From positions 2,046,001 to 2,110,000 of the forward strand of contig NZ_JACCCJ010000001.1 of NCBI RefSeq assembly GCF_013410105.1: a DNA stretch of 64,000 nt. The letters are read 5' to 3'. A program made the translations under genes and the position numbers. The DNA comes from Sphingopyxis sp. JAI108. Its GTDB lineage: Bacteria; Pseudomonadota; Alphaproteobacteria; Sphingomonadales; Sphingomonadaceae. Below are positions 1-64,000 of this stretch, piece by piece. The stretch's first letter is position 1. Every line of letters begins with the position of its first letter. The notes under the pieces are model-generated. The model saw only the letters and a program-made list of their open reading frames with translations. It made no database searches and was not told the origin of the DNA.

Positions 1-1008
1 CCCGCCGCTGATCCCGAGGCGCGCCGCGTCGGACGAGATCCGGCCGTCGACCGCGGCCTTTCGCTCCTGCAGCCGCGCGGTGAGGTCGATGACGGTTTCA
101 GTACCGAGCAATTCCGCCGCCGGCCCCGTCAGCAGCCGTGATGCTTGCGCCGTTCCTTTGGCCGCAAAGGTGCCGTCGCGCGCCGTCAGCGCGACGCGTG
201 CGAGCGGCGCGGCGCCGAGATTGGCGGTCAGATTGCCGTTCCACGCCTTCCAGTCGCCGCGCCCGGCAAGCTTTGCGGTCATTGGCTCCTTGAACCCGCC
301 CATCGCCGCGAGCACGCCGCCCTGGGGCGCGGTGACGTCGAGCGTCATCGCGAGCCGGTTCCGTTCGGGAACCGCGTCCAGGACCAGCTTCAGCGTATCG
401 CCCTGGCCGCCGCCACCGCTGATCGTTTCGGCGTTGGCGCTGACCTGCGCCCGCCGATCGGCGATCGCGACCCTGCCGCTGAACGTCGCCACCTGCCGTT
501 CGCCGGCCACCGCGGGCTCGAAGACAAAGCGATCGACGCGAAGCCGTCCGACGTCGATGTCGAGGTCGGGTAGCAGTGGTTCGCCCGTATCGGGCACCGG
601 CTTGAACGCGGGGACCTTCTCCATCACCAGCGTCTTCGCGGTCGCCGACCTGATATCGACATGATTCGCGAGATAGCGAACCGGGCGCCAGTCGACACGA
701 AGCTCGGGCGAACGCAGGAAGACGCCGGTTGGATCGGACAGCGTGAAATCGCGAATGATCATCTGACCGTAGAGCGAGCCGTCGAGCCGGCCGATGCCGA
801 TCTTCATCCCGTTTTCGAATTCATATTTCTCGATCTGGGTGACGACGAAGCGGCGCCCGGCATCGCTGTTGAGTCCGATGAGAAACAGCGCAAAGAGCAG
901 GATGAGCCCAAGCAAGCCGAGGCCGACCCAGCGCAGGATCGCCAGCGGTAACGACCGCCGCGTCGCCGGTGCGGCTTCCTCTCTTACCGCAGGCGCCTCC
1001 TTGGCCAT
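1..1008 (-). CDS. tamB: TamB, translocation and assembly module (N-terminal part; runs off window)
   Basis: This is the first 336 codons of a gene that continues past base 1. The ATG overlaps the tamA stop in an ATGA arrangement, so the two genes are translationally coupled. After a basic N-terminus there is one hydrophobic segment at about residues 21-45, then the start of a long beta-rich repeat region typical of the TamB/DUF490 (AsmA-like) family. TamB is anchored in the inner membrane, spans the periplasm and works with TamA in outer-membrane protein assembly or lipid transport. The family assignment rests on gene order (tamA-tamB) and this topology. The conserved C-terminal DUF490 domain is outside the window. 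Confidence 0.85.
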   Translation of the reverse strand, partial: MAKEAPAVREEAAPATRRSLPLAILRWVGLGLLGLILLFALFLIGLNSDAGRRFVVTQIEKYEFENGMKIGIGRLDGSLYGQMIIRDFTLSDPTGVFLRSPELRVDWRPVRYLANHVDIRSATAKTLVMEKVPAFKPVPDTGEPLLPDLDIDVGRLRVDRFVFEPAVAGERQVATFSGRVAIADRRAQVSANAETISGGGGQGDTLKLVLDAVPERNRLAMTLDVTAPQGGVLAAMGGFKEPMTAKLAGRGDWKAWNGNLTANLGAAPLARVALTARDGTFAAKGTAQASRLLTGPAAELLGTETVIDLTARLQERKAAVDGRISSDAARLGISGG

Positions 1009-3350
1009 CAGAAGGCCTGCCCGATCGAGACATAGACGCTGACGCGCGCCTCACCCGGCTTGCGTCCGATCGGCGTCGCGATGTCAAAGCGCATCGGGCC
1101 GAAATTGGTGTAATAGCGCGCCCCGATCCCGGCGCCGAAGCGCAGGTTCTGGAAGGTTGGCGCGGACGAACGATAGACCTGCCCCGCATCGACGAAGCCA
1201 ACGACGCCGAAATTGCCGAAGCGATAGCGTGCCTCGACCGCCAACTCGTTCACGCTGCGGCCACCGATCGGGTCGTTGTTCGGGTCCTTGGGACCAAGCT
1301 CCTGATAACCGAAGCCGCGCACCGAGCCGCCGCCGCCGGCATAGAAACGCCGTGACGGGGCGAGCCGCTCGCGCGCCGCACCGACGATCGATCCGACACG
1401 TACCCGTCCTGCCAGCACGATGCTGTCGGTCACCGGATAATAGCCGCTGATGTCGGAGCGCAGGCGCGCATAGGGTGAAAAGCGCCCGGCGAGCGAGCCT
1501 TCGGGCTGGATCAGGCTCGTGATGCGAAAGCCCTTGGTCGGATCGAGCAGGCTGTCGGTGCGGTCCATCCCGACCTGCCCGGTCAACCCGAGGATCGTGT
1601 AGAAGTCGTATGACCGTTCGCCAGTCGCAAAATCATAATCATCCTCGCGCGTCGCAATCAGTTCGACGCCATAGGCATAGGTGAATTTCTTTTGCCAGAT
1701 GGGCGTCGAATCATAGCTGACGCGCGCGCCGACGCGGCCCGTGATCGCGTTGAACGCATCATAGGTGCTGCGTGTGACTTCGGTCACGAGTTCGAGCGTG
1801 CGGTCGCGGCGCCCCGCGTTCGACCGGCGCAGCGTCGCACCGATCCCTAGCTCCTGCGTTCCCAGCACGCCGCGAAAGGTCAGCGCACCTTCGGGCGGGA
1901 GCAGGTTGCGGTGCGTCCAGCTGCCCTCCAGCCGGATACCCTCGCCGGTGCCGTAGCCCGCACTGGCGGCGAGCGTGCGCGGCGGGCCGGCCTGCTGGGT
2001 CACCAGCATCGTCACATATTCGGTATCGTCGCCTGCGCTCTTGCCCGTCGGCTGCGGTTCTGCGGCGACGGTCGCGAACAGGCCGGTCGCAACAAGCGCC
2101 TGCCTCAAGTCGTCAACCATTCGGCTGTCATACAGGTCGCCGCGCTTGAAGCGCGCGAGCACCTCGACATGCTCGGCGTCGAAGGCGAGATCGCCGGTCG
2201 TCTCGATCCCGCCGAAGCGCGATCGTTTGCCGATATCGACCGGCAGCGTGTAAACGCCGTCGCCCGTCGCGCCGTCGAGCAATATGTCGCGCTGACCGAC
2301 CTTGGCGAAGGGATAGCCTTCCTGGGGAAGCTTGAGCGCGATCGCCGCTTCGGCGCCCTGGATACGCTGCGCGACGATCGGCTCGCCGACGCTCAGCGGG
2401 AAATTGTCGGCGATCAGGTTAGGCGGAATGGTCGGGTCCGCGTTGATGATGATGTCCGCCAATGTATAGCGTTTGCCCGGCTTCACATCGATGACCGCGG
2501 TAATCGACCGGCGCCGGCGTTCTTGTCCCTCTTCGCGTGCCCCGCGGTCGATCCGCGTATCCACGACCGCGTCATAATAGCCCTCGGACGCGAGTATCCG
2601 CTGCATCAGTTCGCCGTCGGCAGAGAGGCGTGCGCGGATCATAGCGGCATTGTCGGCCTTGCCGTCGCCGCCGTAGAGCGCCGACAGATCGCCGAACAGA
2701 TCGGCCAGATCGACGTCGGTGCTGTCATCGGCGTCGCTCAGCCCGTTGACCTGTACCGTATAGGAAAGCTCGACATTGTCGCTGTCAGCTTCGGCCTCGG
2801 CGAACTCGACGGGTTCGACGTCGAAATTTTCAAGCGGCGGCAGCGGCGCGGCGAGCTCGCTGTCGCTGATCGGCGCATCACCGATCACTTCGGCCGCATC
2901 GCCATCGGCCAGCGCGGGAACGGGCACGCCGTCCACCTGCGGCGGCTGGGTTTCCGCGGTCGCGTCCGCGGCATCGTCGGAGCCGTCCGCCGCCCTCTTA
3001 TTGGCCGCTTCGGTCGCCAGGCGCCGCTCGAATTCGGCGATCGATTCGATCGGCCGATCGAGTTCGGCATCGTCTTCGGCGCTGATCGGCGGGATCGATT
3101 TTTCGAACTCTTCGTCCTCGATGATCGGCTCTACCACCGGCAGTTGCGCCTCGGGTGGCGGCGGCGAAGGCGCTGCGATCTGGGCCGAGCCCGCATCGAG
3201 CGTCGGCACGACCTTCGGCGGCGCGACATCCTGTGCCTGCACCGCGCCCGCCCAAGCCAAACCGATAAGCGAGGTCGCGCCGATCAGCAGCGGGCGGCTC
3301 CGCAAGGGCGGACCCCAGCATGATCGACGGAAAATTTCAGATTGTTTCAT
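1008..3350 (-). CDS. tamA: TamA, BamA/Omp85-family outer membrane assembly factor
   Basis: Omp85-superfamily protein of 780 aa from the ATG at 3350. A GTG at 3371 would add 7 residues but has no better ribosome site. A basic signal peptide ends near VQAQD. Residues of about 45-200 form an acidic, Pro/Ala-rich extension that is not part of the usual TamA. POTRA-like repeats follow at about 200-450, then a C-terminal surface-antigen (D15) beta-barrel ending in SIGQAF with the terminal Phe expected of an outer membrane protein. Gly- and Arg-rich barrel motifs such as GGGGSVRGFGYQELGP are visible. TamA inserts certain outer membrane proteins together with TamB, encoded directly downstream. Confidence 0.9.
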   Translation of the reverse strand: MKQSEIFRRSCWGPPLRSRPLLIGATSLIGLAWAGAVQAQDVAPPKVVPTLDAGSAQIAAPSPPPPEAQLPVVEPIIEDEEFEKSIPPISAEDDAELDRPIESIAEFERRLATEAANKRAADGSDDAADATAETQPPQVDGVPVPALADGDAAEVIGDAPISDSELAAPLPPLENFDVEPVEFAEAEADSDNVELSYTVQVNGLSDADDSTDVDLADLFGDLSALYGGDGKADNAAMIRARLSADGELMQRILASEGYYDAVVDTRIDRGAREEGQERRRRSITAVIDVKPGKRYTLADIIINADPTIPPNLIADNFPLSVGEPIVAQRIQGAEAAIALKLPQEGYPFAKVGQRDILLDGATGDGVYTLPVDIGKRSRFGGIETTGDLAFDAEHVEVLARFKRGDLYDSRMVDDLRQALVATGLFATVAAEPQPTGKSAGDDTEYVTMLVTQQAGPPRTLAASAGYGTGEGIRLEGSWTHRNLLPPEGALTFRGVLGTQELGIGATLRRSNAGRRDRTLELVTEVTRSTYDAFNAITGRVGARVSYDSTPIWQKKFTYAYGVELIATREDDYDFATGERSYDFYTILGLTGQVGMDRTDSLLDPTKGFRITSLIQPEGSLAGRFSPYARLRSDISGYYPVTDSIVLAGRVRVGSIVGAARERLAPSRRFYAGGGGSVRGFGYQELGPKDPNNDPIGGRSVNELAVEARYRFGNFGVVGFVDAGQVYRSSAPTFQNLRFGAGIGARYYTNFGPMRFDIATPIGRKPGEARVSVYVSIGQAF

Positions 3351-3483
3351 CTGCTGGCCACCGGTCGACACTTGTGGCTCGCGAGATATGGCCGTGCAAC
3401 CCGTTTCTCCCCTATTTCCAAGCTAACTCTCCGAGATCGGGACGGTTCCCGACGTTGCGGCGAGCTGCGCGCGGTGGGAGCGG

Positions 3484-4677
3484 TCAGGAATCGGCGCCGA
3501 ACAGGTCGCGGCTATAGACCTTGTCCACGACGTCGGCGAGATCGTCGGTCACGCGGTTCGCGATAATGACGTCGGCTTCGGCCTTGAAGGCATCGAGATC
3601 GCGGACCACGCGCGAGTTGAACAGGCGGTCCTCCTCGATCAGCGGTTCGTAGACGATCACCTCGATCCCCTTCGCCTTGACGCGCTTCATCACGCCCAGG
3701 ATGCTGCTGGCGCGGAAATTGTCCGATCCTGCCTTCATCGCAAGGCGATGGATGCCGACGATACGCGGGCCGCGCTTGATCACCTCGGACGCGACGAAAT
3801 CCTTGCGCGTCGTGTTCGACGACACGATCGCCTGAATCAGATTCTGCGGAACATCCTTGTAATTGGCGAGCATCTGCTTGGTGTCTTTGGGCAGACAATA
3901 ACCGCCGTAACCGAAGGAGGGATTGTTGTAGAAGCTGCCGATCCGGGGATCGAGGCACACGCCCTCGATCACCTGACGCGGATCGACGCCGTGCGATGCG
4001 GCATAGGTATCGAGTTCGTTGAAGAAGGCGACGCGCATCGCGAGATAGGTGTTGGCGAACAGCTTGATCGCCTCCGCCTCGGTATTGCCCGTCTGCAGGA
4101 TCGCGGCATCAGGCTTCAGCGACCCTTCGAGCAGCAGTCTTGCGAATTCACCGCCGCGCGGATGCGTATTGCCGACGATGATCCGCGATGGATAGAGATT
4201 GTCATAGAGTGCGCGCCCCTCGCGCAGGAATTCAGGCGAGAAGACGATCGCATCGGTGTCGAGTTCGGCGCGCATCCGGTCGGTGAACCCCACCGGGACG
4301 GTCGATTTGACGATGATCAGCGCGCCAGGCGCCATGACCAGCGCATCGGCGATCACGCTCTCGACCGTGCGCGTGTTGAAATAATTAGTATCGGGATCAT
4401 AGTCGGTGGGCGTCGCGACGATGACGAAATCCGCCCCCGCATAGGCTGCGCCGCGATCGGTCGTCGCGACGAGATTGAGCGCCCGGTTAGCCAGATAATC
4501 CTCGATCTCCGGGTCGGCGATCGGCGATTCCTTCGCATTGAGCTGCTCGACCTTGCGCGCATCGATGTCGAGTGCGACCACCTCATTATGCTGCGCCAGC
4601 AGGATCGCGTTGGAAATACCGACATAGCCCGTCCCGACGACGGTGATCTTGACGGGCGAAACGGGAATTGGTGCCAA
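3484..4677 (-). CDS. ugd: UDP-glucose 6-dehydrogenase (nucleotide sugar dehydrogenase)
   Basis: Oxidises UDP-glucose (or a related NDP-hexose) twice at C6 to the UDP-uronic acid using NAD. The N-terminal Rossmann motif [11 protein letters not shown] starts about residue 10. The active-site Cys lies in [11 protein letters not shown] at about residue 261. The C-terminal UDP-binding domain is present, and about 397 aa matches the short Ugd type. The start chosen is a TTG at 4677, preceded by AGAGGA seven bases upstream; the frame remains open to another TTG at 4716 that lacks such a site. The gene lies 30-70 nt downstream of selO on the same strand. It probably supplies glucuronic acid to the polysaccharide locus nearby, although it is outside the main operon. 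Confidence 0.9.
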
Positions 4678-4746
4678 TGACTTATCCTCTGGATGATGCC
4701 GCGCCGTCCGTAGCAAGTGCGATGCACCGGCTCAACCGCGCCGGCG

Positions 4747-6210
4747 TCAGGTGCCGCAGAAGGTCTTGTAGGGCCCCGCGTCGACCGGCGCGGGAAGCGT
4801 GAAGCGTTCGAGCCCAGGGCGAACCTCATAGGGATTGCGGACCACGCCGAGCAATTTAAGCCACGGCGCGAGATCGCCGGCCTCGGCCGCCTCCAGCGCC
4901 TCCTCGACCAGATGGTTGCGGGGGATATAGAGCGGGTTCACCGCGTCCATCGCATCGGCATGCTCGATCGGCCCCGCGCTGTCCTGCGCGATCCGGTCCC
5001 ACCATTCGGCGATCCACGGCGCCATCGCGTCGGCGTTCGGAAGCAGGCTTTCGAGCATCGCGCCATCGCCGCGCAGCAGCATGGCGAGCGCGCGGAAGAA
5101 GGAAGTGAAATCGACCTGATGCGCCTCGAGTTCATCGAACAGCGTGTCGATCAATTCGGCGTCGTCGGTGCCTTCGCCGCCCAAACCCAGCTTTTTCCTG
5201 ACCCTTGCATGCCAGGTGCTGCGGAACCGACCCGGAATCGCGTCGACGATCGCCTTTGCCGCCTCGACATCCTTCGGCGACACGCGGTGAATCGCGGGCA
5301 GCAACGCCTCGGCGAAGCGCGCCATGTTCCAGTGCATGATCTGCGGCTGGCGGCCATAGGCATAGCGACCGCCCGCATCGATCGAACTGAAGACGGTGCC
5401 CACCGCAAAGCGGTCCATGAAGGCGCAGGGGCCGTAATCGATCGTTTCGCCGCTGATCGCGACATTGTCGGTGTTCATCACGCCATGGATGAAACCCACC
5501 CCGAGCCATTGCGACACGAGCTCGCATTGCAGCCCGGTCACCCGGTCGAGCAGCGCCAGATGCGGATTGGCCGCGTCGGCGATATCGGAAAAATGCCGCT
5601 TCACGCTGTAATCGGACAATTGGACGACATGGTCAGCGCCGAAATGCGCGGCGAAAAACTGAAAGGTGCCGACGCGGATATGGCTGCTCGCGACGCGCGT
5701 GAGGACTGCGCCGGGATGCGCGCGTTCGCGCTGCACCCTGTCTCCGGTCGCAACCGCGGCGAGCGCGCGTGTCGTCGGCACGCCCATTGCCGCCATCGCT
5801 TCGGACACGAGGAACTCGCGCAGCACGGGGCCGACCGCGGCCTTGCCGTCGCCGTTGCGCGAAAAGGCGGTCGGCCCCGATCCCTTGAGCTGGATATCGA
5901 AACGCGCGCCGTCGGGCGCGACGATCTCGCCGAGCAGCAACGCACGGCCATCGCCCAGCTGCGGCGAGAAATGGCCAAACTGATGACCGGCATAAGCGAG
6001 CGCGAGCGGATTTGCGCCCTCGGGTGTCTCCTCGCCCGAAAAGACGCGCGCCAGCTGATCGTCCGTCGCACCCGCGACGTCGATCCCGAGCCGCCCGGCA
6101 AGGGCATGATTGAAGATGAGCAGCCGGGGCGCCGAGGGCTTGGCGGCTTCCGCAGGCGTGTAAAAGCCCTCCATGGAATCGTGGAAACTATTCTCGAACG
6201 CGAAATCCAT
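4747..6210 (-). CDS. selO: SelO (YdiU/UPF0061) protein adenylyltransferase pseudokinase
   Basis: Full-length SelO-family protein of 487 aa. Motifs include the AYAGHQFGHFSPQLGDGRA block, the lysine-bearing FDIQLKGSGPT block, and GVMNTDNVAISGETIDYGP with the metal-binding Asn/Asp. SelO has a kinase fold with inverted ATP orientation and transfers AMP to Ser/Thr/Tyr of targets, a role described in redox homeostasis. The protein ends in Cys-Gly-Thr, so a Cys occupies the antepenultimate position where the mammalian protein has selenocysteine. The ATG has a GAGGAG site seven bases upstream. It is divergent from the beta-helix gene that starts at 6466. Confidence 0.93.
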   Translation of the reverse strand: MDFAFENSFHDSMEGFYTPAEAAKPSAPRLLIFNHALAGRLGIDVAGATDDQLARVFSGEETPEGANPLALAYAGHQFGHFSPQLGDGRALLLGEIVAPDGARFDIQLKGSGPTAFSRNGDGKAAVGPVLREFLVSEAMAAMGVPTTRALAAVATGDRVQRERAHPGAVLTRVASSHIRVGTFQFFAAHFGADHVVQLSDYSVKRHFSDIADAANPHLALLDRVTGLQCELVSQWLGVGFIHGVMNTDNVAISGETIDYGPCAFMDRFAVGTVFSSIDAGGRYAYGRQPQIMHWNMARFAEALLPAIHRVSPKDVEAAKAIVDAIPGRFRSTWHARVRKKLGLGGEGTDDAELIDTLFDELEAHQVDFTSFFRALAMLLRGDGAMLESLLPNADAMAPWIAEWWDRIAQDSAGPIEHADAMDAVNPLYIPRNHLVEEALEAAEAGDLAPWLKLLGVVRNPYEVRPGLERFTLPAPVDAGPYKTFCGT

Positions 6211-6465
6211 TTGTCGCTCCTCGGCTCATTCCAATGTCTGGCCTCGACACGCCGATTGCAAGATCAATGCGGGTGCCTACCGGGCGCCCAGTGTCACGGC
6301 CTTCGGGCGCGACCGCCGGTCGACTGGTCGCGCCTCGCGCCCGGTCCTTCGATCAACCGGGTTGACGAACCATCGGATCGCGACTTGTATGGCCCGGATC
6401 GACCATCCGGAATGGCACGCGCCATCTCTTCTCCCCCCTCGACAAACCGATCGCACAGGAACAAT

Positions 6466-8151
6466 ATGCAAAAGATCAATCGCCGGGAATACGGCCTTCT
6501 GCTGGCTGGCGCGGCTTATTCTCTCGGAAGCGAGCCGGCTCAATCGAAACAGGCGCCATCGCCGCGACGCCCAACGGCGGAATTGTCTGCAGCGAGTGGG
6601 ATCCGCTTCCAGCAGTTCGACGATGGCGCGGTCCCGCGTACCGTCGAGGACAAGCTACGCGATAATGTATCGGCGAAGGATTTTGGCGTCGTCGGCGACG
6701 GAATTGCGGACGATACCAAGGCCCTGCAGACGGCCTTCGATCATGCCGCCGCAAATGATGTGGGCATGATCATGCTGCCATCGGGTAAGATCCGGCTGAC
6801 CGGCGATATCATCGTTGCCCCCCAAGTCCGGCATAGCGGGATCGAATCCGCCCAGATCGCGATCATCGGGCGTGGTGCCGGGAAAAATGCCACGTGGCTC
6901 TATTTCGAAAAGGGAAGCCTGCGGGTTCGCTCGTCCTCGCATCTGCTGCGCGATTTTCGTGTCACCTCGCGGGCGGGCGACGGGATTAAAATCGAGCCCG
7001 GTTCCGACCCCGACCATAGTTCGGCGCGCGGCGCAATGGAGAATATCCGCGTCGAAAATTGCGGTGGCTCGGGCATAACCTTCGAGGACTGTTGGTGCTA
7101 TCGAATGGACAATTGTTACGCGCGCTTCAACAAAGGATGGGGCATCGAAGGCAAAGCGGGTCCGCGAACAGGATTGTCGGTCAATGTCATCGAGATCAGC
7201 GGCGGCGAATATCAGGGCAACGGCAGGATCGCCGGCGCCCGCAAGAACAAGGGTGGCAGCGAAAGAGGCACGGGTGGCGGTATTTCGACCGGTCGATGTG
7301 CCCAGTTCAATCTGCGGGGCGTTACGATAGAAGGCAATGTCGGCGACGGGCTGAAGCTCGCGGAACAATCGCGCGGGATTGCCGTCGATGGCTGTTATTT
7401 CGAGAAAAACGGATCGCATCCCGAAAACAGGGACATTTGCAACGATCGGCCGGGACAATCAGTCAACGGGCCCAACAGCGTTTTCGTCCTGAACAGCAAC
7501 TTCAGCCCCCAGAGTGCGAACGGCACGGTCCAGGAAAGAGCGATCGACCTGTGGGACGTCATCGATCTCAAGATCGTCCATCCGCAAATATATGCCGTCG
7601 CTGCGGATACCCTCTATTCGAGCGAGCCGATCCGTATCCGTGAGAGCGTTCCCGCAAGGGCCAGGGGTTGGGTCGAAGGCGGCTGGTACAGCTCCGCCAA
7701 ATATACGCAAAAATGGATTGCGAACGAAACGCAGTGCTTTGGCTTCCCCCGAAAACAGACGTTCAGCCCGGGGCTTGAAATGAAGGTCGAGAGCGAAAGC
7801 GTTTCTAGTCAGAATTATTTTGTTCGCGTTTCGCCGACTTGCGCACGGGGAGTCGACGTCGACCTCGTCACGCGCCCCGACGGCGCCGCGGGGACGGCGC
7901 GGCTGACGCGCATCCTCCGGCGCGGCCCCACGGGCACGCGTTTCAGCACCACGAGTTTCGACATCGACCACCCGTCGGCGCTCGACAGCGTCTATACACA
8001 AACCTCATCGGCGAGCGACAAAATGCCCGGCACCCATGTCGAGGTCCAGATATCGCGGGATTCCGGGCACGAAAACGACCGGTTGCGGTCGTCCCTCTAC
8101 CTCCAGTCGGTCGAGATCACGATCTACGAAGGCCGCATTTCCACGACCTAG
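6466..8151 (+). CDS. Secreted right-handed beta-helix (pectate-lyase-superfamily-like) protein
   Basis: The 561-aa gene begins at an ATG with AGGA just upstream; the longer open frame before it is antisense to selO and not real. The N-terminus reads NRREYGLLLAG, a possible twin-arginine signal, followed by an Ala/Pro-rich linker. Residues from about 65 contain AKDFGVVGDGIADDTKALQ, the hallmark entry of Pectate_lyase_3 / tail-spike-like beta-helix domains. Gly/Asn-rich beta-helix repeats follow to about residue 360, with a distinct C-terminal domain after that. Such proteins bind or cleave acidic polysaccharides. It is the only plus-strand gene beside the minus-strand polysaccharide locus, so a role in modifying or degrading that polymer is plausible but unproven. 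Substrate unknown. Confidence 0.75.
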   Translation: MQKINRREYGLLLAGAAYSLGSEPAQSKQAPSPRRPTAELSAASGIRFQQFDDGAVPRTVEDKLRDNVSAKDFGVVGDGIADDTKALQTAFDHAAANDVGMIMLPSGKIRLTGDIIVAPQVRHSGIESAQIAIIGRGAGKNATWLYFEKGSLRVRSSSHLLRDFRVTSRAGDGIKIEPGSDPDHSSARGAMENIRVENCGGSGITFEDCWCYRMDNCYARFNKGWGIEGKAGPRTGLSVNVIEISGGEYQGNGRIAGARKNKGGSERGTGGGISTGRCAQFNLRGVTIEGNVGDGLKLAEQSRGIAVDGCYFEKNGSHPENRDICNDRPGQSVNGPNSVFVLNSNFSPQSANGTVQERAIDLWDVIDLKIVHPQIYAVAADTLYSSEPIRIRESVPARARGWVEGGWYSSAKYTQKWIANETQCFGFPRKQTFSPGLEMKVESESVSSQNYFVRVSPTCARGVDVDLVTRPDGAAGTARLTRILRRGPTGTRFSTTSFDIDHPSALDSVYTQTSSASDKMPGTHVEVQISRDSGHENDRLRSSLYLQSVEITIYEGRISTT

Positions 8152-8194
8152 GGCCAGCTCCGAGATCGTGATCGCGCGCGGCGAGCCGCGATCC

Positions 8195-9403
8195 TCAGCG
8201 GCTCGCCGCCGCGAGCACCTCGGCCGCGACGGCTGCCGTCCGTGCCATTTCGTCAGCGGTCAGCGTGGGATGAACGAGCCACATCAGGCTCGTGTCCCCC
8301 AAGTCGCGCGCGACCGGGAGGCGTTCGGCCGGGCGCCACGCGCTGCCATCGAACGCCTTTTCGAGATACACTTCGGAGCAGCTTCCCTGATAGCAGGGCA
8401 CGCCCCGGGCGACGATCTCGGCGACGATCCGGTCGCGGTCCCACCCCGCCGCGAGCCGGTCTGGGCGCACATAGGCATAGAATTTATACTGGGCATGGAC
8501 GCTATTGTTGTCGCCGATCACCGGGGTCCGAACGACGCCATCGGGGCCGGCGTAGGGCGCGAGCGCGTCGCGGATGATGTCGGCGTTGCGCGTTCGCGCC
8601 TCGGTCCATCCCGGCATCATCCCGAGCTGAAAGCGGCCGATCGCGGCCTGCATCTCCAGCATCCGCCAGTTCGTGCCGAAACCTTCGTGCACCCAGCGGA
8701 AACCGGGCGGGTGAGCGCGTTCATAGACCGCCTCCCAGCTTTTGCCGTGATCCTTGAACGACCACATGCGCGACCAGAGGTCGAAATCGTTGGTCGTGAC
8801 CATCCCCCCCTCGCCGCCCGTCGTCATGATCTTGTCCTGGCAAAAGGACCAGGCACCGACATGACCAATCGACCCGACACTGCGCCCCTTGTAGCGCGCG
8901 CCATGCGCCTGGGCGCAATCCTCGATCACCTTGAAACCATGCCGTTCGGCCAGTGCCATGATCGGGTCCATGTCGCATGGCCACCCCGCCAGATGCACCG
9001 GGATCGCCGCCTTCGTCCGCGGCGTCCGGACGGAATCGATCGTTTGGGCGGTAATATTGCCGCTCACCGAATCGACGTCGGCGAAAACGGGGATGGCGCC
9101 GGCATTGACAACGCAGCTGGCCGACGCGAGGAAAGTCCTCGGCGTGACGATCACTTCGTCGGTCGCGGCGCCACCATTGACCGCCCCGATCCCAAGGCCA
9201 TGGAGCGCAAGGTCGAGCGCGACGGTGCCGTTCGCAAGGGCAATCGCGTGCGCGCTTTCCGACCACGCGGCGAATTCGCGTTCGAAGGCTCGGCATTCCT
9301 CGCCGGTCCAGTAATTGACGCGGTTCGACCGCAGCACGGCGGCGACCGCCTCGGCCTCAGCATCGGTAAAGCTGGGCCATGGCGAGAAAGCGGTATTCAG
9401 CAT
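8195..9403 (-). CDS. DegT/DnrJ/EryC1/StrS aminotransferase, PglE-like
   Basis: PLP-dependent sugar aminotransferase of 402 aa. Landmarks are ALANGTVALDLAL (cofactor phosphate region), the IEDCAQAHGA aspartate block and the Schiff-base lysine K191 in SFCQDKIMTTGGEGG. It is the last gene of the polysaccharide operon, one base after the PglD-like acetyltransferase stop. By analogy with bacillosamine synthesis it would aminate C4 of the UDP-4-keto-6-deoxy sugar made by the PglF-type dehydratase at 22645-24594. A perosamine-type aminotransferase cannot be excluded from motifs alone; context with PglC, PglD and PglF homologues favours the PglE role. Confidence 0.85.
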   Translation of the reverse strand: MLNTAFSPWPSFTDAEAEAVAAVLRSNRVNYWTGEECRAFEREFAAWSESAHAIALANGTVALDLALHGLGIGAVNGGAATDEVIVTPRTFLASASCVVNAGAIPVFADVDSVSGNITAQTIDSVRTPRTKAAIPVHLAGWPCDMDPIMALAERHGFKVIEDCAQAHGARYKGRSVGSIGHVGAWSFCQDKIMTTGGEGGMVTTNDFDLWSRMWSFKDHGKSWEAVYERAHPPGFRWVHEGFGTNWRMLEMQAAIGRFQLGMMPGWTEARTRNADIIRDALAPYAGPDGVVRTPVIGDNNSVHAQYKFYAYVRPDRLAAGWDRDRIVAEIVARGVPCYQGSCSEVYLEKAFDGSAWRPAERLPVARDLGDTSLMWLVHPTLTADEMARTAAVAAEVLAAASR

Positions 9404-9404
9404 G

Positions 9405-10037
9405 TCATTTCTTTTCCATGATACGGGCGGGGTTGCCGATAACGGTGGCGCCGGCGGGAACGTCTTTCGTCACGACGGCGCCCATTCCAATGGTCGCGCC
9501 CACCCCGACCGAAACCCCCTGCCGGATGATAGCCCCGGACCCGACATAGGCGTGGTCGCCAATCGTGACGTTGCCGTTGCAGCGGACGCCCGGCGCAAAG
9601 GTGACATAGTCGCCGATCAGGCAATCATGTTCGACATAGGAATAGAGATTGGCGTGAAAGCACCGCCCGATCCGGATGTTCGACGTCAGGGTAACGAAAG
9701 GGGACAGCACGGCGCCAGGGCCGACCTCGACATCGTCCATCATCACGACATTGGCGGCGGTCGTTCCGATCAGCGCGACCTCTGCCTCGGCGCAGCGCTG
9801 GTCGAGCGTCTCGCGGACACGCGGATTGGCGATCGCCAGCACCACCGCCCGCGTTGCGGCGGGCTCATCCATAAACCGCGCGAAAGTCCAGATGGCGTGG
9901 CCGTTGGCAGCATCCGCCTGCGGCGCGTCGTCGATGAATACCAGACGGCTTTCGCCCTTCCCGCGTTCCGCACGCAGCAGCGGCATGACCCCCCGCCCGC
10001 AACCGCTCGCTCCATAGACGCCGTAAAGCGACTTCAT
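9405..10037 (-). CDS. Hexapeptide-repeat sugar O/N-acetyltransferase, PglD/NeuD-like
   Basis: Has the two-part NeuD/PglD architecture in 210 aa: an N-terminal Rossmann-like sugar-binding domain (YGASGCGRGVMPLL, residues 7-21) and a C-terminal left-handed beta-helix of hexapeptide repeats (IGDYVTFAPGVRCNG and following). PglD acetylates the C4 amine of UDP-2-acetamido-4-amino sugars using acetyl-CoA. Its start overlaps the stop of the PglC-like transferase (ATGA), and the aminotransferase follows after one base, so PglC, PglD and PglE homologues are co-translated as in Campylobacter-type pathways. Confidence 0.83.
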   Translation of the reverse strand: MKSLYGVYGASGCGRGVMPLLRAERGKGESRLVFIDDAPQADAANGHAIWTFARFMDEPAATRAVVLAIANPRVRETLDQRCAEAEVALIGTTAANVVMMDDVEVGPGAVLSPFVTLTSNIRIGRCFHANLYSYVEHDCLIGDYVTFAPGVRCNGNVTIGDHAYVGSGAIIRQGVSVGVGATIGMGAVVTKDVPAGATVIGNPARIMEKK

Positions 10038-10630
10038 GGCTCGCGCGTCCCTTCGAATTTCGGCATCGTCGCCTCACCGTCGGCGCTGATTCCGTCGCGC
10101 TTGAGAACCTTGACCGCGGTCATCCACAATATCCTGATATCGAGCCAGACAGTCTGGCGATCGACATACCAAAGGTCGAGCGCGAACTTTTCCTCCCAGC
10201 TCAGGGCATTGCGCCCGTTGACCTGCGCCCAGCCCGTGAGGCCCGGGCGGACATCATGCCGCCGCGCCTGTTCCATGCTGTACCGCGGCAGATATTCCAT
10301 CAGCAACGGCCTGGGACCGACGAGGCTCATCTCTCCTTTCAGCACATTCCATAGCTCGGGCAGTTCATCAAGGCTGGTCGAGCGCAGGAAGCGGCCGAAC
10401 GGCGTCAGCCGGTCGACGTCGGGCAACAATTGTCCGTCGGGACCGGTCGCATTGCGCATCGTCCGGAACTTCATCATCTCGAACGGCCGACCGTGCAAGC
10501 CGGGCCGAACCTGCCGGAAAAGCGCCGGCGGCCCCATCTTTCGCCGTATCAGAAGGGCAAGCACGATGAGCAGGGGGGCCAGCAACAACAGCAGTCCGCC
10601 GGCAACGATGATGTCGATAAGCCGTTTCAA
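10034..10630 (-). CDS. Initiating phosphoglycosyl transferase, PglC-like (bacterial sugar transferase)
   Basis: Starts at a TTG whose last two bases fall within the upstream glycosyltransferase TGA stop (TTGA), giving a 198-aa protein of PglC size. A GGAAGG site lies nine bases upstream. It begins with a hydrophobic re-entrant anchor (LIDIIVAGGLLLLLAPLLIV) and continues with KFRTMRN, the catalytic Asp-Glu of STSLDELPELWNVLKG, LVGPRPLL and RPGLTGWAQVNGRN, all hallmarks of the monotopic phosphoglycosyl transferases. These attach the first sugar phosphate to undecaprenyl phosphate at the inner membrane. The longer in-frame extension upstream only overlaps the neighbour and has no family similarity. 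Confidence 0.92.
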   Translation of the reverse strand: MKRLIDIIVAGGLLLLLAPLLIVLALLIRRKMGPPALFRQVRPGLHGRPFEMMKFRTMRNATGPDGQLLPDVDRLTPFGRFLRSTSLDELPELWNVLKGEMSLVGPRPLLMEYLPRYSMEQARRHDVRPGLTGWAQVNGRNALSWEEKFALDLWYVDRQTVWLDIRILWMTAVKVLKRDGISADGEATMPKFEGTREP

Positions 10631-11847
10631 CTCCGACGCCCTTCCGTCACCCACTCGACCCATTGATCGGCGAGGCGAGACCGGTCGAACCTGCGCTCCG
10701 CGAGCGCCGCCGCGCGCTTGCCCATCGCCTTGAGAGCCGCGCGGCCATCGGCCGCCTGCTCCAATGCGTCGGCAAAAGCTGCGGGGTCGTCGGGCGGCAC
10801 CGCAAATCCGCAGCCTTCCTCGACGAGGATATCGGCAAGCCAACCAGGATAATTGTTCAGCACCGGCCGTCCGGCGGCAATATAATCGAAGAATTTGTTG
10901 GGAGAGGTGCCGTAGTAAAAGGCCGGGACATTCGCGAGGATCTGCAAACCCAGATCGGCGCCAGCCATCAGCCCAGCCAGCTTTGCCTTGTCGACGGGCG
11001 GATGGAAGATCAGGTTGCGCAGGCCCTCCCGATCGGCCCGTTCCTGCAAACCGGCTTTAAGCTTCCCGTCGCCGACCAGCGCCACCTTGATGTCGTCACG
11101 CCCGCGATCCTGTAGGATGCGCGCCGCATCCAGGACGGCATTGAGGCCGTTGGCTACGCCATGCGTGCCGGTGAAAATGGCCAGCAGATCGTCGGACCCA
11201 ACCCCTTCGGGGCGCCAGGGCTCTGCGCCGGACCGGAATATATCGATATCGCAGCCATTGGGAATCGTCGCGATCGCCGATTCCGCAATTCCGCGCCGTG
11301 CAATGCCTTGCGTTATGCCGGGTGCGAGACCGATGCAGCGATCGGCGCTATGATAGGATGTCCATTCAAGCGCAGACATGGCGCCGAGCACCAGCGGGTT
11401 GGTGATGACCCCCATGGCGCGGGGCAGTTCGGGCCACAGGTCGCGCACTTCGAAGACGAAAGGCTTGCGCCGCAACAGGCGCGCCGCGATTGCCGGGAGG
11501 CCCGCGGTGAGTGGCGTGGTCGTGGCAAAGGCGATGTCGTAGGGCTGGGTCAACGCGATCCGTAGGCTGCCCCACGCATATTTGAGGAAGGTCGCGCTGC
11601 GCTTCAAAAAGCCGTCGCGGTTCGAATAGGACAAATCGAATTCGATCACCTCGATGCCGTCGATAACCCCTCGCCGCGCGCCTTTGCGAAAAGGGCCTTC
11701 TAGCCCCGTCGCGCCGACGCCGTAACTGCCGCAGACCATCGTCACGCGGTGGCCATGGTGCAGCAACCGGCGCGCCATTTCATAGGAGCGGATGCCAGTA
11801 GCGCCGCGCGGCGTGGAGAAATGCTGGTGAAGGTAGAGAATGTGCAT
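10627..11847 (-). CDS. Glycosyltransferase, GT4 family (WbuB-like)
   Basis: GT-B glycosyltransferase of 406 aa. The N-terminal acceptor domain has the Gly-rich start YLHQHFSTPRGATGIRSYEMA, with FEVRDLWPELP in the middle. The C-terminal donor domain carries the E-x7-E-like region SPNKFFDYIAAGRPVLNNYPG. It lies between the heparinase-like gene (one base away) and the PglC-like gene (overlapping). It probably adds the second sugar of the repeat unit after the PglC-type enzyme; the donor sugar cannot be read from sequence. Confidence 0.88.
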   Translation of the reverse strand: MHILYLHQHFSTPRGATGIRSYEMARRLLHHGHRVTMVCGSYGVGATGLEGPFRKGARRGVIDGIEVIEFDLSYSNRDGFLKRSATFLKYAWGSLRIALTQPYDIAFATTTPLTAGLPAIAARLLRRKPFVFEVRDLWPELPRAMGVITNPLVLGAMSALEWTSYHSADRCIGLAPGITQGIARRGIAESAIATIPNGCDIDIFRSGAEPWRPEGVGSDDLLAIFTGTHGVANGLNAVLDAARILQDRGRDDIKVALVGDGKLKAGLQERADREGLRNLIFHPPVDKAKLAGLMAGADLGLQILANVPAFYYGTSPNKFFDYIAAGRPVLNNYPGWLADILVEEGCGFAVPPDDPAAFADALEQAADGRAALKAMGKRAAALAERRFDRSRLADQWVEWVTEGRRS

Positions 11848-11848
11848 G

Positions 11849-13675
11849 TCAGAAACTTACCCGCGTCTCGACGATCGCGGGAACCGCCACGTGGATTTCG
11901 AGGACCGGAACCGGTGTTTTTTGAAGATAATAGCGGGATTCGGTGCCTTCGACCAAGCGGAGCTCCGTCGCCGCGGCATCGCTTTCCACCGTCAACCGGT
12001 AGCGACCGTCGTCCAGCCGGTTTCCTTCCAATCGCCAGTCGCCGGGCGGCAGCCGCCAGCGTATGACCGCCGTCGCGGCACGGCCATCGATCTCGTCGCG
12101 GCAAAGCAGGCTTTCGTTGTCCAATTCGACCGTTCGTCGATGGCGCGCGCCCAGATGATCGCGATAGGCTGCGCCCGCATGGGCGACATTGCCCTTCCCC
12201 GAGACCGGGACCACGTCCGCCGCTTTCGGCCAGGCGCCGAACAGGAACCGGCCGAGGCGCGGCATCTGATCGCGGCCGTCGAACTGCGCCGTGTTATGTG
12301 AGGCCGTGCCGCCGAAATAATCGAGATCCTCGTCTACGCCATTATAGCTGTACGAACCGCCGTCGCGCAGGACATTCTCGCCCCGAACCCACAGATCCAG
12401 ATGCAGGATGTCGCTCTGTCCGGGGCGAAAGGCGAAACGCGGATAACGCAGATAGGCGGTTGCATCGTCGGTGCGCAGGACATGCAAGCCGCCATCGTCG
12501 AAACTCGTACCCAGGGGCCGCGACAAAACCGGCTCCGGCCGCGGCATGCCGAGCCAGTGCAAAGGCTGGTCCCACGCCCCGGGTTCAGCAATGGCCCGCG
12601 CGCCGAGAAACAGGGTAGAGGCCCACTGGAGCGATGGGCGAAAATCCCGGTAGTCGCCGTCGGTCAGCGCCATGAGGCGCGCGCCATCATTGGCGCCGAA
12701 ATTCGGTCCGTCGCCCGAGCGCGGCTCGACCATTTGCTGCATCCACCTGACGGCCGCCTGCATTCGAGCGCGCAGTTTCGATGAAAATTCGGGCAGGCCA
12801 AGCCGACGTCGCCAGGTTTCGGCAAGCGAATAGCTGTCGAGCATCACGCGGTGATAGACGAGTGAATATTGGCTGAAGCTTCCGTCGGCAGCGATCAACG
12901 TCCGCGCGCGTTCCTCCAGCCATTTGCGTCCCGTTCGCGCCCAAGTCGCACCATCGCGGTCGCCGGCGAACACAAGCCAGCTGCCGCCGATGAACAGCGC
13001 GGCGGCTTCGGAGGTGCCGTGGTTGTTCTGTTGCCCGATCGCATAACCGATCGTCGGCGCGATCCGCTCGAGATGCAGTTTCACCAGCGCGAGCAGCGCC
13101 GGTGTCGCATCGCCCACCTGATCGAGGAGCAGCGCGGTCAGCGCGAGGTGCATGACCCGGATCGACGCTTCCTGACCGCATTTCCAGTTGGCGCCGCGAT
13201 AGGGCGGATTGTGGCTCTGCCAATCATCCAGCCAGAAATTCAGCCGATCGAGTTCGGCGGCATCACCCAGGGCGGCGCGCTGCGCCATGGCGAGCAACCA
13301 GTCGAACCGCGACGCTTCCCATACCGTTTTGATGTCGCCCGCCCCGGAGTCGAAATCGGCAATTTCGAACCAGTTCCGTAAATTGTCGAAACGCGCGCCC
13401 GAGAAGGGATTGGCGTGCCAATCGGGCGGCAACGTTGCGGGAAAGGCATGGATGCCGAACCAGTTTCCTTCGTCCCGCCACTCGTCGCGCGCCACGCCCC
13501 CCGCTGGAGGAGGCGACGGTCGCGCCACGAAGAACGGCCCACGCGGCGCCTTTGCCGTCAGGCGCTGGACCGGATGCACACCCGCGCGCAGCGCCAGCCG
13601 ATAGGCGGCAACCCTCGCTAGGTTGGCGAACCCCAATGCTCGATAAGTGGAAAGCTGGACGCCGATTGCGGTCAT
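11849..13675 (-). CDS. Heparinase II/III-family polysaccharide lyase-like protein
   Basis: A 608-aa protein with the usual layout: an alpha/alpha-toroid N-terminal part (residues about 120-330, with QQNNHGTSEAAALFIGG and SFSQYSLVYHRVMLDSY carrying the expected Asn/His/Tyr) and a C-terminal beta-sandwich (from about 380, with DGGSYSYNG and FGGTASHNTAQFDGRDQ). Heparinase II/III enzymes cleave uronic-acid-containing polymers by beta-elimination. No classical signal peptide is evident, which is odd for a lyase acting outside the cell. Its start overlaps the stop of the fused oxidoreductase. In this setting it may edit or release uronic-acid polymer made by the locus. Confidence 0.85.
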   Translation of the reverse strand: MTAIGVQLSTYRALGFANLARVAAYRLALRAGVHPVQRLTAKAPRGPFFVARPSPPPAGGVARDEWRDEGNWFGIHAFPATLPPDWHANPFSGARFDNLRNWFEIADFDSGAGDIKTVWEASRFDWLLAMAQRAALGDAAELDRLNFWLDDWQSHNPPYRGANWKCGQEASIRVMHLALTALLLDQVGDATPALLALVKLHLERIAPTIGYAIGQQNNHGTSEAAALFIGGSWLVFAGDRDGATWARTGRKWLEERARTLIAADGSFSQYSLVYHRVMLDSYSLAETWRRRLGLPEFSSKLRARMQAAVRWMQQMVEPRSGDGPNFGANDGARLMALTDGDYRDFRPSLQWASTLFLGARAIAEPGAWDQPLHWLGMPRPEPVLSRPLGTSFDDGGLHVLRTDDATAYLRYPRFAFRPGQSDILHLDLWVRGENVLRDGGSYSYNGVDEDLDYFGGTASHNTAQFDGRDQMPRLGRFLFGAWPKAADVVPVSGKGNVAHAGAAYRDHLGARHRRTVELDNESLLCRDEIDGRAATAVIRWRLPPGDWRLEGNRLDDGRYRLTVESDAAATELRLVEGTESRYYLQKTPVPVLEIHVAVPAIVETRVSF

Positions 13676-15801
13676 TTCTGGTGGCGCAACCGCTCGGACG
13701 CCGTGATCGTGGCACGCGCCACTTCAAAGAGTTCGTCGGCGGCGATCGGCGACGGGTCGCCCCGTTCGACCGCTTTCAGGAACGCGGCGGCACAGCCGGT
13801 CTGTCCCTTGTCCTGGCGCCACAACTTCTGCTTGCGGAATCCCGGCCAGTTGAAGCCACGCAGGCTCAAGAAATTGTCGAGCTGAAGCGTGCGGCCACCA
13901 ACGAACACTTCGACCCGCTCCTTTGGGAAGGACGCTCCGCCATTCGCGAGATAATGGATCGTCCCGAACGAACCGTCGGCGAAGCCGAGCGTGATGCTCG
14001 CCTTGTCCTCGGTCAGTTTCACGGCGTCATTGTCACCCATCCGCCGCGCTTCGACCGACGTGATCGGAGCCCCGGCAAGGAAGCGCATCAGGTCGACGAG
14101 ATGGCAGGCCTCGCCGATGATGCGGCCGCCGCCGAATACCGGACTCTGTGTCCAGTGGTCGGCCGGTATGACGCCGGCATTCATCACCATGACGAACGCC
14201 TTCGGCTCACGCGTGCCGCGCAGCAGCGACTGCATCCGCTCGACGAGCGGTGCGAACCGGCGATTGAAACCCACCATCAGCCGCTGCCCCGACGCGGCAT
14301 GCGCCTCCTCTACTTCAGCCAGTTCTTCGAGAGTCAGCGCCAACGGCTTTTCGACGAAAACATTCTTGCCGGCGCGCAGCGCCTCGACCGTCAAACGCGC
14401 ATGGCTATCGTGGCGCGTTACGATCGCCACGGTGTTGATAGCGGGGTCGGCGATCAGCGCGGCCGTGTCGGACGTGGCATGGGAAAAGCCCAATCGCTTG
14501 CCGTGAACGACGCCGCTCGTTCCGCCCGCCGATGCGATGCTGTGCAATTGCGCGCCGGCGGCGCGAAACGCCGGGATCAGCATGCGTGAAGCATAGTTGC
14601 CCGCGCCGACGAAGCCGACGACGGGCTTGCCGGCCGGGGACGCTTCCACCCTGCCGGCGAGCGGCACCGACGCGATATGCCGCGGCTCGACCGCGTGCGA
14701 ATAGTCGAGGAGAATGCCGAGCGCGCCCTTCTCGTCGGTCAGCGTCTTGTAGGCGTCGGTCGCATCGGTGAAGGCATAGCGGTGCGTGATCAGGCTCGAC
14801 GTGTCGAGATGACCGGCCGCCATCAGGTCGAGAACCGCCTCGAAATTGCGCTGCTCGGTCCAGCGGACGAAACCGATCGGATAGTCTTGCCCGCGATCCT
14901 CATAGGCGGAGTCGTAGCGACCCGGGCCATAGGAACAGGACACCTGGAAGCTCAGTTCCTTTTCGTAGAAATCGGCGCGATTGAGTTCGAGGCCGGTCAC
15001 ACCGACCAGCACGATCCGCCCCCGCTTCCGGCACATCCGTGCCGCCTGGGTGACCGGATCGGAGCTTTTGGTCGACGCGGTGATGATCACGCCATCGACG
15101 CCCGTGCCGCGCGAAAAAGCCATGCCGGCGGCGACCGGGTCCTCGCCCGCGCCGGGATTGCAGATCTCGGCACCGAATTTTCGGGCGAGTTCCAACTTGG
15201 CGGGATCGAAATCGATGGCGAGGACGCGACATCCCTGCGCGCGCAGGAGCTGCACGGTCAACAGGCCGATGAGGCCGACGCCGGTGACGACGAAAGCCTC
15301 GCCCAATGTCGGATTGGCGAGCCGCAGTCCCTGCAGGCCGATCGACGCCACGACGGTGAAGCTCGCGGCCTCGTCGCTGACATTGTCTGGGATGCGGGCG
15401 CAGAGATTCTTGGGCACCGAAACGACGTCGGCGTGCGGGCCGTTCGACACGACGCGGTCGCCGGCAGCGAAACCCGGAACATTGCCACCCACCTCGCGTA
15501 CGCGCCCGACGTTCGAATAGCCGAGCGGGATCGGTTGCGCGAGTTTCGAGCGCACCGCATCGAGCGTGGTCAGCAGCCCGTCGGTGCGGACCTTGTCGAG
15601 CACCTGCGCGACCTTTTCGGGCTGCTGCTTCGCCTTGGACAACAGGCCCGCCTTGCCGAAATCGACCAGCATCCGCTCGGTCCCGGACGAAATGAGCGAG
15701 ATGCTCGTGTCGATCAGCAACTGGCCGCCGCGAACGGACGGCGCCGGGGCATCGATCAACTGCGTCGTGCCGCTACCCAAATCTTGAAGGATTTGCTTCA
15801 T
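13672..15801 (-). CDS. Bi-domain oxidoreductase: MDR zinc-dehydrogenase-like fused to Gfo/Idh/MocA
   Basis: A single 709-aa protein with two enzyme modules. Residues about 1-370 form a medium-chain dehydrogenase/reductase (LGYSNVGRVREVG, NAD site VVTGVGLIGLLTVQLL). The first-shell zinc-ligand motif GHE of classical alcohol dehydrogenases reads LGYSN here, so zinc dependence is doubtful. Residues about 390-709 form a Gfo/Idh/MocA domain (VGFVGAGNYASRMLIPAF, EKPLALTLEEL, and AGVIPADHWTQSPVFGGGRIIGE with the catalytic-type His block). The start overlaps the acyltransferase stop and the end overlaps the heparinase start. Such fusions recur beside heparinase-like genes in surface polysaccharide loci. 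The sugar acted on is unknown. Confidence 0.85.
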   Translation of the reverse strand: MKQILQDLGSGTTQLIDAPAPSVRGGQLLIDTSISLISSGTERMLVDFGKAGLLSKAKQQPEKVAQVLDKVRTDGLLTTLDAVRSKLAQPIPLGYSNVGRVREVGGNVPGFAAGDRVVSNGPHADVVSVPKNLCARIPDNVSDEAASFTVVASIGLQGLRLANPTLGEAFVVTGVGLIGLLTVQLLRAQGCRVLAIDFDPAKLELARKFGAEICNPGAGEDPVAAGMAFSRGTGVDGVIITASTKSSDPVTQAARMCRKRGRIVLVGVTGLELNRADFYEKELSFQVSCSYGPGRYDSAYEDRGQDYPIGFVRWTEQRNFEAVLDLMAAGHLDTSSLITHRYAFTDATDAYKTLTDEKGALGILLDYSHAVEPRHIASVPLAGRVEASPAGKPVVGFVGAGNYASRMLIPAFRAAGAQLHSIASAGGTSGVVHGKRLGFSHATSDTAALIADPAINTVAIVTRHDSHARLTVEALRAGKNVFVEKPLALTLEELAEVEEAHAASGQRLMVGFNRRFAPLVERMQSLLRGTREPKAFVMVMNAGVIPADHWTQSPVFGGGRIIGEACHLVDLMRFLAGAPITSVEARRMGDNDAVKLTEDKASITLGFADGSFGTIHYLANGGASFPKERVEVFVGGRTLQLDNFLSLRGFNWPGFRKQKLWRQDKGQTGCAAAFLKAVERGDPSPIAADELFEVARATITASERLRHQK

Positions 15802-16346
15802 ACTGCCTTCTCGTTCGCGTCATCCGCCAGCTTCGCGAGCTGCCGGCCGACAAATTCCTCGGTATTTCCGATGATCACCCCTGGGCTCCCGATAATGATC
15901 GAATGGTCGGGAACATTTCCGCGCACCACCGTGCCCGCGCCGATCAAACAACCGCGACCGATAGTCGTTCCCGGCATGATGATGCTGCCCGTGCCGATGA
16001 AACTATACGCGCCGATCGACACGGCCTTGATCTTCCCGATCGGCCGATCGCTGAAATGGCCGTGTGCCTTCGCGATTGTGTAGAGTGACCAATCGTGCGT
16101 AAGGACGCGAACATAGGACGAAATGGTTACGCCCTCGCCGATCGATATCAGCGAATAATCGGTCCCGTCGAAATTCACTCGCGAGGAAATATAGTTGGGG
16201 CGGCCTTCGAACCGCATCCCCATCTTTCGATAGATCCGGATGATGAATCGGGTCGACAGCCCGGGACTGAAAAGCGGGATGACGACGCTGTTGATCTGAA
16301 GCGCGATGCGCAGCAGCTTCATCTTGAGCTTTGATCTTTTGGCCAT
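15798..16346 (-). CDS. Left-handed beta-helix acyltransferase (CatB/WbbJ-like)
   Basis: The ATG at 16346, with AAAGGA upstream, gives 182 aa; a longer frame to 16430 adds residues without family character. A hydrophobic N-terminal stretch (residues about 7-30) is followed by hexapeptide repeats such as IGEGVTISSYVRVLTHD and IGAYSFIGTGSIIMPGTTIGRGCLIGAG. The end IIIGSPGVIIGN resembles the conserved GNPAK closing motif. It probably transfers an acetyl group to a sugar hydroxyl during repeat-unit assembly. Substrate unknown. Confidence 0.82.
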   Translation of the reverse strand: MAKRSKLKMKLLRIALQINSVVIPLFSPGLSTRFIIRIYRKMGMRFEGRPNYISSRVNFDGTDYSLISIGEGVTISSYVRVLTHDWSLYTIAKAHGHFSDRPIGKIKAVSIGAYSFIGTGSIIMPGTTIGRGCLIGAGTVVRGNVPDHSIIIGSPGVIIGNTEEFVGRQLAKLADDANEKAV

Positions 16347-16419
16347 GATCAAATCCTTTGCCAAATTCTGGTGCCGAATTCCGGCGATGGGGCGCAATAG
16401 GGGAGGCTGGCGTGCATCA

Positions 16420-17532
16420 TCAAGCACCAAGGGCCGCAGACATCAGATCGCCGAAGCGCCGATCGAACGGTCCATACTCCTCGCGAAAGAGGTCTAGCGC
16501 CTTGCCATGCGCTGCCACTTCGTCCGGCGCCTTCGCCAGCCGGGCGACGAGCACGAACAGGGCGTCGACATCATGATAGGGAAGAGAAAAGGCGGCACCG
16601 GACGATATGAAAGGGTTGGCCGTCTCCACCTCGTCATTGACCACGAAGGGCACCCCGAAAAATACGCAATCGCCCCATTTGTTCGACTCGGCCAAGCGGT
16701 TGATCGGAACGGCGGGGTCGTAATAAGTCAGCGCCAGATCCACCTCGCGATAGATTTTCAACGCATCGACCTGACCCAATTCACCGCGATAGCTGACATA
16801 CGGGTGCGCGATCAATTCGCGCCCCGCCTTGCTGTCCACGCGGCCGGCGACGACCATTTTGACGGGAAGCCGCGATGCCTCGACCCGCTGCATCAGGGCC
16901 AGGAAGACTGGCGCACCCCGGGTCTCACCGACCCACCCGTTCGCATAAAGTGTGAACGGTTCGGTTCCGCGATCAGGCCGCACCGCGCCAGCTTTCGCAT
17001 AGTCAGCCGTCGAAGGCGTATTTCTGAGCACGACCATATTGGCGCCGTTCCACTCATACCGGCTCAGGCTGGGCACGATGTGCAGCAAGACCTTGCGTGA
17101 CGTCCATTTCTCGAGCGCCTGGACGATATGATTCAAGCCGCCCGGAAGCTTCATCACGAGTGAGAAGCGATCGGCATCGTCGAAAATGATGCGCGCACCG
17201 GTGATATAAGATGCGAGCAAGGCGGGAAAGGCGGTTTCCCAGCCAAGGCAAAAGAGATCGGCCTTGCGTCCGAGCCCGAGCACGCGAAAGAAAACGGCCG
17301 CCATCCAGAGCGGGTACATGAGGCGCGCGCGCGCCGACGCATAGCCGCCGCCGCGCAGGATGACACGCTCGTCCAGTCCGTCGCTTTGCCACTCCGCGGC
17401 TTCGCCTTTGTCGCGCTCCCAGCCGTGGAAGAATACCCTTATACCGAGCGATTGCAGGACAGGCACCATCTTCGCCAGCCGGGTGCGTCGCCTGACCGCC
17501 GGCAGCGGCGCCAGCATGAACAAGCGATTCAT
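16420..17532 (-). CDS. Glycosyltransferase (GT4/GT1-like)
   Basis: The start at 17532 overlaps the Wzx stop (ATGA), giving 370 aa (MNRLFMLAPLPAVRRRTR...). The fold reads as GT-B: a weakly conserved N-terminal half and a C-terminal half with LYANGWVGETRGAPVFL, MVVAGRVD and LAESNKWGDCVFFGVPFVVND, where the usual E-x7-E loop lies. It is less conserved than the GT at 10627, as is common for enzymes that set repeat-unit specificity. A 73-nt gap separates it from the acyltransferase gene. Confidence 0.78.
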   Translation of the reverse strand: MNRLFMLAPLPAVRRRTRLAKMVPVLQSLGIRVFFHGWERDKGEAAEWQSDGLDERVILRGGGYASARARLMYPLWMAAVFFRVLGLGRKADLFCLGWETAFPALLASYITGARIIFDDADRFSLVMKLPGGLNHIVQALEKWTSRKVLLHIVPSLSRYEWNGANMVVLRNTPSTADYAKAGAVRPDRGTEPFTLYANGWVGETRGAPVFLALMQRVEASRLPVKMVVAGRVDSKAGRELIAHPYVSYRGELGQVDALKIYREVDLALTYYDPAVPINRLAESNKWGDCVFFGVPFVVNDEVETANPFISSGAAFSLPYHDVDALFVLVARLAKAPDEVAAHGKALDLFREEYGPFDRRFGDLMSAALGA

Positions 17533-18755
17533 GCCGCCACCTGTCGCGACGCGAAGGTGCCGATCAGTTGGAGGCCAAGCCCCGTCCGCACGACCCAATT
17601 GCCGGCGCTAGCGAGCGCGACCGCATAGATTGACGGGAGGTCCAAGAGCAGGAACAGGCCAAGAAAAACCAGTACCGCCAGGCCCAGCGAGCCGATCTGA
17701 CGGAGGATCAGGTCGTTATAGGAAAGCTTGTCGCCGAACGCGCCGAAATAGGATGCCGGATAAGTGTAGACGAGGCGCGAGATAGACGAGATCGAAAAGA
17801 GCGAGAGCAGGACGAAATCCACATTCCCGACTTTGGGCGTCAGGACATACCATAAGCCATAGGCGAGCAACTGGAACAACAGGACGAACACCACGCACAG
17901 GCCGATGGCCTGCCATTTCTGTTCATGAAATATCCGCATGAAGCGCGCTTCGTTGCGGATCGCCCACGGAACCCCGATGAAGGCGAGATAGCCGGTGACC
18001 AGCGACGATGTGAAAAGAAAATAGATCGTGTGAGTGAAATATTTCGCGGCCGCGAAGTCGGAACCCACGGCGTTGACGAGTACCTGTTCGGCATAAAGCG
18101 ACAGGGCGGTGAAAGAGGAGATCGCCATCAGCCGGAACGAAATCCCATAGACGTCGCGCGTGCCGCCGGAAAAAAGGACCGCATTCTGCCGCGCTGGCAG
18201 GTCCGCGCCGCCGCGCGCGAGCAAATTGAGCAACGCCAGCGCGGCAAGCGAGACGAGGGCGCAAATCTCCACGACGTTCGAAAAGCTCAAGTCATGCGGA
18301 ATGACCGCATAGAGGACGACCCCTACGAGGAATATGCCCTTCCAGCTCTGCTGACATATCTGCGCCAGGATGAACATGTTCCTGCCGCGATAGAATTGGA
18401 ACATCGAGATCGACACGGCCGAAAAGACCCCGATCGATGCGGCGACGAACCAGGGGCGCAGGAAATCCGTCGCGGCGACGACGGCGGCCGATGCCAGCGC
18501 CATCAACGGGATCTGGACGAGGAGCAATCGCTTCACGTTGGAAGCACGCTCCGGAAACCGGGCCAGGAACTGCTCAAGGCCGAGCAGGCACGCGATCGCC
18601 AGCAACCCGTTGAGCGCGCGGACCTTGGACCAATAAGCGACATCCTCTACGCCGAACGCCGATGAAATGATCATGTCGCAAAGCATCAGACATCCCAGCC
18701 CCCCCGCATAGATGAGGGGCGGAAGCAGCTTTTTGGCAAATTCAGATCCCGGCAT
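17529..18755 (-). CDS. Polytopic membrane protein, probable Wzx-type flippase
   Basis: A 408-aa, strongly hydrophobic protein with about 10-12 predicted transmembrane segments. Several carry the charged or Tyr-rich loops usual in the MATE-like polysaccharide transporters (FQFYRGRNMFILAQICQQSWKG as one cytosolic loop). It sits between the Wzy-like polymerase (14-nt overlap) and a glycosyltransferase (4-nt overlap), the usual place of wzx. Wzx flips undecaprenyl-linked repeat units to the periplasm. Sequence motifs of this family are weak, so the call rests on topology and context. Confidence 0.72.
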   Translation of the reverse strand: MPGSEFAKKLLPPLIYAGGLGCLMLCDMIISSAFGVEDVAYWSKVRALNGLLAIACLLGLEQFLARFPERASNVKRLLLVQIPLMALASAAVVAATDFLRPWFVAASIGVFSAVSISMFQFYRGRNMFILAQICQQSWKGIFLVGVVLYAVIPHDLSFSNVVEICALVSLAALALLNLLARGGADLPARQNAVLFSGGTRDVYGISFRLMAISSFTALSLYAEQVLVNAVGSDFAAAKYFTHTIYFLFTSSLVTGYLAFIGVPWAIRNEARFMRIFHEQKWQAIGLCVVFVLLFQLLAYGLWYVLTPKVGNVDFVLLSLFSISSISRLVYTYPASYFGAFGDKLSYNDLILRQIGSLGLAVLVFLGLFLLLDLPSIYAVALASAGNWVVRTGLGLQLIGTFASRQVAA

Positions 18756-19956
18756 GATGATATCGGGCGGGTAATTCCCTTCGTGCTGGTCGCGGCGACA
18801 CCCCGCGGCCGAGGCCCCAGAGATAGCCGGTGGAGATATAGAGCAACGCCGACGTCAGCGTCACCTCCCCGCTGATCAAGGCCAATATCAGGTTGGTCAG
18901 ATACAGGAGGACGAAGAAATCGGTGTACTGCGAATTACGGGCGACCGCTTTGGACAATCCGATGAACGGGCTGAAGATGATAACAGCGTAGAGAAGCGCG
19001 ATGGCGACACCGACCTCATAAGCCATCTCCAACAGGACGTTATGCGGCGCCGCCAGGAAGGTGATGGCGGAGAAATTACCGAGGCCATATCCCGACCAGG
19101 AATAGCGAATGCCGTTAAGCGCGATTTCCCAGAGAAATACGCGATCACCCGAATCCGAGTTCGATTCGATCGACAGATTATCGGGCAAAAACCGGTCGGC
19201 GATTTCCTCGGGCATGAAATATAGCGCGACGAAGAAGGTCAACAGCATGAAAGGTGCATAGATCGCGAACTTGCCGAATCCCTTGAGGCCATTCTTCAGG
19301 TAGAGAAAATAGACATAGGCGACGATCAGGCACAGGATTGGGCCGCGACTTCCGGTGCGGATTGTCGCCCACGACGCCAAAGCGAACATAGCAAAAAGAA
19401 TGGCTTTCGAAAAAAAGCCCTTCCGCAAGAATGTCAGAACGAAGATGCAAGGTATGATCGTGATCTTTGCCATCATGGTAGGGCTCAGGTCGATGGCGCT
19501 GTAGCGAATATTTTCTTTTGTCGACGAATCAAAGAAACTGAAGACGCAGAACATCAGCGAAAAAATCAGAACGGCATACAAAAGAAATTTGTCGCGATCG
19601 CCCTTCACGAAAACAGAAGGCACAATCAGCAAAAAGAACAGCAAGGAAAAAACCAGATTCCTGAGCTTTGTTTCAGCATATTCCGTCAAAGGCGGATTAT
19701 AAATCTGATGAAAATATACAGATATAAGAAATATAACTGACATAAGAATAAGAAAAAGAAATCTCTTATTATATAGTACATCGGTTATATTAACGAATAC
19801 GGTATAAGATAGCGTAATCGAAAGGACGATAAGTATGTTAAGCTTCAGCTCGGTATCTTCTATGGGGTAGTATGACACACAGAGGGAAACCAGGACGGCA
19901 AACGCAGCCGTCCAAATCGACAATTCGACGCCACTGACTTTACGAGCAATCACCAA
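18742..19956 (-). CDS. O-antigen polymerase (Wzy)-like membrane protein, AT-rich
   Basis: A 404-aa polytopic membrane protein with about 10-12 hydrophobic segments and one large periplasmic loop that contains the AAPHNVLLEMAYEVG motif typical of the Wzy_C/WaaL family. Wzy joins lipid-linked repeat units in the periplasm. Base composition is striking: 19681-19740 has 17 G/C of 60 and 19741-19800 has 14 of 60, in a window that is otherwise above 60% GC. The rest of the gene is less extreme. This suggests recent acquisition or a mosaic N-terminal half. It overlaps the flippase gene and follows wecC by 46 nt. Confidence 0.8.
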   Translation of the reverse strand: MVIARKVSGVELSIWTAAFAVLVSLCVSYYPIEDTELKLNILIVLSITLSYTVFVNITDVLYNKRFLFLILMSVIFLISVYFHQIYNPPLTEYAETKLRNLVFSLLFFLLIVPSVFVKGDRDKFLLYAVLIFSLMFCVFSFFDSSTKENIRYSAIDLSPTMMAKITIIPCIFVLTFLRKGFFSKAILFAMFALASWATIRTGSRGPILCLIVAYVYFLYLKNGLKGFGKFAIYAPFMLLTFFVALYFMPEEIADRFLPDNLSIESNSDSGDRVFLWEIALNGIRYSWSGYGLGNFSAITFLAAPHNVLLEMAYEVGVAIALLYAVIIFSPFIGLSKAVARNSQYTDFFVLLYLTNLILALISGEVTLTSALLYISTGYLWGLGRGVSPRPARRELPARYHHAGI

Positions 19957-20002
19957 AAATACTTTCTCAGCCGTCCGGCTATCCTGTCCTCCCGACCCGG
20001 CG

Positions 20003-21271
20003 TCAGGCAGCTTTCCAAGCGTTTCTCGTATCGATCGCTACACCTTCCGGCCGTTCTTGCGAACGAAATTCCGAGTGATCGACCAACAAAATATGGATGT
20101 CGCCCTGCGCTCGCGCCTCGGAATCGGCGCACAGGATGATGCCGTCCGTTCCGGTCGGCAAACTGCGGATATTTGGCTCTACCGCCAACACTCGGCCCGG
20201 ATGCGCCTTCGCCAATTGCTTCACAATGGCAAGCGCCGGGCTTTCGCGCAGGTCGTCGATGTCGGGTTTGAATGCCAGGCCGTAACAGGCGATCGTCGCA
20301 TCGCTTATGGATTTGCCGGGGTGCTCCGCAAGCCACTGGTCGATCGCCGCCTCGACCTTGGCGAGAACCCAACCGGGTTTGCCGTCGTTGACTTCGCGCG
20401 CCGTGCGGATCAGTCGCGCCTCGTCGGGAGCTTTGGATACGATGAACCAGGGGTCCACGGCGATGCAATGCCCGCCCACACCTGGGCCGGGCTGCAGGAT
20501 GCTGACGCGCGGATGCCGATTGGCAAGCGCGATCAATTCCCAGACATCGATGGCAAGCTTGTCGCAGATTATCGACAGTTCGTTGGCGAAAGCGATGTTC
20601 ACATCGCGAAAGCTGTTTTCGGTCAACTTGGCCATTTCGGCGGTCCGCGCATTGGTGATCACGCACTCGCCTTCGACGAAAATCCGGTAAAGATCGGACG
20701 CCATCGCCGAACAGGTTGCGGTCATGCCGCCGATAATTCTGTCGTTCAGGACCAGTTCCTGCATGACCTTGCCGGGCAGGACCCGCTCGGGGCAATGGGC
20801 GACGCGGATATCGGACGCTTCGCCGGCCTGTTGCGGAAAGCTGAGGTCCGGCCTTGCGTCCGCCAGCCAGGCGGCCATTTGCTCGGTTGCCCCCACGGGC
20901 GAGGTCGATTCGAGGACAACCAGATTGCCGGGCCGCAGAACCGGGGCGATCGCCCGCGACGCCGCCTCGATATAGCTGAGGTCGGGCTCGTGATCGTCGC
21001 CCTTGAACGGCGTCGGGACGGCGATAAGGAATGCGTCTGCCGCCTCGGGCTTCAACGTCGCCGAAAGATAGCCACCTTCGACGGCGGCATGGACGACCGT
21101 GTCGAGATCGGGTTCCACGATATGGATGGCTCCGCTGTTGATTGTCTCAACCGCGGCCGGGTTCACATCGACGCCGATGACCTTCAACTTGTGCGATGCG
21201 AACATCGCGGCTGTCGGCAGGCCGATATAACCCAGGCCGATGACGGAAATCACATTGAACTGATAGGTCAT
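20003..21271 (-). CDS. wecC: UDP-N-acetyl-D-mannosamine dehydrogenase
   Basis: Oxidises UDP-ManNAc to UDP-ManNAcA with two NAD. In 422 aa the Rossmann motif [17 protein letters not shown], the [12 protein letters not shown] loop and the catalytic Cys in [16 protein letters not shown] are all present, and the C-terminal UDP-binding domain is complete. It overlaps wecB by 4 nt (ATGA), so the two enzymes that convert UDP-GlcNAc to UDP-ManNAcA are made together. A UDP-GlcNAc 6-dehydrogenase of the WbpA type is an alternative, but adjacency to wecB favours WecC. Confidence 0.9.
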
Positions 21272-22425
21272 TTATTCGTCTTCGCCTCTGTCGTCTCTGC
21301 CGCCCATTCCCTGATTGTCGCCAGAATGCGCTGCGCCGCATGTCCGTCGCCATAGGGGTTGTGAGCAAAACTCATTTCCTCATATGCCTTCTGATCGTCG
21401 AGGAGGCGGGATACCCAGTCGACGATCAGTGCGGTATCGGTGCCGACCAGCCGCACGGTGCCCGCATCGATCGCCTCCGGACGCTCGGTTGTGTCGCGCA
21501 TCACGAGAACCGGCTTGCCGAGCGAGGGCGCCTCTTCCTGAATCCCGCCGGAGTCCGTCAAGATCAGCGACGCGCGATTCATCAGATATACGAAAGGAAG
21601 ATAGTCCTGCGGCTCGATCAGCCGAACATTAGAGAGGCCGGAAAGCAACCGCTCGACGGGCTCTTTCACATTCGGATTCAGATGGACCGGATAAATGATT
21701 TCGACATCGTCCCGCTGAGCGAGCTGGGCGAGAGCGGCGCAAATCCGTTCGAAGCCACCCCCGAAGCTTTCTCGCCGGTGTCCCGTGACGAGGATCAGCC
21801 GCCGTTCGGGGTCAAGATTGAAGCGCCCTGACAAATCGGCATTCAACTCGGCATCGGACTCGATCCGCGCGACCACCTCCTGCAGGGCGTCGATGACGGT
21901 ATTGCCGGTAACATGGACATGGTCGCCGGGCACGTTTTCCGCAACGAGATTGGCTGCCGATCGATCCGTCGGAGCGAAATGCAGCCTGGCGATCGTTCCG
22001 GCAACCTTCCGGTTAACTTCCTCGGGCCATGGCGACAGGATATTCCCGGTCCGCAGCCCCGCCTCGACATGGCCGACCGGAATGCGCTGATAATAGGCCG
22101 CAAGCGACGCCGCCAAGGTGGTCGAGGTATCGCCGTGAACCAGCACGAGATCGGGCTGGGTTTCGGCGAGCACCGGTCGCAGCCCGCCAAGCACATTAGC
22201 CGTCACGTCGGTCAGATCCTGCCCTGGTTTCATCAGGTCCAGATCATAATCGGGGACGATCTCGAACAATTCGAGAACCTGGTCGAGCATCTGCCGATGC
22301 TGGGCGGTCACGCACACGCGCGCGTCGATATCCTCGGCCTTGGCGAGCGCCCGGACGACCGGCGCCATCTTGATCGCTTCCGGTCTCGTGCCAAAGACAG
22401 TTAAAACCTTAATGCCGCTGGGCAT
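21268..22425 (-). CDS. wecB: UDP-N-acetylglucosamine 2-epimerase (non-hydrolysing)
   Basis: Interconverts UDP-GlcNAc and UDP-ManNAc in the cytoplasm. The 385-aa protein shows [15 protein letters not shown] at residue 9, [56 protein letters not shown] and [27 protein letters not shown], all classical family blocks. It heads the tightly packed run wecB-wecC-wzy-wzx-glycosyltransferases and is followed by wecC with a 4-nt overlap. About 220 nt upstream separate it from the PglF-type gene and could hold an internal promoter. Confidence 0.93.
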
Positions 22426-22644
22426 GGGGGCGGAAACTCCCTTCCTTCAAATAGGGTGAAATCGATGGGGCGCGGAGAATGACGTAGGGGCAATCTGCTT
22501 CCGGCCTGAGCGGGCGAAAATCAAGTTCGAAGAGCCGGGGGCCTCCACGCCTCGACAGCAAACGAAGATGGCATCCGATCCGGACGCGTTGCGTTATCCT
22601 CGGCGTTATTGAAGTCAAGCATGATCGGAATCGGGTTCGCTGAC

Positions 22645-24594
22645 TCAACTCGCCGTTTTTGACGTCGGCACCGCGAAGTCGTCGAGGGGGCGAAAATCGG
22701 GCACCAACTCGCGCAGTAGCGAAAGAGCGCTCGCGGCATCGCCCGCGCCCAGGCTTTCATCCATTTTGTCGAGTTGGGCGTCCAATACCTCCCATGGCAT
22801 CATTGCTTCATTGGCTTTCATAATGCGCTCGTGGCCCGTAGTTTCGGGGTTGTCGCCGATCAGCAGCTCTTCATAAAGCTTCTCTCCCGGCCGCAACCCG
22901 ACCTCCCGAATTTCGATATCCCCGTCGGGATTGGCCTCGTCGCGGATTGTCATGCCTGAAAGATGGATCATGCTGCGCGCCAGATCGATGATCCGAACGG
23001 GCTCACCCATATCCAGCACGAAAACCTCCCCGCCCTTCGCCATCGCGCCGGCTTGAATGACGAGTTGCGCGGCCTCGGGTATTGTCATGAAATAGCGCGT
23101 AACATCGCAGTGGGTGAGCGTGACCGGTCCCCCTTCGCGTATCTGCTGCTGGAACCGCGGGACAACCGAACCGCTCGAACCCAGGACATTACCAAAACGC
23201 ACCATCGTAAAGACGGTGCGGCCCCGCTGGGTCCCGTGGAGCGACGCCCGCGCCTGAAGCACGAGTTCGCAAACGCGCTTGGACGCACCCATCACATTCG
23301 TCGGGCGAACCGCCTTGTCCGTGCTGATCAGCACGAAATTCTTCACTCCGCCTTCTTCGGCGGCCCGACAAGCGTTGAGCGTTCCGAAAATATTGTTGCG
23401 CATCCCCGCCACGGGATTCACTTCGACCAGCGGCACATGTTTATAGGCTGCGGCATGAAACACGGTTTCGGGCCGCCACTGCGAAAATATCCGCCGCGTG
23501 GCATTGGGATCGGCGACATCGCCCAGCACCGGAATGATCCGGATCGACGGGTCGAGCGCCGCTGCCAGCGCGCGCAATTCTATGTCGATATCGTAAAGCG
23601 CATATTCGGATCGTTCGAGCAGGATCAATTGCGCGGGATGCGATCGCAGGATCTGACGGCAAAGCTCGCTTCCGATCGACCCCCCCGCCCCTGTCACCAT
23701 GACGCGTTTGCCTGCGATTGTCCGGCCGAGAAGCAGTTCGTTGGGCCTCACCGGATCGCGGCCGAGCAGGTCGTCGATCGAAACATCCCGCAAGTCGTTA
23801 AACGATACCTTGCCTTCGATCACATTGCCCATGCTCGGCAAGGATCGGACCGTCACCGGAAAATTCTGCAGCGCCTTGATGATTTCCTTGCGCCGCGATC
23901 GCGTCGCGCTGGGAAGGGCAAGCAAGACTTCGTCGATCAAACCGTCATTCAGCAACAGGTCGAGCGCGGTCGAATGATGGACTGCGATGCCGTCGAGCTT
24001 TTGCCCGGCGAGCCGTGCGTCGTCGTCGATGAAGGCCGCCAGACGCAGCAAGGGTTCATGCCGCAAGGAAAGCGCGAGCTGTTGCCCCGCGTTACCGGCA
24101 CCATAGATCGCCACGACGCGGTGCGCCCCATCGGACCAATAGCCGCTGATCATGTCGATCAGAACGAAACGGATAGCGAGGCGGTTGACCGCGAGCAGCG
24201 CGAGGAAAACGATGGGCTGGATCAACGCGACCGTACGCGGAATGCCCGAAAAGCTATTGGCCAGGAACAGGACCGCCATGGGGAGGGTATAGACGGCAAC
24301 CGCGGTGCCAAGGCCTGCCATCGTCCGCCCACCGGAAAAGCGGATGATCGAGCGATAGACGCCGAACCACAGCGCCACGAGGAACCAAAGCGCGAGCGAC
24401 GCTCCCATAACGAGCAGGGCGGATGAATCGATCGGGTAGAATTCGCCGAGGCGCAGCGAAAAGGCTACCCAAACGGCAAGAACGCACAAGATCGCATCGA
24501 CCAGCGCGACCATAAACTGGCGGACCGACCGCCGCATCTCGCCCAAGCGCACGAGTAAGGGAATTATTTTGCCCATAATCATCCGCTGCAGCAT
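22645..24594 (-). CDS. Membrane-bound UDP-GlcNAc 4,6-dehydratase (PglF/WbpM/CapD type)
   Basis: The start was placed at the ATG at 24594 because GAGGTG lies four bases upstream; an in-frame ATG at 24654 has no such site. The 649-aa protein has four N-terminal transmembrane segments (about residues 20-130), a CoA-binding-like Rossmann domain (YGAGNAGQQLALSL) and a C-terminal short-chain dehydrogenase domain (VTGAGGSIGSELCRQIL). The active-site block STDKAVRPTNVMGASKR has Met in place of the usual Tyr, as in PglF/WbpM. It makes UDP-4-keto-6-deoxy-GlcNAc, the precursor of bacillosamine or QuiNAc-type sugars, consistent with PglE/D/C homologues at the other end of the locus. Confidence 0.9.
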   Translation of the reverse strand: MLQRMIMGKIIPLLVRLGEMRRSVRQFMVALVDAILCVLAVWVAFSLRLGEFYPIDSSALLVMGASLALWFLVALWFGVYRSIIRFSGGRTMAGLGTAVAVYTLPMAVLFLANSFSGIPRTVALIQPIVFLALLAVNRLAIRFVLIDMISGYWSDGAHRVVAIYGAGNAGQQLALSLRHEPLLRLAAFIDDDARLAGQKLDGIAVHHSTALDLLLNDGLIDEVLLALPSATRSRRKEIIKALQNFPVTVRSLPSMGNVIEGKVSFNDLRDVSIDDLLGRDPVRPNELLLGRTIAGKRVMVTGAGGSIGSELCRQILRSHPAQLILLERSEYALYDIDIELRALAAALDPSIRIIPVLGDVADPNATRRIFSQWRPETVFHAAAYKHVPLVEVNPVAGMRNNIFGTLNACRAAEEGGVKNFVLISTDKAVRPTNVMGASKRVCELVLQARASLHGTQRGRTVFTMVRFGNVLGSSGSVVPRFQQQIREGGPVTLTHCDVTRYFMTIPEAAQLVIQAGAMAKGGEVFVLDMGEPVRIIDLARSMIHLSGMTIRDEANPDGDIEIREVGLRPGEKLYEELLIGDNPETTGHERIMKANEAMMPWEVLDAQLDKMDESLGAGDAASALSLLRELVPDFRPLDDFAVPTSKTAS

Positions 24595-24822
24595 TATCAC
24601 CTCGGTCCAAACAGGTTCGCGCAAACCTGGATCGGCCTCCAAGCGGCTCGACATATACGCGCTATGACAGAAAAGGCTTCACAGTAAGTAAGGTTTCTCC
24701 ATTCGGGTGACCCCATATACGATGGAGCCCCCCGAACAAGAAGTTGTACGATGGCTGCGACGATACGAGCGAAGCGCGTGTCGAGATGCCTGCGGGGCGG
24801 CGTGATCGAGCGCCCTTCTCCG

Positions 24823-26046
24823 TCAGCGGAGGCGGGTGAGCGAAAGCTTGCTCAGGAACGCGTCGAAACCGGCCGAATCGTCCGGGACATGGGCGTCGAT
24901 CGAGAACCAGTACCAACGGCAATCGCCCGTCGGCACCACGATGTCCTGGTGATGCGTCCCCATCGCGAGATTCATCTGCGGTATGGCGATATTGGGCACC
25001 CCCTTTTCCGCGCAGGCCAAGTTGACCGACAGCGAGTCATCGCCAATGGCCTCATTTGCCTCGATCGTCCATGCGACGCGATAATTTCCCGGCTCCAGAT
25101 CGATCAGTTGCCGCGCGGCATTGCCGAAAGCGCCCGCAATTGCCGAAATGGTCAGCCGCTTGCCCTTCGCATCGATCGAGGATCCCAGATGGCCCGACGT
25201 CGCCAGCGCCCAATCCAGCGGTGGAAGAAGTGGCTGGCGCGCAAAATTTCCGTTCACCAACAGATTGTTGGTCGACGAAATATTCGGGGCACTCTTTTCG
25301 AACATCCGCGCCAGCTGGCGCGCATTGTCGAACTGCCCGGCCCCGACGAGGCGCCACGCGAGCGCATAATCGGTGTCCATGATTTCCGCCTGGTTCCACG
25401 GAGGTCGCGAAACCGCGACCCGCAACGTCGCCGCATTGGCAAGGCTCGGCGCCCGCGACGCGACAGCTGCCCAGTAATATTTCGCCCATGACGGCTTGGA
25501 TCCGAGCACGGGCAACAGTGCTTCCACCGCGCCATTTCGGGCTGTCGCCTCCGCCATCGCCCCGACATAGGATGCCCGCAGCCTGGAATCGGTGAGTACC
25601 GCGCGCGACAACCAGTTGAAGAAGAGATTCTGGTCGTCTTCAAGCGCTGCCGCCTCAATCGAGGCCGAGGTTATGAGCGAGCTGCGCCGGCTGAGTTTCC
25701 CGGCCAGACCAAGCAATTTTCGTCTGGTTCCGACGGGACTTTTGTCTTCTTTCGAAACGATGATCAGCCCGAGCGCTGCTGACGACAGTGGTTCGACGCG
25801 ATACGCTTGTTGCGCGAGGCGAAGTTCACGGGCGCCAACCGATGCCTGGGGATCCCTGGCCCTCCTGGCGGCAAAGCCCGCATATGCGAAATTCGCCTCG
25901 GACGTCGCGGTGTGCCACGGAAAGGACGGGCTCCGCGCCGACGGTGCCCGCACCTGGTTGACGATGACGTAACTCGCATACGCAACGAAAATTGCCAGGA
26001 CCGCGCCTGCCGACCATATCGAGAAACGACGAAAATTCACTCTCAA
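24823..26046 (-). CDS. Membrane-anchored unknown protein in polysaccharide locus
   Basis: This 407-aa protein has no family I can name. It has one N-terminal transmembrane helix (about residues 12-30), an Ala/Arg/Leu-rich helical middle (residues 50-250) that reads like TPR-type repeats, and a C-terminal part from about 265 (LLVNGNFARQPLLPPLDWAL...) with the jelly-roll look of a carbohydrate-binding module. It lies between the Wzc-type kinase gene and the dehydratase gene on the same strand. The arrangement suggests a periplasmic polysaccharide-binding or assembly helper; this is an inference. Confidence 0.6.
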   Translation of the reverse strand: MRVNFRRFSIWSAGAVLAIFVAYASYVIVNQVRAPSARSPSFPWHTATSEANFAYAGFAARRARDPQASVGARELRLAQQAYRVEPLSSAALGLIIVSKEDKSPVGTRRKLLGLAGKLSRRSSLITSASIEAAALEDDQNLFFNWLSRAVLTDSRLRASYVGAMAEATARNGAVEALLPVLGSKPSWAKYYWAAVASRAPSLANAATLRVAVSRPPWNQAEIMDTDYALAWRLVGAGQFDNARQLARMFEKSAPNISSTNNLLVNGNFARQPLLPPLDWALATSGHLGSSIDAKGKRLTISAIAGAFGNAARQLIDLEPGNYRVAWTIEANEAIGDDSLSVNLACAEKGVPNIAIPQMNLAMGTHHQDIVVPTGDCRWYWFSIDAHVPDDSAGFDAFLSKLSLTRLR

Positions 26047-26059
26047 CCTCTATCCCGGC

Positions 26060-26076
26060 GATGCGCGTAGCGCATC
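26060..26076 (-). other. Short perfect hairpin at the end of the wzc-type gene
   Basis: A GATGCGC stem with a three-base loop and its complement overlaps the TGA stop of the co-polymerase gene and lies just before the next gene. No T-run follows, so it is not a standard terminator. It could stabilise or process the transcript. Weak support. Confidence 0.3.
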
Positions 26077-28273
26077 AATCCTTATTCTGTTCGCCGCCGT
26101 AGCTGTAGCCATAACCATAGCCGTAGCCATAACCGTAAACCTGGTTCTTGGCGCCGACCTTTGTCACGATGGCTCCGAACAGCTTTGCGCCGGACATGCG
26201 AAGACGGTTGAGCGCCGTCGAGATGACGCGGCTCTTGGTCGAATTCGCCTCGATCGTAAACAGAACACCCTCTACGCGGCGCGCGATCAGCGGCGCATCG
26301 GCGAGACCGAGCAACGGAGCCGAGTCCACAATGATATGATCGTAACGCGTCATCAGCGTTTCGATCAGAAGCGCGAACCGGTCGCTGCCCAAGAGTTCCG
26401 CGGCGTTGGGCGGCGTAGCGCCGGCGGTAACCACGTCGAACCCGAATTTGGGCAAGGGCGCGATCATGTCGGCAAGTGCGTCATCGCCCGCAAGATAGTG
26501 GCTCAGGCCGCGCTTGTTCGGAATGTCCAGATAACGATTGATCGACGGATTCCGCACGTCGGCATCGACCAGGACCACGGACTTCCCATTCCCAGCCAGA
26601 ACCGTCGCGAGGCAGAGCGAAGAATTGCTCTTTCCTTCCTGCGGCCGCGACGATGTCACCATGATCGACCGCGGCGCGCCGTGCGCCGTCAGGAAGCTCA
26701 AATTCGTCATCAACGAGAAATAGGCCTCGTAGATCGCCGACTTCTTGTCGATGACCGCATCGGCGACCGCCTGGTCGTGAATCTCGGGAATCGCGCCCAG
26801 CAACGGCAGGCCGAACTGGCTCGTCACATCCTGCGGATTGCGGACCGAGCTATCGAGCTTCTCGATCAGGAACACCAGCCCCGCGGCGAGTGCCAAGCCC
26901 AAGATCAGCGCGATCGCCAGGTTCAGGATCAGATTGGGGCTCGACGGCCGGTCCGCCGCCTTCGCGCGATCGACGATCGAAATATTGTTGGTCCCCACGC
27001 CGGCGACGCCGATTTCCTTGTAGCGTTGAAGCAGGCCTTCGTAGAGCTGGCGATTGGAATCGACCTCTCGCTGCAGGATGGTCATCTGGATGGATTCGCG
27101 CTGCTGCACGTTATAAAGCCCCGTCAGTTCATCGAGCTGCGACTGCAATTGGCGCTCGCGCTTGACGGCGGCATTATAGGCTTCGCGGTTGCCCTGCGAT
27201 GACCGGCCGGTTTCGGTCTTGATGCTCTGGTCCAGATTGGCAAGTTGTGCCTTCAGGGCGACGACCGCCGGATAATCTTCTTCGAAGCGCGTTCGCATCT
27301 CGGCGAGTTCGGCTTCGACTGACGCGCGCTTTTCGCGCAAGCTGCTGATCGTCGGCGCATTGACTTGCGCGCTCCCGGTCATAGTGTTTGCAAGCTCGGA
27401 TTCCGCAATAATCCGGGCTTCCCTCGCCTTTGACAGCGCGTCGCTGACCGCGGCGATATTTGTCCCGACCAGCGTCTGAGTCCGCGTCCGGCCCTCCGTA
27501 TCGGTTTCGGAAGACAGCGTGACGATCCCCTTGTCGGTCGCATAGCTGATCAACGCCCGTTCCGAAGTTTCCAGATTCTGGCGCAAGGTCGTGAGACGCG
27601 CTTCCAGATATTCGCGCGCGTCCGACGTGGCCGCAAATCGGCGATCGATGGTCGAATCCACGAACTGGCTCACCCAAAGATCCGCCAGTTTGGCCGACAA
27701 CTGCGGCGACGGTGTCGAAAAGCTGATATCGACAAGGCTCGACGTCCGAACCGGCGAAACGCTGACCCTGTCCAGCAGAAGGTCGATCACGCTGGCCGCC
27801 TGCTCACGGCGATCGGCGCTCGTCATGTTCGGATCCGGACTTTCCAGCTTGAAAGCTGCAATAAAGTCCTTGTCGGCGGTCAGATTGCCCGCCCGCAGCA
27901 CGCGCTCGGCGAGCGATCGCGAGCGAAGAAGTGAATATTGGGTGTTATAGAATGCGAGCTCGTTGATCAGGGCACGATCGCGCTGACCTTCGACCGAAGT
28001 GGCGACGGGGGCATCGGGAAGGATCTCGATCCTTGATGTCGACGTATATTGTGGCGTCGCCAGGAAAGTAAACACCAGCCCCAGCAGCAGGGCGCCAGCG
28101 ATCGAACCAATTACCCAATTCCGGTGATTGATGATCGCTGTGAATATCTGTTCAAGCGCCGGCAAGCCCGACGCGCCCGCGGCCTCCCCGCCGTCGCCAT
28201 AGCCATAAGGCGACGGATCGGCGGCCAACGGAACCCCATTGCTGTTAACCATTTCGTTCATCCTGCGATCCAT
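26075..28273 (-). CDS. Wzc-type polysaccharide co-polymerase with BY-kinase domain
   Basis: Starts at the ATG at 28273 with AAGG upstream, seven bases after the wza-like stop (732 aa). The N-terminal cytosolic part precedes a first membrane helix and a Wzz domain. A long coiled-coil periplasmic region follows (about 250-440), then a second helix near residue 455. The C-terminal tyrosine autokinase has Walker A SSRPQEGKSNSSLC, Walker A' VVLVDADVRNP and Walker B HIIVDSAPLLG. The protein ends in a tail of alternating Tyr-Gly residues, the expected site of cyclic autophosphorylation. Such proteins set chain length and couple polymerisation to export through the Wza-like protein encoded just upstream. 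Confidence 0.93.
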   Translation of the reverse strand: MDRRMNEMVNSNGVPLAADPSPYGYGDGGEAAGASGLPALEQIFTAIINHRNWVIGSIAGALLLGLVFTFLATPQYTSTSRIEILPDAPVATSVEGQRDRALINELAFYNTQYSLLRSRSLAERVLRAGNLTADKDFIAAFKLESPDPNMTSADRREQAASVIDLLLDRVSVSPVRTSSLVDISFSTPSPQLSAKLADLWVSQFVDSTIDRRFAATSDAREYLEARLTTLRQNLETSERALISYATDKGIVTLSSETDTEGRTRTQTLVGTNIAAVSDALSKAREARIIAESELANTMTGSAQVNAPTISSLREKRASVEAELAEMRTRFEEDYPAVVALKAQLANLDQSIKTETGRSSQGNREAYNAAVKRERQLQSQLDELTGLYNVQQRESIQMTILQREVDSNRQLYEGLLQRYKEIGVAGVGTNNISIVDRAKAADRPSSPNLILNLAIALILGLALAAGLVFLIEKLDSSVRNPQDVTSQFGLPLLGAIPEIHDQAVADAVIDKKSAIYEAYFSLMTNLSFLTAHGAPRSIMVTSSRPQEGKSNSSLCLATVLAGNGKSVVLVDADVRNPSINRYLDIPNKRGLSHYLAGDDALADMIAPLPKFGFDVVTAGATPPNAAELLGSDRFALLIETLMTRYDHIIVDSAPLLGLADAPLIARRVEGVLFTIEANSTKSRVISTALNRLRMSGAKLFGAIVTKVGAKNQVYGYGYGYGYGYSYGGEQNKD
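26096..26141 (-). repeat. Hexanucleotide-like coding repeat for the Tyr-Gly tail
   Basis: Near-perfect tandem units (rc of gccgta / gccata / accata) encode about seven Tyr-Gly or Tyr-Ser pairs at the C-terminus of the Wzc-type kinase. Such short repeats can change copy number by slippage in steps of two residues without breaking the frame. Confidence 0.7.
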
Positions 28274-28280
28274 CCCCGCC

Positions 28281-29018
28281 TTAAAATTCTCTGGCCAGAA
28301 GGACCAACGGCGACAGGAATGCCGGCGCGGCGCGCAATATTTCCTTATACTCGCGGCGCTGGGGCGAATCGCCGACAATCACGACATCGTTCGGGAATAT
28401 CTCCGGATCGGCATAATTGCCGCGGCGTATACCCTCGAGATTGTAGATGCCGACAAATTGCTTGTTGCCGATGTTGCGGAACACCACGACATCTTCGAGC
28501 TTCGCAAACTCGTTCAACCCACCGGCGAGTGCGACGGCGCGCATCAGCGTCATACGGCCGACGACCGGATAGGAACCGGACTTGTTGACCTGCCCGTCGA
28601 CGGTCACCGACATCGATTGCAGCGCCAGCGGGTTGCTCGTCGATTTGAAGTTGACCGAAACCTGCGGGTCGCGAACATAACGATGCATCAGCTTTTCGCG
28701 AATTTCGCCGGCTACGACGTCGGGCGTCTTGCCTGCCGCGGCGATCATGCCTGCCAAGGGGAAGGAGAAATTGCCGTCCCCATCGGTCATGATATCACGC
28801 TGCATTTCCTCGACGCCAAACACCTCGACGCGGAGTTCGGTGAATGGCCCGATAAAGGACGAGCGGGTCGAACGGACCACGTCGCTGGCTTCCGGCATCG
28901 GCAGCGATGGCAGCACCGTGATGGGCGTTCCTGCCCGGCTGCCGACGGGCGCCGGGTCCTTTGCGCATCCGGTTAAGGCGGCTGCGATGAGTGCAACGGA
29001 AAGGTAGCGATGATTCAT
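28281..29018 (-). CDS. Wza-type polysaccharide export outer membrane lipoprotein
   Basis: The ATG at 29018 gives 245 aa with a lipoprotein signal peptide and lipobox ALTGC (Cys at residue 18). A Poly_export domain follows (LRVEVFGVEEMQRDIMTDGDGNFSFPLAG), then a SLBB-type domain (VTVDGQVNKSGSYPVVGRMTLMRAV). It is shorter than Escherichia coli Wza (about 379 aa) and has fewer SLBB repeats, as in many alphaproteobacteria. It forms the outer-membrane channel for the polymer. The wzc-type gene starts seven bases downstream, so the pair is co-transcribed. Confidence 0.88.
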   Translation of the reverse strand: MNHRYLSVALIAAALTGCAKDPAPVGSRAGTPITVLPSLPMPEASDVVRSTRSSFIGPFTELRVEVFGVEEMQRDIMTDGDGNFSFPLAGMIAAAGKTPDVVAGEIREKLMHRYVRDPQVSVNFKSTSNPLALQSMSVTVDGQVNKSGSYPVVGRMTLMRAVALAGGLNEFAKLEDVVVFRNIGNKQFVGIYNLEGIRRGNYADPEIFPNDVVIVGDSPQRREYKEILRAAPAFLSPLVLLAREF

Positions 29019-29086
29019 AGGAAATATATCAGGTCCAAGATGTGGGCTGGGCAAAGGCTATAGAGGCTGTCGAATTGCCTGCAAGC

Positions 29087-30532
29087 CTAATCCCGAGAAC
29101 GCGCGGTCCGTGGGCAACAAAGCAACAGGACGGCCATAATGCCCAATATTTGCAGCGACGGCACCCGCAACGGATAGTCAACAGCGCTTGCGGCAACCAG
29201 CAGCAGAATTACGCCCAGCAATGCCAGACGATTATCGCCGCGATGCCCCTTCACCAGATTGCGGAGCCCGTGCGCGACGGCCCGGCGGGCGATCCAGGCC
29301 GCCGCAACCAGTGCGATGAGGACGAAGGGCAAACCGCCCGTAATCACCATTTCCGCCAAATCATTGTGCGCGTGGTTGAAATAGCTCGGCAAAAGGAGCG
29401 AATCGGGTTCGAACATCTTGTATGCGTCGGGAAAGGAGCCGAAACCGCTGCCGGTCGTCCAGAAAAGGGCCATCATTTGCTGCACGGCCGGCCACGCCAG
29501 AACGCGCAAATCCTCGGCGACGCTCTGCTCGGCGAGGCGACTGATCGACGTGCTGCGGTCGGCGAGGCTGATGATCGTCACCGAAAGCACGCCCAGCAGA
29601 ACCGGCGGCGCCCAAGCCCAGACGAGCGCCATGCGCGAAACGGATACGCGTCGCGGATCGCCGTGTCGTCCGACGGGACGCGTGCGCCAGGCCGGCACGA
29701 CCATCGCATAGCCCAGGACAAAGGCGACGAAGCCGGCCACCAGTCCTGCGCGCGATCCGATCATGACGGTCATCGCCGTGGACAATAAGGCGGCCAGCGC
29801 GAGGAGGAGCTGGGCCGACCGCCGTTGCCGCTTGCGCATGAGTTCGTCCCGCAGCAACGCCGCGGCTATGAGCACCGCACAAGCCTGCATGACGGCATGG
29901 TGATTGCGGTTCGCGAACAGGCCGACCATCGCGTTGGAATTGGTGATGCGATAAAGATAGGCCGCATTCCCCGTCCCCAGCAGTACCTGCATGAATCCGA
30001 GCATGGCACTCACGGCTGCAATTGCGACGAATGCCGCCAGCAGCCTGGGATAGTCTTCGGCATCCAGTCGCGCGATCAGGCAAGCCGCGGCAAGCGGCAC
30101 GGTCATCCCGAGCAGGCTGTTCCAGGTATCCGACGGCGTCAGGCTGATCGGCCGCCACAAATCGGCTTGTCCAAGCAACCTGTCGATCGCAACGATCGTC
30201 TCGCGACCGGGCAGGCCATGCCAGATATCCGGCGGCAGCGGCACGAGTTGCAACGCGATCCAAACGGTCAATGCCAGAAGCAACACCAGCGGCACGCGAA
30301 CTCGCCGCCAATCGGCGCTTTGCATCCCCGCAATCGCCCAACACATGAACATCACCGATGCGGCGCGCAGCAATGGCAGGGAAGCAATATCGCTGCGCGA
30401 TCCGCCGCCAAGCAGGAAAACCAGCACGACAAACAGGATGACGATCAAACCCGGCGTCGCCAGATTCTGCCCGCTCTGCCTCGATCGGTGCGCTCTGGGT
30501 TTGCTAGCCCTAGGATTTCGTATTTCTTGCAT
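29087..30532 (-). CDS. O-antigen ligase/polymerase family membrane protein (Wzy_C superfamily)
   Basis: The start is taken at the ATG at 30532 (481 aa); the frame continues open to 30736 but that part overlaps the methyltransferase gene. About 10-12 transmembrane helices are predicted. The family motif is FNHAHNDLAEMVITGG in the large periplasmic loop near residue 400. It is encoded upstream of the Wza/Wzc pair. It is the second Wzy_C-type protein in this locus, so one may polymerise and the other ligate or serve a second polymer. Confidence 0.78.
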   Translation of the reverse strand: MQEIRNPRASKPRAHRSRQSGQNLATPGLIVILFVVLVFLLGGGSRSDIASLPLLRAASVMFMCWAIAGMQSADWRRVRVPLVLLLALTVWIALQLVPLPPDIWHGLPGRETIVAIDRLLGQADLWRPISLTPSDTWNSLLGMTVPLAAACLIARLDAEDYPRLLAAFVAIAAVSAMLGFMQVLLGTGNAAYLYRITNSNAMVGLFANRNHHAVMQACAVLIAAALLRDELMRKRQRRSAQLLLALAALLSTAMTVMIGSRAGLVAGFVAFVLGYAMVVPAWRTRPVGRHGDPRRVSVSRMALVWAWAPPVLLGVLSVTIISLADRSTSISRLAEQSVAEDLRVLAWPAVQQMMALFWTTGSGFGSFPDAYKMFEPDSLLLPSYFNHAHNDLAEMVITGGLPFVLIALVAAAWIARRAVAHGLRNLVKGHRGDNRLALLGVILLLVAASAVDYPLRVPSLQILGIMAVLLLCCPRTARSRD

Positions 30533-30672
30533 ATGGCCCGGTGCGAGGTTGTGAAAGAGCGGAGCGCTTAAACTTTCCGTCGATAGGAGGCAAGCGACGG
30601 GGCTGAAACTATGGCGAACCGGGCAGGACGCCCGACCACAAGCTTTTGCCGATCCCGATTTAGCGGTGGCGC

Positions 30673-31440
30673 TCAGCTGCGCTCGAAAACGGCGTCGAAA
30701 ATCGTGGAGCCATCCGACCGTTGCCGCTCGCTCCATCCTTCCTTGTTCAGGAAGGCGACGATCTCCGATCCATGGTGCTCTCCGCGGATGTTCGAACTGA
30801 TCTCGATGATGATCACGTCGATTTTCTGAAGGAATCCGAGATTCTTGAGCACACCGAGTACGATCGTCTCGGCGCCTTCGACGTCTATCTTGGCGATGAT
30901 GCGCGATCCGCGGCTCGAATCGAAGGCCCGGGCCATATCGTCGGAAGAAACCGAGGGGACGGTGATGCGGGTGCCTGTCCCGAACATGCTCGCGGCGCCG
31001 GAATGCTGGTCGGGAACGGAGAGTTCGACCGACGGCGTTTCCGCGATCGCGGCGTTGAAAGCCGTGACCAGGTCGCGACGCCCGTTGGCCTCGATATTCC
31101 GCGCGAGATAGGCGAAAGTCGCAGGATTCGGCTCAAAGGCGAAAACGCGCTCGCAATTCGGATTTGCGGACGCGCAGAGCGCGTACAAGCCCTGATTCGA
31201 GCCGATATCGAGGAAGGTGAACGGCTGGTCCTGCGATGCGATAACGTCGCTGATGAAGCACCCGTAGGCACCCACCATGCAGGCTCTATAGGTCGAATCG
31301 GTGGGGTTCCATGCCATCCGCGGTCCGTAATAGGACCGCCCGAACTCGCACGGCAGGGATCTCATCGCCTTCAGCCCACGCTGCTTGCCCCGAAATCGCG
31401 GCAAGCTTCGGCAATAGAATGTCACGATATTGTCTAGCAT
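30673..31440 (-). CDS. FkbM-family SAM-dependent methyltransferase
   Basis: A 255-aa protein with the FkbM family signature: SAM site FLDIGSNQGLYALCA at about residue 75, acidic FAFEPNPATFAYLARNI and the characteristic KIDVEGAETIVL near residue 183. FkbM enzymes O-methylate small molecules and sugars. Within this locus it may methylate a hydroxyl of the repeat unit or the chain end, which in some systems stops elongation. The gene precedes the ligase-like gene with a gap of 140 nt. Confidence 0.85.
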   Translation of the reverse strand: MLDNIVTFYCRSLPRFRGKQRGLKAMRSLPCEFGRSYYGPRMAWNPTDSTYRACMVGAYGCFISDVIASQDQPFTFLDIGSNQGLYALCASANPNCERVFAFEPNPATFAYLARNIEANGRRDLVTAFNAAIAETPSVELSVPDQHSGAASMFGTGTRITVPSVSSDDMARAFDSSRGSRIIAKIDVEGAETIVLGVLKNLGFLQKIDVIIIEISSNIRGEHHGSEIVAFLNKEGWSERQRSDGSTIFDAVFERS

Positions 31441-31543
31441 TGCGACGGGCTACGTGGCCCGGGCCGAAAGATCAATCGGGAACGGAACGCGGTCGAAGCC
31501 CTCTTCAGCGGCCGGGATGCGAAACGGCATCGGCCACCGCCGT

Positions 31544-32329
31544 TCAGGCGGCATTTTCCATCTGTTCCCCGCGCGCGAAAAGAAACCATCGTTTCCGGCC
31601 CTGCAGGCCGAGCGCCGCGAGCGTACCGCTACGAAAGGCCCCCACGTCGATGCCGATGCGATTCGCCTGTTCGTCGGGCTGCAACGTGATACTGTGCCCA
31701 TGAACTATCATTTTGCCGTGATCGCCCAGATCGTCGAGGAAATCGTCGCGGATCCACCTGAGGTCGGACAGCGACTGTTTTTCGAGAGGGACGCCTGGGC
31801 GAATTCCCGCATGCACGAAAGCATAATCGCCAATCTCGATGACATCCTCTCCCTGCCCCAGGAAGTGGACATGGTCCGGCGGAACGAGTTTCGGCAGGCG
31901 CTCCGCCACCTCCTCGAAAGATGCTTCGGCGAAACCTGAATCATCCTTCCAATAGCTACGGACCGTCGCTTCCCCACCGATCCGCATGAAATAGCGCAGC
32001 CGCCGGACGTCACCGGTCAGCGCGGCGAGAAAGCATTCTTCGTGATTCCCGATGATCAGGCGCGTATCGGGAAATTCGTCGCCGAGCCGCATGGCGCGAT
32101 CGACGACTTCGGCTGACTGAGGGCCGCGATCAACCAGATCGCCCAGCAATATGAGGGTCACATCGGCAGGGTCCCGAGCGGCATTGTCCGTGCGAATATG
32201 ATCTACGATCTGACCGAACAGATCGTCGCGGCCGTGAATGTCGCCGATTGCGTAAACGCGCTGGCCTTCGGGGATGGAAAAGCCGCCGAGCGCCGGTTGG
32301 GCTGGCCGGCTTTTGCGCTTCCAAAACAT
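31544..32329 (-). CDS. PP2A/PPP-type serine/threonine phosphatase (metallophosphoesterase)
   Basis: A 261-aa metallophosphatase with the full PPP-family motif set: AIGDIHGRDD, LGDLVDRGPQS, IGNHEECF, FVHAGIRPG and VHGHSIT. It resembles bacteriophage lambda phosphatase and diadenosine tetraphosphatase-like enzymes. It is the first minus-strand gene of the polysaccharide group and divergent from manA. It could dephosphorylate a protein or a nucleotide. A link with the tyrosine kinase of the locus is possible by position only, because PPP enzymes typically act on Ser/Thr phosphates. Confidence 0.85.
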   Translation of the reverse strand: MFWKRKSRPAQPALGGFSIPEGQRVYAIGDIHGRDDLFGQIVDHIRTDNAARDPADVTLILLGDLVDRGPQSAEVVDRAMRLGDEFPDTRLIIGNHEECFLAALTGDVRRLRYFMRIGGEATVRSYWKDDSGFAEASFEEVAERLPKLVPPDHVHFLGQGEDVIEIGDYAFVHAGIRPGVPLEKQSLSDLRWIRDDFLDDLGDHGKMIVHGHSITLQPDEQANRIGIDVGAFRSGTLAALGLQGRKRWFLFARGEQMENAA

Positions 32330-32561
32330 GACAAGTGGGACCGATCTACCTAAATTTAATCAACATCGATGCGGAAAAACTGGGCTTTCCAGCGAAAGCT
32401 CGCCCTTACCCCCCCATAAGGAACGTGGCAATATACGCCGGGCAAGTCGAAGCGTTGCATTGCTCGTGCGCTGCTGCTGGCAATGGTGTGGCTATGTAGC
32501 CAAGAGAGTCGCACCTGGCGCTTCTCTTGACCCCGGTGCGGCGACGTCACAAGGCAGGGAC

Positions 32562-33368
32562 ATGTTCGTTCGACTGCAAACATCCGTCGTCGAAAAGCCA
32601 TGGGGCCGCACCGACATTCCGACCGATTTCGGCGATTTCAGCGGGCGTCGCATCGGCGAAATCTGGTTCGCCCATCCCGACGGCGACGACGCGCCGATCA
32701 TGGTCAAGTTCCTCTTCACCTCGGAGCGGCTCTCGATTCAGGTCCATCCCGACGACGAAGCCGCGCGTGCCGCCGGCTATCCGCGCGGCAAGGAGGAATG
32801 CTGGCTGATCCTCGATGCGAAGCCGGGCGCCGAACTCGGGGTCGGCCTGAACCGCGAGATCAGCCGCGAGGAACTCCACGACGCCGCGCTCGACGGCGGC
32901 ATTGTCGATATGGTCGACTGGCGCCAGTCGCAGACCGACGATTTCGTCTATAACCGCGCCGGCACGATCCACGCCATCGGCGGCGGACTGACCGTCGTCG
33001 AGGTGCAGCAGAATGTCGACTGCACCTATCGCCTCTACGACTATGGCCGCCCGCGCGAACTGCACCTCGACGAAGGGCTGAAGGTCGCAAGGCCCGGCCC
33101 GGTCCACGACCCGCGCGACACAGTTGTCGATCCGCATGCGAACCGCATGCTCGTCAGCGGCCCGCACTTCTTTCTCGCGCATCTCGCCGCGCCGGTTGAT
33201 TCCGCCCTGCTCGCACAGGCACAGGGCGAGCTGACCTTCGTACCGCTGGCGGCGGGCTGCCGTGTCGCCGGCGAACGCGTCGCGCTTGGCGAAGCCGTGC
33301 TGCTCACAGACCCGTCGGCGATCGAGATCGACGAGGGGGCCCGCGCGCTCCTGACCTGGCCCGCCTGA
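32562..33368 (+). CDS. manA: Class I mannose-6-phosphate isomerase
   Basis: The ATG at 32562 has AGGCAGGGA upstream and gives 268 aa. Zinc-site motifs of the cupin fold are visible: [12 protein letters not shown] (Gln and His), GKEECWLIL (Glu) and [13 protein letters not shown] (His). It interconverts mannose-6-phosphate and fructose-6-phosphate, feeding GDP-mannose synthesis. The protein is about a third shorter than E. coli ManA (391 aa), as is common in alphaproteobacteria. It lies divergent from the phosphatase gene across 232 nt. Confidence 0.9.
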
Positions 33369-33423
33369 CCACCAACCAGCCCTCCCCTTGCGGCCCCGGC
33401 GCCCATCGCCCATATCCCGCCGC

Positions 33424-33990
33424 ATGACCAATCCTCATGCGCAAAGTGCCGCGCCCTGGCACGGAACCACCATCCTTTCCGCCCGTAGCGAAGACAAGGT
33501 CGTCATTATCGGCGACGGCCAGGTGTCGATGGGCCAGACCGTAATGAAACCCAACGCCCGCAAGGTGCGGCGCCTCCACGACGGCAGCGTCATCGGCGGC
33601 TTTGCCGGCGCGACTGCCGACGCCTTCACCCTCTTCGAGCGCCTCGAAGCCAAGCTCGAGCGCCACAACGGCCAGTTGCTGCGCGCGGCCGTCGAACTCG
33701 CCAAGGACTGGCGCACGGACAAGTATCTGCGCAACCTCGAGGCGATGATGATCGTCGCCGACAAGGAGGTCACGCTCGTCATCACGGGCAACGGCGACGT
33801 GCTCGAACCGCTGGGCGGCATTGCGGCGATCGGCTCGGGGGGCAATTTCGCGCTCTCGGCGGCGCGCGCGCTCGCCGATTATGAAAAGGACCCTGCGGTG
33901 CTGACGAAGAAGGCGATGGAGGTCGCCGCCGACATCTGCGTCTACACCAATGACCAGTTCACGGCCGAGACCATCGACATCAAGGGCTGA
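33424..33990 (+). CDS. hslV: HslV, proteolytic subunit of the HslUV (ClpYQ) protease
   Basis: A 188-aa Ntn-hydrolase. The catalytic Thr is T15 of HGTTILSAR, so a propeptide of about 14 residues must be removed. [13 protein letters not shown] and [18 protein letters not shown] are family signatures. The start codon ATG is 55 nt after manA. HslV forms a dodecamer activated by HslU. In most proteobacteria hslU follows directly; here a 1.1-kb oxidase gene is in between. Confidence 0.95.
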
Positions 33991-34007
33991 TCCTCTATGG
34001 TCGCGGG

Positions 34008-35093
34008 GTGATTCAACCGCTCCCCCGCCGCCATTTCGTCGCCGCCTCCGCCGCCCTCGCCCTCCCCGGCTGCGCGACCACGACCGCGCGAACCCCTGCC
34101 ACCTGCCTGATGCCGGTGAAGGCGTCACCCGACCGCGTCATCCGCACCGTCGCGGGCCTCCGCCCCTATCGCCCGGGCGGCTTCGTCGTGCGCGCCGACA
34201 CGCTCGGCACCAAGCGCCTCGTCCACAACTACGGCCACGGCGGGTCGGGCATCACGATGAGCTGGGGCACGTCGAAGCTCGCGATCGAGATGGGCGCCCC
34301 CGGGCACAGCGGCCCCGTCGCGGTGATCGGCGCCGGCATCGTCGGCCTGTCCACCGCACGGCTGCTTCAGGAAGCGGGCTTCCCGGTCACCGTTTATGCC
34401 AAGGCGCTGCCGCCCGACACCACCTCGAACATCGCAGGCGGACAATTCCACCCCTTCGGCCTGTTCAAGGCCGATGCCGTCACCCCCGAATGGCGGCGAC
34501 AATTCTCCGCGGCGCTCGATTACAGCTGGCGGCGTTTCCAGATCATGGTCGGCGACGATTATGGCGTTCGCTGGCTCACGACCTATTCCGAAGGCACTCC
34601 CGAGGAGCCCAAGCTTCCGACCTTCCCGCCCGCAACGCGCGCGCTTCGCCGGGACGAGCATCCCTTCCCGATCGAGCGGCTCTGGCAATATGACACGATC
34701 TATGTCGAAACGGGTCGCTATCTCCGCCAGATGATGCGCGATATCGAGGGCGCGGGCGGCCGCATCGCGGTACGCGGCTTCGCTTCGCCCGCCGAGATCG
34801 CGTCGCTGCCCGAAACGCTCGTCTTCAACTGCACCGGGCTCGGCGCGCGCGACCTGTTCGGCGACACCGAATTGATCCCGATCCGCGGCCAGCTCGCCAT
34901 CCTGATCCCCCAACCCGAAGTCCAATACGCCTTCACCGGCGACGCCGGATATATGTTCCCGCGCCCCGACGGGATCGTCATCGGCGGCAGCTACGAACGC
35001 AATATTTGGGAGGCCGAGCCCCAGCCCGAGCGCATCGCGCGCATCGTCGCCGCGCATCAGCGGCTTTTCTCCGGATTCCGCTGTCCCGCTTGA
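34008..35093 (+). CDS. Circularly permuted D-amino-acid-oxidase-like FAD protein
   Basis: Starts at a GTG 17 nt after hslV (361 aa). The N-terminus looks exported: RRHFVAASAALALPGC combines a possible Tat motif with a lipobox at Cys22. Residues 50-88 carry GLRPYRP and VHNYGHGGSGITMSWG, which in normal D-amino-acid oxidases form the C-terminal end. The FAD dinucleotide motif VIGAGIVGLSTARLL only appears at residues 106-120, followed by ALPPDTTSNIAGGQFHPFG. The protein ends after RGQLAILIPQPE and GGSYERN, without a second copy of the RPxRP/HNYGHGG block. Thus the order of segments is permuted while all expected parts are present. Substrate unknown; exported location inferred. Confidence 0.8.
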   Translation: MIQPLPRRHFVAASAALALPGCATTTARTPATCLMPVKASPDRVIRTVAGLRPYRPGGFVVRADTLGTKRLVHNYGHGGSGITMSWGTSKLAIEMGAPGHSGPVAVIGAGIVGLSTARLLQEAGFPVTVYAKALPPDTTSNIAGGQFHPFGLFKADAVTPEWRRQFSAALDYSWRRFQIMVGDDYGVRWLTTYSEGTPEEPKLPTFPPATRALRRDEHPFPIERLWQYDTIYVETGRYLRQMMRDIEGAGGRIAVRGFASPAEIASLPETLVFNCTGLGARDLFGDTELIPIRGQLAILIPQPEVQYAFTGDAGYMFPRPDGIVIGGSYERNIWEAEPQPERIARIVAAHQRLFSGFRCPA

Positions 35094-35154
35094 CTTGAAC
35101 CGACCCCTTCCCATCTAGCGGTCACATGAATTTCTTTCTGGAACTCTCCACAAA

Positions 35155-36456
35155 ATGAACAAAGACCTGACCCCGAAGGCGATCGTCGCCGCGCTCGACA
35201 CGCATATCATCGGCCAGACCGCGGCGAAGCGTGCGGTCGCCGTCGCGCTCCGCAACCGCTGGCGCCGCCAGCAGCTTTCGCCCGACCTGCGCGACGAGGT
35301 CAGCCCCAAGAATATCCTGATGATCGGCCCCACCGGCTGCGGCAAGACGGAGATTTCGCGCCGCCTCGCCAAGCTCGCCGACGCGCCTTTCATCAAGGTG
35401 GAGGCGACCAAGTTCACCGAGGTCGGCTATGTCGGCCGCGACGTCGAACAGATCGCGCGCGACCTTGTCGAGGAAGCGGTGCGGCTCGAGAAGGATCGCC
35501 GCCGCGAAGCCGTGCGCGCCGCCGCCGAGGAGGCCGCGATGGAGCGGCTGCTCGACGCACTCACCGGCAAGGGCGCCAGCGAGGCGACGCGCCAGAGTTT
35601 CCGCCAGCGCATCCGTGAGGGTCACCTCGACGAGAGCGAGGTCGAGATCGAGGTTGCCGACACCCCGAGCATGAACTTCGAGCTTCCCGGCCAGCCGGGG
35701 CAGATGAGCATGATCAACCTGTCGGACATGCTCGGCAAGGCGATGGGCGGCCCGCCCAAGAAGCGCCGCAAGCTGAAAGTCATCGAGGCCGCGACGCGGC
35801 TGATCGAGGAAGAGCAGGACAAGCGGCTCGACCAGGACGATGTCGCGCGCGTCGCGCTCGCCGATGCCGAGGCGAACGGCATCGTCTTCCTCGACGAGAT
35901 CGACAAGATCGCGGTCAGCGACGTGCGCGGCGGCTCGGTGAGCCGCGAGGGCGTCCAGCGCGACCTGTTGCCGCTGATCGAGGGCACGACGGTCGCGACC
36001 AAATATGGTCCGATGAAGACCGACCATATCCTTTTCATCGCGTCGGGCGCATTCCATGTCGCGAAGCCGAGCGACCTGCTCCCCGAACTTCAGGGCCGCC
36101 TCCCCATCCGCGTCGAGCTCGGCGCGCTCTCCGAAGAGGATTTTGTCCGTATTCTCAGTGAGACTAAGGCCGGACTTCCCGAACAATATGCAGCGTTGCT
36201 CGGCACCGAAGGCGTGACGCTGAACTTCTCCGACGACGCCATCGCACGCGTCGCGAAACTCGCGGCCGAAGTGAATGAAAAGGTAGAGAATATCGGCGCG
36301 CGCCGGCTCCAGACGATCATGGAGCGGCTGGTCGAGGAAATCAGCTTCACCGCCGAAGACGCGGGCGGCACGACGCTCGACATCGACGCCGCATATGTCG
36401 ATAGCCAGCTCGCCGACGTCGTCGGCGACACCGACCTAAGCAAATATGTACTTTAG
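35155..36456 (+). CDS. hslU: HslU, ATPase subunit of the HslUV protease
   Basis: A 433-aa AAA+ unfoldase. Walker A is GPTGCGKTE near residue 57-65 and Walker B is IVFLDEIDK near residue 243. The intermediate I-domain lies between (residues about 110-230). The C-terminus DTDLSKYVL matches the conserved tail that docks between HslV subunits. Expression with hslV presumably still occurs by read-through across the permuted oxidase gene, since gaps are 17 and 61 nt and all run on the same strand. Confidence 0.96.
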
Positions 36457-36776
36457 GGTGCAACGGCCAACCGGCGGTTGCGGCCTCTCTTTTCATCGTC
36501 ATCCCGGACTTGATCCGGGATCCAGAGTCGCGCCGTCATAAGGGCTCCCGGATCAAGTCCGGAATAACGAAGCCAAATAAACGCCTGATCGCTCACCTCA
36601 AAGTCCCCCTCCCTCAAGCCGCCACACACTCGAATCCACCCCCGACCAGCAAACCCAAATCCCGCTTCTTTTCAAACCGTCCATTTACCGAACTTCATTT
36701 GACTTTCGCGCGCCGTCAGTGCGATGAACGAGTGACACGGTCGAACCTGGGTCAAACGGCCGGCACGGAGACAGCA
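36457..36776. other. 320-nt intergenic stretch holding a palindromic repeat
   Basis: Between hslU and the RodZ-like gene. It holds the inverted repeat listed at 36497-36569. A 5-bp GCAAC/GTTGC stem at about 36461-36482 is too weak to call a terminator. No other gene-like feature is seen; the open frame continuing upstream from the RodZ-like start reads through the palindrome and is unlikely to be translated. Confidence 0.6.
36497..36569. repeat. REP-like inverted repeat (tcccggacttgatccggga type)
   Basis: Two 24-nt arms, 36497-36520 and 36546-36569, are reverse complements with two mismatches, separated by 25 nt. Each arm contains the core CCGGACTTGATCCGG, itself a near-palindrome. Elements of this type are dispersed intergenic repeats in many alphaproteobacteria. 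On RNA it would fold into a long hairpin that may protect the hslU 3' end. Confidence 0.8.
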
Positions 36777-37622
36777 ATGACGGATGAGGACGTCGCCCCC
36801 GAACAGGGCGAGTTGGCGATCACGCGCACCGGCGATCGGCTTCGGCTGGCGCGGGAAGCGGCTGGTCTGTCGCTCGCCGACGTGGCGACGCGCACGCGCA
36901 TTACCCAGCGTCATCTCGCCGCGATCGAAAAGTCCGATTTTTCGGAACTTCCGGGCCGGACCTATGTCACCGGTTTCGCGCGCGCCTATGCCCGCGCTGT
37001 CGACCTGCCCGAGGCCGAAATCGGTGCCGCGGTGCGTCAGGAACTCGAAGACGACGAATATGGCTCGCGGCCGCTTTACGAAGCCTATGAGCCGACCGAT
37101 CCCGCGCGCCTGCCCACCGCGCGGCTGACCTGGACCCTGGTTATCGTCACGCTGCTCCTCGCGTCGGCCTATGGCGTCTGGCGCTTCCTTTCGGTCGAAC
37201 CCGACGAGGCATTGATCGCCGCGCAAAACCGTGCCGCGGATGAATCCGAAGCGCCACAAGCCGACACCGCCGCGGCGCCTGAAGCCAAAGCGGGCGCCGC
37301 CGCCGTCGCGGCGAACGCGCCGGTCGTGCTGACCGGCCTTTCGGAAGTCTGGATCGGCTTCGACGATGCCACTGGCAAAACCGAGAACTGGCGCACGCTC
37401 GATGCGGGCGAAGTGTATCAGGTTCCGCCCGCCTATATCGAGCAGTTCACGCTGCGGACCAGCATCCCTCAGGCGCTGCGGGTCACCGTCGGCGGCCGCG
37501 ATATCGGATCCATCGGGCCGGCCGACACGCTCGTGAAGGGCGTTTCGCTGAAACCCGCGGACCTTGTCGCGCGCACCGAAGGCGGCGCAGCAATCCCCGC
37601 GGGACCGCGCCCCAAGGGCTGA
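36777..37622 (+). CDS. RodZ-like HTH membrane protein with DUF4115 domain
   Basis: Starts at the ATG with GGAG upstream (281 aa). A helix-turn-helix domain of the HTH_25 type occupies residues about 18-85 (LRLAREAAGLSLADVATRTRI, LPGRTYVTGFARAYAR). One transmembrane helix lies at about 115-138. An Ala/Glu-rich linker precedes a periplasmic beta-rich DUF4115 domain (SEVWIGFDDATGKTENWRTL). This is the architecture of RodZ, which links MreB to the cell envelope. It is followed by cpoB 137 nt downstream. Confidence 0.82.
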   Translation: MTDEDVAPEQGELAITRTGDRLRLAREAAGLSLADVATRTRITQRHLAAIEKSDFSELPGRTYVTGFARAYARAVDLPEAEIGAAVRQELEDDEYGSRPLYEAYEPTDPARLPTARLTWTLVIVTLLLASAYGVWRFLSVEPDEALIAAQNRAADESEAPQADTAAAPEAKAGAAAVAANAPVVLTGLSEVWIGFDDATGKTENWRTLDAGEVYQVPPAYIEQFTLRTSIPQALRVTVGGRDIGSIGPADTLVKGVSLKPADLVARTEGGAAIPAGPRPKG

Positions 37623-37759
37623 CCAACAGGGACAATCGGGACCGAAACCCGGTCATTCGGGCCGGTTCGAGCGGCAGCGCACCGAAATGGGTTTGCGCTG
37701 GCGCCGATTGCCGCGTTATGGACGGCGAAATTGGTTAATCAGTGGGAACCTAACGGCAG

Positions 37760-38707
37760 ATGATGATGACGCGTCAGATCACTTTCCTCGGAGCCGCAAC
37801 GATCGCGCTCGCCGCGGCGATGCCGGCGGCCGCGCAGGACACGAATATCGGCAAACGGGTCGAACGGCTTGAAAAGGAGATGCGGGCGGTCCAGCGTTCG
37901 GTCTTCCCCGGCGGCAGCCCGACCTTTTTCGAAGGCGAGATCGCGCCCGACAATACGCCCGGCGAACGCTCGCGCGCCAACGCCCCGGTGATCGACCTGA
38001 CCGCACGCGTCGACGCGCTCGAGGCCCAGTTGCAGACGCTGACCGGCCAAACCGAGCAGAACGCGTTCCAGCTGCGTGAGCTCGAAAAGGCGTTCACCGC
38101 CTACAAGGCCGAAATGGATAAGCGCTTCGCCGATCCGGCGGAAGTCGATCCGGCCGCAACGCCCGCGGGCCTCGCACCCACCGTAAGGCCGCTCACGACC
38201 GTATCGACCGCGGCAGCGGCGCCGGCGAAAAAACCGGCTGAAAAGCCGGCGGCGAAGCCCGGCGCTGCCGATGCCGCGCGGCTCGCGCTCGTCAAAAAGG
38301 TCGAAGTGCCGTCGACCGGCAACGAAACGCAGGATGCCTATGACTATGGTTTTCGCCTGTGGGGTGCGAAACTTTATCCCGAGGCGCAGGCGCAGCTGAA
38401 GAGCGTCGTCGCCAAATGGCCGAAGACCAGCCAGGCGAGCTTTGCGCAGAACCTGCTCGGCCGTGCCTATCTCGACGAGGGCAAGCCGAGCCTCGCCGCG
38501 GTCGCCTTCTACAATAATTACAAGGATCGCCCGAGCGGTCCGCGTGCGCCGCACAGCCTGATGTATATGGGTGTCGCGCTCGACAAGCTCGGCCGCAAGG
38601 CCGACGCCTGCAAGGCGTTCCGCGAACTCGACGAAGTCTATGGTGACAAGGCGCCACAGGATGTCCGCACCGATGCTGCCGCCGCAAAAGCAAAAGCAGG
38701 CTGCTGA
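37760..38707 (+). CDS. cpoB: CpoB/YbgF, Tol-Pal-associated periplasmic coordinator
   Basis: A 315-aa secreted protein: signal peptide ending PAAAQD, N-terminal coiled coil (NIGKRVERLEKEMRAVQRS and VDALEAQLQTLTGQTEQ), an Ala/Pro/Lys linker at about 140-175, and C-terminal TPR repeats (QDAYDYGFRLWGAKLYPEAQAQL...FAQNLLGRAYLDEGKP...). CpoB coordinates PBP1B and Tol-Pal during constriction. Three consecutive ATG codons at 37760-37768 make the exact start uncertain by one or two residues. Unlike the usual arrangement, no tol-pal genes are next to it; tilS follows with an overlap of 47 nt. Confidence 0.87.
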   Translation: MMMTRQITFLGAATIALAAAMPAAAQDTNIGKRVERLEKEMRAVQRSVFPGGSPTFFEGEIAPDNTPGERSRANAPVIDLTARVDALEAQLQTLTGQTEQNAFQLRELEKAFTAYKAEMDKRFADPAEVDPAATPAGLAPTVRPLTTVSTAAAAPAKKPAEKPAAKPGAADAARLALVKKVEVPSTGNETQDAYDYGFRLWGAKLYPEAQAQLKSVVAKWPKTSQASFAQNLLGRAYLDEGKPSLAAVAFYNNYKDRPSGPRAPHSLMYMGVALDKLGRKADACKAFRELDEVYGDKAPQDVRTDAAAAKAKAGC

Positions 38708-39665
38708 TCGCGACATCGCCGGCCGGCTCGCCGGCGATGTCGCGGCGCTTCTGGGCCCCGACTGGCACCGGCTCCACTATGGCGTGGCGGTGTCGGGCGG
38801 ACCCGACAGCATGGCGCTGCTCTGGCTGATGACCAGCCTGCTTCCCGGACAGGTCTGGGCGGCAACGGTCGATCACGGCCTGCGCAAGGGGTCGGACGAC
38901 GAAGCGCGGATGGTCGCGGGTTTTTGCGACCGCGAGCATATCCCGCACTCAACGCTGCGCCCGCCGACGCCGATCACCGGATCGCAACAGGCGGCGGCGC
39001 GCGCCGAACGCTACCGCCTGCTCGAACAATGGCGCGAGGCGAACGCGCTCGACCATATCGTCACCGCGCATCACGCCGACGACCAGCTCGAAACGATCGT
39101 AATGCGCCTCAACCGGTCGAGCGGCGTCGGCGGCCTCGCCGCGATCCGCGCGAAAAACGGCCTGATCCTGCGTCCGCTGCTCGACTGGCGGCGGCGCGAA
39201 CTCGTGCAGGTCGCGCTCGAAAACGACCTGCCCTTCGTCGACGATCCGTCGAACAGCGACGATCGCTTCGATCGCGCGCGGCTGCGCCATGCGCTGCAAT
39301 CGCAGACCGCGCTCGATCCCGTGGCCTCGGCGCGGTCGGCGGCCTGGCTCGCCGAGGCTGACGAAGCGCTCGACTGGGCGGTCGAACGGCTCATCGCCTC
39401 ATGGCCCGACGCGTCGGATATCGCGGTGATCCGCGACGAAAGTTATCCGCCCGAAATCTTCCGTCGCATCGTCGCGCAGCGCCTGCGCGCCAACGCGCCC
39501 CAGCTCGTCCTGCGCGGCGCTTCGCTCGAAGGCGTGATCGCCGCGATGCACGAGGGTCGCCGCGCGATGGTCGGCGCGCTGCTGATCGACGCCGTGCGCG
39601 GGCTCGAAGGGACGATCTGGCGCATTTCCGCGGCACCGCGCCGGAACACGACGAAAAAGGCCTGA
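38661..39665 (+). CDS. tilS: tRNA(Ile)-lysidine synthase
   Basis: The PP-loop SGGPDS lies at residues 45-50 and the conserved THAHHADDQ-type block reads TAHHADDQLETI. TilS changes C34 of the CAU-anticodon tRNA-Ile to lysidine and is essential in most bacteria. The 334-aa length is that of the short TilS form with reduced C-terminal domains. Two ATGs, 38661 and 38673, are possible starts; both lie inside cpoB, so the genes overlap by 35-47 nt in different frames, implying translational coupling. Confidence 0.92.
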   Translation: MSAPMLPPQKQKQAADRDIAGRLAGDVAALLGPDWHRLHYGVAVSGGPDSMALLWLMTSLLPGQVWAATVDHGLRKGSDDEARMVAGFCDREHIPHSTLRPPTPITGSQQAAARAERYRLLEQWREANALDHIVTAHHADDQLETIVMRLNRSSGVGGLAAIRAKNGLILRPLLDWRRRELVQVALENDLPFVDDPSNSDDRFDRARLRHALQSQTALDPVASARSAAWLAEADEALDWAVERLIASWPDASDIAVIRDESYPPEIFRRIVAQRLRANAPQLVLRGASLEGVIAAMHEGRRAMVGALLIDAVRGLEGTIWRISAAPRRNTTKKA

Positions 39666-39749
39666 TTGCCTCATTGTCATTTAACCCGATTATCCTATCT
39701 TGATGGGATCAGTTTCGCGATGTTCGCGGGCGACAGGAAAGATTTCCGA

Positions 39750-41693
<1,944 letters not shown>

Positions 41694-41754
41694 GCTTTCC
41701 GGCCTAGCCCTTCGATTCAGGGACTATTCATTGGCGGGGGACAGGTTGCGGCGC

Positions 41755-42144
41755 ATGATCAACGCGAAACATGCGCGCCGCCTCCTGCCCGTCCTGCTTG
41801 CCGTTCCGGTGCTGTGCGCCATGAGGCCGGGCGACATGAGCGTGGCGGCTTTCCTCGCGCGCGCGGCCTCGATCGAACGGCTCGGCCCGCTCGCGCTCGC
41901 GACGCCGCAGGGCAATGAGCTCAAGGGCGAAGTCGTCGCGGCGGGCAAACGCTACAAGGCGCGGATCGACGCCGAACGCCGCGTCGGCCGCAAGACGACA
42001 AGTTGCCCGCCCGAATCGGGCAGCCTCTCCCCCGATCAATGGCTTTCACACCTGCGCAGCTATCCGGTTGCCGTGCGGAGGAAGGTCAGCATCTATTCGG
42101 CCTTCGACGCGCTGATGAAGAAACGCTATCCCTGCCCCGCCTGA
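41755..42144 (+). CDS. Small secreted protein of unknown function
   Basis: 129 aa from the ATG at 41755. An N-terminal hydrophobic segment (RRLLPVLLAVPVLCAM) looks like a signal peptide or anchor. The rest is basic, with two Cys (SCPPESG and YPCPA at the end) that could form a disulphide. I do not recognise a family. It sits between ftsH and another exported protein on the same strand, with a 38-nt gap to the next gene. Confidence 0.55.
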   Translation: MINAKHARRLLPVLLAVPVLCAMRPGDMSVAAFLARAASIERLGPLALATPQGNELKGEVVAAGKRYKARIDAERRVGRKTTSCPPESGSLSPDQWLSHLRSYPVAVRRKVSIYSAFDALMKKRYPCPA

Positions 42145-42182
42145 TGCGCCAAAGATCCGGGCAAGGACCAGGGGAGAAAGCG

Positions 42183-42668
42183 ATGACAGGCAAGAGGTGG
42201 GGCGTTCTGGCTGCGGCAACGCTTCTGATCGCCGGCGCGCAGCCGGCTCTGGCGCAGAACGCCGGCGCGCTGACGAGCAAAGTAGAACTCGAAAAATCGG
42301 TCCCCGGCAGGGACGGCCAAGCCGCGACCAAGACTTACCTTACGCCTGACGTCGTCGTTCCGGGAGACCGGGTGCGCATCTCGCTCGCCTTCACCAATAA
42401 CGGCTCGAAGCCCGCGTCGGGCGTCGTCATTGCCAATCCGATCCCGAAGGCGCTGCTGTTCGACGGCACGGACGACCCGGCGGGCTTCGGTGTCTCGATC
42501 GACGGCGGCAAGCAATTTGCGCCTCTTTCCGAATTATCGGTGCCGATCGACGGCGCGGTGCCCCGCCCCGCCACGGCGGCGGATGTCACGCACGTTCGCT
42601 GGAAGTGGACCGACGCGGTCGCGCCTGGCCAGACCCGGACGGTCGCCTTTTTCGGGCGCGTGCGGTAA
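42183..42668 (+). CDS. Secreted DUF11-like repeat-domain protein
   Basis: 161 aa with AGGGGAG upstream of the ATG. The signal peptide ends QPALAQN. The mature part is a single beta-sandwich with the conserved-repeat (DUF11-type) pattern VVPGDRVRISLAFTNNGSKPASGVVIANPIP and a closing TRTVAFFGRVR. Such domains occur in surface or periplasmic proteins; usually several copies occur in tandem and here there is one. Function unknown. Confidence 0.65.
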   Translation: MTGKRWGVLAAATLLIAGAQPALAQNAGALTSKVELEKSVPGRDGQAATKTYLTPDVVVPGDRVRISLAFTNNGSKPASGVVIANPIPKALLFDGTDDPAGFGVSIDGGKQFAPLSELSVPIDGAVPRPATAADVTHVRWKWTDAVAPGQTRTVAFFGRVR

Positions 42669-42677
42669 CCCATCGGA

Positions 42678-43283
42678 ATGACGATCTATTGCGACGAATC
42701 GGGCGGACTCAACGCGGGCGCGATGACCTTCTCGGCCGTCATGTTGACGCCGCAAGCCGCGACCGAAATCCACGACCGGTTCCGGGGCGTTACGGGGCTG
42801 CGCGGCGAGCTCAAAGGCAGCCGCATCAGTATCGTCGAGCGCGCCTACCTGCTTGAACTGTTCGACCGCGCCGGCGGACGAGCGTGGGTCGCGGTCGCCG
42901 AACGCGACAAGCTCGCGCGGAACCCCGGCGGTACGTTGCCGAGCGACCTTGCGCTTTATGCCGCCCTGCTCGATCTCGCGATCGGACGCTGGCTGCCCGA
43001 GACGGGCGGCGTCTGCACCGACGTCGTGATCGACGATGGACGTTACGATCCCAAGATACTCGCGGACGTCCGCGAAGAGATACAGGCAGGCCTTGGCCAA
43101 TGGGGCCGCGCTTCTCTCGCCGACAGTCGTCGCAGCGACGGCGTCCAGATCGCCGATGTGATCGCGAACAGCCTGTTCAACATCGCGGTCGGCTCGCAGC
43201 GCGCGCACCGCATCCAGCGCATCCTCGACCCCATGCTGACATCGCGGGCAATCCGCGTCGCCGAACTGACGCACCTCGAATGA
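42678..43283 (+). CDS. DUF3800-domain protein (RNase H-like fold)
   Basis: 201 aa beginning MTIYCDESG, with the conserved Asp-Glu-Ser near the N-terminus. Further acidic blocks are VVIDDGRYD in the middle and the late Asp of RRSDGVQIADVIANSLF. These are the signature positions of DUF3800, a family with an RNase H-like fold and unknown role, sometimes carried by mobile or defence islands. Here it sits in a housekeeping context nine bases after the DUF11-like gene and directly before the terminator at 43285. Confidence 0.7.
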   Translation: MTIYCDESGGLNAGAMTFSAVMLTPQAATEIHDRFRGVTGLRGELKGSRISIVERAYLLELFDRAGGRAWVAVAERDKLARNPGGTLPSDLALYAALLDLAIGRWLPETGGVCTDVVIDDGRYDPKILADVREEIQAGLGQWGRASLADSRRSDGVQIADVIANSLFNIAVGSQRAHRIQRILDPMLTSRAIRVAELTHLE

Positions 43284-43284
43284 G

Positions 43285-43314
43285 AAAAGGGCCGCAGTTG
43301 CCCGCGGCCCTTTT
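43285..43314. terminator. Bidirectional intrinsic terminator
   Basis: An 11-bp perfect stem AAAAGGGCCGC / GCGGCCCTTTT with an 8-nt loop begins two bases after the DUF3800 stop and ends 23 bases before the rpoZ stop. The A-run and T-run at the two ends make it work in both directions between the convergent genes. Confidence 0.85.
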
Positions 43315-43337
43315 GGGTGATCGATTGTCGGCCGCTC

Positions 43338-43682
43338 TTATTCGAAGTCGCCGCCACCACCGGCAGGGCTGCGCGGCGGCGCTGCGGCGGTCAAGCGAAG
43401 CGCTTCCGCCGAGCGGCTGATCGAGCTGATTTCATCGGGCGTATCGTCATCGTCGACGACAACCTTCTGCATCGAACCGACGAGCGTTTCCTGTAGCTCC
43501 TTGGGGCGAATCGTCTGCTCGGCGATCTCGCGCAGCGCGACGACGGGGTTCTTGTCGCGGTCGCGATCGATGGTCAGTTCCGAACCGCCCGAGATTTCGC
43601 GCGCGCGATGCGCGGAGAGCAGAACCAGGTCGAAGCGGTTGGGAATCTTGTCGACGCAATCTTCGACGGTAACGCGGGCCAT
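43338..43682 (-). CDS. rpoZ: RNA polymerase omega subunit
   Basis: A 114-aa omega subunit: [23 protein letters not shown] is the classical N-terminus, followed by ARE and [11 protein letters not shown]. Omega assists beta' folding and binds ppGpp at the omega/beta' interface. The C-terminal 35 residues are an acidic and Pro/Gly-rich tail ending GGGGDFE, a common extension in alphaproteobacteria. Convergent with the DUF3800 gene. Confidence 0.95.
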
Positions 43683-43835
43683 ATTGTTTCCTTAGATATC
43701 GGAGAGGCCAGCCCATGGGGCATGGCGGCAAGCGCTGCGCGCTAGCAGCCCGGCCCTTCGATGTCAATCAAACCCCGTCACCGAAGCCGCCCGCAGATGC
43801 AGCCGGAGGCCGTCAGGACAATTGCCGGATTGCTC

Positions 43836-44474
43836 CTAGTCGGGCGATCCCAGCGCTGGGAGGCCCGGCGCCGCGTTCCCATAAACGTCGGGCTGGGCCG
43901 GCCGCGCAGCGAGCGTCCGAGCGGTTTCCGGATACCAGGTGAACCGGTGGTTTTCCGCAAGAACGGCTTTCACGGACGTTCCGGCCGGAAGCTCGGCGCT
44001 GGTGCCGTGAATGAAAAATCCGCCGAGCGGTGAGACAAGAAGCATGGTGGCGACCGATGCGGCAGTGCCGCTCTTGCCTTCATCATAGGCCGAACCTGCC
44101 AGCCGAACCGGACCGTTGGGCGTTTCGACATAGAGCAACCGGATTTCCAGCTTCCCTTTCTTGCCGACATGGCCGTTGCGCTGCGCCCGCGCTACCTCGC
44201 CGACGACCGGAGCGCCGATCGGGATGACGGTCTTTCCGCGAAACGAGATATTTTCGGTGACCTCCAGATAAACCCGATCGCCAGGCTTGTTGTGCTTTGT
44301 CGAAAGATCGGTTCGCGTACGCAGCATCACCGGAGTGCCCATGGGCATATAATAACGCTTCGCCTCGCCCGTCGGAGGTGCCTCGGGCGCAGGCCAATAA
44401 TATGTCGTTTGCGCCTGTGCTGTTCCAGCGACCATCAATGCAGCCAGCGCCGCCCCTGCTTTCCAAGCCCGCAT
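43836..44474 (-). CDS. Secreted protein of unknown function
   Basis: 212 aa with a clear signal peptide (LAALMVAGTAQAQ). A beta-rich middle contains GTPVMLRTRTDLSTKHNKPGD, VYLEVTENISFRGKTVIPIG and PVVGEVARAQRNGHVGKKG, which has the look of a small beta-barrel. A hydrophobic segment VATMLLVSPLGGFFIHG lies at about 140-157. I cannot assign a family. It is divergent from the cardiolipin-synthase-like gene. Confidence 0.65.
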   Translation of the reverse strand: MRAWKAGAALAALMVAGTAQAQTTYYWPAPEAPPTGEAKRYYMPMGTPVMLRTRTDLSTKHNKPGDRVYLEVTENISFRGKTVIPIGAPVVGEVARAQRNGHVGKKGKLEIRLLYVETPNGPVRLAGSAYDEGKSGTAASVATMLLVSPLGGFFIHGTSAELPAGTSVKAVLAENHRFTWYPETARTLAARPAQPDVYGNAAPGLPALGSPD

Positions 44475-44666
44475 CTAACTTCCCCTTGGTTTTCAACCCC
44501 ATGGAAGCCGGGTAACGGCTAAAAGTTAAAAAATATGGGGCGGATCCGCCGCGGACCGGCATGGCATGACAGGCTGGAGCGGTTATCCCGGCACCGTTCT
44601 CCATTTCAAACGACTTCGCCGCCGACGCACTTGCGGCCGTCGCGGCCGCCCGCCTATGGACGGTCA

Positions 44667-45857
44667 ATGAGTGACGCCTGTCCCCCCGCCGACCTGCATC
44701 AAAGTCTGTCGGCGGATGTCGCGGGCCACCGCATCGAACTGCTCTTCGACGGCAGCGACCGGTTGGCTCGCCTGCTCGACCTGATAAACGGCGCCGCGCA
44801 CAGCGTCGATATCATCATGTATATTTTCGAGGGCGATGGTGCCGGCCAACGCATAGTCGATGCATTGCTGCTGGCGGCGAAGCGCGGCGTCCGCGTGCGC
44901 GCCGTTATCGACAGTTTCGGTTCGGGCGATACGCCCGACAGCCTGTTCGCCCCGCTGCGCGAGGCGGGCGGCAGCGTCACCTTTTTCTCGCGCCGCTGGC
45001 GGTCGACCTATCTGATCCGCAATCACCAGAAGCTGATCCTGATCGACGACTATATCGCGGTCACCGGTGGATTTAACATCGCCGACGACTATCTGAGCCC
45101 GCCCCGCAGCGACTGCTGGTTCGACATCGGAATGATCGTAAAGGGTCCGACTGTCGCCAACGCCGCGCGGTGGTTTGCCGAGATTCACGACTATACCGTC
45201 CACGACGACGGCAAGGTGCTGACTCTGCGGCGGCTGATCCGCGAATGGCCTGCCGATGGAGAGGCCGTCTCATGGCTCGTAGGAGGGCCAACGCAGCGCC
45301 TTTCGCCCTGGGCGCGCGCGGTACGCGCCGATCTGGAGGGCGCGCGGCAACTCGACATGGCGATGGCCTATTTTTCCCCCGGCCAAGGCATGCTGCGCCG
45401 ACTTGGCCGCGTCGCACAGCGCGGGCGCGCGCGTTTCGTAATGGCCGGCAAGTCGGACAATCCGGCGACGATCGGCGCGTCTCGGCTGCTCTACGGCTAT
45501 CTGCTGCGAAAGACCGCCGACGTCTGGGAATATCGGCCGTGCCGGCTGCACATGAAACTGATCGTCATTGACGATGTCGTCTATATCGGATCGGCGAATT
45601 TCGACGTTCGAAGCCTGTTCGTGAACGTCGAGGTGATGGTGCGGATCGCCGACGCGGGTTTCGCCGGAAAGATGCGCAATTTCCTCGCCGCGCTGCGGCC
45701 CGATTGCGAGATTATCACGCCGCAATCGCACAAGGCACGCGCCAGCTGGTTGACCCGGCTGCGCTGGACGCTCGCATGGTTCGTGGTCGGCGTTGTCGAC
45801 TATACGGTGTCGCGGAAACTCAATTTCGGGCTCGGCGACCCCGACCCGGACGTTTAA
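44667..45857 (+). CDS. Cardiolipin synthase-like phospholipase D family enzyme
   Basis: Starts at ATG 44667 (396 aa). Two HKD motifs are present: NHQKLILIDDYIAVTGGFN and HMKLIVIDDVVYIGSANFD, so both halves of the active site are intact. It lacks the N-terminal transmembrane helices of ClsA and is ClsB-like in size. PLD-type enzymes condense phosphatidylglycerol into cardiolipin or exchange headgroups. It ends with a 4-nt convergent overlap with a phospholipid-methyltransferase-like gene, which supports a role in membrane lipids. Confidence 0.85.
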   Translation: MSDACPPADLHQSLSADVAGHRIELLFDGSDRLARLLDLINGAAHSVDIIMYIFEGDGAGQRIVDALLLAAKRGVRVRAVIDSFGSGDTPDSLFAPLREAGGSVTFFSRRWRSTYLIRNHQKLILIDDYIAVTGGFNIADDYLSPPRSDCWFDIGMIVKGPTVANAARWFAEIHDYTVHDDGKVLTLRRLIREWPADGEAVSWLVGGPTQRLSPWARAVRADLEGARQLDMAMAYFSPGQGMLRRLGRVAQRGRARFVMAGKSDNPATIGASRLLYGYLLRKTADVWEYRPCRLHMKLIVIDDVVYIGSANFDVRSLFVNVEVMVRIADAGFAGKMRNFLAALRPDCEIITPQSHKARASWLTRLRWTLAWFVVGVVDYTVSRKLNFGLGDPDPDV

Positions 45858-46492
45858 TCCTTCCAGCCCCAAAAGAGGAAGCAGGGCGGGACATTCACCC
45901 ATTCGAACGCGTTGTCGATGCGTTGGAAATGCGCCGCGAGGAAGTCGCGCGCGCGCGCGCGGAACTGATAAACCAGAAAGGCGCCGCCGGGGCGAAGCAC
46001 GCGATGTGTCGCGGCGGCGATCGCCGGACCGACGCCCTCCGGCAACGTCGAGAATGGCAGGCCCGAGAGGACGTAATCGGCCTGCTCGAACCCGTGCGCG
46101 CGAATGATCGCCTCGACATCGGCGGCCGAGCCATGAACCGCGATAAAGCGGCTATCGCGAATATCCTTGCTCAGATAGTCGATGAAATCCTCGTTGGTGT
46201 CGATCGCGATCAGCGTCGCGTCGCCCGCCATCCGTTCAAGGACGGGGCGGCAGAAGGTGCCGACGCCCGGGCCGTATTCGACGAAGAGTTTCGTGTTCTT
46301 CCAGTCCACCGGCTTCAGCATATGGCGGATCAGCGTCGGCGACGACGGCACGATCGATCCCACCATGACCGGATGCTTGATGAAGCCGCGCACGAACATG
46401 CCCCACGGCCCGAAAAAGCGCTTGAGGCCCACGCGCAGCCGGCGGGCCAGCGGGGCTTTCGTTTGTTGGGCCTGCGCCCGCGGATTGGTCAT
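45854..46492 (-). CDS. SAM methyltransferase, probable phospholipid N-methyltransferase (PmtA-like)
   Basis: The ATG at 46492 gives 212 aa; the open frame to 46648 overlaps the MFS gene and is ignored. The N-terminal segment FFGPWGMFVRGFIKHPVMVGSIVPSSPTLIRHML and the SAM site FVEYGPGVGTFCRPVLERM are typical of the PmtA/LigE group that methylates phosphatidylethanolamine to phosphatidylcholine. The later SGLPFSTLPE matches the same group, related to rRNA adenine dimethylases. The pairing with a cardiolipin-synthase-like gene agrees. An rRNA or quinone target is less likely. Confidence 0.75.
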   Translation of the reverse strand: MTNPRAQAQQTKAPLARRLRVGLKRFFGPWGMFVRGFIKHPVMVGSIVPSSPTLIRHMLKPVDWKNTKLFVEYGPGVGTFCRPVLERMAGDATLIAIDTNEDFIDYLSKDIRDSRFIAVHGSAADVEAIIRAHGFEQADYVLSGLPFSTLPEGVGPAIAAATHRVLRPGGAFLVYQFRARARDFLAAHFQRIDNAFEWVNVPPCFLFWGWKD

Positions 46493-46638
46493 GATGGCTT
46501 TCGGGTTGTTGCGGTTGATCAAATGCGTGGCAAAATCGTGACGGTCGCGCAAGGAAAGAGTCTGTCTTGACTCTGGACAGACAGGCGCGCGCGTGTAGGG
46601 AAAGGCGGCGTTAACGACTGCAAACGAAGGGGGCGGAC

Positions 46639-47937
46639 ATGGCGACAAAATCGCGTTCCATCCCTCCGGATCGCATGGCGGTGCTGTTCGCGGTGATGCT
46701 CGTCGCCGCGGCAGGCAATACCGCGATGCAGTCGATCCTGCCGGCGATCGGGACCACGCTCCATATCCCCGACGTCTGGGTCAGCCTCGCCTTCAGCTGG
46801 TCGGCGCTGCTGTGGGTGCTCACCGCGCCGCATTGGGCGCGCCAATCGGACAAGCGCGGACGCAAGGCGTTGATGGCGCTTGGGGTGGTCGGCTTCCTTT
46901 CCTCGATGGCGCTCTGCGGCCTTGTCCTTTGGGCAGGGCTCAAGGGCCTGATCGGCGCCGGGGTCACCTTCATCGTCTTTGCTCTATTCCGCAGCCTATA
47001 TGGTGGACTGGGCTCCGCCGCCCCGCCCGCCGTGCAAGCCTATGTCGCCTCGCGTACCGACCCCGACGAGCGAACACAGGCACTCTCGCTCGTCTCGTCG
47101 TCCTTCGGACTCGGCACCGTGATCGGGCCGGCGATCGCGCCTTATTTCATTCTCCCCGTCGTCGGCTTGGCCGGACCGATGCTCGTTTTCGCGCTCATTG
47201 GCCTGCTCGTTCTGCTCATGCTGCGCTGGCGCTTGCCGAATGACACGCCGCGCTTCGCGGCGCGCGGTGCGATCGCGCCCTACCCCTTGTCGGCGGGGCC
47301 TTCGGAACCCACTGGCGAGGAGGAGAACGAGCCCGACGCACCGCCCCAAGAGCGACTTGGGTGGCGAGATTCACGCGTGCGCCCCTGGTTGGTCGCTGGC
47401 TTTCTCGGAGGACAAGCTCAGGCCATGATGCTCGGCGTCATCGGATTCCTCATTCTCGACCGCCTGCACCTGCGCGCAGAACCCGATACCGCCGCCAGGC
47501 TGACCGGAACGGTCCTGATGGCTGGCGCCTTCGCGACCTTGCTCGCACAATGGGGATTGATCCCGCTATTCAAGCTGACCCCGCGTCCGACGGTCTTGTG
47601 GGGCTCAGCGCTCGCCATATGCGGCATATTGATGACGGGCCTCGCCGAGGATCTGCACGGGATCGTGATCGGCTTCGCACTCGGATCGCTCGGCTTTGGC
47701 CTGTTTCGTCCCGGATTTACCGCGGGCGCTTCGCTATCTGTGCCGCGCCGCGATCAGGGGAGCGTCGCGGGCATGACCGCGTCGATAAACGGATCTGCCT
47801 ACATCGTCTCGCCAGCGATCGGCGTGCTGCTCTACAACTGGCACCCGATGGTCGCTTACGGCCTGATGGCAGGTTTTTGCGGATGGCTGGTCCTGTGGGG
47901 CTGGAAAGCGCTCCGTCAGGACCAGCCAACCACCTAG
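46639..47937 (+). CDS. MFS transporter (drug-efflux type)
   Basis: 432 aa, twelve predicted transmembrane helices in two halves separated by an acidic cytosolic loop (TGEEENEPDAPPQERLGW). The loop between helices 2 and 3 carries the MFS motif A variant ARQSDKRGRKALMALG, and FGLGTVIGPAIAPYF matches motif C of antiporters. An AAGGGGG ribosome site precedes the ATG. Substrate unknown. Its stop overlaps the Cdc48 stop by 4 nt in convergent orientation. Confidence 0.87.
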   Translation: MATKSRSIPPDRMAVLFAVMLVAAAGNTAMQSILPAIGTTLHIPDVWVSLAFSWSALLWVLTAPHWARQSDKRGRKALMALGVVGFLSSMALCGLVLWAGLKGLIGAGVTFIVFALFRSLYGGLGSAAPPAVQAYVASRTDPDERTQALSLVSSSFGLGTVIGPAIAPYFILPVVGLAGPMLVFALIGLLVLLMLRWRLPNDTPRFAARGAIAPYPLSAGPSEPTGEEENEPDAPPQERLGWRDSRVRPWLVAGFLGGQAQAMMLGVIGFLILDRLHLRAEPDTAARLTGTVLMAGAFATLLAQWGLIPLFKLTPRPTVLWGSALAICGILMTGLAEDLHGIVIGFALGSLGFGLFRPGFTAGASLSVPRRDQGSVAGMTASINGSAYIVSPAIGVLLYNWHPMVAYGLMAGFCGWLVLWGWKALRQDQPTT

Positions 47938-50255
47938 TCCTTAACATCGTCATGTTTGCGCTCGCGAACGGGCTTCAGCATGCCCGGCGCGAAGAAGCCG
48001 ATCGGATCGACGCTCATCGCGGCCTGCTTGATCTCGCCCTGGATCCTTTCATAATCCTTCTCCATCGCTTCGGTGACGGAGGCACGGGTATCCTTGAGCG
48101 CGGTATCAAAATCCCCCATCGTCACCGTCTCGCTGTCCATCGAGCGCTTGAGCGCGGCGAGGCCTGCGCGGCGCGTCAGATCCTCTAGGTCGGCGCCGGT
48201 AAAGCGATCGGACTTTTCGGCGAGCACGCCCAAATCGACATCGTCCGCCAGCGGCATCTTCGCCGTCTGGATTTCGAGGATGCGCTGGCGCCCCTCCGCG
48301 TTGGGCACCGAGACATAGATGAGTTCGTCGAGCCGTCCCGGACGCAACAAAGCCGGATCGATCAGGTTCGGACGGTTGGTCGCGCCGATGACGACGACCG
48401 ACTGCATCTCCTCGATCCCGTCCATTTCGGCGAGGATCGTGTTGACGACGCGCTCGGTCACCTGCGGTTCGCCTGACGTTCCGCTGCCGCGCGCGGGAAC
48501 CAGGCTGTCGAGTTCGTCGATGAAGATGATCGTGGGCGCGACGGCGCGGGCGCGTTGGAACAGGCGCGCAATCTGCTGCTCGCTCTCGCCATACCATTTC
48601 GACAAGAGGTCCGACGATTTGATCGAGATGAAATTGGCGTCGGACTCGCGCGCGGCCGCCTTCGCGAGCAAGGTCTTGCCGGTTCCGGGCGGACCATAGA
48701 GCAAAAAACCTTTGGCCGGACGAATTCCGAGGCGCCGGAACGCAGCGGGGTTTTTCAGCGGCAGTTCGATCCATTCGATCAGCTTGTCGCGCGCAGCGTC
48801 GAGCCCGCCGATGTCGCTCCAGCGGGTCTTGGGGGCCTGCACCATCACTTCGCGCATCGCCGAGGGCTGGACGCGCTTCAGCGCATTGTTGAAATCCTCT
48901 CGCGTGACGCGCAATTCCTCGAGCACCTCTGGCGGGATAGTCCCTTCCTCAAGGTTGAGCTTGGGCATGATCCGCCGAACCGCTTCGATCGCCGCTTCGC
49001 GGGTCAGCGCCGCCATATCGGCCCCGACGAAACCGAAGGTCGTGCGCGACAGTTCGTCGAGATCGACATTTTCGCCAAGCGGCATACCGCGCGTGTGAAT
49101 GCCCAATATCTCGCGGCGCCCCTTCTCGTCGGGGACGCCGATCACGATTTCGCGGTCGAAGCGGCCGGGACGGCGCAGCGCCTCGTCAATTGCATCGGGG
49201 CGGTTGGTCGCGGCGATCACGACCAGGTTCGTTCGCGGTTCAAGCCCGTCCATCAGCGTCAGAAGCTGCGCCACCAGCCGCTTTTCCGCCTCGCCCTGCA
49301 CCTGTCCGCGCTTCGGCGCGATCGAATCGATCTCGTCGATGAACAGGATCGACGGCGCGGATTTCGCCGCCTGCTCGAAGATGTCGCGCAGTCGCTTTTC
49401 GGATTCGCCATAGGCGGACCCCATGATTTCCGGCCCGTTGATCAGGAAGAATTGTGCCTCGCTCTCGTTGGCGACCGCACGCGCGAGCCGAGTCTTGCCG
49501 GTTCCCGGCGGCCCGTGCAGCAGCACCCCGCGCGGCGGATCGACGCCAAGGCGGCGGAACAGTTCGGGATAGCGCAGCGGCAGTTCGACCATCTCGCGCA
49601 GTTGGTCGATCGTCTCCCCAAGGCCCCCGAGATCATCATAGGTGACGTCGGTGCGGCGCGCGTCCTGCGGCTCCTGATATTCGGGGAGTAGTTCGATTTC
49701 GGTATTCTCGTCGATGAAGACAACGCCCTTGGGGCTCGCCGACACGACGAGCAACCGCACCTCGGCGAGCGCGTAAGCCGGCGCGTTGAGCATCTGGCGA
49801 AGCTGCGGCGGCATGTCGCCCGACGGCAGTCGCTGCTGCCCCGCGGTCGCAACCGTATCGCCCGCGACGACCGGGCGGCCGAAGAAGCTGCGTTTCAGCG
49901 CGTTGGCCGAGCCTTGAAGCCGCAGATTTTCTTGCGCGGGTGCGAATACCACGCGGGTCGCGGGGCGCGTCTCGGCGCGGCTCAGAACCACCATGTCGCC
50001 CGCCCCTGCCCCGGCATTGGCGCGCTGCAGGCCGTCGAGCCGGATAACCTCGAGCCCCTCATCCTCGGCATAGGGCGCGACGACGCGCGAGGCCGTCTGC
50101 CGCTTGCCGTTGATCTCGATGATATCGCCTTCGGTCACGCCGAGTTCGGCCATGGCAGAGCGCGGGATTCGGGCGATGCCGCCGCCGCTTTCCTCGGCAC
50201 GCGAATTCGCCACCTGCAGTTTCACCTGTTTTTCTTTCACCGCCGCTTCGGCCAA
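47934..50255 (-). CDS. Cdc48/VCP-family double AAA+ ATPase
   Basis: A 773-aa protein with the full p97/Cdc48 plan. The N-domain has a double-psi barrel (residues about 12-100) and a second lobe to about 190. D1 has Walker A GPPGTGKT (248-255) and Walker B ILFIDEIDS, with NRPDAIDEALRRPGRFDRE. D2 has Walker A GPPGTGKT (521-528) and Walker B IIFIDELDS. No C-terminal HbYX-type motif is present (ends HDDVKD). Cdc48 unfolds or segregates proteins; it is standard in archaea and eukaryotes and occurs in a subset of bacteria. Client proteins here are unknown. Confidence 0.95.
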   Translation of the reverse strand: MAEAAVKEKQVKLQVANSRAEESGGGIARIPRSAMAELGVTEGDIIEINGKRQTASRVVAPYAEDEGLEVIRLDGLQRANAGAGAGDMVVLSRAETRPATRVVFAPAQENLRLQGSANALKRSFFGRPVVAGDTVATAGQQRLPSGDMPPQLRQMLNAPAYALAEVRLLVVSASPKGVVFIDENTEIELLPEYQEPQDARRTDVTYDDLGGLGETIDQLREMVELPLRYPELFRRLGVDPPRGVLLHGPPGTGKTRLARAVANESEAQFFLINGPEIMGSAYGESEKRLRDIFEQAAKSAPSILFIDEIDSIAPKRGQVQGEAEKRLVAQLLTLMDGLEPRTNLVVIAATNRPDAIDEALRRPGRFDREIVIGVPDEKGRREILGIHTRGMPLGENVDLDELSRTTFGFVGADMAALTREAAIEAVRRIMPKLNLEEGTIPPEVLEELRVTREDFNNALKRVQPSAMREVMVQAPKTRWSDIGGLDAARDKLIEWIELPLKNPAAFRRLGIRPAKGFLLYGPPGTGKTLLAKAAARESDANFISIKSSDLLSKWYGESEQQIARLFQRARAVAPTIIFIDELDSLVPARGSGTSGEPQVTERVVNTILAEMDGIEEMQSVVVIGATNRPNLIDPALLRPGRLDELIYVSVPNAEGRQRILEIQTAKMPLADDVDLGVLAEKSDRFTGADLEDLTRRAGLAALKRSMDSETVTMGDFDTALKDTRASVTEAMEKDYERIQGEIKQAAMSVDPIGFFAPGMLKPVRERKHDDVKD

Positions 50256-50360
50256 TGCGCGTCTCCCTCAAAAGGTCAGAATGCGAAACATAGGTTGTCG
50301 TTCCCGATTTGCGACCCCGCATCCCCGTCAAATCTATGACGCACTGCACAAAATTCTGGC

Positions 50361-51275
50361 ATGTCCGCCACGCCCATGTCATCATCGCCAACCGTTATGC
50401 CACGCCTCCCCCCTCTCAGCAGCATGGAAGCCTTTCTCGAGGTCGCGCGCCATGGCACGGTCAAGGCGGCCGCGCTCGAACTCGGTCTGTCGATGCCCGC
50501 CCTGTCGCGCCGCATTCAGACGCTCGAACATGCGGTGGGGCGTCCGCTGTTCAACAGGCACCACCACGGGCTCAGCCTCACCGAGACCGGGCGCGCTTTG
50601 CACGAGCACTTATCGCCGATTCTCGATGAACTTCGCGCGGTGATCGGCCAGGCGGGCAGCCCCGACGCGTCGCTCCGCCTCCATCTCAACGTGCTGCCGC
50701 TGTTCGCGCAGCAGCGGCTGTTCCCGCGTCTGCCCGACCTGCGGCGACAACATCCCGAACTGCATATCGATATCGACACGATGTCGCATGGCGAAGCGCG
50801 CCTTGGCGAAGGCATTGACGCGGCGATCGCCCTCGCCCGCTCGATCGATCCGATGCTCTATGCCGCGCGCCTCGATCAGGACAAGGTCTTCCCGATTGCG
50901 TCGCGGACGCTGACCGACGGCAACCGCGCGATTACGGTGCCGGAGCAGATGCAGCGGATGACGGTATTGCTTCATCGCGAAATGCCCGAAACCTTCTCCG
51001 AATGGAAAAAGGCGATCGGCATGCCCTATCTGGAGCCGGCCGGGATCGACTATTTCGATTCGGGCCCGCTGATGCTGGAGGCGGCGGCGCAGGGGATTGG
51101 TGTCGCCTTCATGCACGGCCATCATTTCGACGATGCGCACGACCCGCGGCTCGTCCGCCTGTTCGACTTCGACGTCGACAGCCCATACAGCTATTGGTTT
51201 GTCTGCCGCCCGCGCGCGCTGCGCCAGCCGGCGGTGAAGCTGTTCCACGACTGGTTGCTGGCCGCCAGGATCTGA
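50361..51275 (+). CDS. LysR-family transcriptional regulator
   Basis: 304 aa: an N-terminal winged HTH (SSMEAFLEVARHGTVKAAALELGLSMPALSRRIQTLE, with a downstream GRPLFNR) and a C-terminal effector domain from about residue 105. The first ATG, 50361, has no strong ribosome site; ATG 50397 is a possible alternative. It is divergent from the Cdc48 gene across about 105 nt, so it may control that gene or itself, as LysR proteins often do. The effector is unknown. The shape of the effector domain resembles GcvA/AmpR relatives. Confidence 0.85.
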   Translation: MSATPMSSSPTVMPRLPPLSSMEAFLEVARHGTVKAAALELGLSMPALSRRIQTLEHAVGRPLFNRHHHGLSLTETGRALHEHLSPILDELRAVIGQAGSPDASLRLHLNVLPLFAQQRLFPRLPDLRRQHPELHIDIDTMSHGEARLGEGIDAAIALARSIDPMLYAARLDQDKVFPIASRTLTDGNRAITVPEQMQRMTVLLHREMPETFSEWKKAIGMPYLEPAGIDYFDSGPLMLEAAAQGIGVAFMHGHHFDDAHDPRLVRLFDFDVDSPYSYWFVCRPRALRQPAVKLFHDWLLAARI

Positions 51276-51304
51276 CGCGCCTGCCGTCTCGAAGTGAGGG
51301 GAAG

Positions 51305-51379
51305 TGGTGCTGCTGGACAGGATTGAACTGTCGACCTCGTCATTACCAATGACGCGCTCTACCACTGAGCTACAGCAGC
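51305..51379 (-). tRNA. tRNA-Thr (GGT anticodon)
   Basis: A complete cloverleaf on the minus strand: acceptor GCTGCTG/CAGCAGC, D-arm TAGCTCAGTGGTAGAGC, anticodon stem GTCAT/ATGAC with loop TTGGTAA reading GGT, T-arm ACAGTTCAATCCTGT, and an encoded CCA. Lies after the LysR gene. Confidence 0.95.
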
Positions 51380-51496
51380 AACCGGGATGCCCGCCAACGC
51401 ATGTTCGCTGGGCAGGCGCGGCCTATGGCGGGGCGCCCCTCGCCTGTCAAGATGCGAGGCTTGACGATGCGGCGATTTCGCGGGCATGGCCTCGGC

Positions 51497-51628
51497 GTGA
51501 GCAAGACGCCCTCCCCCGCTGACCTCGAACGCGAACGCCGCCTCGCCGAAGCGTTGCGCGCCAATCTGCGCAAGCGCAAGGCGCAAGCCCGCGACGCGAA
51601 GGCCGAAACGCCGCCGCCTAAAGACTGA
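51497..51628 (+). CDS. Small basic protein (43 aa)
   Basis: A GTG start at 51497 gives VSKTPSPADLERERRLAEALR and then a Lys/Arg-rich helix NLRKRKAQARDAK. The pattern LAEALRANLRKRKAQAR resembles small conserved proteins I recall in sphingomonads, but no function is known. The upstream in-frame ATG at 51401 would add residues that look like translated noncoding sequence. It overlaps the end of the DUF1905 gene by 11 nt in convergent orientation. Confidence 0.45.
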   Translation: MSKTPSPADLERERRLAEALRANLRKRKAQARDAKAETPPPKD

Positions 51629-51935
51629 CCGTCACGGTTACCTCATCGCCTTCGGCCAGGCCCTCCGCTTTGCGGACCGCGGCCTTGACCGGCAGCAGCC
51701 AGCCGCCACTCTCCTTGTGCGGGAACACCGAAGTCCGCCACCGGGTGCCGCCGATTCTCGCCTCGACGCGCGCCGAGCCGAATCCCTTTCGTCCGTCCAT
51801 CCACTGGCCGGTCATTGCCGCCATGCGAATCCCGTCGGCTTCGTCGCCCGCGATCGTCACAAAGAACCAGGCGGCAGGCGCCGTCGCAGATTGCCAGCGC
51901 CAGAGCGGCGTCGTGACCGTGAAGTCCTCCACCAC
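51618..51935 (-). CDS. DUF1905-domain protein
   Basis: 105 aa covering one DUF1905 domain: LWRWQSATAPAAWFFVTI, RKGFGSARVEARIGGTRWRTSVFP and GGWLLPVKAAVRKAEGLAEGD are the family blocks. It is a small double-psi-like barrel of unknown function; in some proteins it is fused to YdeI-type domains. It follows the cyclophilin gene after a two-base gap and is probably co-transcribed with it. Confidence 0.85.
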   Translation of the reverse strand: MVEDFTVTTPLWRWQSATAPAAWFFVTIAGDEADGIRMAAMTGQWMDGRKGFGSARVEARIGGTRWRTSVFPHKESGGWLLPVKAAVRKAEGLAEGDEVTVTVSL

Positions 51936-51937
51936 CC

Positions 51938-52942
51938 CTATTTCGCTGCGACCGGACGAACGGGAACCGGGATATTGCAGATATCGGCACCGCCTGCGGG
52001 CTGGATGAAGAAGGGATCGCGCCGGTTCGCGCGCGCATCGGCATAGCGTGCAAAACTGTCGCTTTCGGTCGACAGAAATTCGAACCGCGGCTGCTCTGCG
52101 GCCGGCAATTCGCTCGCGATGCGGATCGAGACGATCGGCGTGCGCTCGGCCTCGGTTCCATAAAAGCCAAGCGCCTCCGTCCCGCGCGGCAGGCTTGAAA
52201 GATGCTCGATCCCGCTGATGACCCGCCCGACGACGGCGATATTGCGATCAAGATGGCGCGGCGCATGGCCGATGACAGCGTAGAGTTCGGCGCCGCTGCC
52301 GGTATCGGGTGACATATTCCGTCCGACCCCGACGGCGCCGTAACAATGGATGGGCCACAATCCCGTACTGCCCGCTATCGGCCAACCGTGCGCAAAGCCT
52401 TGAAAGTCCGCATAAGGGTCAACTTTTACCCGCATATCTGGTGCATAGATCTTGGGGGGAGCCGACCGTCGCTGCTGCCTGATCAGTTCCTCGATGCGCA
52501 CCTTGTTGTCGTGCATCGTCTCGATAATCGACATAAGCCGGGCATTATCCCGAACCTGATATTCGGGCTCGGGGACGGCTGCCAATCCTTGGGGCAACGC
52601 CTTCTTCTCGGTCGCATCGCCCCATTGCACGACATAATTGTCCTGCACCCGGTTGATGCTCGTCCCGTCCCACCAATGCGCGGAGGCGAGTTTGCGGATA
52701 TTGCCGATCCAGCCTTGACTGAACGGCGCGGGCATCAGCTGGATGACGATGCGTCGCGGCTTGCCCCCCGCATCGGGCACGAGTTCAATCACCAACAGGT
52801 CGGATGGCGCGATCGCAATCCAGTCGCTCACCGGCGCCGCCTCGGCGATTTCTCCGGGCGACGGGATCGGCGACGACTCCAAAGCGCTGACGGGGAGGAT
52901 GAGCGACGCGGCTGCGGTTGCCGCCAGCAACAGATGTTTCAT
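51938..52942 (-). CDS. Periplasmic cyclophilin-type peptidyl-prolyl isomerase
   Basis: The ATG at 52942 gives 334 aa with a signal peptide (LLLAATAAASLILPVSALE). The longer frame to 53014 would run up to the tRNA-Ser gene. The cyclophilin-like barrel covers about residues 45-290: LVIELVPDAGGKPRRIVIQLMP, SINRVQDNYVVQWGD and IAVVGRVISGIEHL are recognisable. An insertion of about 60 residues (NARLMSIIETMHDNKVRIEEL...) splits it, so the protein is about twice the size of a minimal cyclophilin. It probably assists folding in the periplasm. The canonical catalytic Arg of RxxxxFxQGGD is present as SINRVQDNYVVQWGD. Confidence 0.82.
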   Translation of the reverse strand: MKHLLLAATAAASLILPVSALESSPIPSPGEIAEAAPVSDWIAIAPSDLLVIELVPDAGGKPRRIVIQLMPAPFSQGWIGNIRKLASAHWWDGTSINRVQDNYVVQWGDATEKKALPQGLAAVPEPEYQVRDNARLMSIIETMHDNKVRIEELIRQQRRSAPPKIYAPDMRVKVDPYADFQGFAHGWPIAGSTGLWPIHCYGAVGVGRNMSPDTGSGAELYAVIGHAPRHLDRNIAVVGRVISGIEHLSSLPRGTEALGFYGTEAERTPIVSIRIASELPAAEQPRFEFLSTESDSFARYADARANRRDPFFIQPAGGADICNIPVPVRPVAAK

Positions 52943-53018
52943 GCCCGATGTCTGCCACGCCCAATCGGCTTGCGAAAGCCCCGCCAAGCGATTAGGGCGC
53001 CCCTTCCAGAGCAAATGC

Positions 53019-53109
53019 GGAGCGGTGGCCGAGTGGTCGAAGGCGCTCGCCTGGAAAGTGAGTATACGTCAAAAGCGTATCGAGGGTTCGAATCCCTCCC
53101 GCTCCGCCA
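53019..53109 (+). tRNA. tRNA-Ser (GGA anticodon)
   Basis: 91 nt with a long variable arm (TATACG...CGTATC region), acceptor GGAGCGG/CCGCTCC, anticodon loop CTGGAAA reading GGA, T-arm AGGGTTCGAATCCCT and encoded CCA. On the opposite strand to the cyclophilin gene, about 75 nt upstream of it. Confidence 0.95.
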
Positions 53110-53189
53110 CCTCGCTTCAACATTCCGAACTTCGGTGAAGCGCGACGGAAGCTCGGGCGCTGCCTTTTCATGCCGGCCTATAATCCATG

Positions 53190-53332
53190 TTGCAGGCGAA
53201 GCGGCGGGAATGGGCTAATAGATGCTGCACTGACACCGGCCTAGCGACCCTGGACGGTGATGGGCATCCTCTTGCGTAGCCATATCCAAGAGGATTGAAG
53301 GGCCCTGCCGCGACGCAGGGCCCTTCTTGCTT
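53190..53332 (+). ncRNA. Candidate structured small RNA ending at an intrinsic terminator
   Basis: After a TATAAT hexamer at 53179, the region folds into a hairpin with 9-bp stem ATCCTCTTG/CAAGAGGAT and a 12-nt loop, followed after one base by the 12-bp terminator hairpin. Two perfect stems in tandem ending in a T-containing tail is the usual 3' architecture of bacterial small RNAs. No known family recognised; the 5' end is a guess. Confidence 0.35.
53297..53326 (+). terminator. Intrinsic terminator after tRNA-Ser / candidate RNA
   Basis: A perfect 12-bp stem GAAGGGCCCTGC / GCAGGGCCCTTC with a 6-nt loop, followed by TTGCTTT. It would end transcription from tRNA-Ser or from the candidate small RNA before the Crp/Fnr gene. 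Confidence 0.75.
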
Positions 53333-53480
53333 TCCGGGCTTCCCGATCGCTAACCCGCCCGATCGGAACCTCGGACAGCGTTTACGGCAGCCGGTCCGCA
53401 ACCCTCAGCGACTTTGTGACGTTCGGCAAGGTAAGGCGGGAAGGCACCGGCATTTCCGGCGCCATCGGCCGCCGGGAGAA

Positions 53481-54239
53481 ATGGAAAGCAGAGGGATGAA
53501 CACGAAATCCGAACAGCCGGGGCTGGACATTTTCCTGCGCAAGCTGCTCAGCCACAGCCCGCTTCCGGCGGAGGACCAGGCAGCCATCGCGGCGCTACCC
53601 CACAGCGTACGCCACCTCGAGCCCAACAGCTATATCCTGCGCGAAGGCGAACGATCGGGCGTATGCCCGATATTGTGCGCCGGCTTCGCTTATCGGCAGA
53701 AATCCACGCAAGAGGGCGGTCGACAGATCGTGGCGCTCAAGATTCCGGGCGACGCCCTCGATTTCCAGTCGCTGTACGTACGAACGATCGATCACAACCT
53801 TCAGGCGCTCACCACCGTCGATCTTGTCATCGTCGCGCTGTCCGATTTCGAAAAGTTGATTGCGAACCGCCCTGCGATTGCCCGTGCGATCATCGTCGAC
53901 ATATTGATCGAAGCATCGATCGGCCGCGAATGGCTATTGAATCTCGGCCGCCGGAACGCGCTATCGCGGCTCGCCCATCTTCTTTGCGAACTTCATTACC
54001 GCCTTCTCGATACGAAGAGCGACGGACTCGACGCACGCGATGTCCCGATGACGCAGGAACAATTGGCCGATCTTCTGGGCCTGACGCCCGTGCATATCAA
54101 TCGCACCTTGAAAGAGCTCGAGCGCCGCGGCGCGGTTGCCCGCCACGGGCGCGGCGTTCGCCTTGGCGCGATTGCGACCCTGCGTTCGCTTGCCGACTTT
54201 TCCGACACCTATCTCCACCGTAGCAACCTGGCCGATTGA
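53481..54239 (+). CDS. Crp/Fnr-family transcriptional regulator (copy 1)
   Basis: 252 aa from ATG 53481 (GGGAG just upstream); ATG 53496 is also possible. The N-terminal cyclic-nucleotide-binding-like beta-roll covers residues about 20-130, a dimer helix follows, and the HTH_Crp domain contains PMTQEQLADLLGLTPVHINRTLKELERRG. The four-Cys iron-sulphur signature of FNR is absent. NLGRRNALSRLAHLLCEL is nearly the same as in the second copy at 55641, so the two are paralogues. It probably controls stress or oxygen-limitation genes; the signal is unknown. A DUF6894 gene follows 25 nt downstream. Confidence 0.88.
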   Translation: MESRGMNTKSEQPGLDIFLRKLLSHSPLPAEDQAAIAALPHSVRHLEPNSYILREGERSGVCPILCAGFAYRQKSTQEGGRQIVALKIPGDALDFQSLYVRTIDHNLQALTTVDLVIVALSDFEKLIANRPAIARAIIVDILIEASIGREWLLNLGRRNALSRLAHLLCELHYRLLDTKSDGLDARDVPMTQEQLADLLGLTPVHINRTLKELERRGAVARHGRGVRLGAIATLRSLADFSDTYLHRSNLAD

Positions 54240-54264
54240 GAGCATCTCATTGGAGTGCGATGAC

Positions 54265-54513
54265 ATGACGCGCTATTACTTCCATACCAGCGACGGGTCG
54301 CGCCAGTATGACGACGTCGGCGTCGAACTGGCCGACGACGCCGCCGCACGGCGGGAGGCGGTGCGCTACATCGGCAGCCTGCTGCAGGATGAACCCGACA
54401 TCATCGAGAACGAGCATGGTTTGCGGGTCAATGTCGTTGACGAGGCGGGACGCGTAAAATTTGCGATCGCAGTCACGGCGCTCGACCCGCGATGGGATGC
54501 CGCCGAAGAATAA
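54265..54513 (+). CDS. DUF6894-family small protein
   Basis: 82 aa with GGAG upstream of the ATG. MTRYYFHTSDG and the helix AAARREAVRYIGSLL, followed by two beta strands (GLRVNVVDEAGRVKFAIAV), fit the DUF6894 pattern common in Rhizobiales and Sphingomonadales. Function unknown. It follows the Crp/Fnr gene, and its stop codon directly abuts the stop of the convergent CinA-type gene with no spacer. Confidence 0.7.
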   Translation: MTRYYFHTSDGSRQYDDVGVELADDAAARREAVRYIGSLLQDEPDIIENEHGLRVNVVDEAGRVKFAIAVTALDPRWDAAEE

Positions 54514-55011
54514 TCAGGTCTTTCGCGCCCTCACGGCTTCGGCCATCAATGCAAGCGCGGCGGCGACCGAATGCTCGAGCACGGCTTCGCGCCCGACCTC
54601 TCCGAAATGACATTCCTGTTCCCAAAGGCCATCGCCACGGTCTGCGCAGGCGAGGAACACCAACCCGACCTCCTCATCCTTTTCCTGCGGTCCGCAAAAC
54701 CCGGTAGCGGCGATGGCGATGTCGGCCATGCTATGTCGAAGCGCACCGCGCGCCATCGCCACCGCGACCGCGCCGGATACGCCTTCGTTTCTTTCGGCCA
54801 GGGCACGCTCGACCCCCAGTTGCTCGCATTTCGCGTCGGTGGAATAGGCAACGAAGCCACGCTCCAGACGGGGTCCGAGCGCGGCGTCGCCTGCGAACAC
54901 GGCGGCGATCCTGCCGCCGGTGCAACTTTCGGCGGTCACGAAGCGATCGGATCGATCAGAAAGACGACGAGCAAGCTTTGCTTTCCGCCGTTCGATCTCG
55001 ACACGCGGCAT
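54514..55011 (-). CDS. CinA-family nicotinamide-nucleotide amidohydrolase (PncC-like)
   Basis: 165 aa with only the C-terminal CinA domain, as in stand-alone PncC. The signature TAESCTGGRIAAVF is at residues 26-39, followed by SGAVAVAMARGAL and AIAATGFCGPQEKDEEVGLVFLAC (the usual TGxxGP). PncC deamidates NMN to NaMN in pyridine-nucleotide recycling. It starts two bases after the upstream hemerythrin-like gene and is probably in its operon. Confidence 0.88.
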   Translation of the reverse strand: MPRVEIERRKAKLARRLSDRSDRFVTAESCTGGRIAAVFAGDAALGPRLERGFVAYSTDAKCEQLGVERALAERNEGVSGAVAVAMARGALRHSMADIAIAATGFCGPQEKDEEVGLVFLACADRGDGLWEQECHFGEVGREAVLEHSVAAALALMAEAVRARKT

Positions 55012-55013
55012 CG

Positions 55014-55508
55014 CTACATTGTGACCAGTTCGGCAGGGGGCAGCCCAGCGGTTTCCGCCTGCCGCTTCAACTCGTCCTTGCGCGCAAGCAATCGCTCGCC
55101 GAGCGCTTCGAGGTCGACATCGGCCGCACGCGCCTGCTGGAACATATTGTCGTGCTGCTTTTCTTCCTCCTTTACGTGATGTTTGATCTCTTCCGACAGC
55201 ACCGTGACCTTGGCTTCGAAAAATTCATCGTCGGGTCCCGACGCCAAAATGTCGTTTATCAGCAGCTTCGCGCCGTCGTGCTCGACATAGGCCTCTTTCA
55301 ACAGATCGTCGTCGATTTTGCCTTTCAGCGCCGGGTAGAAGACCTCTTCCTCGACTTGCGCGTGGATCTTCAACTCGGTGCAAATTTTTTCGGCGATTTT
55401 CGCCTTCCTTTCGGTGCTGCTCGCCTTTTCGAATTCTTCGAACAGCGCTTCGACGGCCCGGTGATCGGCCGCCAGAATATGGGTAACGTCCTTGTCGGTC
55501 GGTTGCAT
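55014..55508 (-). CDS. Hemerythrin HHE-domain protein
   Basis: The ATG at 55508 is preceded by GGAG six bases upstream (164 aa); an ATG four codons earlier is also in frame. It is a four-helix bundle with the di-iron His/Glu ligands of HHE proteins: HILAADHRAVEALF, KIHAQVEEEVFYPAL, YVEHDGAKLL and HHVKEEEKQHDNMF. Such proteins bind oxygen or nitric oxide, or protect iron centres. It is encoded beside Crp/Fnr regulators, suggesting control by oxygen, NO or general stress. Confidence 0.88.
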   Translation of the reverse strand: MQPTDKDVTHILAADHRAVEALFEEFEKASSTERKAKIAEKICTELKIHAQVEEEVFYPALKGKIDDDLLKEAYVEHDGAKLLINDILASGPDDEFFEAKVTVLSEEIKHHVKEEEKQHDNMFQQARAADVDLEALGERLLARKDELKRQAETAGLPPAELVTM

Positions 55509-55640
55509 TGCAGTCTCCATCCTTGCCCCCGCACCGGCTCAGCGAAAACCGGGCCGTGCCGCAAAAACGCAGCCCGACCACCAAAGTTCGACGACTTCGG
55601 CAATTCTTGCTGCACGCCGACCCGGCGCGTATCGCTCCCG

Positions 55641-56447
55641 TCAGACGGCCGGCGAAATCGTTCCGTCATTCGGGCGATCCAGCGGGCGATCCAGCTTGTA
55701 GGCCTCGGGCGAAAACAGCATCCGCACCCGTTCGACCAGCGCCGGCGCTTCACCCAGATGGAGATAGGTCGCATTGAACGACGCCAATGCCGCCAGCTGA
55801 GCGAAATCGGGTATTTCCAGACGCATATTACGGATTTCCACCGCACAGCGGAGGCGCAATTGCTGGACGATACGGTTCACATGGACCTGCGTCAGACCCA
55901 TGGCCTCCGCGATCTGTCCTTGGGTCAGCAGAAAGTCGCAGGCCCCGCCGGCAGTGGACGGGACGTCGCGCTGGCGGACATAGATTTCGCAAAGAAGCTG
56001 CGCCACGCGCTCCAGCGCATTCCGTTGGCCGATGTTTATGGTCCATTCGCGCTGCACCGCCGTACCGACGATCGCGGCCCAGCATAGCGCCGGTGCCAGA
56101 TTCGGACATTTCTCGAAAAGCCGTTGCGCTTCCCCACGGCTGATTTCCGCAACCGTCAGGCGCCGCACCGCGGCTAGCGAATGATCGGTGCGCGCGACGG
56201 TGAAGAGATCGAGGTCGCAGAGTTCGCCCGGCAGGACGACCCCCAGTATTTGCCTCCGGCCATCGGGCATCTGCTTATATTTCTGCGCCCAGCCAGCCAA
56301 TATCACCCGGAGTGCGCCGGGCTTTTCGCCTTCGCGGGCGAGATCCGCACCCTTCATATAATCGCGCGCGTTGCGCGCCAGGCTGGCTTCCCAGACCAAC
56401 CGCTCCCGCGAGGTCAGCAGCCCGTTCACGATTTCACCCAGCCCCAT
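55641..56447 (-). CDS. Crp/Fnr-family transcriptional regulator (copy 2)
   Basis: The ATG at 56447 follows GGGGGA (268 aa). An N-terminal beta-roll (VILAGWAQKYKQMPDGRRQILGVVLPGE) is followed by the helix NIGQRNALERVAQLLCEI and an HTH (LLTQGQIAEAMGLTQVHVNRIVQQLRLR). It is paralogous to copy 1 at 53481. No FNR-type Cys cluster. Two copies of a 13-mer related to AACATAGGTTAAT lie 52-115 bases upstream, so autoregulation or cross-regulation is plausible. Confidence 0.87.
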   Translation of the reverse strand: MGLGEIVNGLLTSRERLVWEASLARNARDYMKGADLAREGEKPGALRVILAGWAQKYKQMPDGRRQILGVVLPGELCDLDLFTVARTDHSLAAVRRLTVAEISRGEAQRLFEKCPNLAPALCWAAIVGTAVQREWTINIGQRNALERVAQLLCEIYVRQRDVPSTAGGACDFLLTQGQIAEAMGLTQVHVNRIVQQLRLRCAVEIRNMRLEIPDFAQLAALASFNATYLHLGEAPALVERVRMLFSPEAYKLDRPLDRPNDGTISPAV

Positions 56448-56498
56448 GCGTCCCCCTTGAATTAGGGGGATCAGATGCGCGTTGCGCGCCGCGCCGAC

Positions 56499-56562
56499 AT
56501 TCACCCATGTTAAGTTGCCGCAACACTGATGATCGCGCGCGGGGCGGGCATTAACCTATGTT
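56499..56562 (-). promoter_or_regulatory. Two related 13-mers upstream of the Crp/Fnr gene (possible operators)
   Basis: Reading the minus strand, AACATGGGTGAAT (56499-56511) and AACATAGGTTAAT (56550-56562) share ten of thirteen bases. A third copy, AACATAGATCAAC, is on the plus strand at 57091-57103. They are about 50 nt apart, close to five helical turns. Half of each resembles an ATCAA-type Crp/Fnr half-site. Function is inferred from position. Confidence 0.35.
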
Positions 56563-56635
56563 GATGATAGCGGCCGATCTCGCGTCCGACAGAGGCCGGT
56601 CTCGCTGAAGCCGCCGGGGCCCGCAGGGGCCGCGG

Positions 56636-56905
56636 CTACCGCAGTTCGACCCGAATACTGTCGTTATTTGGCATTACATGCCCCGGTCCGGGGACATCGT
56701 CGTTCGACGGAAGCAGCTTCCAGACATTATCGGCCGTTTTGGTCATACGCGCCAAAAGCGCCTCGCCTTCCCAAAGTTCGACATGGACGCCGTCGATCTC
56801 GTTGCGTGCCACCTGAAAGGCATGGTCGGGACTTTCCGCCTGGAATTCGACGCGACGCGGCGCATTCGACTGATCATCAAGCATCATCATATGAAAAGAA
56901 CGCAT
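56636..56905 (-). CDS. Small protein of unknown function
   Basis: 89 aa from ATG 56905 (MRSFHMMMLDD). The N-terminal half RRVEFQAESPDHAFQVARNEIDG and WEGEALLARM suggest a small alpha/beta domain like other stress-cluster proteins, perhaps distantly related to DUF6894. It lies upstream of the second Crp/Fnr gene on the same strand. I cannot assign a family. Confidence 0.5.
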   Translation of the reverse strand: MRSFHMMMLDDQSNAPRRVEFQAESPDHAFQVARNEIDGVHVELWEGEALLARMTKTADNVWKLLPSNDDVPGPGHVMPNNDSIRVELR

Positions 56906-57222
56906 GGCTTGCTCCAAGACCGTCGGGAGCAAGCGCGACCAGGCTCTCGGTATCATCTGATCGGCTGACCCCTTCCAACGGAAAGGCGATAAAGGCTAAT
57001 GCCGGAACCACGAAAAGCCGAAAAATGTGGAACCGCAGCCGTGAAGCGACAATAGCATCGAACGCTAACCCGCCCTACGCAATTCGTCGTAACATAGATC
57101 AACTTTTGGCAGTTTTCGGCCGTTTCTTCATCGACACGCGGCCGATTGCCACTGAGTCAGCGAATCACCAATCGCCGAAATACGCCCTTCCATTCCGCCA
57201 TATGACAACGACGAGGAAGGAA
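56906..57222. other. 317-nt stretch between small ORF and tRNA-Arg
   Basis: No convincing gene; open frames here are low-quality. It holds AACATAGATCAAC at 57091-57103, the third copy of the candidate regulatory motif, within a locally AT-richer segment (57050-57130). It could act on the minus-strand small gene that starts at 56905. Confidence 0.5.
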
Positions 57223-57299
57223 TGGCGCACCCGGAGCGATTCGAACGCCCGACCCTCAGATTCGTAGTCTGATGCTCTATCCAGCTGAGCTACGGGTGC
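57223..57299 (-). tRNA. tRNA-Arg (ACG anticodon)
   Basis: 77 nt, minus strand: acceptor GCACCCG/CGGGTGC, D-arm AGCTCAGCTGGATAGAGC, anticodon stem CAGA/TCTG with loop CTACGAA reading ACG, T-arm GGGCGTTCGAATCGCTC, encoded CCA. The ACG anticodon would need A34-to-inosine editing by TadA to read CGU/CGC/CGA. Confidence 0.95.
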
Positions 57300-57343
57300 G
57301 TGGAGAGGCGCCTTTAAGGGCCCGTGCGCGGGGGCGCAACCCC

Positions 57344-57871
57344 CTATTTCGGATTTGTGACCGGCGTGCAGGAAGATTGGCGCCGCGCTGCGCCCAGCGC
57401 TCCGATTTCCGAGGGATCCTTGAGCAGCAGGCGGATCAGCGCGATGCCGCGATCGTGGTTCGTGCGGACGATTTCGGCGCCCGCGGACACCGCCTGCCCT
57501 TCGCGCGCGACGATGATTCGATAGGGCTTGCCGCGCGCCTCGACATCGTTGCGGACGAAAATGACGTCGGTCGCGGCGTCGAAGATGCTGAGCGAGCTGT
57601 AGCGCCCCGCCACCGGCGCGACGTCGATCGCGATCGGGCCGGCGGACAGATCATAGGGGCAGCTCGAATATGCGAGATCGGGGCTTGGCCGCACGACCGG
57701 CTGCCGCTCGGGCGCGGCGAGGTTGCCGTGCGACATCTGGTTGACTCCGCCCTGCCCCAACCGGTCGATCGCGATATTCATCAGCCCATAGGGAATAGCG
57801 AGAGTCGCGGCATAGCCGGCCGCGGCGGCGACGATCAGGCCAAGGACGAGCGGGCCAAGCCAGCGGCGCAT
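57344..57871 (-). CDS. DUF1254-domain envelope protein
   Basis: 175 aa with an N-terminal transmembrane helix (LVLGLIVAAAAGYAATLAIPYGL). The rest has DUF1254 features (VRPSPDLAYSSCPYDLSAGPIAIDVAPVAGRYSSLSIFDAATDV), but it is much shorter than the full family and is one half of a split DUF1254/DUF1214 pair. Its ATG lies one base after the stop of the DUF1214 gene, so they are co-translated. Function unknown; ends with Cys-containing SSCTPVTNPK. Confidence 0.78.
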   Translation of the reverse strand: MRRWLGPLVLGLIVAAAAGYAATLAIPYGLMNIAIDRLGQGGVNQMSHGNLAAPERQPVVRPSPDLAYSSCPYDLSAGPIAIDVAPVAGRYSSLSIFDAATDVIFVRNDVEARGKPYRIIVAREGQAVSAGAEIVRTNHDRGIALIRLLLKDPSEIGALGAARRQSSCTPVTNPK

Positions 57872-57872
57872 C

Positions 57873-58448
57873 TCAGCACCCCTCCTTCACGAGGCGCGGC
57901 AGCGCGGCCTTGGCCGGATCGGCGCGGAACGCCGCGCCGGGGTTGTACATCCGCAAGGTCAACTGGAAGGGCTGCCCCTTGATCCCCGGTAGCCATGCGG
58001 CGTCTTCGGGCTTTTCGGGCGAAATGGTGACGCGCCATTCCCCTTTGTCATCGAGCGGGACATTGGCGCCGTTCACCGACCAGACGCGTGCCGGATTGTC
58101 GACCAGATAGCCCCTGTCGTCATAAACGGTGACGCTCCACCACCGCGCATCGAGCGGTTTGCCCGACAGGCTGTAGCGGCAATGGCCGTCGAGCGGCTCG
58201 CCGGCAGCATCGCTCCTTGCCATCCAGTAGACGGTTTCCTTCGCGGGCAGCGCGAGCAGCCCCGATCGCGCGACCATCGCGCGCGTCAGCGGATCGGTCG
58301 CCTTGGTGCCGTAACCGAGCGACGTCGTCCACGGGCCGTTCCGGATCGCACCATCGCTGAGCCCGCCGCCCGTGAGCGCCCAGGCGCAGCCGAGCCCCAC
58401 CGCCAATCCGCCCACCAAGGTGATCGCATAGCGGTGCCAGCTCTTCAT
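57873..58448 (-). CDS. DUF1214-domain envelope protein
   Basis: 191 aa with an N-terminal membrane helix (YAITLVGGLAVGLGCAWALTGG). The C-terminal DUF1214 domain shows ARWWSVTVYDDRGYLVDNPARVWSVNG and WLPGIKGQPFQLTLRMYNP, the family hallmarks. In many bacteria DUF1254 and DUF1214 form one protein; here they are separate, adjacent genes. Located 20 bases downstream of ppdK on the same strand. Confidence 0.85.
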   Translation of the reverse strand: MKSWHRYAITLVGGLAVGLGCAWALTGGGLSDGAIRNGPWTTSLGYGTKATDPLTRAMVARSGLLALPAKETVYWMARSDAAGEPLDGHCRYSLSGKPLDARWWSVTVYDDRGYLVDNPARVWSVNGANVPLDDKGEWRVTISPEKPEDAAWLPGIKGQPFQLTLRMYNPGAAFRADPAKAALPRLVKEGC

Positions 58449-58468
58449 GCGCCCTATCCCCTCTGCGC

Positions 58469-61129
58469 TTACCCCTTTTTCAGGGCTGCCTGTGCCGCCG
58501 CCAGACGTGCGATGGGCACACGGTAGGGCGAGGCGCTGACATAGTCGAGGCCGGTCTTTTCGCAGAAATGGATACTCGGCGCGTCGCCGCCATGTTCGCC
58601 GCAGATGCCCAGCTTGACGTCGGGACGCGTCTTGCGGCCGCGATCGGCTGCCAATTCGATCAGCTGGCCAACGCCTTCGACATCGAGGCTGACGAACGGG
58701 TCGGTCAGGAAGATGCCCTTGTCGACATATTGCGTCAGAAAGCGTCCCGCATCGTCGCGACTGATCCCGATCGTCGTCTGCGTCAGGTCGTTGGTGCCGA
58801 AGCTGAAGAATTCGGCTGTCTCGGCGATCTCACCCGCCATCAGCGCGGCGCGCGGGAGTTCGATCATCGTGCCGACCAGATAGGCGATCTCTCGCCCCTT
58901 TTCGGCGAACACCGCCTTCGCCTGCGCATCGACGACCGCCTTCATCAGGTCGAATTCGCGGCGGGTCGCGACGAGCGGGATCATCACTTCGGGGATCGGC
59001 GCCGCGCCGGTTTCGGCGGCGACGTCGCACGCCGCCTCGAAGATCGCACGCGCCTGCATCTCGTAGATTTCGGGATAGGTAACGCCGAGGCGGCAGCCGC
59101 GATGGCCCAGCATCGGGTTGAACTCGTGTAGCTCGTTGGCGCGCGCCTTCAGCGCCTCGATCCCCACCCCCGCGGCCGCGGCGACGTCGGCGAAATCCTC
59201 CTCGCGCGTCGGCAGGAACTCGTGGAGTGGCGGGTCGAGCAAGCGGATCGTGACCGGCAGCCCTGCCATCACCCCGAAGATCGCGGCAAAGTCGCCGCGC
59301 TGTTCGGGGAGCAGCTTGGCGAGCGCGGCACGGCGGCCATCCTCGCTGTCGGCAAGGATCATCTCGCGCACAGCAGTGATACGCGCCGCATCGAAGAACA
59401 TATGCTCGGTGCGGCACAGCCCGATGCCCTCGGCGCCGAAATCGCGCGCGACCTGTGCGTCCTGCGGCGTCTCGGCGTTGGTGCGCACCTTCATCCGGCG
59501 CACCTTGTCGGCCCATGCCATCAAGGTGCCGAAATCGCCGACCAATTCGGGGAGCAGGGTCGGAACCTCGCCCGCCATCACTTCGCCGGTGGAGCCGTCG
59601 AGCGTCAATATGTCGCCCTCGCGAAGCTCGCGCCCGCCGACGCGCAACACGCGCGCCGCGCCGTCGATCGACAGCCCGCCCGCGCCCGAGACGCAGGGAC
59701 GGCCCATGCCGCGCGCGACAACCGCCGCGTGTGATGTCATGCCGCCGCGCGCAGTCAGGATGCCCTTTGCCGCGTGCATGCCGTGGATATCCTCAGGCGA
59801 CGTTTCGACGCGGACGAGGATCACCGCCTCGCCCATCGCCGCGGCCTTTTCGGCGCTGTCGGCGTCGAACATGATCTTGCCCGACGCGGCACCGGGACTC
59901 GCGGGAAGCCCCTTGGTCAGAACGTCGCGCGGCGCTTTCGGATCGAGCGTGGGGTGAAGCAGCTGGTCGAGCGCGCCCGGATCGACGCGGCCCACGGCCT
60001 CCTCTTCCGAAATCAGCCCCTCGGCCGCCATGTCGACGGCGATCTTCAGCGCCGCCTTCGCGGTGCGCTTGCCCGAACGGGTTTGCAGCATCCAGAGCGT
60101 CCCGCGTTCGACCGTGAACTCGATGTCCTGCATGTCGCGATAATGCGTCTCGAGCGTGTCGAAGACGCGGCCCAGCTCCTCGAACGTCTCGGGCATCGCC
60201 TCTTCCATCGACGCCGGCTTGGCGCCTGCCTTTTCGCGTGCGACCTTGGTGAGATATTGCGGCGTGCGGATGCCCGCGACGACGTCTTCGCCCTGCGCAT
60301 TGATCAGCCATTCGCCGTACCAGGCGCGCTCGCCGGTCGCAGGATCGCGCGTGAACGCCACGCCAGTCGCCGACGTGTCGCCCATATTGCCAAACACCAT
60401 CGCCTGCACATTGACGGCGGTGCCCCATTCGGCGGGGATCGAATTCAGGCGGCGATAGACTTTCGCGCGATCGCTTTCCCAGCTTGCGAACACGGCGCCG
60501 ACCGCGCCCCACAGCTGGTCGCTCGGCTCCTGCGGGAACGGGGCGCCGGTTTCGCGTTCGACGATCGCTTGATATTCCTTGACCAGCGCTTGCCAATCTT
60601 CAGCCGACATCTCTGTGTCGAGATAAAAGCCCTTGTCTTCCTTGGCGATTTCCAGCGCCTCCTCGAACTCGGCATGGTCGAGGCCCATGACAACGTCGGC
60701 GTACATCTGGACAAAGCGGCGATAGCTGTCCCACGCAAAGCGCGGGTCGCCCGACGCTTCGGACAGGCCAATGACGGTCTTGTCATTGAGCCCGAGGTTG
60801 AGGACGGTGTCCATCATCCCCGGCATCGACACCCGCGCGCCCGAACGCACCGAAACGAGCAGCGGGTCGGCAGGGTCGCCGAACTTCTTGCCGGTGATGC
60901 CTTCGATATGCGCGATTCCGGCGGCGACCTCTTCGGTCAGGCCGGCGGGATATTGCTCGCCATTGGCATAATAAGCGGTGCAGACGTCGGTGGTGATCGT
61001 GAAACCCGGGGGCACCGGCAGGCCGATCGAGGCCATTTCGGCGAGGTTCGACCCCTTGCCGCCCAGCAATTCCTTCGAACGCTCGGCCGTCGTCGCGTCG
61101 CCGCCGAACAAATGCACCATCGTCGTCAT
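58469..61129 (-). CDS. ppdK: Pyruvate, phosphate dikinase
   Basis: Interconverts pyruvate + ATP + Pi with PEP + AMP + PPi in the cytoplasm. The ATG at 61129 has AGGAG six bases upstream and gives 886 aa, the usual size. The N-terminal ATP-grasp domain contains LLGGKGSNLAEMASIGLPVPPGFT and SVRSGARVSMPGMMDTVLNLG. The phosphohistidine is in GGMTSHAAVVARGMGRPCVSG near residue 455. The C-terminal PEP-binding domain has EGIGLCRTEHMFF and the catalytic-Cys block KLGICGEHGGD. A longer open frame to 61186 lacks a ribosome site. Confidence 0.95.
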   Translation of the reverse strand: MTTMVHLFGGDATTAERSKELLGGKGSNLAEMASIGLPVPPGFTITTDVCTAYYANGEQYPAGLTEEVAAGIAHIEGITGKKFGDPADPLLVSVRSGARVSMPGMMDTVLNLGLNDKTVIGLSEASGDPRFAWDSYRRFVQMYADVVMGLDHAEFEEALEIAKEDKGFYLDTEMSAEDWQALVKEYQAIVERETGAPFPQEPSDQLWGAVGAVFASWESDRAKVYRRLNSIPAEWGTAVNVQAMVFGNMGDTSATGVAFTRDPATGERAWYGEWLINAQGEDVVAGIRTPQYLTKVAREKAGAKPASMEEAMPETFEELGRVFDTLETHYRDMQDIEFTVERGTLWMLQTRSGKRTAKAALKIAVDMAAEGLISEEEAVGRVDPGALDQLLHPTLDPKAPRDVLTKGLPASPGAASGKIMFDADSAEKAAAMGEAVILVRVETSPEDIHGMHAAKGILTARGGMTSHAAVVARGMGRPCVSGAGGLSIDGAARVLRVGGRELREGDILTLDGSTGEVMAGEVPTLLPELVGDFGTLMAWADKVRRMKVRTNAETPQDAQVARDFGAEGIGLCRTEHMFFDAARITAVREMILADSEDGRRAALAKLLPEQRGDFAAIFGVMAGLPVTIRLLDPPLHEFLPTREEDFADVAAAAGVGIEALKARANELHEFNPMLGHRGCRLGVTYPEIYEMQARAIFEAACDVAAETGAAPIPEVMIPLVATRREFDLMKAVVDAQAKAVFAEKGREIAYLVGTMIELPRAALMAGEIAETAEFFSFGTNDLTQTTIGISRDDAGRFLTQYVDKGIFLTDPFVSLDVEGVGQLIELAADRGRKTRPDVKLGICGEHGGDAPSIHFCEKTGLDYVSASPYRVPIARLAAAQAALKKG

Positions 61130-61231
61130 ATGTAACTCCTGCTGCCCCGGGGAGGAGGTTGCGGCTGGGTAGGTATGCAATCGCACTTCGTCGATTCAGT
61201 TTTGCTTCGTTCGTTCAAAGGGGCCGTAGGG

Positions 61232-63487
61232 TCAGCCCTCGATCTTCGAGAAATCCGCCACGCCATGCACCGCGCCGGTAAATCGCGCGAGCAGGCCGAG
61301 CCGATAGGCGCGGACCGCTTCGTCGGGATCGTTGACCATCACGCCGTCGAAAAAGGCGTCGATCGGGGCGCGGAGCGAAGCGAGCGCGGCCATGGCGTCG
61401 GTGAAGCGTTCGTCGGCGACCGCGGCGGAAGCGGCAGGTTCGGCGGCGTCGAGCGCGGTGAGCAAGGCTGCTTCGGCGGGATCCAATTCTCCCCTCCCGC
61501 TTGCTGGAGGGGTCGGGGGAGGGCCTGTTTCGTCGGAAGCGGCATCAGACATGCCCTCCCCTAGCCCCTCCCGCAAGCGGGAGGGGGACGCCTCGCCCGC
61601 CTGCTTAAGAATATTCGCGGCGCGCTTGTAGCCCGCGAGCAGGTTCGTGCCGTCCTCGGTCGCCATGAACGCCTGCAATGCCTTTACGCGAGCAAGCAGG
61701 CGAACAAGATCATCCTCGCCGCCGAGCGCGAACACCGCGTCGATCAGGTCGTGGCGGACACCGGCCTCGCGCTGCTGGACCTTGAGGCGGTCGACGATAA
61801 AGGCGAACGTGTCGCTAGCAATTGTCTTCGATAGAGCTTCAAGGTTCTTTTTATCCTGTTCAGCCGCATCCTCTTTGGTCATTCCATCATCAAAACCGTG
61901 ACCATACAGCTTCTCGAAAACTGCAAAGTTATCGGTGCTGGGAGACAAACTCGTCAGGTTTTCAATCAGCTGCCGCAGAGACAGCCTAAGATTGTTGGTC
62001 AGAATGATTGCGATCGCGCCCAGAACGCTACGGCGAAGCGCAAAAGGATCTTTTGATCCCGTCGGCTTTTCGCCGATCGCGAAGAACGAAATGATTGTGT
62101 CGAGTTTGTCAGCCAAAGCCACGGCCACTGTTACCGGCGCCGTGGGAATTTCGTCGCCTTGGCCAACCGGTTTGTAATGATCGCGAATGGCGTCGGAGAC
62201 GCTGTCAGGAAGCTCCTCCTCGTGCGCGTAATATCCCCCCATCAGACCTTGTAGCTCGGGAAACTCGCCAACCATTTCAGTAACAAGGTCAGCTTTGCTC
62301 TGCATTGCCGCGTCGAACGCCCAATTGCCGAGTTGAACCTTGGCTTGATCGGTATTTTCGGACGCTTTCACAACATCGCGTTCAACCAACCACCGAGCGA
62401 GTTTAGCGACGCGCCGCACCTTGTCTTCGACGGTGCCTAGGTCCTTGTGGAAAGTAATATTCTTCAGCTTCTCGGCGTGCTGCGCCAGCGTCTTCTTCTG
62501 ATCCTGTTCCCAGAAGAAGCGCGCATCGGACAGGCGCGCTGCAAGCACCTTGCGGTTGCCCGCGACGATTTCGGCGCCGCCATCGACCGCGTCGATGTTC
62601 GCCGTGCAGACGAAGCCATTCGCCAGCTTCCCGGCCGCATCGTTCACGACGAAATATTTCTGGTTCACACGCGCCGTCAGCTGGATGACCTCGGGCGGCA
62701 CTTCCAGGAACGCTTCGTCGAAGCGGCCGAGCAACGGCACCGGCCATTCGGTGAGCCCGGCATTCTCGATCACCAGCCCCTCGTCCTCGACGAGCATAAG
62801 CCCCGCGTCGGCCGCGGCCTTGGCGGCGCCGTCGCGGATGATCGCCTGCCGCTCCTCATGGTCGACGATGACATGGCAGGCGCGCAGCTTCTCGACATAA
62901 TCCGACGCCGAACCGATCGTGATCTCGCCCGGGCAGTGGAAACGATGCCCGCGCGTCGCGAAACCCGCGGAAATCCCGCTCACTTCGCACGGCACAAGCT
63001 CCTCGCCGAAGATCGCGACGATCCCCGACAGCGGACGCACCCAGCGCAGGCTCTCGCTGCTCGCGCTTTCCTTGCCCCAGCGCATCGACTTGGGCCAGGC
63101 AAAGCCACGGACGATCGCGGGGATCGCTTCGGCGAGCACTTCGGCGGTCGCGCGGCCCGGCTTGTCGATCACCGCGAAATAGACCCCGTCGCGGTCTTCG
63201 AGCTGGTCCTGCGTCAGCCCGGTCTTGCGCAGAAAGCCTTCAAGCGCCTGCGGCGGCGCGCTGCTGCGCGGGCCTTTGAGTTCCTCGCTGACTGCGGCGG
63301 TCGCTTGCGGAAGGCCCTTGGCGATCAGCGCGAGGCGGCGCGGAGTCGACCAGATGGTGAGGTCGCCCGCTTCGATGCCCGCGGCGCTCATCTGGGCGCG
63401 GAACAGCTTTTCGAGTTCGGTGCGCGCGCCGGCCTGCATCCGCGCCGGGATTTCCTCGCTGCGCAGTTCGAGAAGAAAGTCGGTCAC
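61232..63487 (-). CDS. glyS: Glycyl-tRNA synthetase beta subunit, with in-frame repeat insertion
   Basis: The GTG start at 63487 overlaps the glyQ stop as GTGA (751 aa); an upstream GTG at 63496 is also in frame. N-terminal [23 protein letters not shown] and RWVRPL, and the late [22 protein letters not shown], are standard GlyS. The subunit handles tRNA binding with GlyQ in the alpha2beta2 enzyme. It is about 50-60 residues longer than usual (about 690), partly because residues 633-667 are encoded by a palindromic repeat element (61488-61588) that adds [15 protein letters not shown] and [12 protein letters not shown]. The frame is preserved on both sides. Confidence 0.94.
61488..61588. repeat. 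Palindromic repeat element inside glyS
   Basis: Two arms, 61488-61524 and 61553-61588, are reverse complements with few mismatches around a 28-nt centre. Each arm contains the smaller palindrome CCCTCCCGC...GCGGGAGGG, giving a nested structure. The GGGAGGGGnnnGGGGAGGG pattern is that of dispersed repeats often seen between sphingomonad genes. Here it is read in frame as about 34 residues of GlyS. Confidence 0.85.
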
Positions 63488-64000
63488 AGCGTCCACCCCG
63501 GATATTTAGCGGTCCAGCGTTCGGACTGGCTGTCGATCCACGCCTTGCAGCTGCCCTTTGCGAGGTCGCGGACGCGCGCCATATAATTGGCGCGTTCCTG
63601 CACGCTGATCACGCCGCGCGCCTGGAGCAGGTTGAACAGATGGCTCGCCTCGATCGCCTGGTCATAGGCGGCCAAGGGCACATTCGCTTCGATGGCGCGC
63701 TGGCACTCGGCCTCGGCCGCCTTGAAGCCCGCAAACAAGGTGTCGGTGTCGGCAACCTCGAAATTCCATTTCGAGAACTGCTTTTCATTCTCGAGGAACA
63801 CGTCGCCATAGCTGACCGCCGCGACATCGCCGACCGCGTCGGAGAAGCGCAGGTCGTACACATTGTCGACATTCTGGATATACATGGCGAGGCGTTCGAG
63901 GCCGTAGGTCAGCTCGCCTGCGACGGGCTTGCAGTCGAAGCCGCCCATCTGCTGGAAATAGGTGAACTGGGTGACTTCCATCCCGTCGCACCAGACTTCC
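63484..64000 (-). CDS. glyQ: Glycyl-tRNA synthetase alpha subunit (C-terminal part; runs off window)
   Basis: The frame is open to the edge and reads [20 protein letters not shown], so the annotated ATG at 63981 is internal and the gene extends beyond 64000. [13 protein letters not shown] and [29 protein letters not shown] are classical GlyQ. The alpha subunit binds glycine and ATP and forms the adenylate. It ends 172 codons into the window with a 4-nt overlap with glyS. Confidence 0.95.

What the first reader, a model, noticed from the sequence alone, without database searches (positions are those of the whole stretch)
34008..35093. Circularly permuted D-amino-acid oxidase homologue lodged between hslV and hslU
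Seen: the segment with GLRPYRP and VHNYGHGGSGITMSWG is at residues 50-88, before the FAD-binding GAGIVG (108-113), and the protein ends soon after the GGSYERN region. Known: in pig or yeast D-amino-acid oxidase, GxRPxRP (with the substrate-carboxylate Arg283 in pig) and HNYGHGG are C-terminal. Joining the end of this protein (IVAAHQRLFSGFRC) to residue 33 onward restores the canonical order. Inference: a natural circular permutant, probably exported as a Tat-type lipoprotein, which is unusual for an FAD oxidase. It also splits hslVU, which is normally contiguous.
Basis: partly seen in the sequence, partly recalled or inferred. Interest (0 to 1): 0.8.

Follow-up and report, generated by a model that had tools for sequence, protein, structure and literature searches.

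The report
Circularly permuted, exported D-amino-acid oxidase relative
A bacterial relative of the enzyme that oxidises D-amino acids has its beginning and end swapped round in the chain, carries an export and lipid-anchor signal, and may have its two new ends held together by a disulfide bond; it looks like a natural rearrangement that arose once and is now found in many bacteria.

Summary
The finding is real. [quoted passage not shown] Restoring the canonical order in silico turns two phmmer matches to human D-aspartate oxidase into one. It is no assembly accident: the other 46 rows of the alignment show the same order, and a wider permuted family reaches other Alphaproteobacteria and Nonomuraea. 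Canonical and permuted forms lie on two sides of one branch (100/99). The N-terminus has a twin-arginine and lipobox signal. New here: in the window's subfamily (69 of 69 distinct sequences) a Cys before the displaced block and a Cys at the extreme C-terminus are always both present; none of 36 other permuted sequences has both. I infer a disulfide stapling the new termini. In a related clade an exported cytochrome c gene follows, suggesting a periplasmic dehydrogenase. The hslV-hslU position is patchy within the genus (14 filled, 60 empty). Substrate, electron acceptor and the disulfide are unproven.

The parts
34008..35093 (+). circularly permuted DAO-superfamily flavoenzyme, 361 aa, GTG start (start codon inferred)
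34008..34073 (+). predicted twin-arginine signal with lipobox LPGC; residues 1-22, lipidated Cys = C22 (34071-34073)
   Evidence: sequence RRHFVAASAALALPGC; RR plus lipobox found by script in 44 of 47 A1 rows; by eye L002 has it, L029 has RR with the unusual LQSC, L049 is cut; TatC present in the genome. Export and cleavage inferred
34104..34106 (+). C33, N-terminal partner of the proposed disulfide (CLMPV motif)
   Evidence: a Cys here, in some rows a few residues earlier (CTPLPPV type), in the 46 A1 rows that reach this far
34134..34298 (+). displaced block, residues 43-97 (strand-strand-strand-helix), C-terminal in canonical DAAO/DASPO
   Evidence: (matches 6rkf 280-330), secondary structure
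34161..34163 (+). R52, equivalent of the substrate-carboxylate Arg (R. emersonii Arg308; pig Arg283 as the finding says)
   Evidence: Arg in 53 of 53 aligned sequences
34224..34244 (+). HNYGHGG, residues 73-79; G79 is the equivalent of R. emersonii Gly335
34329..34346 (+). GAGIVG FAD-binding motif, residues 108-113
34950..34952 (+). Y315, equivalent of the substrate-carboxylate Tyr (R. emersonii Tyr244)
   Evidence: invariant in A1
35082..35084 (+). C359, C-terminal partner of the proposed disulfide
   Evidence: invariant column in the 47 rows of A1
33424..33990 (+). hslV, upstream neighbour
35155..36456 (+). hslU, downstream neighbour

Best explanation
The gene encodes a natural circular permutant of the D-amino-acid/D-aspartate oxidase fold. 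Shown by sequence: the strand-strand-strand-helix block that ends a canonical enzyme (with the substrate Arg and HNYGHGG) has moved to the front; the old C-terminal helix now runs by a short linker into the first strand of the FAD domain; the new ends lie where a canonical enzyme has a short loop. Inferred: the protein folds with FAD in the cytoplasm, leaves through Tat, is lipidated at C22 and sits outside the cytoplasm on a lipid tether; C33 and C359 form a disulfide that closes the gap left by the permutation; it oxidises a D-amino acid (or a similar small amino or imino acid) bound by R52 and Y315, passing electrons to O2 or to a periplasmic acceptor. The place between hslV and hslU is taken as a shared transcription slot, not as a sign of work with the protease.
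For: Order. Fold. One branch, 100/99, between 5 canonical and 48 permuted rows in a tree of blocks put into one order. Active site: R52, Y315 and G79 align with the residues that bind substrate in R. emersonii DAAO; Y315 is Tyr in 21 of 21 subfamily-A tree rows (residue roles from passages of PMC6697736). The bacterial DAAO signatures GxRPxR and YGHGGxG (passage of PMC9844085) are both present. Export: RR plus lipobox, TatC in the genome. Disulfide: 69 of 69 subfamily-A sequences have both Cys, 0 of 36 other permuted sequences have both. The window has four Cys, the commonest total in A1 (25 of 47 rows): C22, C33, C275 in the conserved FNCTG, C359. The VIA-align range for pig 1kif ends at model 355 / chain 268, and R52 as the carboxylate Arg (pig number recalled) puts residue 44 near pig 275, so the two tails start from points about six residues apart in the canonical chain.
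Against: No coordinates were available, so the Cys-Cys distance and the placing of residues 43-97 were not measured. The Cys pair marks one clade, so its perfect co-occurrence may be a single event. Other permuted relatives with export signals lack the pair, so a staple is not required. The positions of D-aspartate oxidase Arg216 and Arg237 are Thr and Tyr here, so D-aspartate is not specifically supported. Subfamily B lacks the Y315 equivalent. Oxidase against dehydrogenase cannot be told from sequence.
Confidence: 0.75

Rival explanations
1. Assembly error or frameshift fusion of two gene fragments.
For: None found; it is the first suspicion for any permuted order.
Against: The other 46 A1 rows have the same order; at least two loci (L035, L038) lie on records titled complete chromosomes. 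More distant genes match the permuted profile from front to back.
Confidence: 0.01
2. The permuted enzyme is a periplasmic dehydrogenase that hands electrons to the respiratory chain rather than an O2-using oxidase.
For: In a subclade of subfamily B a signal-bearing CxxCH protein follows the permuted gene: L123, L124, L125, and in Kozakia baliensis an annotated cytochrome c 5 bp downstream. Pfam finds cytochrome c in the L124, L125 and L164 proteins. L124, L125 and L164 group 100/100 in the tree.
Against: Only 3 of the 40 loci examined show such a gene; the four subfamily-A loci among them (L118-L121) do not, and the A1 loci were not scanned for it. The L123 piece sent to Pfam (70 residues) stayed under the cut-off (20.7 against 27 bits), and L123 is not in the tree. 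Subfamily B lacks the Y315 equivalent, so its chemistry may differ.
Confidence: 0.4
3. A degenerate or regulatory flavoprotein without amino-acid oxidase activity, for instance a redox or ligand sensor.
For: I saw no activity reported for any permuted member in the paper searches.
Against: FAD motif, R52, Y315 and HNYGHGG are invariant or at least 90% conserved in A1.
Confidence: 0.15
4. The two Cys do other work (metal binding, thiol exchange) or are free.
For: The distance was not measured; both lie in tails.
Against: Kept together while neighbouring residues vary; the predicted site is oxidising; the tails start from anchors about six residues apart in canonical numbering.
Confidence: 0.3

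Closest known systems
D-aspartate oxidase, human (6rkf)
   Same: best PDB match by sequence and fold; 27% identity over the Foldseek alignment, VIA-align Z 22.2; same Arg and GHG motifs
   Different: linear order; Arg216 and Arg237 not kept here; peroxisomal in eukaryotes (recalled)
D-amino-acid oxidase (R. emersonii 7ct4, pig 1kif)
   Same: substrate Arg, Tyr and Gly positions
   Different: canonical order; no Tat lipoprotein signal (recalled)
Canonical-order bacterial DAO relatives (Nocardia L166, Streptomyces L165, L130 of genome G546)
   Same: the same two blocks
   Different: FAD motif first, Arg/GHG block last
Glycine oxidase ThiO (TIGR02352)
   Same: same superfamily, 62.9 bits
   Different: far under the curated cut-off 250.8; canonical order (recalled)
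Proteus L-amino-acid deaminase (5fjm, 5hxw)
   Same: membrane-associated bacterial amino-acid flavoenzyme (recalled); fold match Z 16.1 for 5fjm
   Different: canonical order (recalled)

Membership tests
Pfam DAO (PF01266) superfamily | profile match over the curated cut-off | tested here: met
   127.5 bits against 27.9
D-amino-acid / D-aspartate oxidase family | GxGxxG FAD motif | tested here: met
   GAGIVG 108-113; G108, G110, G113 invariant
D-amino-acid / D-aspartate oxidase family | substrate-binding Arg, Tyr and Gly | tested here: met
   R52, Y315, G79
D-amino-acid / D-aspartate oxidase family | bacterial signatures GxRPxR and YGHGGxG | tested here: met
   GLRPYR 50-55, YGHGGSG 75-81; signatures from a passage of PMC9844085
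D-amino-acid / D-aspartate oxidase family | linear order: FAD motif first, Arg/GHG block last | tested here: not met
   order swapped
D-aspartate oxidase | acid-recognising Arg216 and Arg237 | tested here: not met
   Thr and Tyr in the window; Arg216 role in a passage of PMC6697736
D-amino-acid oxidase (EC 1.4.3.3) | oxidation of D-amino acids with O2 | not testable with these tools
   needs an assay
Tat-exported lipoprotein | RR motif, weakly hydrophobic stretch, lipobox Cys | tested here: met
   script: 44 of 47 A1 rows; L002 and L029 read by eye, L049 cut; no signal-peptide predictor was run
Tat-exported lipoprotein | actual export and lipidation | not testable with these tools
   needs fractionation
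Glycine oxidase ThiO | curated NCBIfam cut-off | tested here: not met
   62.9 against 250.8 bits

The most novel reading that the evidence does not exclude
Probability: 0.5. Interest if true: 0.75.

Novelty: new variant of a known kind. Interest (0 to 1): 0.62.

Why it matters
Natural circular permutation of a large two-domain flavoenzyme is unusual (recalled), and I saw none described for the D-amino-acid oxidase fold in the open-licence papers searched (listings; passages). The annotated permuted genes that I saw on plasmid records are called only 'FAD-dependent oxidoreductase'. The family gives a natural test of what a permutation costs and how a protein makes it good, here by a proposed covalent staple. 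It also points to oxidation of D-amino acids outside the cytoplasm, where peptidoglycan turnover releases D-alanine and D-glutamate (recalled).

Tried and rejected
Rejected: assembly artefact (homologues). Rejected: permutation caused by export, since D-type relatives (Rhizobium L161, Nonomuraea L163, L111) are permuted and show no signal by eye (the Nonomuraea start is my own reading). Rejected: D-aspartate oxidase as the specific assignment. Rejected as universal: the cytochrome c link (3 of 40 loci) and any constant neighbour (loci L115-L154).

Led nowhere: papers on permuted DAO, on Tat-exported DAO and on hslVU in Sphingopyxis; one search showed 20 of 28 papers. PMC9611098 has only a passing mention of glycine/D-amino acid oxidase (passage). 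PMC9844085, PMC4699246 and PMC6697736 (passages) do not hold the word stem 'permut'. The structure alignments cover about residues 98-357 only, so residues 43-97 were not placed on an oxidase. The search with a canonical protein matched in 6 of 299 genomes, each time a permuted gene already known. Rows dropped from the Cys table: six without a readable motif (L049, L080, L112, L123, L143, L144) and three rows of canonical order (L099, L101, L130); identical cores were counted once; the plasmid loci L161-L166 were not in it. Three of the 36 non-A rows have one Cys of the pair (L094, L096, L111); many rows were read from stop to stop, so stray upstream residues can count. Dropped from the gap count: 6 of 80 genomes without both genes on one contig, and one stray second hslV.

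Full report
What is there. The frame 34008-35093 on the + strand is intact, begins with GTG and encodes 361 residues. It sits between hslV, 33424-33990, and hslU, 35155-36456. The best Pfam DAO stretch is residues 104-356. phmmer against PDB sequences gives human D-aspartate oxidase (6rkf) as best hit, in two stretches in swapped order. When I moved the front block to the back, the same search gave one stretch, 3-321 on chain 14-330, 107.4 bits against 102.2 for the two-piece match. The gain in bits is modest; the merging of two stretches into one is the point.

Fold. AlphaFold2 with 47 rows gave pLDDT 88.1 and pTM 0.86; residues 1-30 are below 50. Foldseek ranks D-aspartate and D-amino-acid oxidases first (best E 5.5e-16, TM by query 0.61). 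VIA-align gives Z 22.2, 2.2 A over 248 residues for model 100-356 on 6rkf_B 2-264. The reported alignments span about residues 98-357, so the displaced block was not superposed; its three strands and helix (E44-54, E60-66, E69-75, H81-96) are modelled with block means of 90-98. No coordinates were given out.

Relatives. One scan of bacterial genome contigs gave 41 loci, titled Sphingomonas, Sphingopyxis, Sphingosinicella, Novosphingobium and related bins; one bin is labelled Verrucomicrobiaceae but carries the same match as a Sphingomonadales bin (L033, L034). With A1 as profile, 51 of 296 genomes of the order (E 1e-10), 16 of 385 of the class and 20 of 398 of the phylum samples (E 1e-8) match. 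The samples overlap, and one of the 16, G546, has canonical order. One match, G876, lies outside the class. Plasmid records add Rhizobium, Kozakia and Nonomuraea with the permuted order; in Mesorhizobium the gene is annotated as two pieces; Nocardia and Streptomyces have canonical order.

One origin suffices. I put the two blocks of 53 sequences in one order and built a tree. The five canonical sequences are one side of a branch with support 100/99. Subfamilies A (with the window, 21 rows), B (19) and C (2) are each one group with starred support, though the ungrouped row L114 lies inside B; D (4 rows) has 96/33. L100 and two canonical rows have long branches, and two long canonical rows meet. 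In the permuted rows the distance from HNYGHG to the FAD motif is 33-41 residues, so the break points are alike. Other members of the superfamily have canonical order (recalled), so the permuted order is taken as derived. The tree is unrooted and does not itself prove one event.

Active site. R52, Y315 and G79 align with Arg308, Tyr244 and Gly335 of the R. emersonii enzyme, which bind the substrate's carboxylate and amino groups (passages of PMC6697736). Arg is present in all 53 tree rows. The Tyr is absent from all 19 B rows and from L114. Gly is present in all but human DASPO. The Arg216 and Arg237 positions of D-aspartate oxidase are Thr and Tyr in the window (one search had these one residue off). 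I therefore expect a neutral D-amino acid or a similar substrate, by inference only.

Export. The N-terminus reads RRHFVAASAALALPGC. A script found RR plus lipobox in 44 of 47 A1 rows; of the other three, L002 has it by eye, L029 has RR with LQSC, and L049 is cut at a contig start. TatC is in the genome. No signal-peptide predictor was run. Permuted relatives in Rhizobium and Nonomuraea begin without a signal by eye, so export does not define the permuted family.

The cysteine pair. Of 105 distinct sequences that the script could read, 69 have a Cys between lipobox (or, in L029, the last 30 residues) and displaced block and a Cys in the last 14 residues. These 69 are the subfamily-A sequences: A1 rows and genes with profile scores of 378 bits or more; the other permuted genes score 323 or less. 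No subfamily-A sequence read has only one. Of the other 36, none has both and three have one. In A1 the C-terminal Cys is invariant. The VIA-align range for pig 1kif ends at model 355 / chain 268, and residue 44 falls near pig 275 by way of the Arg; so the tails that carry C359 and C33 start from points a short loop apart. I propose a disulfide that closes the ring opened by the permutation. This rests on conservation and on numbering, not on a measured distance, and the pair marks one clade.

Electron acceptor. In L123, L124 and L125 an exported CxxCH protein follows the permuted gene (3 of 40 loci examined, one of the 40 of canonical order). In Kozakia baliensis the annotated next gene, 5 bp on, is cytochrome c, and the genes before are a beta-lactamase-fold hydrolase and a prolyl-oligopeptidase-like protein. 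L124, L125 and the Kozakia gene group 100/100 in the tree; L123 is not in it. In Rhizobium and Mesorhizobium the next gene is a thiamine-pyrophosphate enzyme (Pfam for the Rhizobium one), which would fit decarboxylation of a keto acid. No cytochrome c was seen beside the four subfamily-A loci; the A1 loci were not scanned for it.

The hslV-hslU slot. Of 80 genomes of the window's genus, 14 have the gene. In all 14 the hslV-hslU gap is 1167-1220 bp; in the 60 others with both genes on one contig it is 8-66 bp; six genomes lack one or both and were dropped. On a tree of hslV plus hslU from 44 loci (17 with the gene, of them 3 from outside the genus; 27 of the 60 without) the label needs 8 changes, 7 forced by well-supported branches, so the gene came or went several times at the same junction. 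Two alleles at this place are 62-65% identical to the window's while HslV and HslU are 93-95% identical (L006, L035). Exchange by recombination across the conserved flanks is my inference. Over the 47 A1 loci hslU lies within 200 bp downstream in 38; seven show neither gene in the stretch held; in L029 and L036 only hslV is seen and the contig ends soon after.

Verdict. It is a natural circular permutant, a new variant of a known enzyme kind, with a proposed new stabilising device.

Noticed in passing
L023:2150-2497: A truncated second copy of the front part of the permuted gene (signal, Cys motif, GLRPYR, HNHGHGG) stands about 0.8 kb upstream of the full copy, in a genome bin where neither hslV nor hslU is seen nearby.
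   Followed up: partly
L123, L124, L125; L164:3890-5550: The permuted flavoenzyme gene is directly followed by an exported cytochrome c gene with one CxxCH.
   Followed up: partly
L161:3929-6708, L162:3926-6788: Signal-less permuted genes on rhizobial plasmids are followed by a thiamine-pyrophosphate enzyme; in Mesorhizobium the flavoenzyme is annotated as two pieces.
   Followed up: partly
window 33991-35154 and 73 other genomes of the genus: The hslV-hslU junction is a presence/absence site, filled in 14 and empty in 60 genomes, with at least seven changes forced on the hslVU tree.
   Followed up: yes
L006, L035: Flavoenzyme alleles 62-65% identical to the window's lie between HslV and HslU that are 93-95% identical, which suggests exchange of the gene at the slot.
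   Followed up: partly
L038, L041, L043, L054, L056: In Sphingomonas and Novosphingobium 0.5-2 kb, with varying open frames, stand between hslV and the permuted gene.
   Followed up: partly
L115, L122, L138, L140, L141, L142: A group of subfamily-B genes shares a conserved neighbourhood that includes, by eye, a cysteine-synthase-like protein.
   Followed up: no
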